Source: Polychytrium aggregatum
Lineage: Eukaryota > Chytridiomycota > Chytridiomycetes > Polychytriales
Length of the DNA: 64,000 bases
Assembly (NCBI RefSeq): GCF_025602895.1
Contig: NW_026516223.1
Coordinates: forward strand, 558,001-622,000
Direction of reading: 5' to 3'
The translations under genes were made by a program, and so were the position numbers. The notes under the pieces are model-generated. The model saw only the letters and a list, made by a program, of their open reading frames with translations, did no database searches and had not been told where the DNA came from. Shown here one piece after another: positions 1-64,000 of the stretch. The number at the start of each line of letters is the position of its first letter. Position 1 is the first letter of the stretch.

Positions 1-213
1 AATTAAGTTCGGACTCCTTTTGGGGTTTCTGCCCGGTATGTTGTTGGATCTGGCAGGGCAGTGCGCGGTTGATACCACATACCGGACACTACCGGTGCGT
101 TGATAGCCGGTGCGATGTCGGGGTCGTCCGCTCTTGTACTGACTCAGGCTCCCCCCCCCTCATCTGCATCCAGAACCACCGTGGGCGGAGGGTCTTCGTT
201 GACAAGATCTACG

Positions 214-222
214 TATAATTAA
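214..222 (+). promoter_or_regulatory. TATA-like element upstream of ornithine decarboxylase
   Basis: An AT-rich TATAATTAA stretch in otherwise GC-rich DNA lies about 60 bp before the start codon at 281. A second weaker AT patch (CTATTTAAG) is near 245. The transcription start was not determined, so this is a positional guess. Confidence 0.3.
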
Positions 223-280
223 TCCGGTTTACAAAAGCCCATAACTATTTAAGCCACCCCAGCACACTACATCCGTAGCC

Positions 281-1903
281 ATGCTTGACGTCTCCATCCC
301 CGTTGATCCACTCTGCCACGAGGCCTTCCCGGCCTACGAGTCCGACACCGAGTCGTTCGAGTACGACCCCCGATCCGTCGATGCCCTCATCCGCAGCCGC
401 CTCCTGTCGCCCTCCCTGACCGAGGCCGAGGCCGAGGACTCGTTCTTTGTCGCCGACATGGGCGACGTTGTCCGCCAGCACAGCCAGTGGAAGTCTCTCC
501 TCCCCCGTGTCGAGCCCTTTTATGGTGAGCAGACACAGCCGCCGCACCCCGCAGGAGGGAGTTGCCTCGCGCCCGCTCGCCCTGGAATTCTAAGAGGAAA
601 TGAATCTGGCTCCCTGGACATGTCCTGCCGTCCGCCTGACACCTGTCGCGACCTACCCGAAGAAGCCCGCTACGCCGACGGACGACCTCCGCCTCAATGC
701 GCCACGATCTAATCATCCGACGTGTGCCCTTGCCTCCCTCCAACCTTAGCCGTCAAGTGCTGCCCTGACCCTGTCGTGATCAAGACCCTGGTTGATCTCG
801 GCATCGGCTTTGACTGCGCCAGCAAGGTATGCCGGGCTCTGATCTGGGCGAAGAGGTTTTCCATTGTGTCCTCGATCATGTACTGCCTTTTGGGCATCCT
901 GGGTCAATCACCCCCGAGACTGACTCGGGGCTGTCCTTGCGTGCTCTAGGTCGAGATTCAGACCGTCCTCGACTACGGCGTCGATCCCTCCCGTGTGATC
1001 TACGCCAACCCCTGCAAGGGCCCCACCCACATCCGCTATGCCGCCGGCAAGGGCGTCGACATGATGACCTTTGACAACGCCGACGAGCTGCACAAGGTCA
1101 AGGCCATCAACCCCAATGCCAAGATGGTGCTGCGCATCTTGACCGACGACTCGCGCTCCGTCTGCCGCTTCGGCGTCAAGTTTGGCGCTTCCCTCGCCGT
1201 CGTCCCCCACCTCCTGCAGACCGCCAAGGACCTGGGCGTTGATGTCGTTGGCATCAGCTTCCACGTCGGCAGCGGCTGCTACGATGCTCAGGCCTTTGGC
1301 GACGCCGTTGTCCTTGCCCGCAAGGCCTTTGACATTGGCGCTTCCATGGGCTTCAAGTTCAGCCTCCTCGACATTGGTGGCGGCTTCCCCGGCAACAAGA
1401 ACAAGGGCATCCAGTTCAACGATGTCGCCGCCGTCCTGCGCCCCGTCCTCGACGAGCTTTTCCCCGAAGATATCCGCATCATTGCCGAGCCTGGCCGCTA
1501 CTTTGTCTCGGCCGCGTTCACCCTGGTCGTCAGCGTCGTTGCCCGCCGCGTCGTGCAGAAGAGCGACGACGAGAAGCCCTCGTTCATGTACTATATCAAC
1601 GACGGCATGTACGGCAGCTTCAACTGCATCACCTTTGATCACGTTCAGTGCGAGCCCAACATTCTCATCAAGAACGGCTCCTACCTCTACGGCGCCGAGC
1701 TCAACGAAGTCGAGTACGACTGCAGCATCTGGGGTCCCACCTGTGACTCGATCGACTGCATCACCCGCACCGCTGTGCTCCCCAAGCTCGACGTCGGCGA
1801 CTGGCTCTATTTTGACAACATGGGTGCCTACACCCTTGCCGCTGCCTCCCAGTTCAACGGCTTCAAGAAGAGCACCATCCTCTACACCAACACCGAGCAA
1901 TAA
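281..1903 (+). CDS. SPE1: Ornithine decarboxylase
   Basis: Decarboxylates ornithine to putrescine, the entry step of polyamine synthesis; a PLP-dependent cytosolic homodimer. Exons 281-524, 750-826 and 950-1903 join in phase to 424 residues, the normal family length. The first intron splits the codon just before the PLP-lysine motif; after joining the motif reads PFYAVKCCPDP with Lys84. The glycine-rich phosphate-binding motif (DIGGGFPG) and the active-site cysteine motif WGPTCDSID (Cys372) are present. Both introns are canonical GT-AG (GTGAGC and GTATGC donors). The start is the first ATG and gives the usual short N-terminus. The downstream neighbour is convergent. Regulation by antizyme is usual for the family, but no antizyme gene is visible here. 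Confidence 0.97.
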
Positions 1904-2247
1904 ACCACGAGCCCACTGCCGCCGCCGCCGCCCCTCCCTCCACGGTGGGACCACGGTGGTAGCCAGATTGCCCTCGCATTCTTTTCCAGCCAAACCATGT
2001 TTGTTTGTGTTGCCATGTATAGTAAGCGATACTTTCAATAGATCATGTGTGGCTGGAGCACCTGTAACATAGACAAACTCACGCCGGCCCCAGTCCTCAT
2101 TGCTGCTCGAGTGGGGTTGTTGTCGGTCGGGCACAATTGGGGTAAAGTGCATGGATTCGACCGTGTTTCTCCAGACATGCGAGACGATGGTGTTCCACCG
2201 CCACCCTTGGACTGGCTGGCTGGTTCGGTCGGCGGCAGGTGCATGAA
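1904..2247. other. Convergent 3' region, ODC / 6-phosphogluconolactonase
   Basis: Some 344 bp between two convergent stop codons. It presumably holds both 3' UTRs. No coding pattern, RNA gene or clear AATAAA signal was seen. Confidence 0.5.
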
Positions 2248-3180
2248 TTACAGCTTGTAGGATGCTGTGGGAGCGGCGAGCTTGGCAGCGGCAGCCTCAT
2301 CAATGAACCAAACGAGGTTGCCGGAAACAGGGCGGACTGGAGAGAGAGGATGCAGTTTGGGAGCGGATGCCAGCAAAGTCAGTCAAGTCCATGCGAATGC
2401 GAGTCAAGGGCAGTGCAGATGGCTCGGCTCCTTTGATGGCAACATTCGCCGCGATCCTTCGGGTCCTTCGGGTCCGCGGCACAAACGGCATCACCACACC
2501 AACAGCGGGCACTCACCCAGACCAGAGGGATAGGGCACGTTGAGGTCAAAGATCTCGTGCAGAATGTCGGCCTTGGAGCCACCTGTGGCCACAAAGGCAA
2601 CCGTCTGGGCTCGGTTGATGACGGGGAAGGTCAGGGTGATGCGGGCCGGAGGCGGCTTGGGCGAGTCGGCGAGCGAGGCGACCCAGGACTGGTGGTCGCT
2701 GAGCAGCGCATGGCCGGGGAACAACGAGGCCGTGTGGCCGTCGGGTCCCATGCCCAGCAGGATCAGGTCAAAGACAGGGAACTCATCGGCCGTGCCAAAG
2801 ACCTGCCGCAAGACCTGGTCGTATGCCTGCGCGGCCTTAATGTGGTGGGTAGCCAGCTCGGGGTCGATGCTGTAGACTTGGCTGGCGGGGATGGGCACAA
2901 AGTCGAGCAGGGTCTGCTTGGCGAGCAGGAAGTTGGAGTCGGCGTGGTCCAAGGGAACGCAGCGCTCGTCGGCAAAGAAGACGTGCCACTTGGAAAAGTC
3001 GATGCTCTTGTTGTGCTTGAGGGTCTGCGACAGGATCGAGGGCAGCGAGCCACCCGAGAGCGCAACGGTGAAGCGGCCGGATCGGGCGATAGCCTGGGCA
3101 GAAAGGCCTTGGACAAAGTCGTTCAGGGCATCTGAGATGGCGGCGTTGGACGGGCCGACGTAGATGGTGGGGGCAGACAT
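2248..3180 (-). CDS. PGLS: 6-phosphogluconolactonase
   Basis: Hydrolyses 6-phosphogluconolactone in the oxidative pentose phosphate pathway. Two exons on the minus strand, 3180-2517 and 2336-2248, join in phase to 250 residues, typical for the single-domain enzyme. Family motifs seen: VALSGGSLPSIL near residue 40, FADERCVPLDHADSN near residue 70, and LGMGPDGHTASLFPG near the middle. The second exon supplies the conserved end motif LVWFIDEAAA; reading on without splicing gives a stop and loses it. The 180-bp intron has a GTGAGT donor and contains a short GGGTCCTTC duplication. The start ATG at 3180 is the first in frame. It is divergent from SEC13 across about 445 bp. Confidence 0.95.
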
Positions 3181-3625
3181 GGTGGCGGGCCGCTAAACAG
3201 GTTGATAGACAAGCAGACCGATGGCAAGCAGACCGATGGCAAGCAGACCGATGGCTGTCTTGGATCTTGTTCGATCTCAACGCGATCTGACAGCCACACA
3301 CACACACACACCGCCACCCGTCCCGGTTTCGGCGTCGCGCGGTTTCCTTTTTGGGGATGCGGCTGCTTATGAAATCTTCATTTCCGACGTGGAAGTTGAT
3401 CCTGCGTGGCCGGCCAGCAAACAGCCAGCCCGCACACCCCCCCCCAGCCGAGAAAAGGGGCGGCGGCGGGTCGTCTCTGCCTGATGCCATCCCGACCGGC
3501 AACGTCCTCCGCTGTTGCTGCATCATCTGCCGCGCACCTGCTGCCATCGCTGGCCCGCCGACCTACCCGCCTCGCCATCCGAAGCCCACGCTGTCCCTGC
3601 CGTGTGAGAGACCTAACCCGACACC
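3181..3625. promoter_or_regulatory. Shared divergent 5' region, PGLS / SEC13
   Basis: Some 445 bp between two divergent start codons. It contains three copies of a 15-bp unit (3211-3255), a short CA run near 3300 and pyrimidine-rich stretches. No TATA box stands out. A bidirectional promoter is inferred from layout only. Confidence 0.45.
3211..3255. repeat. 15-bp tandem repeat, 3 copies
   Basis: Three perfect head-to-tail copies of AAGCAGACCGATGGC just upstream of the 6-phosphogluconolactonase start codon, probably in its 5' UTR or promoter. Confidence 0.9.
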
Positions 3626-5793
3626 ATGGTGAGTGCTGCGACCCGCTGGCACTCAGCGGCAGCCCCCCTCCATCTCAACTCTTGGATCTGGCGCGAACCG
3701 AGGCCAGCAGCCGGATCTAGCTCTCCAAGATTCGACGGCACTGGGATGAGAGTGGCTGCTTACGATCTCGGGACAAGAACCAAGCCGACTGCACTTTGAA
3801 CAATGCGAGAATCAAGATCGAGCCGCAAGCAACGGTCGAGCAATCGCCATATCTGTTCAGCCCCTCGGCTCCCAAGACATGATCTCGAAAGCAGCAGTGA
3901 TCTCGGCGGCATCACGCACGACATATGGGCGCAGGCTTTATCGGAGCGGCTAGTCCCCGATATGTCGTCAGGCCCAACTGACCCCCATGCGCGCCGACTC
4001 GGCAATGTGTCGTCTCGTTCCTCTTGTCGCTAGGCCACCACTGCCGCATCCACATTCGACACCCAGCACGAGGACATGATCGTCAGTATATCCACAATGC
4101 CGTTTGCTCTGCATTTGACCCCATTGGCATCGACCTGCCGCGTTGACTTGAGCTCCCTCCCCCTCGGCCATCTCCGACAGCACGATGCCCAGCTCGACTA
4201 CTACGGAAAGAAACTCGCTACGTGCTCCTCGGACCGCAGCATCCGCATCTTCGAGGTCGAGGAGGAGAACCAGCGCCTCGTTGCTACTTTGCCTGGGTAA
4301 GCCTCGAGATAGCGAGCAGCGGTTTCTACATACCGCCGGCGTCATTAGTGTCGATACGATGCATTGACGCTGCTGGAGCGGAATGGTTCTGGTATTGGTG
4401 GGCTTGGTCATGCGGCACGCCGTTCTGGATTGACACTGCCAGGAACGGTTTGGTTGACTGGTCAAACCCGTCAACGGACGTGGTATGGTTGGGAAAGCCG
4501 ATGAGACACGATGCAGTCGCTGATCAGTTCGATTCACCTTTGCTTTGGTCGATGAATGCGCTGTACACGATGTGCTGCACTTGATGTGCTGTGCTCGATG
4601 CACTGCACAGTCACCAAGGCCCTGTCTGGCAGGTCGCTTGGGCCCACCCGAAATTTGGCAACCTGCTGGCCTCATGCTCATACGATGCCACCGTTATCAT
4701 TTGGAAAGAAACCAACGGCACATGGGCTCGATTCTACGATCATACCAAGCACACCGCGTCAGGTGAGACTGGGGGAGGAGGCTATGGTTGAGCTTTGGGG
4801 AACGTGCGCACGTTACGACTCTCTCAGCAGACTGTGCGTACTGAACATCGGGATGCACAAAGTGCTGAAACTGTGTGGACAAGCTTCGTCGCTTAGAATG
4901 CTTTGTCATGTTGCTGCGAGCGCGGAGGCTATCTTTCGACTTGCTCACTCACTCACTCACTCGCTCACTCACTCACTCACTCACTCACTCACTCACTCAC
5001 CAGTCAACTCGATTGCCTGGGGTCCCCATGAATATGGCCTGACTCTGCTCTGTGGTTCGGCCGATGGCACGGTCTCGCTCCTGAGCTTCAGCGACGAGAT
5101 GGGCTGGTACCCCTCTGGCCCCTTCAGCACCAAGTCGGGTGCCGGCATCAACGCTGTCTCGTGGGCGCCTTCGTCCATCTCTGGCTCGATCATCAACTCG
5201 GCGCCTGCCAACTCGACTGCGCCTGGCCGCCGCTTCGTCACGGGTGGCTGCGATACCCACGTTAGACTCTGGAGGTTGGTATCGAGTCAATGCGATTTGG
5301 CGCTGGCAAAGACCGCCGAGGCACTCTGCACCGGAGCCGGGATGGCGCTCTCAAGTTCGCCATGATACACGCCGGTACCTTCCCTTGGACTAGAGTCTTG
5401 ACACAACCCACCACATACTGACAACGTGCTGCTGCCCATTGCCACAGAGAGGAAGGAGACAAGTGGGAAAACTACGAGACTCTGGAAAAGCACAGCGACT
5501 GGGTTCGCGACGTCAGCTGGGCCCCGAACCTCGGCATCGGGCCAAACACGATCGCCACGGCTTCCCAGGACAAGACCGTCCTGATCTGGACCGAGACGAG
5601 CCCGCAGCAATGGACCTCGACTCCCCTCCGAAGCGATGGATTCCCCGATGTCGTCTGGCGAGTCAGCTGGTCGGTGTCGGGCAACATCCTTGCCGTTACC
5701 TGCGGCGACAACACCGTGACCCTGTGGAAGGAGAACCTCGATGGCGTCTACAGCCAGATCGGCGAGCTCAAGGACCAGGCCGCGTCCAACTAG
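3626..5793 (+). CDS. SEC13: SEC13, COPII coat / nuclear pore beta-propeller
   Basis: A WD40 protein that pairs with SEC31 in the COPII outer coat and with NUP145C/NUP96 in the nuclear pore Y-complex. Six exons: 3626-3628, 4034-4081, 4181-4296, 4611-4762, 5004-5274 and 5448-5793, giving 311 residues (yeast 297, human about 320). The first coding exon is only the ATG. Conserved pieces: [60 protein letters not shown] and [12 protein letters not shown], in family order. Donor 5 (GTTGGT) is weak but is the only one that keeps frame. Intron 4 carries a (CACT)n run. No stop interrupts the joined frame. Confidence 0.96.
4942..5001. repeat. (CACT)n microsatellite in SEC13 intron 4
   Basis: About 15 copies of a 4-bp unit with one interruption (TCGC). 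It runs directly into the acceptor CAG at 5001-5003, so it takes the place of a normal pyrimidine tract. Confidence 0.95.
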
Positions 5794-8070
5794 AAATGTC
5801 TGCGGCAAGGACCCGATGCGGATGTGATGCATTGGATGTCGTGCCGCGAGCAAGCTTGGGCTGCAGCTGTCCACAACCACGACAAAAGTCCTCGTGCATC
5901 TCGTTGGGTGGGTGCGCCTGGACGACTTGTGCCCGACAGCCTCATGGATCAGCTTGCCCGTTGGTGTTGATCACAAGCCGTGGGTCTTGCGTGCGAGATG
6001 AATGACCTGTCCAAATCAAGTTGGCGCGACCTGGATTGATGTGGGCTTTTGTTGGCATGCTTCTCTGTTCTCAATACACACACCGATCGCAAGAATGGGT
6101 CAATAAGTTTGATCGCCCCTGCCTTGGGTAGCCGGCACATCATCAGGATCGAATGGGCGGATGCAAACGGACTGGTGGCTCGTGTGTCTGAGACGGGGGG
6201 CAGTTGGAGGATGCAGCAAGAATTTGATGCAGCGAGAGCTGACGCAGTGTGCATCCGGTGGCAGGGCACGGTGGTCGCCAGGCCGTCGCTGTGTCATATG
6301 TAGTCTCCGCGGCATATATTGTCTCCGTGGCTTGGTTATTTTTCATGTTTTCTCTTCAGGTGGTCACATCGCAGACCCCTCGTCAGCTGCCGCGACCGTT
6401 CCCACGGTTACCACCGACAGGGTCGATGAGCACCCCCAACGCCGCCCGACGCGATCGGGCCACGCGGCACCCTTGAGCAATCTCGGGCGGCTGGGCAGGA
6501 CATGGGCTGTGCGATCTGAGGGAATATTCCGACTGGGCCAGCCCCGTGTGATGCGGCATCATCTGGCTGCAGAGCCTCGAGCGCAGGCGGTTGGTGGTCG
6601 GTTGAAGGCGCGGGCCGAATGGGTGAGCCGGACCCATTGAGCAGCGGGGGCGCTGATGCAACCCGCCTGACCGACCTGCGCAAGACAACCTTGGGGGGGG
6701 GTCTGTCCACCCCAAGAACAACAGCCAGGTGGCTTGAAGGCGCTAATGCAGAAAGGCGTCATCTGGCCGTGGTGTCTGGGCCTGGTGTGCCCGGCGACGC
6801 GATGTGGGGAACACATGCAGGCGGCTGTGGCCGGTGCCGCCGATTGTGCCCCCTGCACGAGTGATTTTTGCGGCGCTGCTGCTACGGGGTCAGTGTGGGG
6901 CTCAGCGCCCAGGGTCATCCACCCAGTAGCGCAAGAAGCAAGTCCTGTGGCTGCACGATCCTTGTGGGTGTTGCTCTGGATGCCGCTGGCGAACGGGGCC
7001 GCTGCCAAGACAGATCTGGCGAGCGATGCAGGCAGAAGCGACAGCACCCGCCTCAGCGTGCGTGCCTGATAGTACCGCGGCTCGCGGCTCGCAGCGACCA
7101 GAACCAAAGTTGACGCAGCCGCGGATCCGGCTCGCGGGCATGGGCGGGTGCGACGCTGAGCGGCATCGACTGTCCACGTTGCTGGGTCACGCTGGATCTG
7201 ATCGATTTTTGCGGCTGGTTCGGACACGGCCACAGATCCTGTGTGACCGCGCGGTGGAGCAGAGCAGGCGCGCGGCGGCGCCCGTTCTTTCTTTTGCGAC
7301 CTTGCTCTGAGGCGGCTCCACCCTTGCCTGCACAGTGCCGGTGTGGGAAAGCGAGCTGTCTGCTGTGTCTGCAGTGTCTGCTGTGTCTGCACTGTGTCTG
7401 TGGGCGGTCGTCCCATTGACTGTGGGCAGTTCTGTCCTGTTGCGTGTGTCTCGTTCTTTCTGTTTTTTTTCGGTCGGTTGTCTCTGGCGCTCCTCCCGCC
7501 TCGCTCTATTCTGCTGAGCGAACAGGCGAGTATTCAGACAATTCCATTCGCTTGATGATACCGTCCGATTAACGATACGCTCGCTGAATGATGCGCTCGC
7601 TTGATGATACGCCTACTTGATAATAACCCATCCGGTCGAGTCCGTCCACATTGGTGTTCGGCCTGTCTTTCCAGCCCACCTCTCCTTGACAGTGATGCCG
7701 GCCACCAGCCGCTTTCGCTGCTGCTGTTCTTGCCTTCTCTGTGCGCCGGCCTGTCGCCTGCTCGGCTTGTGGCGAACAAGCCCGCTGATCCACGCCCCAG
7801 CCGAGTCAGCTGCCGGCCCTTTGTGGAGGCACCTCGTTGCGCGACTCCAGCCCCCGTGGCATGCGGCTCTCAGCAACGGCCCGGCTGCCCATGCCCCAGA
7901 GCAGAAGCAAACATAAAACCCAATCCAACGCCCGCACTCATGGAAATATCGACCGAGCGAAAGACCGATCACCGTCGCCGGAAAGAGGGCTTCCTTTTCG
8001 CTTCTCCCCACCACTGTTGGAGCCACCCTCATCCCTGGACTGCTGCTCAATCCCCTCATCCCACCCCGCC
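5794..8070. other. 2.3-kb region without a recognisable gene
   Basis: Open frames on both strands (for example 6559-7416 minus and 7601-8155 plus) show no family motif, no credible splice chain and composition typical of random GC-rich translation. A short imperfect GTGTCTGC repeat lies near 7360-7405. The last part (about 7550-8070) presumably contains the multicopper oxidase promoter and 5' UTR. No tRNA or rRNA was recognised. Confidence 0.5.
7911..7920 (+). promoter_or_regulatory. TATA-like element before multicopper oxidase
   Basis: ACATAAAACC in GC-rich surroundings, about 150 bp upstream of the start codon at 8071. Proposed from position and composition only. Confidence 0.3.
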
Positions 8071-10352
8071 ATGGCCCGAGCCCTGTTTTCGCTCCTCTCC
8101 TTCCTCCTGGCCGTGCTGCCGCTCTGCTATGCCGCCACAAAAACCTTCACCCTGAATCTGGCCTACAGCACTGTCGCCCCCGATGGCTTCTCGGGCCGTA
8201 TGATGCTGGCCAACGGCCAGATCGACTACCCGATCTCTGTCAACAAGGGTGACGATGTCGAGATTACCGTCGTCAACAACCTCGACGTTGCCACGACCAT
8301 CCACTGGCACGGCATCTTCCAGAAGGTAGGTCGCCAGAATCGGTGCCATTCGCGACAGCACCGCCAGCCGCGTTCTCAACGCAAGTGTGCGATCGGTACA
8401 TGGCCAGGTTCTGTCAACCAATCACCGAGATGATTCCGACCCTGATGGATGCCCAGTGGATATACCCGATCGATCTGTCGCTCACATTTGCCTTTGTCGT
8501 CCTGCTTCATCGCACTTCTCGCATTCCCACAGGGCACTCCCTTCATGGACGGTGCTGGTGGAGTCACCCAGTGCCCCATCCAGCCCGGAGCCACCTTTGT
8601 CTACAAGTTCAACGTTGGCGACCAGACCGGCACTTACTGGTGGCACGCCCACTACAAGTCGCAGTATGTCGATGGCCTGCGCGGCCCCTTCATCATCAAC
8701 GACCCCAGTGACCCCTACAAGTCTCAGTATGACACCGATCTCACTGTCACTCTCTCGGACTTTCATCACAAGCCCTCGCAGGAGCTGCTCAACTACTACT
8801 TCACTCCCAACGAGGGTAAGCAGCGCCACGAGTGCACTCGCTGGACTTTTGCATCGCCATCCTCTGCCTCGGTATCCTTCGTGTTGCGTGGTGTTCAGTT
8901 GCTGCTTATTATACCCTTGATGCACCTCAATGTTGTCTGTATCGTTACGACTTGCTGACGCTGTGTACTTTCGTCATTGCAGGCGCCTTTGAGCCCGTTC
9001 CCGACTCTGGCCTGATCGGTGGCGCCGGCCGCTTCAACTGCAGCTTTGCCCCCGCTGGTTCGACCTGCAAGGACAGCAACCCTCTTACCGTCTACAACGT
9101 TGTCCCCGGCAAGCGCTACCGTCTCCGCTTGATCAACACCAGCGCCATGGCAAAGTTCAACTTCACCATCGACGGTCACAACATGACCATCATCGAGGCT
9201 GACGGTGTCTACACCAACCCCACCGTCGTCAACATCCTCCCTATCCACACCGGCCAGCGCTACTCGGTCATTGTCACCGCCAACGCTCCCACGGCCATCG
9301 GCAACTTTTGGATGCGCGCCGACATCAACAACCTGTGGGATCCCGCTCCCTGGCTCGCTGGCGGTCTCAACCCCCAGGTCCGCGCCATCTGGCGATACCA
9401 GAACGCTCCTGTCGTCGACCCCACCACCCAGATCGCCACCGACCTTGGCTTTGACGTCTACTCCCTCGGCGAGCTCAACGGCATTGCCGTCGGCAACAAC
9501 CCTTCGTGGAACTCGTCCATCTACCTGGACTTTTTCATCGGCCCTCTCGGTGATCAGAACATCACCACCGCCACCACCACTCTCTCCGGCCCCCCGGACT
9601 GGACTTCGGTTCAGTATTTGATGCCCAGCGTTCCCAGTCTCTACACTGCCCAGCAGAACCAGGCCCTGCCCAACAGCTCCGCCCCCATCCCCGTCGACGA
9701 TGGCTCCTGGGTCTACATCGAGATCCACAACGACGACGCCATGGAACACGTCTTCCATCTCCACGGCCACACCTTCTATGTCGTTAGCCATGGCCGCCTT
9801 CTCCACGCCCCGACCGCCACCGCCACCCTGGCTCGTCGTGACAGTATCCAGGTTCCTTCTTGTGTCGGTGGCCACGGTGGCACCGGTGAGCAGGGCTGTT
9901 TGAAGGGTTTCCTCGGCATCCTCGTCAACTTCAACAACCCCGGTACTTGGCTCATGCACTGCCACATGGAATGGCACATGGCCGCCGGTCTCGTCGTGAC
10001 CTTTGTCAACAATGCTGGTCTCTCCAGTGTCGACTTCCCTAGCGGCTTCTACGACCAGTGCAACGCCCCTGTCACCACCACCACCACTACCGCTGTTATC
10101 CCCACCACCACAACTACTACCACCACAACTACTACCACCACAACTACTACCACCACTACTACCAAGCCTACCACCAAACCCACCACCACCACCACCAAGC
10201 CCACCACCACCACTACTACTACTACTACCAAGCCCACCACCACTACTACCAAGCCCACCACTACTACCACTACTACTACCAAGCCTACTACCACCACTAC
10301 TACTACAACCACCACCACCAAGCCCACCACTACCACTAAGCCGACCACCACC

Positions 10353-10384
<32 letters not shown>

Positions 10385-10709
10385 CACCAAAAAGAAGACC
10401 ACCACTTCCAAGACTACCACGACCACCCCTTCGGTTAGTCCCTCCCCTACCGCTGGTGACTCGTGCAACAACTACGGCCAATATGCCTGTGGATCTGCCA
10501 ACGATGTTCTCATTTGTGTCGACTACTGGATCAGCATTGCAACTTGCAGCAGCGGATATCAATGTGATCCTATTTCCTTCGATTGTATCCCCGTCACAAC
10601 GGGTGATCAGCATAAAACCACTACCACTGTCCCTACCAAGACCAAGAAGACCAAGACCAAGAAGACCAAAGCTACCAAGAAGCACCGTAGTGCCGCTGTT
10701 GCCGCCTAA
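8071..10709 (+). CDS. Secreted laccase-type multicopper oxidase with C-terminal Cys-rich binding-type module
   Basis: Exons 8071-8325, 8533-8815 and 8983-10709 join to 754 residues. A signal peptide (residues 1-21, ending LCYA) is followed by three cupredoxin domains. All four copper motifs are intact: HWHG, WWHAH, HVFHLHGHTF and HCHMEWHMAAGL. The residue ten after the T1 cysteine is Leu, as in many laccases. The enzyme would oxidise phenols, amines or metal ions with O2; substrate is unknown. After about residue 540 comes a linker of roughly 120 residues that is almost all Thr with KP interruptions, then a module of about 45 residues with six cysteines (C-NNYGQYAC...WISIATC...GYQC), resembling CBM19-like chitin-binding repeats, then a Lys/Thr-rich basic tail. 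The binding role is inferred. Confidence 0.93.
10071..10429 (+). repeat. ACC/ACT low-complexity tract coding a poly-Thr linker
   Basis: Nearly pure ACC/ACT/ACA codons with AAGCCC interruptions encode Thr runs split by Lys-Pro. Mixed synonymous Thr codons indicate selection on the protein rather than simple slippage. Probably an O-glycosylated stalk between oxidase and binding module. The opposite strand is open over the same stretch, but only because of composition. Confidence 0.95.
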
Positions 10710-11308
10710 GATGATGAACATATCTCTCCTTCAAGGCCCAAAACAAGGCCTTTTCTTTATGTAGCTTTGTGTCTCCGACTTCTTTGATCCTCCCTTAATT
10801 GTGGGTTGACTGGACAGCTGCTCGATCCCCCAAAACTGCCTGGCGCACTCCTCGAATGGCACTCGCTCGTTTGGATAACGTTTGTGCCTTTCCACCCCAT
10901 CTCCAACGTGAATTGAGTTACCCCCCCCCTCTTCGTCTTGCTCACTTGCTGTTCCCCAGTGCCACCAATAAGATCATAAACTTGTCCTTCGCGCACATCT
11001 AAGCATCGCATCGCATCAACCAGAACCAATCTCGAGAGCTCGTCGTTGTGCTGTTCCTGTCGTTCTGTGCGGCTGCCTTGCCGAGTCTGTACCACACACG
11101 CACCCCAGCCCCAGCCCCAGCCCCAGCCCCACTACGCACATCACGTGTCGCAGTGCTAATGAATTTCATTTCGTCCTGCCGCTGCCCAGCGAAAATTTGC
11201 CAGCACCATTTTGGTGCGCCCGCACACGCCCCCTCGTCCTGTCCTCGCTTCCTCTCGTCTCGAATCGCCAGGCCCGCTCCCTCCCGCATCGACACCGACA
11301 CCGACACC
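10710..11308. other. Intergenic, multicopper oxidase to rhodanese
   Basis: About 600 bp with a run of CCAGCC units near 11105-11130 and poly-C at 10921. Presumably a 3' UTR plus the next promoter. No gene or RNA recognised. Confidence 0.45.
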
Positions 11309-13075
11309 ATGTTCGCCCTCGCCCGATCTTCCCTGGCCCGTCGCTGCGCTGTCAATAATGTAAATGGATACAGCGAATGCTTCTTCTCGTGCTTGTTCGC
11401 AGTGTCTTGGAAGGCCCGAGCGACGATGTGCCCATGAAGCAACGCGAGGGGAAGGGACGAAAGGATTGATGGATGAATGGGACTGTAGAATCGCGCTGGT
11501 GCCAATATCGCATATCCCGAACCTCGGGTAGTCTCTCCGATAAAGATCGAAGCCATCGGAGCCGTTCGGGATGCTGTTCCAGACCATCGGATCACCTCCG
11601 AAGGAACCTTTGGCAATCCTCGCCATCCCTACTGGCGATGCGGATGTGCACATTGCTCACCGTTCGCAATGCTGATGCTTATTTCTTGTTGTCCTTCCCA
11701 AACCCCTTCGTCCTGTCCCTCATCTCGTCTGGATCACATCATGTGCTCTCCAATGCTTATATCGGCAAACTGTGAATCAATAATCGAATCGAATCGAATC
11801 GAATCGAATCGAATCGAATCATCGACACCGTTCGACACCTGGGACCGCATCCGGTCTTGCACCGAACCTTGAACTGGCGATCGTATCCGTGGCATCGGCA
11901 CCTAGGTCCAGCGCCACGCGTTCTCCAGCGTATGTGTCTATCTAATGCTGGTTTTGCTGGCGAATCCCGAACCGACTTATCCAAACGAACGGTGATCTGC
12001 ATCGTTGCCTCGCAGTGGATCTACTCAGCTCCGATCGGGGTGCTGCCCCTTTATCCGGAGATTGATGTTAACCGTTGTTGCTCTTTGGTTTATGACTATG
12101 GCCTCGTATCTCGCTCTGGTTATGCTACCCTCGGTCCGACCTCGATATATCTTTCGTCAACCCAGTCTGCTATCTCAGCTGGCTACTTCAAGGATTACCT
12201 TGAGCGTGTCCGCGTGAATGTCAAGGAGGTCTCTGTCAGCGAGGTCAACGCCGAGCTCAAGAAGGCCGATCCTCACCACGGCGTCTCGGTTCACCTTCTT
12301 GATGTCCGGTACGCACAACCACCGCAATCGCGAGCGCTGTACTGCTTCCCAGTCGACGTTCGGGTTGACTTGAACTGCAGCATCTCCAATCGATGCGCAA
12401 TTCGCTCCTCATCATGCTACGCCTGGCCAATGCCGATGATGGCTCTTTCGTCAGCCTGCAACCGCGCCGAAATCCATGTGCTTCAACGGCATGTTGACCC
12501 TTTCACCCAATCTCTCTTGACGTCCCTGCTTTTTTCTACTTTCGCCCGACCAACACCATTGCTAGTGAGCCTTACGAGTGGAACGTCGAGCACATTCCCA
12601 ACGCCATCTACACCGGACGTGGCTGCCTGGAGAGAGACATTGTAGGTTCTTATGCCGTCACGGGCTGTGATGCAATGTTCGTTGCTGCAACTGGGCTGCA
12701 TAGATTTGCGTGATTATGTGTTGGCTTGATCTCTTTCCGGCTCAGTTTGCGAGGCTCCTCTACACCCTTCTGCTCTGCAAACTCGATCGGACGTATAAGT
12801 ATGAGCAGCTACTCACCCAGTGGGCATTGCCTCGGATCCAATATTCCGGGCTGCCGTTCATGCCGTCACAGGAGTCCATTGTCCCCGACCAGCAGGAGCC
12901 CATCGTCGTGTACTGCGCCAGTGGCAACCGATCCCTCCTGGCCGCCGAGTCTCTGCAGAACTTGGGCTACAAGAACGTTCGCAGCCTGAAGGGTGGCATC
13001 GCCGAGTGGAAGAAGGCTGGCAACCGGGTCCGCATCAACGCCTCGACCTTTGCCGACCGTGTTGAGAAGTACTAG
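11309..13075 (+). CDS. Rhodanese-like sulfurtransferase, probably mitochondrial
   Basis: Exons 11309-11359, 12166-12308, 12566-12641 and 12872-13075 join to 157 residues. The first exon encodes a short Arg/Ala/Ser-rich leader (MFALARSSLARRCAVNN), a plausible mitochondrial presequence. The remainder is one rhodanese domain: SVHLLDVR, then an EPYEW...HIPNAIY segment, and the active-site loop VVYCASGNRS with the catalytic cysteine, ending in the typical GGIAEWKKAG. Single-domain rhodaneses carry or transfer persulfide sulfur; the actual acceptor is unknown. Intron 1 is 806 bp, unusually long for this window, and holds a GAATC repeat. The exon 1 to exon 2 link depends on phase and could change if a small exon lies between them. 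Confidence 0.85.
11783..11821. repeat. (GAATC)n repeat in rhodanese intron 1
   Basis: About seven copies of a 5-bp unit inside the 806-bp first intron. Confidence 0.9.
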
Positions 13076-14130
13076 ACGGCCATCCACCTCAATCTTTCCC
13101 GCCCCTCGCTCGCTGCCTTATCCCCACGCCATCCACGCTCTAGCCAGCGTTACTTCCATCCATCGGGACCATCCCATCGCCTCCCCTTTCTCGTCTCGTT
13201 CTCCTCCCAACTCCCTGCCCTTTTTTTTTTTATTGTTGATGTTGCTGCATATCTCTGGCCAATCTTCTTGATCGGCCTAGCCTAATAGCACACACGAGAA
13301 GCTTGCCCCTCCTTCCGGGCGAGAGGATGGCCTGCGATATGGTGGAAGCTTAACAAACGCGATTACGGCCTTTGCCAGATCATCTTCCCTCGGAATGGGT
13401 ATGAGCGATAGCTGGCAGAGTCTCCAGGCCCGTGTAGCTGCATGACCCGAGCCCTCCCATGGTCTGCACAGACCTGCCCGGCTGGTCGGGGGTTTCGGTA
13501 TTGATGAGCCACGAGAAGTGTACATGTATTTTCAGTTTATGAGCGCTTTTTTTTTTTGTGTGGCAAAGGAAACAATGGGCACAGTCTTGCCGGCATAGAC
13601 ATGACCTGATCCGCTGCCTCGACACCGCTTTGCATTTGCCTTCCCACACATGCCCGTCGTCTGGCTCGTATGATTCGCGACGGGGCACGCTTGGGCTGGA
13701 TGTGTGATTGACGAGGACGCAGCTGAAAATGTCGGAGAACTGGACCCGGCCTGGGCAGCCACAGATACAGGTTGTCAGACATCGGGATACAGTTTCCGCT
13801 CGAATGGCGAATGAAGGACAAAGAGAGACACATAAATCCATAGACAAAGCATAGAGAAACGATAACGACATCGATGGAGAGCGAAAGAGTGAGCAGAGAA
13901 GAAGGCAGAGGGAGAAAGGTGAGGGTGAACCAGGCCAACGAAGATAAAGGTGGTGTCAATCAGCGACCGGGCGAGGTGGCAGGACAGCGCGGAGAATCGC
14001 ACGGATGGTTGGGGATCGATAACGCGAGGACATGTATCAATCTGGCGGATATGTACGGGCAAAGCGGGAGCAAAGCTCGATTCGGGGTGGTCGAGGGCAC
14101 AAAGCTATGCGCGTGGGAGTCATTTGAACT
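13076..14130. other. Convergent 3' region, rhodanese / membrane protein
   Basis: About 1.05 kb between convergent stop codons. A T-run lies near 13220 and another near 13550. Open frames on the minus strand show no domain. No AATAAA close to either stop was identified. Nothing else seen. Confidence 0.45.
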
Positions 14131-16112
14131 CTACTTTGGACCGCCGCTGGCATTTTCGATCCTGGCGGTGTGGACGACCTTGGCGACTTGCACCGGTTTC
14201 CGCAGGCCGCCATTGCTCGGGTTGCGGGCCAAGGGTCGCTGCTGTGGCGACTGCTGGATCTGCGGGCTGGATGGGCTTGTACCCGGAGCGGGGCGTCGCT
14301 GTTGTGCTGGGGACTGAGCTGGGGACTGTGATCCGCCCGCTGCCGTGTTGATGGGCCGCACGTTGTTGCCACCCCGATACGCGGGCGCCGGCGCCGAGTT
14401 TTGCCGAGTCGCTGGCTGTGCATTGACAACGGCACCGGGCAGCTGGCGAGGGAAGGTGCTCGAGGGCTGTGGTGCCCCGGCGCCAGCAACGAGACCCGAC
14501 CGCGACGAGCTGCTGCTGTTCGAGACCACGGAGGGCTCGCGCCGGACCGAAACGGCGTTGCGGTCCGAAAAGACATTCTCTCCGCGCGGCGAACTGGAGA
14601 GCATCGACATTTCCGTCACAGAAGCCTTGCTGGGTCCAGGGCCTTCTCGGATCGTGGACATGGGCGGCTGCTGGCGGTGCAGGGTTGGGATACGGGGGAC
14701 GGGTTCGATATCGGCATCGATGGCACGCTCTTCGTCGTCGCCTTCGTGCGTGTGCTTGCGCAGATTGCTCAGGAAGGTGTTGGTCGACATCCGGCCCTCC
14801 TTCTTGCCAAAGAGCTGTGACATGGGTCTGTTTGGGTTGGCTTCGGGGTTGTAGCGCTTGGCCGTAGGCGCCTTGGCCTGCGCGTTGGCATCGCCGGCTA
14901 TGCTGGCATAGGATCGGAAGGCGTTGTCTTCGGGGCCACGCATCCGCTCGCTATCGGGTCGCTGAACCGAGCCGCCTTGGCGTGCCGCCGGTGGCTGTGG
15001 GAAGTTGGACAAGCGCACACCGCTCTGTCGGGAGCTTTGATGGTGGGCATTGAAGGTGCTTTGCCGGCGGAAGGCGGCGGCCTTCTGGGAGAGCATCGAA
15101 ATGACCGATTTGCGGCGGTTCTTTTGGAGGTTGGTCTGTCGCGTCTTTCTGGTCAACATCCAGCCCACGACGGCGCCGACAATCACCAGGACACCGAGGC
15201 AGGCCGGCAGCACGATTGTCAGCAGAACCGAGGTGGACTGCATGCTGTTGGACGAGCCTCCGCTTTTCTGGATTGTGCTTGAGGCTGGATCGGGACGGGG
15301 ATGGGCGGCGTATGAGCGGTCATATCAAAAGCAGCGCCAGGGCCGAGAATCCGGCGACGGCAAGCTTAGCCGCCCCGATCGCGACCCTATCCAGAGTGAC
15401 TGCACCGTATGCGGCCCCTGAAAGTGGAGCTCGATGGTACTTACTGGCGCAGTACTGGATCAGCGAGTTTTGACAGTCGAGGTTGCAGAGGTAGCACACA
15501 GGACCGGAGGCTGGAAGGAAATGTGCATGAAGCCAGCAAAGAGTAAGTTCCTTGATCCAGCGATGAGGAGACCCGGCCAGCAGATGCGACCTGCTCAAGG
15601 GCGAACAGACTTCATGAAAGTCGTACTCACAGGGGGTGCATCCAACCGCGAACGAGCACGACGACGACGAGTTGGAGAACTGGATGCACGAGCTGCCATC
15701 GGCGCCGCACTGGCTGACAACGAGAGCGTTATTCGAGCCGAGGGCTGCACGGCCGGCGACCACCACAGAGTTCGAGTTTGTCGTTGTCGATTGAGAGGTT
15801 GGTTCGGATAGAAGGTATATCGCATGGTCCGGCCAGGAGGCGTTGGCATGTTGATTGGATCGATCGTGGGAGAGGGCGAATCAGCATGCGGTAGTCGTGC
15901 TAATTTGGAAGGCAGCGCCTCCAGAACCACCACACTGGCAACAGACGACGCTGGTGGATACGTACGTGACGACAGGCCGGAGCAAGCGCCCTGGGTCTGA
16001 TCTACACAGCCGGCCTGGAAGGTGTTGGCGCTGGTCAGGGGAGCCAGACAGAACTTGCAGCTCCCGTTGGCCATGCAAGTGTCTGGCGATTTTGAGGGGA
16101 TCGCCGAGCATG
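14131..16112 (-). CDS. Cysteine-rich single-pass membrane protein, unknown function (5' exon unresolved)
   Basis: Four exons are supported on the minus strand: 16112-15966, 15744-15631, 15510-15445 and 15284-14131, joining without a stop to about 493 residues. The first 125 or so residues form an ectodomain with about 13 cysteines (for example NGSCKFC, GPVCYLCNLDC). A strong hydrophobic helix follows (VLLTIVLPACLGVLVIVGAV), then a basic stop-transfer RKTR and a Ser/Pro/Arg-rich, apparently disordered cytoplasmic tail of about 330 residues. A first exon with a signal peptide is expected upstream (16113-16900), ending in phase 1, but none could be chosen with confidence. Topology resembles a surface sensor or wall-associated protein; no family was recognised. 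Confidence 0.65.
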
Positions 16113-17195
16113 CTGTGTCGAGAGAAGCATATCCAGCGTGTCAGATTCGTCGCTACGGAGAGACATGGGACCATGGGCAAGCCCATCGGGAACATGGACG
16201 AAGCAAGGAAGCAGGCCCCGACCGGGACCTGAGGCCTAAAGTCCCAACGCAACCGGATCGGCAGGCGAGCCAGTGATGGGATGCCGCGGCGCTGGATCAA
16301 GAAGAAAGACGATGGGCAGCAGACAGCGCATGGCGACGAGACCAACCTGAGGTGAGGGCGGACATGGCGACGGCTCTGCGGGGGGGTGGCCCAGGCGATT
16401 CCAAGGTTTGGAAGCTGGATGAGGGGGGAGAGGCACTTGCGCCGGCACCGGGCCAGAACAGAAGACCCAAGAGCGAACCGAAGGAGGGCCGAGGCGAGGG
16501 GCGACGGCAGACACAACGCAAACACAGCCTCAGCAAGGACCAAGTCGCTATCGACAGGCACTGTGGAGACAACAAGCTGCGACGGATTTGGACGCCTGTC
16601 CCACCACACCCACCAAGGAGAACGCGGAAACAAGGACGCGGCACAGCGCAGGGACAGCAGCCACAGCAGCCAGAACGGGGCGGCGTGGTGTTTGTGTGCG
16701 GATACAACCGAGCCGCTGCTCGCAGTGGCAATGCAGCCAGACAAGCTACCGACGCGCACAGACTCGCACAGACGCGCACAGGTCGCGACACAGTTCCTGA
16801 GGCAGGAGTCAAATTTTCTGGCAAGCGGTGTCGTCCGCGGACGTGTCAGCGTCGCACCTGCCACACGCTGCCGGTCGCATGACTGCGCGAGCGTGGGATG
16901 CGTGGCGCAGGGGACCTTGCCTGGGACACCTGGCTCAGGATCAGACCCAGGCAGCGCATGGCTCGATGCACTGCTCGATGCACTGCTCGAGGCACTGCTC
17001 GATGCACTGCTCGATTCAATGCACGGCCTGCTGCAGGCCCGCAGCTGAGACTGCCCGGAAACGGATGCAGACGGCCATTCGCATCCGCGGCGTGATTGGG
17101 TGCTGTGCTGTGCGGCAACCCCTCGACGGATGGAGGCCTGCTCTAATGCGCCCTTCCTCCATCACGTCGTCCTTCGAGCCGTATCGACTCGCGCC
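16113..17195. other. Divergent 5' region, membrane protein / CEP19-like gene
   Basis: About 1.1 kb that should contain the missing first exon of the minus-strand membrane protein and the promoter of the plus-strand CEP19-like gene. A 12-bp tandem repeat lies at 16961-17021. Long open frames here (16386-17048 plus, 15881-16864 minus) have no recognisable domain. Confidence 0.45.
16961..17021. repeat. 12-bp tandem repeat, about 5 copies
   Basis: Imperfect copies of GCTCGATGCACT (one copy reads GAGGCACT, the last diverges), 175 bp upstream of the CEP19-like start codon. Confidence 0.9.
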
Positions 17196-20100
17196 ATGGC
17201 CTCTGCATCGCCATCTCCACAGGGATCGATTCGCATCGGCTCCGGCGGAGGTTCCGTTCTTCCTCGCCGAATCGCGGTTGGGCGCGATCTGCGGCATCCA
17301 GCCCTGTTCCTCATCTACGACGATATCCGAACCAACAAGTCGCGTCTCCGGAAGATGCCGCTGCGCGATCTCAGCCAGGCCGATGTCGGTATCGACAGCA
17401 TTATCTCCAGACTCAAATCGCGGCACGCCCTCTTCCTGGGACGGGTCAAGGATACTCAGGCATGTAAAACGGAGACTCGTTCTCCCATGACTACCCCTCC
17501 CCAGCAGCCGCTCATGGTCCATCTGGCGAAGCGCCCCCCCCCCTGCCATTTCATATCACGAGGATAGTGGTAGTGAGTCCCCCCAACACATCCCTGACGG
17601 AGCCTCCTCGTCATTCAGATCGAGCGTCTCCTCAGGAAGCTGAAATCATTTCCAGAGACCCACGAACCCACCATCGAATCAGTACGCGCCAATATGAAGC
17701 TTCCTGCTCCCTTGCAGACTCAAATCCATCTCTTCAAATACGAAGATGACAGCCAGCTCTACAGCACCCCCACCGTCTTTCCGTCACAGATTCCGAATGT
17801 GCCCTCAGCCTTCGACAAGACATCGATTGGATCGCTTCCGGGACTGAAGGAGAGATCCATGCAGCCCAGCTCAAAGTCGCTGCTTCAGCCGCCGACAGCA
17901 TCTGGGGGCCTGAGCCAGCACAAAGAACTATCGGTTAAAGGCGATCGCGGTGAATACTCCGACGACGATTTCGAGTCTATCCTCTCGGATTCGCGATCCA
18001 AGACGCCAGTTTCTGATCTTGGAGAACCGCCCGAGACCAGGATAACAGTAGCAACCGAACATCTTGGCTCGTTCCCACCAGACTCGAATGACCACAGTGG
18101 CTCCGGTGGCACTCCCGCGGAGACTTACATGAGATTCGTCGATGATCATCTGGATTTGAACAAACTTGAGTATGGCATTTGTGCTAATCCTAATTGCAGT
18201 CCAGCATGCATCTGCTCGAGCACTAGCACTCGCTCGCTGAACACCACTCCGGGCACCTCCAACACTGCTTTGTGTCGCTCCATCCGACACAAAGCAACTG
18301 TTTGACACCAAACTGCCTTTGATGGAACGTCCCCCCCCCTTCAAAGTAATGACACTCTCTCACAGTACAAGGCTACCATGGATGTCGACTTCAACAAAAA
18401 CGCCATCCGTCCAGGCGACCCTGGCTTCAAGTACGAAGTCAAGGCAAGGGAATCAGCGACGAAAACCATTGCTTGCATAATGCGCTTGCGCGACGTGTGT
18501 TTGCATTCGATCGAGAGTTATAGTTCGGCTGCCGATTGATCGTTGGCTGTGCTTTTGATTGCGATTTTAACTGTGATTGTGATTGTTTTGACCAGGTGGA
18601 TTTCGGCACGCCAGAGGAAGATAACGACTGGGATTCGGACCAAGCTGACAGCGAGATAGATGGTGATACACAAAAGTCACCACAGGATATTGCCAAAGTA
18701 TGCTAATGCAGCGGAGAGGCTCTTTCAATTGATTGTGTAGTGATCCACCGCCGTCAGAAAACAGTGACTAACTTCCTGACATATGTGCCCCGTCCGCTCT
18801 GGCCGATGGGCACCTGTGCTCTGATTGCATCGTTGCCACCTTGTTTTACCTCAGCCTGCCAGTCCGGTTATAACAGGACTCGAGACAAACTCCCCAAAAC
18901 TCCAATCACTCCAGCATGACGATGGCTCTCACACAGCTCTGACCGGCATCGTGACCGCACAATTGCCGTCCAAAGTTGAAAAGTCTGGCGATCACCCAGC
19001 GTTCGCTCCGATAGTATCAGAGAAGTTTTCGACTCTGCGAGATCTACCACCTCTCACCATGCCGGCGCTTTCTGGTCGGTCCTCAAGAACCAGCGAGTTA
19101 GCCACGTCCTCAATATCCAGCTCACCAACGAGCTCGAGCTCACCGATGCATTCTGTTTCTCAGCCGCGAGACTCAGTGTTGCCGGGAAAGGCCGACAAGC
19201 CCGACGACGAGTTCTCGGCAGACCTGGACGCTGTTTTGGGCATGCTCGACGACGAGGAGCTGGACTCGCATCCCATCGGTCGATCATCCGACCTCTCTCA
19301 TACAACCTCCGAGTCATCGCACAGAGCACCCGAGCCATCGCGCCGGATACCTGAGTCGTCACAGACAGCGTCGCAGGTGCCCGGGTCTTCCGTTGAGCCG
19401 CAGCGCACTCTGACTGATCTTTCCCATCCCTCGGAAAGAGTGATTCCCTCGTTCGTGGCAGTACAGCCAGCTCCAAAAGCAATGACATCCATCCAGGCGC
19501 AGTCCGTTCAGCAGCCAGTCAAGGAGCAAGCTGGTGAACTGATCGAGGAGGATATCGACGAGGATTTTGAAAATGGCCTCGGCGGTGACGAGGACGAGGA
19601 TGAGTTCTTCAGCACCAAAGTCGAGTCCATCAAGACTCATGTATCCGAGACAACGCTTGGCTCCGTCCGCCCCGAGCACTTGCACACAAATGACCCCAGT
19701 CCAAACACCACTCTGCAAACCCTGAACATCAGCGCGTCGCCCGAGCCAGCAAAGACGACTGCCACTCCAGATTCCAGAGATGTGGTATCGCACGCCACAC
19801 TTGCCAAGGCTCCTTCGATATCACCAAAACTCGGTGAAATCCCGATGCCCTCGATGCCCTCGATGCCTGACGGAGTGTCTCTAATGTCTGCGCAGGCTGA
19901 GCGAACAACCAATCCACAGACGAAATCCCACAGTAGAGAGGGGCAAACGGGACTGGAGACCACATCAAAGCAAGGGCAAGCTGAATCCAGCAACATAAAT
20001 GACTCCATTGCGCCAGTAGAAGCGTCCCCTGCGAAGAATCCCGCAAAGCCGCTTTTGGGGGTGCTTCCATCGCTAGGTGGAGCAAAGTCTTCGCTTCTTG

Positions 20101-21209
20101 GTGCACTCCCTTCGCTCAAGCCAATATCCCTCGCATCGGCCCACAATTCAGATGCAAAAGTAGACCACGACTCGGTTGTTGGTATACACGATGAGATCGA
20201 CGAGTTGATCTCGGATTCCATCTCCGACATGCGGTACCATGATGGCAGTGACGACGACCGTGAGCGTGGCGATGGTCATCGTTCCGCTCCACAAACGAGC
20301 AGTGCTTCTGTGGATAGGAATCCCGTCGACAACGTTCCTCCCGTTGCCACATCTACCACAGCTCCCGAGGGTCGGAGCCAAGCCAAAACTGGGGCCGAGA
20401 TAGATACGTTCGTCAATGCTGCGGCATTGAAAGATTCCGGCGCCCTGAATGTTCGAGAAGAAAGAAGTGGGGCTGAGTCTGATCCAATCGATAAGCACGT
20501 CAAGGATCTTCTGCCTGTTTCTCGGCACGGGCTTCCACAAGCACTCCCTCAGGCACTTCCTCAGGCACTCCCTCACCAGCTTCCTCAGGCACTCCCTCAC
20601 CAGCTTCCTCAGCTTCGTCCCGGCAGTCTCCTGGATCCAACCAAGACCACTGGTGCCACTGAAAGCAGCATATCCGACAAATCCCATGTTCAATCCACGC
20701 TGAGCTCGCTCATTTACGATGATGACGCGAGCGTTGAGGACGACGACTTTGCCGAGGAGGACGTGGAGGATCTGCCGCTGGATGAGGGACCCACATCCAC
20801 ACCGCGCAAGGTAACATGCACCCCAGATCTGCTCGTCGCTGGCCGAGGTGCTGTCAAGGCAGCCGACAGTGGCGGTACAGACGGACAACAGCATCAGGAA
20901 GCCAATTCGAAGACGGCTCCATCCTTGCCCAAGCCCACCTTCCTCACCGCTGTCGACGAAATCCACAAGGACAGTATTCCGAAGATTGATTCACATGATC
21001 CCGCGGCTCATCGATCCGTTGCCGCTCCGGAGACTGTCTCTAGCTGGGTTGAACAACCCAAGAAGTCGCCCAAAGCCGAGCCAGAGTCAGACTACTCTGA
21101 GAACTTTGGTGCTGGCAATACTGATGACGAGAACAACAGCAATCAAAGCGACGATCTCGATTACTCAAACGATGAAATATCGTTTGGCGAGGACGAGGAT
21201 GGATTTTGA
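17196..21209 (+). CDS. CEP19: CEP19-family basal-body protein with long acidic C-terminal tail
   Basis: In animals CEP19 sits at the ciliary base and recruits the small GTPase RABL2 to start intraflagellar transport. Exons 17196-17459, 17619-18169, 18347-18443, 18596-18697 and 18855-21209 join to 1122 residues. The first half of the domain (ALFLIYDDI...RKMPLRDL...RHALFLGRV) is in exons 1-2. The second half (LDLNKLDNDTL, then a block ending FKYEVKVDF, then DNDWDSD) is in exons 2-4. They match remembered vertebrate CEP19 almost without gaps across three splice joins. Between them lies a low-complexity insert of about 150 residues. Exon 5 adds 784 residues of Ser/Asp/Glu-rich, presumably disordered tail with a QALPQALPH repeat and an acidic end. 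Vertebrate CEP19 is about 165 residues. Introns 1 and 3 use GC donors. Confidence 0.85.
20532..20612 (+). repeat. Coding repeat in CEP19-like tail
   Basis: Repeated CTCCCTCAGGCACTTCCTCAG-type blocks encode alternating QALP and HQLP units in the disordered tail. Confidence 0.85.
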
Positions 21210-21396
21210 AGGTTTCTGGGAAGGAGTTTGATTCAGACGCCATACAACACAGATTTCTCGCTCTAGCGCACGGTTTTGAGCCGCCGCTAGCCCTGTCTTC
21301 GAGTACCACATAGATCAAAAGCTGCCACAAGAGCCGCCGCATCAGCTGCGTCAAGAATTATAAGCCTCGTGTTTCTCATACTGTCGCATTTACAGA

Positions 21397-22366
21397 TTAG
21401 TTGTCGAGTTTCAGGAGCAGAATCCGTCCTATGAGTGCCAGCTCCATCAGGGTCGGAAATAACCTGGGAGCGGTGGTCAAGATCCCGAGTCCGGGAATTG
21501 TCAACCGTTTGGGACGACATGGGATGAAAACGGGTGTCAGAGATAGGACCGAGCGTAGCCTCAGCGTACGATGCCGTTCGGTTCTCGAACTGGAGAGAGT
21601 CCAGCAGCAGCGAGCCGCCATATCAAGAGGATATGCCGCGGTCGGGCAGCCAGCTCAGGCAAGCGTATACTCACATAAAAATGGCAAAAATGTACCAGTA
21701 CACCATGTAGTGCCAAGCTTCGGTGACAAAATAGGACAGAAAGACAGTGCAAAAGGTGCTCGCCAGCACATCTATATGGCCATGGCACTGGTCAGCGATC
21801 CCGCGAAGTGACTCGAGAGGCTCGCGGCTGTGAGCAAATCGGTGCAGAGAAACTCACGGACAAGGTTGGATCGCCGTCGAAACATGGTGAGTCCTGAAAA
21901 GAGCCCCCCGAGCTGGATGGCGAAACAGATCCACGACAGCACAATTGCCGTCGTCAAACTGCCAGGAGAGCCGGTCAGGGTGGAATGGTGGCAACATTGC
22001 TGGTATGAAGCACATGCGTTCGATGATGGGAAGCACTACACCCATAGTGCGAAGCAACCGAATGCACTCACGACTGGTTAAAGCTGCCATAGAGCGAGCT
22101 GTCGTTGAGCGGAAGTGCCGACAGGATATTTCCGTCCTGCCGAGAGAGCACGCGTCGAATGGACTTGAGTTGCAGTGCACAGGCGAGCCAGCGCAACCAA
22201 ATGCATGGCAGCTCAAGGGCGACACTGGGGGCGAGCGATACGAACAACGCGAGCCTCGTCGTTTCAGTCGCACCTTGGTCTGGAAGACGACGATGGAGGT
22301 CATCAGATTGGTGGCGAGTGTCAGAAATCGCGCCGGGATGATGATGTCCGATGTGGTGTATCCCAT
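21397..22366 (-). CDS. TMEM107: TMEM107, ciliary transition-zone membrane protein
   Basis: A four-helix membrane protein of the MKS module at the ciliary transition zone. Five minus-strand exons, 22366-22274, 22136-22072, 21958-21858, 21771-21675 and 21463-21397, give exactly 140 residues, the length remembered for the human protein. Landmarks in order: PARFLTLATNL (helix 1), NILSALPL (loop), LGGLFSGLTMF (helix 2), FCTVFLSYFVTEAWHYMVYW (helix 3) and FPTLMELALIG (helix 4). All phases close. Helices 2 and 3 carry the GGLFSG and WYIFAIF pieces that match the family. It is tail-to-tail with the CEP19-like gene (187 bp between stops) and head-to-head with DET1 (156 bp between starts), suggesting a compact bidirectional promoter there. 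Confidence 0.9.
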
Positions 22367-22522
22367 TTCCGCACAACCGCAGCGGGAGAGCGTTCAGGTG
22401 TCTGGGTTTCAGAGGCGGTAAAAGCCAGAGGGAACGGGGCGAAGGGGACGCACCGGGGGAGGGCAGGGCGATCCAGCAAGGCGACACCCGCAGGTCCATG
22501 GGCAGCACAGCACAAGGCGCTC

Positions 22523-25500
22523 ATGGACCGGCACGTGCGGCTGCGGCGCGCTTTCCGGATCAAGCCGGGGCGCCGTGCATTCGAGTGCGCACTCGATCCG
22601 CAGGCCGCGCTGTGGCTGGCCAATGCAGCGCTCGCAAGTTCCACCGCTCCCTTTCTGTCGGCCGGCCAGCCAGGTGCGGCACAAACCCAACTTGCCCAGC
22701 ATCGAGCAGACATGGAACGGACTACTCGGATGGACTCGCCGAGCCCCAACATCTCCCGGCTGCTGCGAGAGCGAGAGCTTGGTGGGCAGCGCCCCGGTAC
22801 CCATCTGCATCGGGAGCGCAAGGCCTATCTGTCGATCGTGCCGAACCACACCCTGCACAACATCGTCTATCCCCAGGGCCACTTTCGGAAATTCACACCC
22901 GACGGACAGGTGGGCTGACCCAGCCTCGATGCTGCGCTGACTCGCCCTGCGTCCCTGTCGATCTGCTTGTCGTTCTCTGCGTGCCCGAATGCAATCGCTC
23001 CGGGCAGCCCTGTCCCTGTCAGGATGGCGCTGCATCCCACGTCCGGACGATGCCGGGCACCATCACCATCACCAGTGCCTTTAACACCAATGCGCAATCG
23101 CCGGGTCGACCGTTTCCGCCCACAAGCATCTCGTTTTCTATACCCGGTGCTCTGTACAGGTATACAAATACCTCGGCCCGAGCGTCAACAGCCTCACCGT
23201 CGATGCCCGCAACGTCTTCGACACCCTCTTTTCGCTCGAATACGAAGTGCATCTCACCAACGGGCCCGAGTCGATCTGCAAGGAGTTCTGTCTGTTCTCT
23301 GCAGATCACAAATACGTAAGACTCCTGCTTCCAGATTCATTCAGTGCACGATATACGACGAGTATCCCAAACTGGGGCTGGGCTGGGCCTCGTCCACTTA
23401 TCCAGCCGAGGAGGCCTGCGATCCCTCAAACTAACGGCCCTTGTCTGATTGCATCTGGCAACTGGGGTCCGGCCTTTTGGGACGGCGCCGGGCTGGGCTG
23501 GGTTGGTTCGGTCTGGCCTGGGCCGGGCTGCAGATGATTGTCGCCTCAACGGTGTCGAGCAATACCATCCACGACCGCCAGCGGCGATTCCCAAACTCCA
23601 TGCGCGGAATGCAAGCCCTTGACAATGTCACCTTCTGGATCATCTGCATCAAAACAGGCGAGGTAGTAGATCGTGCCGATGCAGGACTGAATCGTGGATA
23701 TCGATGGCGGATGGCTGTGTTCCTTTGGGCTCCCAGCATCACCAAAGCAACCTGAAAGCACGCCTCGATGCTTTATCTGTCGGTCGCTGACTTGCCTGCT
23801 TTTGCTTGCACTCCAGATTACCGATCGCCGTATCTATAAGGATGACCACATCTATCTGCAGAACCATTCGGGTGTACATCTCAACGGGAATCTCTTGGGC
23901 ATTGTATCGGTCCCACATCAGTCCATTTATATCGTGCACATAACGGTAGGCGTCCGGTGATATCGTTTGGTTGACAGCATATCCATGCAGCCTTAGCCGT
24001 CGCTGACGTCTCTCCCTCCAGCCATCGGGCAAGTTCATCGATGTCCGGACGATTGGCTGGCTGAACTCCGAGGACGACGAGCTGCATCTCCAAAAACACT
24101 GGGATGCCGAGGAAAAATTCCAGCGCAAGCAGTACGAGAGCGAGAGCGCACATAGCCTGGACTACCTGCTGGATTCGGGTGGCTCCTCGCCCGTGACGCA
24201 GCCGCCTCCGGTCCAGTTCTCGCGGGGAGGACGCTATCACGGCGATGCATTTGACCCCAACCTGCATCAAGTCCCTGTATCGTCGGCTTCAGATCCGTCT
24301 CGCTTCAATATCCTCAGTCGCATTTGGAGCCAGACTTTTGCAGCCATGGATCCGCAGATCTCGGACGGCGAGTCGGTGAGTCATACGTATTGGCGGCTAG
24401 CGAGAAACAAATGCGGGGAAAGTGCTCGTGCCCTGTGGGAACATGGAATGCTGTAACTTGACTGACCTCGTTCGTGAACAGAGCCATATGCCTTTGAGCG
24501 GAATCAAGCACCGACTGATGGCGTATTTGTTCCGGCGGGCCGTGTCCTCCAAGAGCCCTCGGTGGGTGTCGATTGCTGTGCTGACATGGGTCATGCTGGG
24601 ACAAACGGTGGTGCGCCGCCGGCCACCTAGCGACTGTGGCGCAAGTTGGTCGAAAGAGTAGCTCACGAGCGATCATGCCAATGATAGCAATGATAGCAAT
24701 GATAGCAATGATAGCAATGATAGCAGCGGGAGCAATGAGTGCGACGCGACCAGAACATAATCGCAAATCGTGCTGAATCTCCGTGGCTGTGTGTATCATT
24801 GTGGACGCAGCATAATGCGCCACTACTACATGTCCTTCCAGCACTTTGCATCTCTCGCCATGTGGAGGATGCAGTTCCTCGATGACAGACACATTTTGAT
24901 CAAGTTTGGAAGCCTGGAGCACGTCACCGGTCGGGTAAGGCCAGATCGCATGATGCTACACGATTGCGCCGCCCTCGCCAGCACTCCTTCAGACTCGGAC
25001 CTCGCCAATTCACCACGATGGAATCGCTATCGGCTTGGCTGACGATAGAGTTCAGACTCGGCGTCATTCCATACCTCTTTTTTTGCCATCTACTCCCTCG
25101 AGACGACCCATATCATCGGCGTGTATGAAAGCAACTCGGAGGAGCTGCTCTCGATGTATGAGAAATGGAACTGCCTTCAATCGTCATCGTCGGCGCTGCC
25201 GCTGCGGACCACTCCCCACTCGTTCATAACCAACCCCTCCAACAACGAGTACGCACGCGATGCGCTGCGGAAGCAAATCCACTCGATCCGCAAGGCGCGC
25301 AACGGCGGGTAAGTATCGCAGCGCCGTTGGGCGGCACTCCCATGATGATTGTGGTGCCGTACCGCTGGAGCATCCACGGAGACGATCTGTCTGCTAACCC
25401 ACATCTGTGCCCGCCAGAATGATCCAAGCAAATCGACGGGTCCTCCAGGCGCTTCCTGTTACTGCACAGTGCACTACGCCGAGTCCGTACTTTGACCACT

Positions 25501-25990
25501 CCATTTTCAGCTACGATGAGAAGGCCATCACCAACACCGAAAAGTGAGCATTTGCACGCCCCTCGCCAGCTGTGCTGAAGCGAAGCTGCTGCCCTACTGA
25601 GGTCTCACGGACTAGCGCTGGGTGTATTTACTCGTCTCGTTGCTGATAGGATACGCCAGTGTGTGGACATTCCAATCAAGTTTTACGATCGGGAAACGGG
25701 GTCGCTCAAGTACAAGTTTGATCTCGACATCCAATCCAATCCGCATGGATATGCTCCTCCGCCGCGCAACTCAAAGTGGGTGTCCATGGCCCGTCCACCG
25801 CTCTGCATGGTTCCACAGAGTGATATGGCTTGGTGTCCGTGCTGCTCGGCTGCGATTGCAACTCACTGGCGTCTCGTTGTTGCGCAGACGATATGTATCC
25901 TATGTGTTCCATCCTACAGATCCGCTGTTTTTCGCTATCGTTCAGTGCGCCGGACAGCCACCGGTTGTTAGTGTGCATCTGCGTGCCTGA
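22523..25990 (+). CDS. DET1: DET1 homolog, DDB1-CUL4 ubiquitin ligase adaptor
   Basis: In plants and animals DET1 binds DDB1 and acts with COP10/COP1 in CUL4-dependent ubiquitination. Eleven exons: 22523-22909, 23127-23315, 23534-23662, 23817-23945, 24022-24375, 24482-24561, 24811-24934, 25049-25308, 25418-25543, 25650-25775 and 25888-25990, giving 668 residues (human about 550). Matching landmarks in order: HFRKFTPDG, KEFCLFSAD, GKFIDVRTIGW, GIKHRLMAYLFRRA, MWRMQFLDD, ESNSEELLSMYE, LQALPVTAQ, FDHSIFSYDEK and IPIKFYDRETG. The extra length is an N-terminal extension of about 70 residues and a loop after the FIDVRTIG segment. The start gives MDRHV, like the animal MDHHV. Intron 6 holds a 9-bp repeat. 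Confidence 0.92.
24679..24726. repeat. 9-bp tandem repeat in DET1 intron 6
   Basis: About five copies of AGCAATGAT, entirely inside the 249-bp intron 24562-24810. Confidence 0.9.
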
Positions 25991-26506
25991 GCGCAGGGCA
26001 AGCCAGCTGTCGCTGTACTTGCCGAGCTTCCTGGCCGCCGAATCGAGCCACATCGGGCAGCGTCCTGCTCAAGTCAATGGCTGCCTGCAAAATCACGTCT
26101 CCACTGCACACATCACGTCCCTCACCTGCACCGCATCCCCAAATCGCGTCGAAACAGCCACGGCGACAAAAAACAAAACTGACAACAAAACAAATGGCGC
26201 ATTGCGCATCCGATAGACTCTGCATGTAATGCGCTTCTTTTTGAAATCAAAATCAGACACCTCTTTCTTGTGCCGTTCTCGAATCTGTGCCGCGATTACC
26301 GGCCGCTGGCTCAATCTAGGTCAGCGCCAGCGCGATCGTTCCTGCTCAGATCAGACTTCCCCGATGGAAATCGGTTCATGGCGCCGCCGCGCTTGATGCC
26401 TTGCGGAATGTCCATCTATCAACGCCGTGCCTTTGCTACAGCTCCGAGCCAAAGCCTGAGATCAGAGCCTAAGTCTGAGGTCGCTGCAGTTCATGGTCTG
26501 CGCGCA
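25991..26506. other. Convergent 3' region, DET1 / SEC8
   Basis: About 516 bp between convergent stops. AT-richer than its surroundings near 26160-26260 (runs of AAACAAAAC), consistent with 3' UTR ends. No gene seen. Confidence 0.45.
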
Positions 26507-29500
26507 TCAGTGCTTGACAAACCAGGCCTTGAGCTTGGCGAGCACTTCGTTGTACGTTTTCCTCTCGGGCAAGGTCTCGTCCACCAAGCCATCGGCATAC
26601 TTGAGATCGATGATCACTCGGTATTCGTCGAACGAGAATTTGAACGGAGCATCCTTGAGTGACTCGATAAGCTCCTGATAGCGTCAAGGGCAATGTACCG
26701 AGTCAACCGACATGAACAGTGCCCAACGGACGTGCCCGTGATCAACCAGCATGAGTGCAGTCTCTCGTCCAGCAGACATTGCGCATAGGCCACATACCTC
26801 TGGGCTCATCTGGAGAAGCTTGAAGTAGTGGCCGGCACGGTCAAGGCTCTTCTCCTCGACCGAGCTTATGTTGTTGATGTTTTGCTGGAGCGATCGATAA
26901 TTTTTGATCAACTTGTCGGCGCCATAGTCGTTGATGCGGCGGATGTAACGAACGCTGTTGCAGAGCAAGTGCGTGATCAAGGCAGCAATGCCGTCAAAGA
27001 CGAATCTGGCCCACACAGGTTGCGATCGAGCGAAGGAAGGGAAGGAGGGAGGGAGGGAGGCTGTGAGTAGGAGATCCTGCGCTCTGCGCAACCAGTGCTC
27101 GATACTGCAACGAGTGCACGGCTGCGGACAGGCATACTTCATCCGTCGGGGCATCAACGTCGAGAGGAGGCACTCCTCCATCAGGGCCATGTCGTTGTTT
27201 AGCATTCCGATGTAGCCGTCAGGTCCGGCTGGTGGGCTGTCCAGCACATAGCTTCCCTAGAGAGTGTGTGGTATTCGTTGTCATGACGGATGAGCACGGA
27301 GGTGAATTACCTCATCTCAGCTGCCTTAGATACTGTCTCTCTCCAGGTGACAAATGCCTGGCTCGACCAGCACCCAGTAAATGCGCCGTTAACTGTATCG
27401 GCTGCGGTGCTCACCTCTCGGAAGGCAAGGTCGAGATAGTACATGCAGTGGAGCCGCACTTCGATCCTCAGCGAGAACAGAGACACCTCCGAGAGGTTCT
27501 GGAAGCTATCGAGTATATCGTTTGTGCGACTGGGGCGGCCGAGTCAATGCAGGTGAGTTTTAATGTGCACCCGTGCGTGGTCGTGGAGCATGCAAAGAAA
27601 GGGCAATGGGGCACCACTAACGTGATCATGTCGGGCGTCAGAGGCAAGATGGTTGATCTCTCTTCCTCCACGATCATAGCAGGGAGACTGTCGAGCGACC
27701 AGTTGATGGAATCCTGATGGGGCCGACGAAGCAAACAAACAAGCGCACAGCATGTATCGTTAGTCGTGCCCTTTATGAAGCCCGCTCATTTCATATTGCC
27801 ACAGGTACCTCTCCCAAATCCTCTTGACTGGCCAAACTATCCTTCGCGAGAGGCGATGGCTGGGGGACAGCCTCGCTTCGGATACGCAGTTGAATGATCT
27901 GTGACAGAAGCCATTCCTGGATATGACGATTGGTTAGTCGATCGCAGGCGACTCACGCGAGGGCACGATCGATGCCGTGGCTAGGAAGGAGCGCGATCAC
28001 ACAATAGAAAGGCGCTGCAGAGTCGAGTCGATGACCAATCATCGCAACCCTCGCGGCTGAGTTGTGCATGGTCCACCGCCCCATACCGTGCTGTGATGAA
28101 GATGGGCGATCGACTGAATCTTTCTGAGATCAAAGATCAGCTCTGGTTGGTACAGCGACCGTTCGGACTTGAGCTGCTGCTCCAGGATGATTTCCTGTTG
28201 TATCATTCGTCAAGTGACTGTTAGTGAACGAAGGGTGCAAATATTCTGCTCGATCGCGGTGGCCAGGATGACACCGAGACTGGAGCCTTGGGCCGTGACA
28301 TCGTACCATTTGTCCAAGCTTTTCGTTGACATCTTTGTTGACGGGCTGAGTCGATATGGTGCGGGTGGGCTGGTCAGGTCCGGATGGGCTCTCATAATTC
28401 GGCACGCGGCAGGCGAAAGCGTGCTGGTGATTGAGAGAGATACGTACCCCTTTCAAGAAATATGTGTTTTGAATGAGAATATGCACCAGGTCCTCATGCT
28501 GTGCCCAGTTGGCAGTCAGAATCTCGGTTGGGCGGTCCAAGGCGACGCCGTCCTGCGACATGATTCCTGCGATGCGCACAGAGTGTCAGCAAACCACCAG
28601 CAGCGACAGAGATGATTGCCGCATCTGCACTTGCAACCGCACGTGCGAGCTAACGGCTCCAGCCAAGCTCAGATATGGCGAAGTAGTGCCTACCACGGAA
28701 GCGCCCGCAGCACTTTTCGTAATATCGAATAATCAAAATCTCTATCATCTTCACAAACTCGTCCTGGTGTACTGGCAGCTCAAGGAGACTGCGACACATC
28801 TCGTGGATCAGCACCACCAAGGCGATTCCGCTCTGGTAGCAGTGCCAGCAGCAGCAGCCGCATTGATGGATTAGGCTCTCGCGATTCAACAGCGTTGGCT
28901 CATTCAAGTCATAAGAATGTTGGGCTACAGGGACTCACCTTGAGCAACGGGTAGCCGGAGAGCTCGCAACAATACTCTGTCTGGAAGGCATCCGATCCTG
29001 TGGCCGCAGTGATCTGGCGAGTCAATGGCGAGTGCTGCCTGGCTGGATCAATGAGGAGACTATCTTGATGACACAGGAACTCAGAGGATCTGCCTACCGT
29101 TGACGTATTGATTGTAATAGTCCAACACACGCTGTTCGATCTGCGGCATAAAGTCTTCCATGATAAAGTCGTCCATAAACGGTATGAATCCCGAAAACTT
29201 GCATTTGAACACGCTTTCGCCGATCCAAGATGTGAGGGAATGGCAATCAGTTGTTGTGTGAGCGTGCGCATGACGCACACAGAGAAGTGCAAAACACGTA
29301 GCAGAGCGCGCTGTCATTTCAAGGCAAACAGGCATATGCACCTGAGCTTGGGCGAGCCCTCGACGTTGATGATGAACTCGCACGTGGGTCCAAATACGGC
29401 CAGGATGTTGTATGCATCCGGCTGGTGGACGAGCATCCGATGACCTGTGGCAATGACATGGGCGTATTTGTCGACTATGCCAATGCCAAGGGCCGTCATC

Positions 29501-32500
29501 TGGTCGTGCTCGCTGGTGTCGACGCCAAAGTTTGTATCGAGACCGCCAGAGGTGTTTTGGGACTGGGCCTCCATTTTGTGATATAGCGCCAAGATATCAT
29601 CTGACGGAACCAGGCCAGCAAGATGGTATAGATTCTGGCGACCATAGCAAATGGCAGGATGATGGGTTGTTAGGCACGTCGCGCACTCGAGTGGAGCACA
29701 AAGGCACTTGGCTGGAACAATACCTTGCTCACTCCCTGCTTCTTCGGGCGCCGCTCTCGCAGGATTTGGTTGAGATCGTTGCTCTCGACAGCCACACGCT
29801 TGGACGTGGTGATGTAGTCCGAGATAAGGGTCTTGACCTAAGAAGCAGCAGTCAGTTAGGCATGGCCGACGATGCCAGACCATGCAGCGAGAGGCCAAGG
29901 CTCATGCGACTGGGCTGCTCAAGTAGTTCAATCTGAAAGTGTCGCCGAGGTACTTGAGCCGTCTCATGTTGCCTACCTCGCTCTCGACGGCTACCACAAC
30001 ATCCTTCATCATGTACCCTACATTTGACCCGAGCACAAAAATCACATCGCCAATGGTGGCTCAGTTTGTTGGAACCCATCGCAACAATGGCCGAAGAAGC
30101 ACCCTGTGGTGATGGTCCTCTGGCCTCGTCACTTACACTGGTCGCTCAGATTCCCTGACTGTGGGTTCTCCTGCAATTGCAGCCGAGAGAGGCGGGTCAA
30201 GCAAAAAGTCAGCATCGCGAACGAGTGTATAGCCTCTCGCCGATCCGTTCTTCCAAGACGTCATCCACTCACAACAACTTGAGCAAGGAAGCATGGTCAA
30301 GGCTTGATCATCACCTTTGAGATCTGCTGCACCACCGAAACCACAAAGGCGTGACCCTCGAGGACACACTGCAGTTTCTTGTACAGGTCGCTCAAAAACT
30401 CAACCAACAGCCCAGACTCCTCCTTGGACGGACTGCCGAACAAATCGGGCAGCATCAGCGAGGAAGTGGTGGTTTCGAGGCCAGGGGCAGCTCTGGACGA
30501 GCCTGACTTGAAGGCTGTCTGGGTGGCCCTGCCGAATGACACAATCAGATGAGTATCGGCGGCCGGACTAAATCCTGGTTCAGCCCAATGGTGCATTCCA
30601 AACGCCGACGTCACAGAAAACACTGTCCTTTCAAACAGAGGACTGGAAAAGGTGTGCTGCAGAGCCCACGGCGACTTACTGCTGACTCGTTTCTTGCAAG
30701 GTCCTCTCGACCAGATAGTACAACTCGATGGACATACGCTCCTTGATCATGTCACTCGAATCTGCAAGCTTCCCGAGATGGAAGAGTCCCTCGATCAAGG
30801 ACGCCATGTAAATGTTTGAATCGGTTTCTGGATCAACCGAATCGTCATCCTGCCACCGAGAGCATCAGTGGATGTTAGCTGCTGTCCCAGTGCACCATTC
30901 CCTTATTACCGGAGCCCCTTCGATTTCGGTTTGGTATGCTCACCGCAGACGTTTCATCCCCTTGGTCATCCGAGGCTGGGTTTCCCAGAGTTTTGGATGG
31001 TGGTCGTATGAAATAAGCATCTGGTAGATCTAGCTCTGTGCAACAAGTGCTTATCCAAGTGTCCAGGCTGAAGTACATTCTCTCTGTACCTTTGCTGGCA
31101 AATTTTCTGCTCTCCTTGACAGCCAGGTTATCGTTGGAACCTTTCATTCAGACCCAAGCACCAGTGCCGAGTGTCGAGTGTCGAGTGTCGAGTGTCGAGT
31201 GTCGAGTGTCGAGTGTCGAGTGTCGAGTGTCGAGTGTCGAATGGATAAATGACATTTGTATCATCGTAGCAAGTGTCAGGAGACGGGGAAATCTGTCAGT
31301 TGATGACGCTTCATACTTTCCGCCATCGATCTTCGTGGATATCGCTCGGCGATGCAGTAGATACAGACCCTGTTTCCCCAAGCGCTCGAGGCTGAAGGGA
31401 CTCTTGAGATAGAGATGGTTATGCAGCTCCTCGATGAGTGTTTCGTGGATTTTCTGAAGAGGATTGATCGTTTGATGGTACGACACGTGGGTGATGAGTA
31501 AGGACGCACGAGTCTCACCGCAAGGCTGGAACAATGGAGCCGGCGGTTACTGTCGCATGGTGATACGCACGCTTTGGATTTCGATGAGGTTCTCTCGGGT
31601 TTGTTCCAAGCCACCAATCTCCCGACACTCAGTTCCGTTGGCGGTCTTGAGGGCCGCCATGAGCGTGCGGACGGCGGCGAGGTATAACTTGCGCGATATG
31701 AGACTCTCGATCACCGATGGCGTCTTTTGGAGGTCGTCGCTGTGGTCAAGCGCGGGAGCACGCAGTTAGAGTCATGATGAACTTGGTGTGTGTTGGGCTT
31801 GGGAGGCAGGACAAGTAAACGTGCTGTTTACAGCTTATTTGGGCTATCAAGAAGAGGATTCGTACATGACATCCAGGAGCCGGGACATCTCCTTGTATTG
31901 GAGGCTCTTCAAAAAGAGGTGGAGCAGATCGAAGCGCTTGCACTGGAGTAGCTCGCGACACTGCTCCAGATTCTGTCGGACAAGCCTGGTTCGTCGCTGC
32001 GAGTCTGTGGTTGTGGCAGTGAAGGGGAGGAGATACAAGATACCATTTGTATTGAAATCGAGAAGGTCCGAGACGGGATCGCTGCGATAACGGCCAGAGT
32101 ATCGGCACGGCAGTCTGTGTCGCTTGCTCAAGTTATGGCGAACAGACGATACGAGGCACCATTGACCCGTCGACAATGTGGCACCCACCTGAGATATGGT
32201 CTACAACTCCGCTGAAGGCCTGGATGGCCGAGTTGAAGGCTTGGTGATAGTCTGTCAGAGCCCGTTGGTCAGATAAACGGCCGTGAGCATCACTGGGTTG
32301 GCTGGGTAGCCGATGGCCAGGGCTGGACTTACCGTTCACGAGCACGTCCATGGCTGACTCTAGCTTGCCGTAGATCTCGGTGAAGGCCTTGTAGTTCTTG
32401 CCCAGGGTGCTCGAGTCCAGCAGCGACAGTGAGTGGGGCACTGGGTTGAACTGACGACGCCCAGCAAGATGTCGTGAGAAACGGTCAGCAATGAACATGG

Positions 32501-33033
32501 ATGGCAGTTATAAAGCAGCCCTTCCGCCTCCTGCCTCAGCACACGGATCGGGTTGCAGACACAAGGATGGGCGATGAAAGGAATGGTGAAATTGGCCTCG
32601 GAACCCGTCGCGATTTACCGCACACGATGCGATCATCGCCCTGCCAAAACAGCATGCAGCACGGCCGACGCGATGCAGTTGGCGGCCTGCAAGAGCAGGA
32701 TGTGCTTCATGGCGCCTGTGCCCTGCCCAGAGACAATCCCCTTCCTGTCGCTGCCGAGATGATACCCACGTCGTCTTCCGTCATGAAGCTCCACGACATT
32801 TCGATTTCACTCATGACGCCTTTAACGATGGGCGGTAGGGTGTTGTTTTGCTCATCGTCACCGTCGGACTCGCGATCCATCAAGTCGCTGCCATAGGACA
32901 ACGCGATCGCACTCGCCGGCCCGCTCGAGTTGCTTCGGAATCGCTCTCCCCTGACGCCCTGCGAGCCTCGCACGTCGAGGTTTGGGCTGCGAGAGTTTGC
33001 GATCTTTCCACTAGGTCGATTGCCGCCGAACAT
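26507..33033 (-). CDS. SEC8: Exocyst subunit SEC8 (EXOC4)
   Basis: Tethers secretory vesicles at sites of polarised growth. Twenty-five minus-strand exons: 33033-32770, 32450-32333, 32251-32189, 32004-31866, 31739-31571, 31453-31369, 31140-31090, 31035-30944, 30849-30680, 30528-30315, 30170-30137, 30059-29977, 29837-29724, 29634-29342, 29213-29098, 29042-28939, 28832-28694, 28566-28448, 28194-28087, 27916-27809, 27713-27622, 27529-27415, 27256-27138, 27005-26798, 26674-26507. The sum is 1094 residues, and phases close throughout. Matching pieces: FNPVPHSLSLLD, LEQCRELLQCKR, ETLIEELHNHLYLK, LRIEVRLHCMYYLDLA, YRSLQQNINNI. The donor after exon 6 (GTCTGT) and the acceptors of exons 12 and 16 are the least certain. 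Intron 6 contains a 7-bp repeat. Confidence 0.9.
31168..31241. repeat. 7-bp tandem repeat in SEC8 intron 6
   Basis: About ten perfect copies of GTGTCGA. The stretch is open in several frames only because the unit lacks stop codons. Confidence 0.95.
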
Positions 33034-33604
33034 GGGTGTGGGTGTTGGGTCTGTTTCGACGGTTGCGGAGGTTTTGCTGGCTGAAGGAGATGAAGAAGTT
33101 TGAGTGGTGCGGATGGAGGCACAAATGATTATGGGTGCGATGGTGGTGGACGGTGAGTGCCAGACGGTTCCGAGAGGAGGCAGGCAAAGCGCAAATCAAA
33201 TTGCAGGTAAACCGGGCAGTACTTGAAAGCGCGAAGAGCCGGGAGCGTGAACAATTGCTATATATTGGTTTGGAGGAAGTGCGAGCGAATATGCGAATGG
33301 AAGGAATGGAGGGGGGGGGGCCGAGTCAACCCAAGCCAAGGCAAGCCAAGCCGGGTGTCGATGAGGAGACACTCCTCTGCACGCCAGCTCCGGGCGAGAA
33401 GGCCAAGAGGCCCGACAATTTCATCGTGGTCAACCCAATCAAGCACTCTCTCTGTTGGGGCGACGGGGCGCCAAGCACTGTGAAGATGGGGGAGGGGACG
33501 TCGAGGACATCAGACAAGATGCTTCTCCAAGAACAGACCGCAGCCGTTCGCACTGCCGCGATGGAGGACTCTTTCGCGATGCCAGTGATGCTTTCGAAGG
33601 ATAT
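33034..33604. other. SEC8 5' region / mL49 3' region
   Basis: About 570 bp between the SEC8 start and the mL49 stop, both on the minus strand. Open frames at 33135-33650 plus and nearby have no domain. A G-run lies near 33312. Probably the SEC8 promoter. Confidence 0.45.
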
Positions 33605-34350
33605 TCAAAAGCCCCGAGCAGTCAGCCAGTCCCGGATTTGGTTGACATAGTTGCCTTTCAGCCGAATGCTATGGGTGAGCGGGTTGACGACAATGTTCTG
33701 GGGAGGGATGATCTGTTCCAGATCCTTTGCAAGCCGCTGCAGAAGCACGGGCAGAGTCGGAGAGGAGAGAGACCGCGGGAGAGTCAGCGAGAGGGCCTCA
33801 ATCGCGGGAATAGACTGACCAATCGCTCAATTGAACCGCTTGCAGGACTGGGCACGGCTTGTGCGAAGGACAGGCAAGCAGACGGAGGGCGCATACGCAG
33901 CGGAGCAAGCCTGTGGTTTGTTCCGCATGGTAGCCTCAAGCCCGATCGCCATATACATGTCCGCCGAGCCAGGCGCCGAGTCTGTCTGTCCTGGGTTCCG
34001 ACTGCTCGATCGCAGGATGCAGGTTGGATTTGCACGGTGGATGCGGCCCGTACCTCAATATCGCCTTCGATTCTGCGGATCAGCGTCAGGTGCCGCGAGC
34101 GGTTGTTGCGAAAGTCCGAATAGACCGGCAGCCATCCGGCCACGGTGGTGCGCTTGACATTGTAGGCCAGCTGTTCCTTCGGGATCGCTTCGGTGGTGCT
34201 CGGCAGGACGACGTCGATAGTCTTGGTGACGTTGGGCTTCTTTCGCTTGTCGATCAGGGTGATGAACCGCTGCTGGATCGAGACTGGATTTGACTTGGCT
34301 GCGAATGCCGATGGCAGTCGTGACGAGCGGGCAATCTGAGCAAAGGACAT
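33605..34350 (-). CDS. IMG2: Mitochondrial large-subunit ribosomal protein mL49
   Basis: Two minus-strand exons, 34350-34054 and 33736-33605, join in phase to 142 residues. An Arg/Ser/Ala-rich N-terminus (MSFAQIARSSRLPSAF) is a likely mitochondrial presequence. The mL49/IMG2 core follows: AYNVKRTTVAGWLPVYSDF, then TLIRRIEGDIE at the splice, then IIPPQNIVVNPLTHSIRLKG and the family-typical end NQIRDWLTARGF. The acceptor was placed at CTGCAG before RLAKDLEQ because a long pyrimidine tract precedes it; an in-frame alternative would add about 24 residues. The minus frame stays open far upstream of the chosen ATG through the neighbouring promoter, but that translation is low-complexity and was not included. 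Confidence 0.92.
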
Positions 34351-34749
34351 GGTGCTGGAGGCTGGACGAATATGGGCTGGGCGAGAGCAGGATCGTCGGG
34401 AGGCGGGATGTGTGTTCGGCTCGATCGGACAGTCGGTCGGTCGGTCGGTCGGTCGGTCGGTCGGCCGGGTTGGGGGGCTCTGTCGATCGGTCGATCGGGG
34501 TCTGGGGCAGATGCGCAACGGCGAAGGACCAGAGAAAACGCAGAAAAAAAGCGGTGCGCAATGAATGCGGTTCGAATTCGCGGCCGAACCAGCCGCTGCG
34601 ATCGGCCGCGTTGCTCCCGAGCCAGCAAACAGCAGCCAACAGCCCGACAAGAGGATCGACCAGACAGGGCGGCGGGAGAGGGGGAGGCTGGATTCCAAAA
34701 AAACGCAAAGCGGAGGCCGAGCCCGGCGCAGACCCCATCTGGAGCAGCA
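34351..34749. promoter_or_regulatory. Divergent 5' region, mL49 / HMG-box gene
   Basis: About 400 bp between divergent start codons, holding a (GGTC)n run at 34432-34464. Likely bidirectional promoter by layout; no TATA box seen. Confidence 0.45.
34432..34464. repeat. (GGTC)n microsatellite
   Basis: About eight copies of a 4-bp unit in the mL49 / HMG-box intergenic region. Confidence 0.95.
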
Positions 34750-36889
34750 ATGATGAGCGACCCCAAGAACGAGCTCGCATTCGAGGGCGTCAACACCGGC
34801 CTGATGGACGAAGGTGGGCCTCACATCCACCAGCCCTGCCGCCGGGCCATGTCTCTCGCCGTGAAGGCTCTGTGCTGGCTGACCATCGAGCCGGAGAGAC
34901 GGCGGCGGCGGCGGCGGCGACATGCCCGACAATGCATCAGGATGCACGGCAGACCGGCTGGCTCGATGAAGATTGCTGAATCGGAAGGGCGATGATGTCG
35001 TATCCGCACCCGGCTCGATCGCACTGCACTTGTAGCTGGTCGTTCGCCACTCATTCGAGTCTCTGTTGCTGCAGACAAGTTACGCAAGTACAAGATGCTG
35101 AAGCGGAAAGTCGGCGAACTTGAGGAGGTATGTGCGCCTATCAAGTACTCCAGTGTCCATCGATCCAGCAGGCCACTCGAGTACAGGATCCATCGTATGA
35201 GCTGACGACTGCAACTCGCGCCCTCTCGATCGAAAGCGGAACGAGCACATGCTGCTGAGACTGGAAAAGGCCAAGCAGAACATCCAGAAGCTTCGGTTTG
35301 AGAAAAGGTATCGTCGAAACGGCTGAGCCAGCCGACATGCCGTGTCATCAGGAGCCGCTCCGCATGGCACTTGGGTCCGACATGGGGCAGTTGTCCTGGT
35401 GTCTTGGCCACTGGACTCGAAACATACCAGATGACGGCGGTCGCTTATGGCATATGAACCAACGATAGATACCTGTACGATAAGCTGGATCGGAACAAAG
35501 GTGCATCGCGGTCAGACGGCACCTCGAACTCGGACTCGGAGGTGAGCAAGCCGTCGATACTGGATGTGTCGTGGCAGACAGTGTCCGGTGTAGAAGGCTG
35601 CAGAGACGTCCAAGTTGCTGTCGACAGCGATCCGCCGAATATTGATCAGCCGGAATACAATGAGCCGGGCAATTGTCGAGCCGACCATTGATAAACCTGC
35701 TGTCAGCGACCAAGCGGACAAACCAGACAGCACTGATGCTAGAGTGTGCTGATGGATAGGTGGGAGCAGTCACTGACTTGCAGCACATCGATACACAGCG
35801 CGAGGCTCAGCAAAAGCAGGCGGCCACTCCGGCTCGCAAGAAGAGCGGCCCAGCGCCCAAGAAGGTCAAGCCCGATCCTAAGGCGCCTAAGCGTCCGGCA
35901 AACGCTTTTCTGATGTGGTGCCAGGCCCAGCGACCAAGACTTCGCGAGGAGCTCCAGCGTGAAGTATCGTGGCCCGAGACAACCAAGATGCTCTCGCCTC
36001 GGTGGAAGACTCTCAGCGATCACGAACGTCAGAGTAAGTGCATCCCTTGGCAAGCACCGCACCGCTCGGATGCCCATCCGCATGCACTGCATAAGAATGA
36101 CTGCTTTTGGAGGGACCGCCACAGGAGATTGATATTGAGGACGTTGATGCTGAGTGAAGGGCAGGATGCAATGTTTGCACGGGTCGTTGCCATATCCAAG
36201 TTGCAGCTTCGGCTCGCCCCACCGAGGATCGAGGCGATGGTTGGTGGATATGCGAATGCAGGACATGCGGCAGCGACTCATCCCAATGTCCCTTGCTCGG
36301 GCCGTGGTCTCGACTTGATTTTGCATACCATTCAACATCATGTCCGCAACTACATCATCCGGGACTGACTTGGAATGCCTGCGCTCAGAGTACATCGGTA
36401 GGTTGATTCGAGCTGTGGATAGAGGAGCAGGAGAACAGATGGGCCAGAATCGCAGTCGCTGAGAATATCCACCGACAACGGTGCTAGCCTGCGTACCGGG
36501 CCGGTGGTGTCAACCCGATGGAGTCGTTTGGTGTCATCAATGTCCAACCGTGCAGCCTCACTAATCGGCGGTCCAACTCGCGCTCCTATTCTGCTGATCC
36601 ACTTGGTCGAATCAACTCAATCTGTTCAATCAACTGAATGTGCCCAAACAACTCAACGGTCCGATCGAATCGATCTGTCCGCGACGGCGTCGGAATCGCA
36701 GACACCTACAACAACGAGCTGGCAATCTACACCCAGAAGATCTCGGACTACCAGATGGCCGGCGGACGGGTGGAGACCAAGCCGCTGAAGCGCACGAATG
36801 CCCGGCCGGAGAAGTCGGCGGCGGATCCCCTGAGCATCCCCCTCAACTTGCCAATCGAGGGATCCAGCGAGGAGCAGCCCGACCATTGA
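34750..36889 (+). CDS. HMG-box protein with N-terminal coiled coil, NHP10/INO80-like
   Basis: Exons 34750-34813, 35075-35127, 35237-35307, 35469-35541, 35784-36033 and 36702-36889 join to 232 residues. Residues about 22-80 form a coiled coil rich in Lys/Leu/Glu (KLRKYKMLKRKVGELEE, LLRLEKAKQNIQKLRFEKR). A basic linker follows (TPARKKSGPAPKKVKPDPKA), then one HMG box beginning PKRPANAFLMWCQAQRPRL and ending near DYQ. The coiled coil resembles the segment found in INO80-complex subunits of the NHP10/Nht1 and TFPT type, so a chromatin-remodelling role is likely but inferred. Two adjacent in-frame ATGs (34750 and 34753) are possible starts. Intron 5 is 668 bp. The C-terminal 50 residues are acidic/polar. 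Confidence 0.85.
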
Positions 36890-38121
36890 GCCATGGGACA
36901 GCGCGGCGGATGTGGGTATCCACCTGCTTGACCAAGCCACGCTGCTGTTGATGTAAATATACTTTTGGGCTGCATCGAGGCGGCGACTCTGGAAGCGCGG
37001 ATACGGGTGTATAGATATATATATGTGTCGTCTGGAATGGGTCAGTGATGTGTGTGAAATGGGCGATGGCGAAGCAACGGCGGTCGGATAGGGTTTGTGA
37101 ATTGGATCGGCCAGGACGGCGCGGCGTACGAGTATGGCAAGGCGGTGGATGGTGGTCGGTGGATAGTGGATGGATGGCGGTCGGTGGAGGGAAAGACGGG
37201 CGCGTGAGTTTGAGGGGTGATCGGATCAAGCCGCAGGACGACCACGCAGACAAAAGCAGCACAGCGCCGTCGACCGCACGCACGTTCACGATGCCACCGT
37301 CGGGTGCGGCTGTCGTTCCGGTCATGATGGCCAGACCGGCGCGGCTGGCCCAGCAAATGCCCTGCCCCTCTCGATCGGGACATGTCTTGCATCCGAAGCA
37401 ACGGAGACGAGGCCGACCATCGCCGCCGACTCGGCCTCCACTTCCTTGCGACGGTGCGTTTGTTTGCGTCCTGGTGCGATCCTGCGCAGGGTGGCCCATG
37501 GAATCCCGATATGGGCCGCTGCCAGCCGCCTTGCGGAAGCGAGTGCCGGCCTTCAGGAGCAGCGTGGGCCCAAGTGCGCATCACGGGGCCCTTGTCTTGT
37601 CGCCGTCGAGTCCATTTCGCCCAACAGCCAAGCAGCCGTTGGTCGAGATTGGTTGTGGCCTGCTGGACCGGTGCGCTCTTTGGCCTCCAGGAGGCGATCG
37701 CTCGACGGCGATCTCTCTCTCTCGGTCCTGCTGCTCAATGCCCCCCTCGGCATCTCCAAGTCGCTGTCCTTCTCCACTGCAATCCTTTTGCTGCATCGCT
37801 CGTCCACAGCCCGGCGGCGCTCGTGTGTCGTCCCACTGATCCGCCCCACATGTCACCGCCCCTTGCTTGCGCTTGTCCGTTGCCCCAAAACGCGCCGCGT
37901 CCGATCCTGTGCGACCGCCTGTGTGACTCAGAGTGTGGGGTCGGCCGGCCAATCCGCAGCGAGGGTGGGGTATCGCAGGACTATTTAGCCCCGCCCGCCT
38001 GCTCGTCCTCTCTCGTCTCCCATCTGCCTTCCTTCCCACGCCCGTCTCTGCTGCCAGCCGCCCGGCATTCCTTCCTCTCTGGCTCCTATCCCCCCAAGTT
38101 TACTTGCGTTCGTTCGCACCC
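36890..38121. other. Intergenic, HMG-box gene to aminotransferase
   Basis: About 1.2 kb. An AT patch (ATATATATGTG) near 37016 may belong to the 3' UTR. The frame 37382-38410 plus is open but out of frame with the aminotransferase and shows no domain. An ATTTAG patch near 37983 lies 140 bp before the next start. Confidence 0.45.
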
Positions 38122-40691
38122 ATGCACCCCTCGCACGACAAGCCAAGTTTCACCGAGAGCTGCAAGAAGCTCTACCGCAAGATTGTTCCCAAGACCAGCG
38201 GCGCCTCATCGGCGTCGGTTTATAGCGCCGCACCTCCCGCCCAGTCCATCAGCACGACTTCCCTTGCCTCGGCCCATTCCGGCGACCACTTCAAGCGCGT
38301 GGTCCAGGCCATGGCCCGCCAGCAGAAAGAGGCGGTTGATGGCGACCACCTCGCCGTGCCAGCCCCGAAGCACAGCGAACTCCTCGCTCCACGCATCTTC
38401 AAGTCTGTGAGCTTCTCGGGCTCAACCTCGTCCAGCTGCCCAGTGCCCGATGCCACTGTCAAGGACACGTCCGCCACGGGCTCTCGGCAGAATCGCAGGC
38501 TTGGCTGTTCGCACCTGACCTCGAATGCCGCCGCCACCTTCGACACCTTGCTGGCTCTTCCGGAGAACGTCAAGGCTGATCCCCACAAACTCGCGGCCTT
38601 CATCCACTCGGACATGATTCTCGCAAAGTCCGTGATCACTCCCTTTGGTCACCGCCCGCTTGTCTATGCCGATTTCATTGCCTCGGGCCGCCCCCTGGGC
38701 TGCATCGAGAGCGTCATCCGTGACCACATCATGCCCTACTATGCCAACACCCACACCGAGACTGGACTGCTGGGCCGGCTCATGACCGAGCTGCGCGAGG
38801 ACGCAAGGTGGGTTTCTTTTCGCCACTGCATCGGGGCCTGACCTGCGTCTATGCCATCTCCGTTGGCACGCTCGAGTATAAGTGGTGCCTCTGGTTCGGC
38901 GATGCCGCTGGTCGTCCAGCGCCACGATGGCGAGCATGGTGCCGCATCCGTGTTGCCGTGCTCATATCCATTCCATCGCGTTTCCGCAGGACCATCATCA
39001 AGGAGTCCTGCTGGGCAGACTCGGCCAAGTTTGCATGCATCTTTGTGGGCTCGGGAGCAACCGGCTCGATCCACCGCCTCGCCCAACTGATCGGTGTCCC
39101 TGAGGCTGTCAACCGCCTGAAACCCGTTTCGACCTGTGCCGTTGGGAATCTGGAGGGAAGAGCCTCCGACCCGCTCAGGCCCTTGGTGCTCATCTCGACT
39201 GCCGAGCACCACTCCAACATCCTCGTGTGGAGAGAGATGGGCGCCCAGGTCGTTGCCATCCCCACCGATATCGCCACGGGCTTCATTTCTCTCGACGCCC
39301 TCGAGGCCACACTCAAGGTACGTTGACTGTTTCCCTGGGGGTTGCAAGGTGCTCACTGCCTCATACGAATGCACACTCTCTGACTGACCAGCCCGCTCAT
39401 CCCTTCGTTTGCTCTGCTCGCTCCGTAGGTACACACCAGCGGCACATCCTCGGCCTCCAGGCTCATCATTGGCTCCTTCTCGGCTGCCTCCAACATCGTC
39501 GGTGTCGTCCAGCCTGTTCACGAAATCGCCCATATCGTCCACGACTACCATGGCCATGTCTTTTTCGACTACGCCTGCGCCGGTCCCTATGCCAACATCC
39601 AGCTCTGTCCACCCGACGTTCCCGCTTCCAAGTTCCTCGATGGTGTCATGATCAGTCCCCACAAGTTCATCGGCGGGCCCAACACCCCCGGTGTCCTGCT
39701 GGTGCGTCGCTCCCTGTGCCGTGGATATGAGGACAATGCTCCCCCGAGCATTCCGGGCGGCGGTTCGGTCCTCTGGGTCAACGCCTCGACCCAGACCTAT
39801 GTCCGTGACCTCGAGACCCGAGAAGAGGCCGGCACCCCCGACATCATCGGCGCCATTCGAGCTGGCTTCACCTTCTTCATCAAGTCCATGCTCACTCCCC
39901 AGTTCATCCTGGAGCGGCAGTTTGAGCTCTGCAGGCGTGGCCTCAAGTCCCTGCAAAGCAACCCAAACATCCTGATCCTGGGTCCACAGGACTCGTCCGA
40001 GAACCGTCTGCCAATCTTCTCGCTCCTGGTCCGGTCGCCCATCGCGGACGGCGACAAGATGCTCCACCACCACTTCGTCAGCCGACTGCTGACGGATCTC
40101 TTTGGCATTCAGACTCGCAGCGGATGCAGCTGCGCGGCGCCATATTACATCGAGCTAACCAACATGACCAGATCCGAAGAAGAGTTCCTCCGCCGCACCT
40201 TCCTCACGGACCACCTCGAATCCATCAAGCCCGGATTCGTGCGCTTCAACTTGAGCCACACCCACACCGAAGAGGAGATCGATTACATCCTCCGAGGCAT
40301 CGATTGGATTGCCACCCATGGCTACAAGCTGCTCCCGCTCTATGACCACGATCCTTCGTCCGGCAACTGGACGCCCCGCCTCAAGGACCCTTCGCCCATG
40401 GAGGCCACCATTGTCAACAAGGCTCTGCTGCTGCAAAAGGCCTCATCCGCCACCATTCCCATGAGCCACGACATGTTCACCCGCGAGGCCACGATCGAGA
40501 TGCTGTCGTTCTGGTTCGAGCGAGGCGTCGTCGACGCTGAGGGTCTCAAACAAAGTGAGCGCTTGCAGCCAGTTCCTATGAACAAGCGGGCCTCATCACA
40601 GAATCTATGGTATGCCGATGGCAAAGACGCCGCCGCATACATTGCGTCACTCGGCCGTTCGGCCGACGGACGCCTGGTGCCGTTCATATGA
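38122..40691 (+). CDS. Class-V aminotransferase, cysteine desulfurase-like
   Basis: Exons 38122-38807, 38990-39317 and 39429-40691 join to 758 residues. About 140 Ser/Ala-rich residues come first, then a fold-type I PLP domain: VYADFIASGRPLGCIE, GSGATGSIHRLAQL, AEHHSNILVWREMGA (SufS/Csd-like), FFDYACAGPYANI and the PLP-lysine motif SPHKFIGGPNTPGVLLVRR. A cysteine in RSGCSCAAPY sits where SufS-type enzymes carry theirs. The mitochondrial NFS1 signature is absent and no presequence is obvious, so a housekeeping Fe-S role is unlikely. Long versions of this family occur in scattered protists and bacteria; the reaction is not established. A C-terminal extension of about 150 residues has no recognised domain. 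It is convergent with TOR. Confidence 0.88.
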
Positions 40692-41292
40692 GACGGACGC
40701 AAGGGACGAGGGTCGCAGTAACTGGCCCCCTCCCTCTCTCCTTTCAGGCTTCCTCACTTCCCCCTCAACTCTGCACCACCACCCGCCCATCATTTATCAC
40801 GCAGTTTCCATTTCCATCTCAACCCGCTTCGTTATGTACATTCGATCGTGTCTCATGTGTATACGGCCCGTTTCTCCAAAACAAGAACAGAGCAGCACTC
40901 ATTGTCACTGCGACCGCCACGAGTCTGAAGCCCAGTGGATATGCGGGCGTCGCTCGATTCCAACCGCGCGAGTGTTTCCGGTCATGACGGGCGGTGGATG
41001 GGTGTGTATTCACGTCCAGAAAGTCACCAACTGGGCTCAGGACTGGGCGTCCCGTCAAAATGGGTGCTGTGTGTATTCCTGAGAACTGTCCGCCGCATAT
41101 CTTTGGTCTTGGGCATTCATTGACCCTGCCTCACGCAGCTCGCTCCACTGGATGTGCCATCGTTCTTCTCGGCATGTTTTAGTGCTCCTTTCTCGTGGGG
41201 ATGGCTATTCAAGGAGCGCACCCTCCTCCCTTCCTTTGTGGCTTCCCGATTTCAATCCATCCACCCATCGATCCATCCATGCTTTCTTTCCT
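40692..41292. other. Convergent 3' region, aminotransferase / TOR
   Basis: About 600 bp between convergent stops. Pyrimidine-rich; contains a CATC-rich patch near 41265-41285. No gene or RNA seen. Confidence 0.45.
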
Positions 41293-53120
<11,828 letters not shown>

Positions 53121-53822
53121 GGAAAGGGCTGTTGCGCTGGCAGTATTCGATGCTGGTGGTGGCTGGTGGACAAAGGCAGCTTGGGATCCAGGAAGCCAAA
53201 GAGGACGCAAGCGAAAAGGAAGCAGGGGTGGCGGGCGACTCGAGCCAGTCGAGCCAGTCCAGCCAGTCCAGCCAGTCCAGCCAGTCCAGCCAGTCCAGCC
53301 AGTCCAGCCAGTCCAGCCAGTCCAGCCAGTCGAGCCAGTCCAGCCAGTCCAGCCAGTCCAGCCAGTCGAGCCAGTCCAGCCAGTCGAGCCAGTCCAGCCA
53401 GTCCAGCCAGTCCAGCCAGTCCAGCCAGTCGAGCCAGTCCAGCCAGTCGAGCCAGTCCAGCCAGTCCAGCCAGTCCAGCCAGTCCAGCCAGTCCAGCCAG
53501 TCCAGCCAGTCCAGCCAGTCCAGCCAGTCCAGCCAGTCCAGCCAGTCCAGCCACCCGGTCAAGGCGCCCTGGGTTTCCGGTCGGCGCAGCACAGCCATCC
53601 GGCTTGACCCGCATCCCGATCGGCTCGGCTCGCATCTCCAAGCCAAGCCAGTCCAGCCCAACCCAACCCAGTCCAACCCAGCCCAACCCAGTCCATCTGT
53701 CCTTCATATTCTCGCCCGCCGCCTTTCTATCCACCCATCAACCAGCGCTTTCCGTTTGACCTTCTGTCGTCAGCTCGCTTTCCGCTGTCCAGCCCGCAAT
53801 CTGCTCTTGGTCCGCCTCCAAC
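53121..53822. promoter_or_regulatory. Divergent control region, TOR / AVT3-like transporter
   Basis: About 700 bp between the TOR and transporter start codons. Nearly half is a 9-bp minisatellite (53240-53553). The stretch 53640-53700 holds degenerate relatives of the same unit (CCAACCCAGTCC). No TATA box seen. Shared regulation is inferred from layout. Confidence 0.5.
53240..53553. repeat. 9-bp minisatellite, about 35 copies
   Basis: Tandem CCAGTCCAG units with scattered CCAGTCGAG variants. Because 9 is a multiple of 3 and the unit has no stop in any phase, all six frames stay open and yield false proteins such as Gln-Ser-Ser, Pro-Val-Gln, Leu-Asp-Trp and Gly-Leu-Ala runs. Confidence 0.98.
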
Positions 53823-56734
53823 ATGAGTTCAAAGAAAGAAAATCCACCCAGAGCGAGCTCTCCGTTGGTTATCTCCACCCTTCCGGGCTCGTCCCGTCCG
53901 ATATCGTCGTCTGCGCGCTCGGCTTCGGCGGCCGACCCTGCTTTCTCTACGCCTCGCTCCTTTGGCGGCAATGCCTCATCGGCGCTCCTGGGCACATCGG
54001 CTTCCAACCAGGAGCAGCTCTCTCGTGTCGTGCGAGAATACCTTATTCGCGAGCCTGGCGATGATGAGCCGGACAGAGACAGCATTCCCGACCCGTCGGA
54101 GGCTGGCGCTTCGTACTCCTCATCCCAAGGATCGCTCATCCGACCCTCATCCCGTAATGCTACCCATTCGGTCTCCAAGAAGGCCTCATTCGGCTCGGTC
54201 TCTCATTCACTCCTCGGAGGTAAGTCCCATGAGATTCCATTTCCCTCTCCGGAATACTCTGGATACTCGGTACGGCAATGCCAGCTACCCTTGTATTATT
54301 CGCTCACCGTCTGGCGCTGCCTATCCACGAGCCTCCAATGCGTGCTCAAGGACCTCCCAACTTCTGAATCCCCCGCTCACTCAACCTGCACCTGTGTCGT
54401 TGTATATCATAACCATTAATGCCAATCTTGGCGTCGATATTTCATCCACAGGCGACACCACCCGCGACATCTACCAGTGGCATGAGCGACAGGAACAGCA
54501 GGCTCAGCAACCGAGACGTCGAAACTCTGAGCCCGATTTCCGCCAGATAACCCACCAGGAATCGTCGTCGGTCGACCCGTCCGAGATCAGCAACCTCAGG
54601 GCATCGGATCTCTCCGGACCCGGCGGCTTTAGACGGTTCTTTATTCGACAGCAAGCTAGCAACGCCGGCACAAGCCAGCCCATCATCACCCACAACTTTT
54701 TCGACTTCCTTGCCATCTTCACGTACTATGGCGGCGACGTGCACCCCGATGCCGAAGAGCAGCACGCCATCCAGCAGGAGAGTCGCGATCGGCTGGCGGG
54801 CGCTGCTCAACCCGACGCCTTTTCTAGCGCCGCCGAAGGACTCCCGTACGAGCGTGGAAGCGATCCCGAAACGTCATCGCAAGAGCCGGATGAAGCCACG
54901 CCACTGGTGCGCCGGTCGACTCCATCCCTCAAGACAATGCAGGGCACCAGCGCAAAGAAGGCGTTTTTCTTGCTGATGAAAGCCTTTGTTGGAACCGGAG
55001 TTCTCTTCTTGCCCAAGGCATTTTCGAACGGAGGCATGGGATTTTCGATCATCCTGATGGTTGTGATGGGCTGGCTGACCCTCCACTGCATGCTCCTTCT
55101 CGTTGAATGCAGCAAAACGCTTGGCGGCTCCTTTGGCGACATTGGTGAGGCCGTCTACGGCATCCACATGAAGCGAACTGTTCTGGCATCTATCGCCGTC
55201 GCCCAGGTATGGCTCCAGCCGATCTGTATGCAATAGTTTGTTACGATTCCAGCTTCCGAGCGACCACATTCTGTTGTTGTGCGTGCTAAATAAGCGACAC
55301 CGCATGATATCGACCCTGTCTATGCACGAGCCGCTCTGTTTTGATATGATGCATGTTGCGCGAATGCCTTTGGCGAGTAGAAAATGCAATCGCCCAGGCT
55401 GTTGGATCTTGTAGTCACTCCCAGTGCATCGCACGCGAGCCGCAATCGGTGTGCTGACAGTCTGCATTACCTCGCCGTGCATCCAGATGGGATTCTGCTG
55501 TGCCTACTACATCTTTGTCGCCAAGAACCTCCGGGATTTCACCATGAACATCACCGACTGCCGCTGGATTCTCCCGGACTGGGTTTTTATTGTACTCCAA
55601 ATCTTGATCTACATCCCGTTGTCGTGGGTCCGTCGCATCAAGCACTTCTCGTACACCTCCATCGTGGCCGATGTCTTTATCTTGCTGGGCCTGGCCTACA
55701 TTCTCTACTACGACGTCACCGTGCTCAGCACTCGCGGCCCCGCTCGCGACTTGGTCTGGTTCAACCTCAACTCCTTCTCACTGTTCATTGGAACGGCAAT
55801 GTTTGCCTTCGAGGGCATCTGCCTGATTCTGCCAATTGCCGACAGCATGAAGCGGCCGGAGCGCTTTAGCTGGGTCATGACTGCATGCATCGTCACCATT
55901 GGTGCAATCTTCATTTCCGTCGGAGCCACTGGATACCTGACGTTCGGCGAAAAGGTCGAGACGGTGGTCTTTTTGAACCTCCCCAAAGGCTCGGTCGTAG
56001 TCGAGTCCCTCCAGCTCTTCTACGCCCTGGCTATATGTCTGTCGTTCCCGCTGACTGTCTATCCCGCAATCCGCATCTCCGAGCACGGGATTTTCGGTGA
56101 GCTTGATGGCAAACTCGACCCATCGGTCAAGTGGATGAAAAACTGGTATCGTGCCGCAATGGTGTCCCTGCTTGGTCTGGTAAGCGATGGTCCCTGAGTC
56201 GATTTTTGTGCGGCAGACGACTGCTCTGTTTGGTGGACAATGGCTCCCTCTTCTTCATCGCATGCACTTTGCCGATGCTGCTGGTGCTGATCTGAAAATT
56301 GACACCTCAACTGATGAGGCAGCTGTGCACCGGCGCCCACTGAGGCGAGGCAATTGCCGACACGCCAGGACCCGCGACGGTGTCATATGATGTTTCCCCA
56401 CAGCCGACTCGCTTGTCGCTCGCGCTCATCCACCGCCTTTCTTTTGCCTTGCTCTCGACAGGTCGCTTGGCTCGGCAGCAATCAACTCGATCGCGTCGTG
56501 TCCCTCGTCGGCAACTTCACCTGTATCCCCCTGTCGTTCATTTACCCGGCGCTCTTCCATGCGCACATCGCTCGTCACCCGCTCGTCAAGCTCAAGGACT
56601 ACCTGATTGCGATCATGGGACTTGTGGCAATGGTCTACACCACCTTTGTGACTCTGCAGCAATGGGTGGCTGAGGAGCCCGATGTTCCAATCGACCGATG
56701 CAGTCCCAGTGGAGGATCGTATGGTCTGCTTTGA
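53823..56734 (+). CDS. AVT3: AVT3/AVT4-like vacuolar amino-acid transporter
   Basis: An AAAP/SLC36-type carrier; in yeast AVT3 and AVT4 export neutral or basic amino acids from the vacuole. Exons 53823-54219, 54452-55206, 55487-56179 and 56462-56734 join to 705 residues. About 350 cytosolic, Ser-rich residues come first, then roughly ten to eleven membrane segments beginning AFFLLMKAFVGTGVLFLPKA, the family's first helix. Later pieces: GFCCAYYIFVAKNL, FIGTAMFAFEGICLILPI, SVGATGYLTFG, LFYALAICLSFPLTVYPAIR. Length and long N-terminal tail fit the fungal AVT3/4 branch. The start ATG is the first in frame after the minisatellite. Substrate and location are inferred from family. Confidence 0.93.
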
Positions 56735-57919
56735 GGGGATCATCAACGTCCCACTAATCCACCAATACACTCGATATATTCAAGCAATCTGCAAAGTGTC
56801 TGGCTGCCCAGCACAGGTAGGCTCACGCCTGGGTAGGCTTCAAATGCCGAGGGAGCCAGCTCCTCAGGACGACAGGGTAGCGGGCAATGTGCAGTCACTG
56901 CGCGAGGCTGCCAGACGGGGCAAACATGTGGCGGAAGATGAACCTGGGTGAGTGGTGCGGCAGACGGCCGACAAGCCAGCGCGGGAGATGCGGCGCGTGA
57001 ATGCCTGAGCAGACCTGGCCCCGACAATGCCCTCATTGTCCTGCCGGGGACACGCGCGGTCGGGCAATATTTTGCCCCGTCCCTTCATTTGTCACACGCA
57101 CTGAATTGCTGCGGTGCCCCTCCCTTCAGGACGCGGCGTTTGTTTGTTGGTTGCGCCTTGATTTTGATTGCCACTAGGGCTGGCTGTGGTTGCCTGTGGG
57201 CCGGGTGCTGTGCTGGACAAGCAAGAAGGGCGAGGGTTCTCTTTGCGACACAACCCTGTCCAAACCAAACACCACGGCCATGTCGACAAACGGTACCGCT
57301 CGTGTCGAGGGCATCCACCGGTGACTTGCCTTATGGCGCTGGCGCCAGCGTATTGTTTATCCAGCCCGAGCTGGGGGGCGCCATGTGTGCCAGTCTCCCA
57401 GTTGCGCCGCAGACATGCCTTGCACCGCTCGCGGCGGCCACAGATTGTGGTGGCGAGGCCCTTTGTGTGTCCTTTTTTTTCTCGAAAGGCAAGTGCCCCC
57501 TCCACAAGCTTCCGACCGACATCCGATGACCGTTGCGGCAAAGACTCAGAACAAAAGCACCGAGCCTATATCCGGCAGCGCACGCATACATACGGCTGTC
57601 GGCCCTCAAACAAAACCCTCTGGGTGCGTCAGGAATAGGTTGAGTGGTGCTCCCTCGGGCCAGGACAAGGCGCGATCCCTACCCATGAGCCATGAATGCC
57701 GCGGAGCAGTGCAAGCAGTGCAAGCGATGCTGGACAAACAAACAAACATAGCCATAGGTGCTGTGCTGCGGACCAGAGACATGCCAGAGACACGCGAACG
57801 ACGCATGGATAAAAAGGGGCGGCCAGTGCCTCCTCCTCTCCAACCCACCAGCAGCGCACTCGATCTTGTCTTGCATCTCAGGCTCTCCACACCAACTTTC
57901 CCCAGCATTGCACTCCATC
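56735..57919. other. Intergenic, transporter to LPMO-like gene
   Basis: About 1.2 kb. Frames 56948-57529 plus and 57092-57541 minus are open but featureless. The last 110 bp hold a TATA-like box for the next gene. No RNA gene recognised. Confidence 0.45.
57807..57817 (+). promoter_or_regulatory. TATA box-like element
   Basis: GGATAAAAAGG about 105 bp upstream of the start codon at 57920; the clearest TATA-like sequence in the window, in front of a secreted-protein gene. Confidence 0.45.
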
Positions 57920-60328
57920 ATGAAGCTCTCCGCCGCCGCCCTCTTCCTTTCGGTTCTTTCCGCAGCTCTCCTCGAGCCTGTGTCAGCCACTGGATACTTG
58001 AACTACCCCTACACCCGCACTCTTCCTGGTTTGTATCGCCCCCTCTTGCCTTCAAGCGTGGCGCGGGTAGCGCCTCACCAGCCCCTGCACAGCTCCTGAC
58101 ATCTGCGACTCGCCCCTGTTTCAGGTGGAAACGGTAACAGCGGCGGCAGTGGTTATAGCGGTCACGGCTCTGGATACTCCACGAACCCGGACATTTGCAG
58201 CACCACCCGCTATGGCCCTCCCCGAACTTCGCTGAAGCCAGGCAAGCAAAACATCCATTATACCGTCACAGCCCCCAAGTCTGGTCGCTGCGAGGTCTAT
58301 ATCGATCTTCACGCTGGCCAAAACAACTGGCAGGTTCGTTAAAGTCCGGAAGTTCACTCGCTCGACCATCTTTTCCACCACCACTTGGTCGATGGAACTG
58401 GAGTTGTCCTTAAAGGCTGTTGCTGACTAGATTGCTGCTTTAGCTCATTGGATCCAGGGACAATTGCGGTGAAAGCAGCATGGCCGATGCATCCCTTGAG
58501 GTCAATATCCCTGATGTCGACACCACTGATGCTGTCATCCGCTGGAGCTGGACCACTGGACAAGGCAAGGATGAATGCTACACTAGCTGGTAAGACCAAA
58601 CTCTAGCACTGCTTTGGTCGATGTGCAGATGCAATCTTGACGCATGAAACTCGCTGATACATTGAAATGAAATACAGTGCCGACGTCAGCATCCATGGCA
58701 ACCCATACACCACCAAGCACGAACCCAACCCTTACACCACCAAGCATCAACCCAACCCGTACACCACCAAGCACGAACCCAACCCTTACACCACCAAGCA
58801 TCAACCCAACCCTTACACCACCAAGCACGAACCCAACCCATACACCACCAAGCACGAACCCAACCCTTACACCACCAAGCATCAACCCAACCCGTACACC
58901 ACCAAGCACGAACCCAACCCATACACCACCAAGCACGAACCCAACCCTTACACCACCAAGCATCAACCCAACCCATACACCACCAAGCACGAACCCAACC
59001 CATACACCACCAAGCATCAACCCAACCCGTACTCCACCAAGCATGAGTCCAGACACCCACACACTGTGACCAACTCTCCGCCGGTCTATTCATCGGCTAA
59101 GCCGACCGTATACAGCACTCCGGCTTCCTCCGCGTTTCCCTCATATACTTCTACCGTGATTTACTCCACGTCTTTGCCAGCGACAACGGCCTCCAACGTT
59201 TACACCCTTCCCTCTGCCTTCCCTATCACCTCCACCACCAGCGCTGTCTCGTCCCAGCTTCCCACTGGCACCGTCACTCCCACTGTCACTCCTTCCGTGA
59301 CTCCCACCACCAGCGCTTACAACACTCCCACCGACACTCCCACCGTCACTCCTACCGTCACTTCCACCACCAGCGCTGTCTCGTCCCAGCTTCCCACTGG
59401 CACCGTCACTCCCACTGTCACTCCTTCTGTGACTCCCACCACCAGCGCTTACACTACTCCCACCGACACTCCCACCGTCACTCCTACCGTCACTTCCACC
59501 ACCAGCGCTGTCTCGTCTCAGCTCCCCACTGGCACCGTCACTCCCACTGTCACTCCCTCCGTCACTCCCACCACCATTGCTTACACTACTCCCACCGACA
59601 CTCCCACCGTCACTCCTACCGTCACTTCCACCACCAGCGCTGTCTCGTCTCAGCTTCCCACTGGCACCGTCACTCCCACTGTGACTCCTTCTGTGACTCC
59701 CACCACCAGCGCTTACAACACTCCCACTGTCACTCCTTCTGTGACTCCCACCACCAGCGCTTACAACACTCCCACCGACACTCCCACCGTCACTCCTACC
59801 GTCACTTCCACCACCAGCGCTGTCTCGTCTCAGCTTCCCACTGGCACCATCACTCCCACTGTCACTCCCTCCGTCACTCCCACCACCAGCGCTTACAACA
59901 CTCCCACTGTCACTCCTTCTGTGACTCCCACCACCAGTGCTTACACTACTCCCACCGACACTCCCACCGTCACTCCTACCGTCACTTCCACCACCAGCGC
60001 TGTCTCGTCTCAGCTTCCCACTGGCACCGTCACTCCCACTGTCACTCCTTCTGTGACTCCCACCACCAGCGCTTACAACACTCCCACTGTGACTCCTTCT
60101 GTGACTCCCACCACCAGTGCTTACACTACTCCCACCGACACTCCCACCGTCACTCCTACCGCCACCTCCGCCACCTCCCTCAGCTCTTGCCCCTCGGCAA
60201 CTTTTGTCCCCATCACCATCACCGTGACCCAGACCACTACAGTCACCGCTGCTTGCTCCGCCTCCAGCTCTCCTTCTGCTGGTCCCTACAACCCCTACAA
60301 CCCTTACAACCGTCATAGCTCGCACTAG
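57920..60328 (+). CDS. Secreted LPMO-like (chitin-binding type-4-like) protein with two tandem-repeat regions
   Basis: Exons 57920-58028, 58125-58333, 58444-58589 and 58678-60328 join to 704 residues. A signal peptide (about residues 1-23, LEPVSA) is followed by TGYLNYPYTRT, which resembles the HGYL...P..R opening of PF03067-type lytic polysaccharide monooxygenases, except that Thr replaces the copper-binding N-terminal His. The domain ends with the family-like AVIRWSWTT...CYTSCADVSI and has paired cysteines (ICSTT, GRCEV, DNCGE). From about residue 160 come twelve copies of a 9-residue NPYTTKHEP/HQP unit, then a Thr/Pro/Ser-rich region with a larger repeat, ending in a NPYNPYNR motif. No GPI signal is seen. 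If the domain call is right it probably binds polysaccharide rather than cleaving it. Confidence 0.7.
58699..59046 (+). repeat. 27-bp coding repeat, 12-13 copies
   Basis: Each unit encodes NPYTTKH followed by EP or QP. The E/Q order along the array is E,Q,E,Q,E,E,Q,E,E,Q,E,Q, and a degenerate last copy (NPYSTKHES) ends it. Third-position differences (CCT/CCC/CCA before TAC) track neighbouring copies, suggesting recent unequal exchange. Confidence 0.97.
59230..60190 (+). repeat. Long Thr/Pro/Ser coding repeat, about six units
   Basis: A unit of roughly 132 bp encoding SAVSSQLPTGT followed by TPTVTPSVTPTTSAY and TDTPTVTPTVTSTT recurs about six times with small insertions. Mucin-like composition implies heavy O-glycosylation. 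Confidence 0.95.
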
Positions 60329-60758
60329 ATAGACTGTTGTCACCCATCGGCCTGTACTCCTCCCATACTGTCGAATCTATGCAAATGTCTCTTCGTTTCT
60401 ATTCATACGAATACAGTTTTCACAAACCACGACCCAGTGTTCCAGTAGGGCACGTGCGCGCCCGTGATCGCCTCCTTCTGCAACCGCTGTCCATTGCTTG
60501 CTCGTGGCCTCTGGTCTCTCTTGTGGAATGATCAGACCAGAACCATGATCAACGGGTTTGCTCCGGCGTCTGTCGCTGGCTGTCGTCGTGACGGCGTGCT
60601 GCCGTTTCCTCTGGAACGTGAGTAATGCAGCCGCCAATTATTCTTGGTGCGGGCCTGAGCTATGCTGTCCAGATTGCGCTCAGCCTCGATGCCGTTGACT
60701 CTGCCAGTCCCTGATGACTCGACGACAACCAGTTTTTTCGCCGGTGCATATAGACGCT
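60329..60758. other. Intergenic, LPMO-like gene to zinc-finger gene
   Basis: About 430 bp, presumably 3' UTR and promoter. An in-frame ATG at 60714 upstream of the chosen next start would add 15 residues. Nothing else seen. Confidence 0.4.
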
Positions 60759-62774
60759 ATGAGGTTTCCCGGCGGTCGGGCCCCCGCTGCGCCTCGGAGC
60801 AGCGTAGGAGTTGCAACACCGGCCGACAGCCCATCTCGCCGAGCGATCAAATCCGCTCAGGCATACTCCAGTACGATCGATTTGTCACCGACGACACCAG
60901 CGCAACCATCTCCAAAGAAGACTTTCGATCCCAGCCTTGTCAAAGGCCCCCCATTCTTTTGCTCGCTCTGCAAAAAGACGCTGGCCACATCTTCGTCGTG
61001 GTCGGCGCATTTGACAAGCGAGCAGCACACAAGCGCTGAGCGAGCCAATGCCGAGCGAACTGTGGCGAGCAACAGCGAAGGTGCGGACATGCGCTGCAAA
61101 TACGATCAGCAGAGGCACTCGGGTGCAAGCTCTCCGAGAGAGAATTTTTTAAAGATGTCGGCAATCGCATTTGCACTCTTTACACGCACCATTTGCCTTT
61201 GGAGCGGCGTCGCTCTTGCCCGCAGTAGAACCTCGGCCAGGCCAGGCTCATGCATTGCCATTCGTACCCACAGCCTTACAGTTCTTGACCGGAAGCTCGC
61301 AAAAGTCGGCCACCATTGCTCCCGCATCCTCGCCGCGGATCGAATTTCCACCCGAGTACGCCGCGCGAATGAAGCAGCTCGAAAAAATACAGGCCTCCAA
61401 TCCATCGATGGCGGCAACTGTCCTCTGGGCTACATGCTATGGTACGGGCACCGGCATATATCCGCGGCTCGTCGAGATGGAAAGTTGCTGAGACGTTCTC
61501 GGTCCCCACGCAGAATTGTTCAAGAACGGGTTCGATCTGGTACTGGTGTCCGAGTGTTTGGTGAAGATCATTCCCGTCCTTGAAGACCTCGACCAAAGCC
61601 CCGAGCCATCATCGCCAACAGCATCGAAGCCGACAGGCGGGGCAGCGTCTCTGACAAAAGCACAAGTCTGCGAGACGCTCTTCCTGGCTCGGCTGGCGTT
61701 AGCCAGAATAGCTCGATTTGCCTCAGCTTCAAAAGAACTGGAGAAGGCATCGACACAATTTTACATGGATGCCCTAGCGCGATTTGGCTTGCCGTACACC
61801 AAGTTGGATGTAGGTAGCACACCACCTGGAAGGCTATGACCTTCGTGGGCGAATTGTTGCTCGGGATTTTCAGAGCAGACAGGGTACTTCCGCTAACCGT
61901 ATGTGGGCTCCCAGACACTGGCAATCAACGCGCAGGATCTCGGAACCACGTTTGAGCAGCACATTGCCCCTGCGCTGGCATCCGGATCGACCAAACTTGT
62001 GCAGAAGTTTGAAATGGTGGCCACAGAGGCAGCAGAGTATTGCAGCCTCACGGGCCGGATCGAGCTGGCAGCATCATTATATCGCTGGGTTCTGTGCTCC
62101 AAGCTTGAAGGGTCCCAGAGCCGTGACGCTCAGGACGCATTTGATGCTCTTGCGAAGCTGCATCTGTCAGGCGAATCCAAGTGGCTGGCAGCCGACGTAT
62201 TGCTTGAGGCAGCCGAGTACGACAAGCAGCTGAAGCGCGATGTCCGAGGCGATCAAGCTGGCTGCCGAGCCATGCGCTTGCTTGGTGAAGCCATTTTGGT
62301 CTCACTTGAATGCGGTAAAGTGGCTCTATATCGATGCCTCGGCTGACTGCATGAGAACGCATGCGAGGATGTAAAGGCGACTGACCCCGATGACTGTCTC
62401 TAGATGATCCTATCCGAGGTCTGCGCATCGAGAAGCTCATCTGCGACACGTCAAGCTCGAATAGACCGGCAGACGTTCAGGCAAGTGGCGGGATACGAAT
62501 GCACTGCGCTGACTGAGCTGCCAGTGAGTATCAGCACAATCTGGATGAGTTGATACTGACCAAGCAACCCCGATTGGTTGGACTTGACGCCGCTGGGCTG
62601 CAACAGTTCCTGATGGACATCTCAGCGGCCATCCGACAGAGGGACCATCGTCGGCTGGAGAGTGAAAGGCTTTTGGAGGAATGGAGTGAGATAATTGGCG
62701 ATGGGTCGTCTTGCGCCCTCGTCCCCGAGTTGTGGCCGCGAGTATCCAACATGATCACAACCGCGGCGTGGTAG
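60759..62774 (+). CDS. C2H2 (U1/matrin-type) zinc-finger protein with helical region, unknown function
   Basis: Exons 60759-61080, 61226-61441, 61514-61809, 61915-62284, 62404-62484 and 62518-62774 join to 513 residues. One finger spans Cys68, Cys71, His84 and His90 (C-x2-C-x12-H-x5-H), the wider His spacing of U1/matrin-type fingers that often bind double-stranded RNA or proteins. After a linker, residues about 190-400 are Ala/Leu-rich and predicted helical, with TPR-like stretches (LFLARLALARIARFASASKE, AAEYCSLTGRIELAASLYRW). No family was recognised. The intron between exons 5 and 6 (donor GTGGCG, only about 33 bp) is the only arrangement found that keeps frame and is doubtful; the C-terminus may therefore be wrong. 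The alternative start at 60714 is in frame. Confidence 0.65.
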
Positions 62775-63269
62775 ATTTAACCTGTTACAGTCAATCCAAT
62801 AAAAAATGGGACACCTTGGTTTTTGGTCATTGACCGAAGAATTTGTTTCCCAATACCATCGCGCGCTGGCCATGGTCATTCGCCAGTGTGTCCAAGAGCA
62901 CCACTCACCGCTGGCACTCCGAGACCAGTGTGCAGGTCGATTGTGGAGACCGGAGAGCGACCAGTGGTCTTCACTCGGAGGTGACCTATTTCATTGCATG
63001 CACGGCATAGTCTCTGTGGGCTCATTCGCCGGGCCAGATTTGATCGTGGGCTCATGCGATCGAGTCAGTGCTTCGATTTGCTTGAGTGGTTGTTGTGTGG
63101 TTGGCGAGCAGGAGAGCAGCCGCTCCGTGGCCAGCCAACCGCCGCCAGCACGTGCGGTCCCTCCCGGAAACCAGAGCCCCGCCGCGAGCCGACCAGCCCG
63201 CGGATGCCGATCGAGCCTTCCCTCGACCACCCTGTTGACTGTCGTACCCTCCCTGCAGCGCATGCCGTG
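62775..63269. other. Intergenic, zinc-finger gene to phospholipase C
   Basis: About 495 bp. The frame of the phospholipase C exon stays open upstream to 62994, but that translation is featureless, so it was treated as 5' UTR/promoter. Confidence 0.4.
62798..62803 (+). terminator. Polyadenylation signal AATAAA
   Basis: A perfect AATAAA 24 bp after the stop codon of the zinc-finger gene, in an A-rich patch. Confidence 0.5.
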
Positions 63270-64000
63270 ATGATGACGTCTCCTGCTCGAGATGAGTATC
63301 CAGCTGGCGACATTCTGGGTCCAGGTGACCGCTCGGCTGCTCTGCGGGATGCTTCGAGCCTCAAAAGCCTGACCGAGGGGACTCGGATGATGAAATACCC
63401 CAACAAGCTCAAGTCCAAGCCGGAGGAGCGCATGATCAAGCTGGATTTGATGCCGCTGCAGATCTCGTGGGAGTCCAAGAAAAAGAAGCTCCAGCTTTCG
63501 ACTGGTGGGTCCGGCTACCGACGTTGCTGAGCTGGGCTGTGTTGTGCCCGATCCACCTGTTGCTCTGGCAATGGAACCGCCGACTTGGCCATTGCATCTA
63601 CGCTTGGATTGCCGAGACGCCTTTGCAGATATGGATAGAGCTGTATGACAGTGGATCCATTCGTACCCCTTGGCGATGCCGATGCGGAAGGCGATTGTGC
63701 TGCTCACGGTCTACCCAGTCAGTGAGCCCGGGACTCGCTCACGATGTTTCGTGGCCAAGCTGCATGTCTGTCTGCCTGGGATCCTCCGGCCCGAGCGAAT
63801 GGGTTGGAAGGAACCTGGCCCCTCTCCACTCGGTGTTGTCCCGCCGAGGCGGTGTTCGTTTGGGTGGTTTTCGACCGCAAGTTTCCGCCGATTGCTCCGT
63901 CGCAACAGTGCTCTAACCACCCCGTTTTGCCCTCAGTGGACCTGCACTCTATTCGCGAAATTCGGCTTGGTCAGAACACAAAAGCATTTGAACTGCGAGG
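63270..64000 (+). CDS. PLC1: Phosphoinositide phospholipase C, N-terminal part (cut by window end)
   Basis: Hydrolyses PIP2 to IP3 and diacylglycerol. Only the N-terminus is in the window: exon 63270-63504, intron 63505-63936, then the next exon from 63937 to beyond 64000. The joined protein has about 50 polar residues and then the start of a PLC PH domain: GTRMMKYPNKLKSKPEERM, LDLMPLQISWESKKKKL, and, after the splice, LHSIREIRLGQNTKAFEL, matching the strand pattern around the IRE(I/V)R.G motif of PLC-delta and fungal PLC1. The X and Y catalytic halves, EF hands and C2 domain lie outside. Two adjacent in-frame ATGs (63270, 63273) are possible starts. Confidence 0.8.

Follow-up and report, generated by a model that had tools for sequence, protein, structure and literature searches.

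A laccase-type multicopper oxidase continued by a threonine stalk and a six-cysteine CBM19-like module

The gene and its product

The window analysed here, that is, the whole stretch of 64,000 nucleotides (C124:558001-622000 of a 64.7-Mb assembly in 418 contigs), contains at 8071-10709 a three-exon gene, the product of which is a 754-residue multicopper oxidase followed in turn by a stalk, a six-cysteine module and a tail. Its parts, together with the neighbouring gene pieces in the window (for which no link to the oxidase is suggested), are as follows.

950-1900, + strand: gene piece matching ornithine/arginine decarboxylase
2494-3192, - strand: gene piece matching glucosamine-6-phosphate isomerase/6-phosphogluconolactonase
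8071..8325, + strand: exon 1, putative signal peptide and first part of cupredoxin domain 1 with HWHG (splice reconstruction, PF07732)
8326..8532, + strand: intron 1, GT-AG, 207 nt (inferred)
8533..8815, + strand: exon 2, remainder of cupredoxin domain 1 with WHAH, and beginning of domain 2 (splice reconstruction, Pfam)
8816..8982, + strand: intron 2, GT-AG, 167 nt (inferred)
8983..10070, + strand: exon 3, oxidase part, domains 2 and 3 with HVFHLHGH and HCHMEWH, to FYDQC (PF00394, PF07731)
10071..10454, + strand: exon 3, stalk, 128 residues (composition, open frame lacking a GTRNG donor)
10455..10586, + strand: exon 3, six-cysteine CBM19-like module, 44 residues (sequence, alignment, fold model)
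10587..10706, + strand: exon 3, Lys/Thr-rich basic tail, 40 residues (composition)
12710-13072, + strand: gene piece matching rhodanese
39429-40688, + strand: gene piece matching class V aminotransferase

Provided that the two inferred introns are removed, the gene bounds given in an earlier, sequence-only reading of this DNA are correct (ATG at 8071, stop at 10707-10709), and the spliced frame then comprises 755 codons including the stop, with no internal stops. Residues 1-21, MARALFSLLSFLLAVLPLCYA, were read by eye as a signal peptide, which would cause the oxidase to be secreted. That reading had also called the protein a laccase-type oxidase with intact copper motifs, and this was borne out: Pfam finds Cu-oxidase_3 (PF07732, 2.2e-41), Cu-oxidase (PF00394, 3.1e-44) and Cu-oxidase_2 (PF07731, 3.1e-28), all above cut-off and together making up the three-domain arrangement of a multicopper oxidase or laccase (CAZy AA1), while what we take to be the four copper-ligand motifs are present as HWHG (residue 78), WHAH (122), HVFHLHGH (435) and HCHMEWH (505). 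Against solved structures there were matches to 101 distinct sequences at E <= 0.001, and in the best 60 of these 101, from which the details were taken, the closest relatives are laccases (1v10, 3.2e-82; 9gly, 5.1e-82). With their three cupredoxin domains, members of this family use O2 to oxidise phenol-like or related reductants. A search for relatives of the oxidase in viral contigs gave one stretch that fitted a pattern and none that was confirmed.

Fungal laccases usually end after the third cupredoxin domain. Here, FYDQC aligns with WSDLC, the end of the matched laccase 5mhw, and the stalk begins three residues past the last Cys of FYDQC. Exon 3 forms a single open frame, running from the oxidase through the stalk and module to the tail. 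Of 2000 mononucleotide-shuffled versions of exon 3 none stayed open, and of 2000 such versions of its last 663 nt only one did, so the open frame is not due to chance. The whole of 8071-10709 recurs without change on a second contig, C379, which we take to represent the other haplotype; across the region compared (7029-12108) the two contigs differ by 4 substitutions, two 1-base deletions and one 15-base deletion, all confined to 7374-7463 and 10921-11975 and therefore outside the gene. Many loci of the assembly occur on two or more contigs, as happens when an assembly holds both haplotypes. The architecture of oxidase, stalk and module, as first noted, is thus confirmed.

The stalk, which had been described as about 120 residues of poly-Thr with Lys-Pro breaks, measures 128 residues, comprising 94 Thr, 12 Lys and 12 Pro, with the Lys-Pro interruptions as stated. 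Its Thr codons are mixed (ACC 53, ACT 36, ACA 4, ACG 1), which sets it apart from a pure trinucleotide repeat; just two runs of at least 12 ACN codons occur in the window, and both of these lie within the stalk. Such a stalk would probably be heavily O-glycosylated and stiff, and so would space the enzyme from its anchor.

Behind the module, at 10587-10706, lies the Lys/Thr-rich tail that had also been claimed (10 Lys, 1 Arg and 12 Thr in 40 residues), in which no hydrophobic GPI-type end was seen by eye. As the sequence-only reading suggested, a basic tail of this kind might contribute electrostatic binding. It has no counterpart in the other 17 distinct versions of the module described below: the 29 other module frames stop 1-3 residues past the last Cys, whereas the oxidase continues for 40. 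The tail resembles the Lys/Thr-rich linker of a GH18 protein encoded elsewhere in the genome (L028; GH18, 2.5e-62), in which a Cys-rich stretch near the N-terminal end precedes that linker.

The six-cysteine module and its predicted fold

The resemblance of the module to CBM19, which was part of the original description, holds only in part. Tested with its flanks against Pfam CBM_19 (PF03427) the oxidase module gives a weak match (E 0.016, 15.6 bits), and when trimmed a weaker one (E 0.13, 12.7 bits), both falling below the curated cut-off of 20.1; for comparison, an EGF-type model scores 13.3 on the trimmed module. The domain search that had been proposed as a check therefore yields a CBM_19 match, but a sub-threshold one. 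The cysteine count also differs: the CBM19 of Saccharomyces is said to form a knot of four disulfides (PMC11423589), whereas the oxidase module has six cysteines, which are invariant in all 18 distinct versions.

Matched by sequence to solved structures, the module gave Blo t 12 at E 0.67 and cyanuric acid amidohydrolase at E 1.7. A profile built from the 18 modules matched just one solved structure, a class III chitinase (E 2.5, over 20 residues), and this was taken as chance.

A single-sequence fold model of the oxidase module has three strands followed by two (pLDDT 80.3), while an out-of-frame translation of this DNA gives a lone helix (pLDDT 62.4). The CBM14 fold is small and disulfide-rich, with three plus two strands. 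When the model was submitted to Foldseek, four of the first seven rows carried titles naming a chitin-binding protein or chitotriosidase/CBM14 (Blo t 12, tachycitin, chitotriosidase and chitotriosidase CBM14), and the other three were Der p 23 and, twice, EHEP, which we take to be peritrophin-like; fungal Avr4 was also among the structural matches. The prediction thus places chitin-binding domains among the nearest solved structures, and a fold similar to that of the CBM14, peritrophin and tachycitin type, Avr4 included, is suggested by the model, although identities to the CBM14-type matches are low (8-31%) and E-values weak (0.096 to 3.8).

The stalk and module elsewhere in the genome

Used as a query on the host genome, the oxidase module matched 34 places at E <= 10, of which 30 were at E <= 0.0032. 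The rows read numbered 31 (the 30 query-matched loci and L011) and gave the 18 distinct sequences referred to above; as to the four matches that had no locus of their own, C375 is L011 and so was read, while C48 (which is L010), C370 and C157 were left out. In an alignment of the 18 versions one Leu is invariant in addition to the six Cys, and in every version the module follows a stalk with Thr and stands at the end of its frame (in the oxidase, with the tail behind it). An aromatic residue, the Trp of DYWISIAT, is conserved in most of them. The number of Thr in the 65-70 residues preceding the first module Cys ranges from 10 (at L060) to 50 in the 29 rows other than those of the oxidase.

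Of these versions, 11 match CBM_19 at E <= 1, the best at 6.1e-5, and some exceed the cut-off, namely L011 (27.1 bits), L013 (22.9) and that of the M36 proteases L019/L020 (20.4 with neighbours); three further copies of a nuclease module score 18.8 and fall below it. Pfam identifies the partners of the module as GH18 at L043 (2.6e-69) and L054 (4e-18), as M36 protease at L042 (2.8e-99) and L049 (7.1e-99), and as S1/P1 nuclease at L036, where the upstream piece is above cut-off (1.6e-8) and the module exon below it (4.2e-4). The partial profile match to the CBM19 of yeast chitinases (PF03427) is accompanied by a similar placement, in that the modules on GH18 chitinases here are C-terminal. The CBM19 of yeast chitinases is also C-terminal. 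A chitinase-like DxxDxDxE motif was seen by eye at L044, L050 and L053, for which the pieces given had no Pfam match; L053 also matched nothing among solved structures or in NCBIfam.

Other tagged proteins could be labelled only by eye. One such set, here called the EIGDLC group (L011, L037-L040, L051, L055, L056, L060), consists of proteins that look secreted, contain motifs like HELVEALTD and GEIGDLC, and end in the stalk and module, while L057/L058 were labelled LPMO-like (as was L021, which is outside the 18), L059 expansin-like and L046/L047 small and Cys-rich. Pfam gave no informative name for L038, L051 (in both cases leaving the tag aside), L057, L021, L059 or L046, nor did NCBIfam for L051 and L059. 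At the S1/P1 nuclease copies L033-L036 (on C118, C384, C386 and C399) the module is identical, while the Thr/Lys make-up of the stalk and its number of repeats vary. A tree of the modules has 15 inner branches, only two of them well supported in 200 bootstrap trees (the EIGDLC group came together in 76% of these and the chitinase-type group in 0%), and it cannot show the route by which the cassette moved. Matches to Chitin_bind_1 (CBM18-type) in the genome numbered five.

As the stalk and module occur on other secreted enzymes, they look like a common tag for anchoring and not like an isolated fusion; the tag is not special to the laccase, since proteases, a nuclease, chitinases and further proteins without a name have it too. 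The genome also encodes a radial-spoke protein (PF06098, 1.9e-52), so flagellar genes are present, and in company with the laccase, GH18 and M36 genes these would fit a zoosporic fungus.

As regards other multicopper oxidases, there were 14 genome matches to PF07732 and 10 to PF07731, which resolve into three kinds of oxidase, including the window gene with its second copy. The second form, Fet3-like as judged by eye, is found on four contigs (C410, C412, C257 and C395), which points to a pair of loci, each on two haplotypes, and on all four it has a hydrophobic C-terminal segment; on C257 and C395 it sits close to the contig start. The third form is on two contigs. In the 11 loci of these two other forms, searched on the + strand, neither an 8-codon ACN run nor the module pattern was found, the pattern being an imperfect one that recovers 7 of 9 known modules.

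Possible roles of the oxidase and its proposed anchoring

The generalisation about where laccases end, repeated in the sequence-only reading, fits general knowledge but is not without exception, since a natural CBM20 laccase has been published (PMC6700816). This is ZtrLac1A of Zymoseptoria tritici, a native starch-binding laccase (AA1_3-CBM20) reported as the first of its kind, whose authors refer to seven modular laccases with CBM20, all of them from Capnodiales (PMC6700816). It resembles the present protein in being a laccase of three domains to which, in nature, a carbohydrate-binding module is attached, in its case one for which binding was demonstrated (PMC6700816), but it differs in that its module is a CBM20 (starch) and its source an ascomycete, whereas the oxidase here has a short six-Cys CBM19-like module, a poly-Thr stalk and a basic tail. 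In Acanthamoeba, laccase-1 is likewise held in a protective polysaccharide wall, that of the cyst, but no binding module is described for it and it is the first copper oxidase domain of the enzyme itself that binds deproteinated walls (PMC11423589). For fungal GH18 proteins, one survey recorded about 1,250 chitin-binding domains belonging to five kinds, one of which is CBM_19 (PMC8042737). CBM19 is noted on a single protein among the GH19 chitinases of early-diverging fungi, from D. cristalligena (PMC6784888), and Batrachochytrium dendrobatidis is mentioned as having an AA1 laccase (PMC6690862). Among the literature matches listed, in which subscription journals are thinly covered, no native laccase bearing a CBM19 or other chitin-binding module was found. 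Exon 3, as translated, joins a laccase and a binding-type module in one open frame, and because a CBM20 laccase is known and no chitin-type one was found, the oxidase is classed with the CBM-appended laccases, its module being called CBM19-like rather than CBM19.

The interpretation we favour, and which we think probable, is that this is a secreted laccase-type multicopper oxidase whose C-terminal cassette, common to many secreted enzymes, retains it on a surface of chitin. The six-Cys module would bind chitin or a close GlcNAc polymer, either in the organism's own wall or in a chitinous substrate, as suggested by its relatives and predicted fold, and the outcome would be that oxidative chemistry (cross-linking, pigment formation or detoxification) is limited to the chitin surface. 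Chitin is proposed as the ligand because of the chitinase partners and because some versions of the module exceed the CBM_19 cut-off. The original suggestion of a tether to chitin or another polymer survives to the extent that a chitin-type ligand is the best guess and the stalk may act as the tether, but such tethering would not be a property of the laccase in particular. If the tag does bind chitin, a zoosporic fungus could use it to keep enzymes that would otherwise diffuse, including an oxidase, on a chitin surface, and it could serve as a natural tag for placing laccases on chitin; a single question as to ligand spans all 18 distinct versions.

A narrower form of chitin binding, which we regard as a serious possibility without favouring it, is that the module directs the oxidase to external chitin, such as insect exuviae or another fungus, together with the tagged chitinases and proteases. 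The tag on GH18 chitinases and M36 proteases would indeed fit a digestive kit for chitin-protein material, but it can be argued that chitin as a substrate would be of little benefit to a nuclease or an oxidase, which surface retention would serve equally well; since the tag is found not only on chitinases but also on proteases, nuclease and oxidase, we prefer a general retention on chitin to aiming at a substrate. More tentatively, the occurrence of one cassette on oxidase, nuclease, proteases, chitinases and others could amount to a secretome-wide chitin display, a multi-enzyme coat of which the laccase would be the oxidative member. Were this so, it would be a functional counterpart of the dockerin-tagged cellulosome of rumen fungi, with a polymer taking the place of the scaffold protein.

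It is unlikely that the module instead places the oxidase on some other ligand (cellulose, another glucan, or a phenolic or tannin). Consistent with such a ligand are the sub-threshold CBM_19 score of the oxidase module, the fact that the top structural match of its model is to a protein solved with tannic acid, and a match of one of the 18 versions to CBM_1 (E 0.25); the chitinase partners, the CBM_19 matches of related versions and the titles of the four Foldseek rows all argue the other way.

Slightly less likely still is a wall-anchored ferroxidase or other metal-oxidising enzyme, acting in iron uptake or metal handling. A Glu at one loop position has a role in Fet3p, and the oxidase does have a Glu in this loop (FEPVP), as does the Fet3-like paralogue (SEPIP). 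However, the oxidase scores 280 bits against laccase 1v10 but 182 bits against Fet3p (1zpu), it keeps the laccase Asp (PDSGLI / PDSTLI in the 9gly alignment), a residue with a functional role in laccases, and the hydrophobic C-terminal segment to be expected of a membrane ferroxidase is found on the paralogue, on all four contigs.

Finally, that the stalk and module are an annotation artefact, contributed by another transcript or by an unrelated gene next to this one, is extremely improbable, for although the gene model was built from genomic DNA and the 19 other GT dinucleotides in 10040-10709 leave slight room for an unusual intron there, that region has no stop and no GTRNG-type donor site, and the same arrangement recurs in 17 other distinct versions.

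Elsewhere in the window, at 58658-60325, there is a repetitive open frame rich in Thr, Pro and Ser, in which NPYTTKH repeats are followed by TPTVTPSVTP repeats. It has no Pfam match at 0.001, its codon use is like that of the oxidase, and its product is possibly a wall or surface protein.
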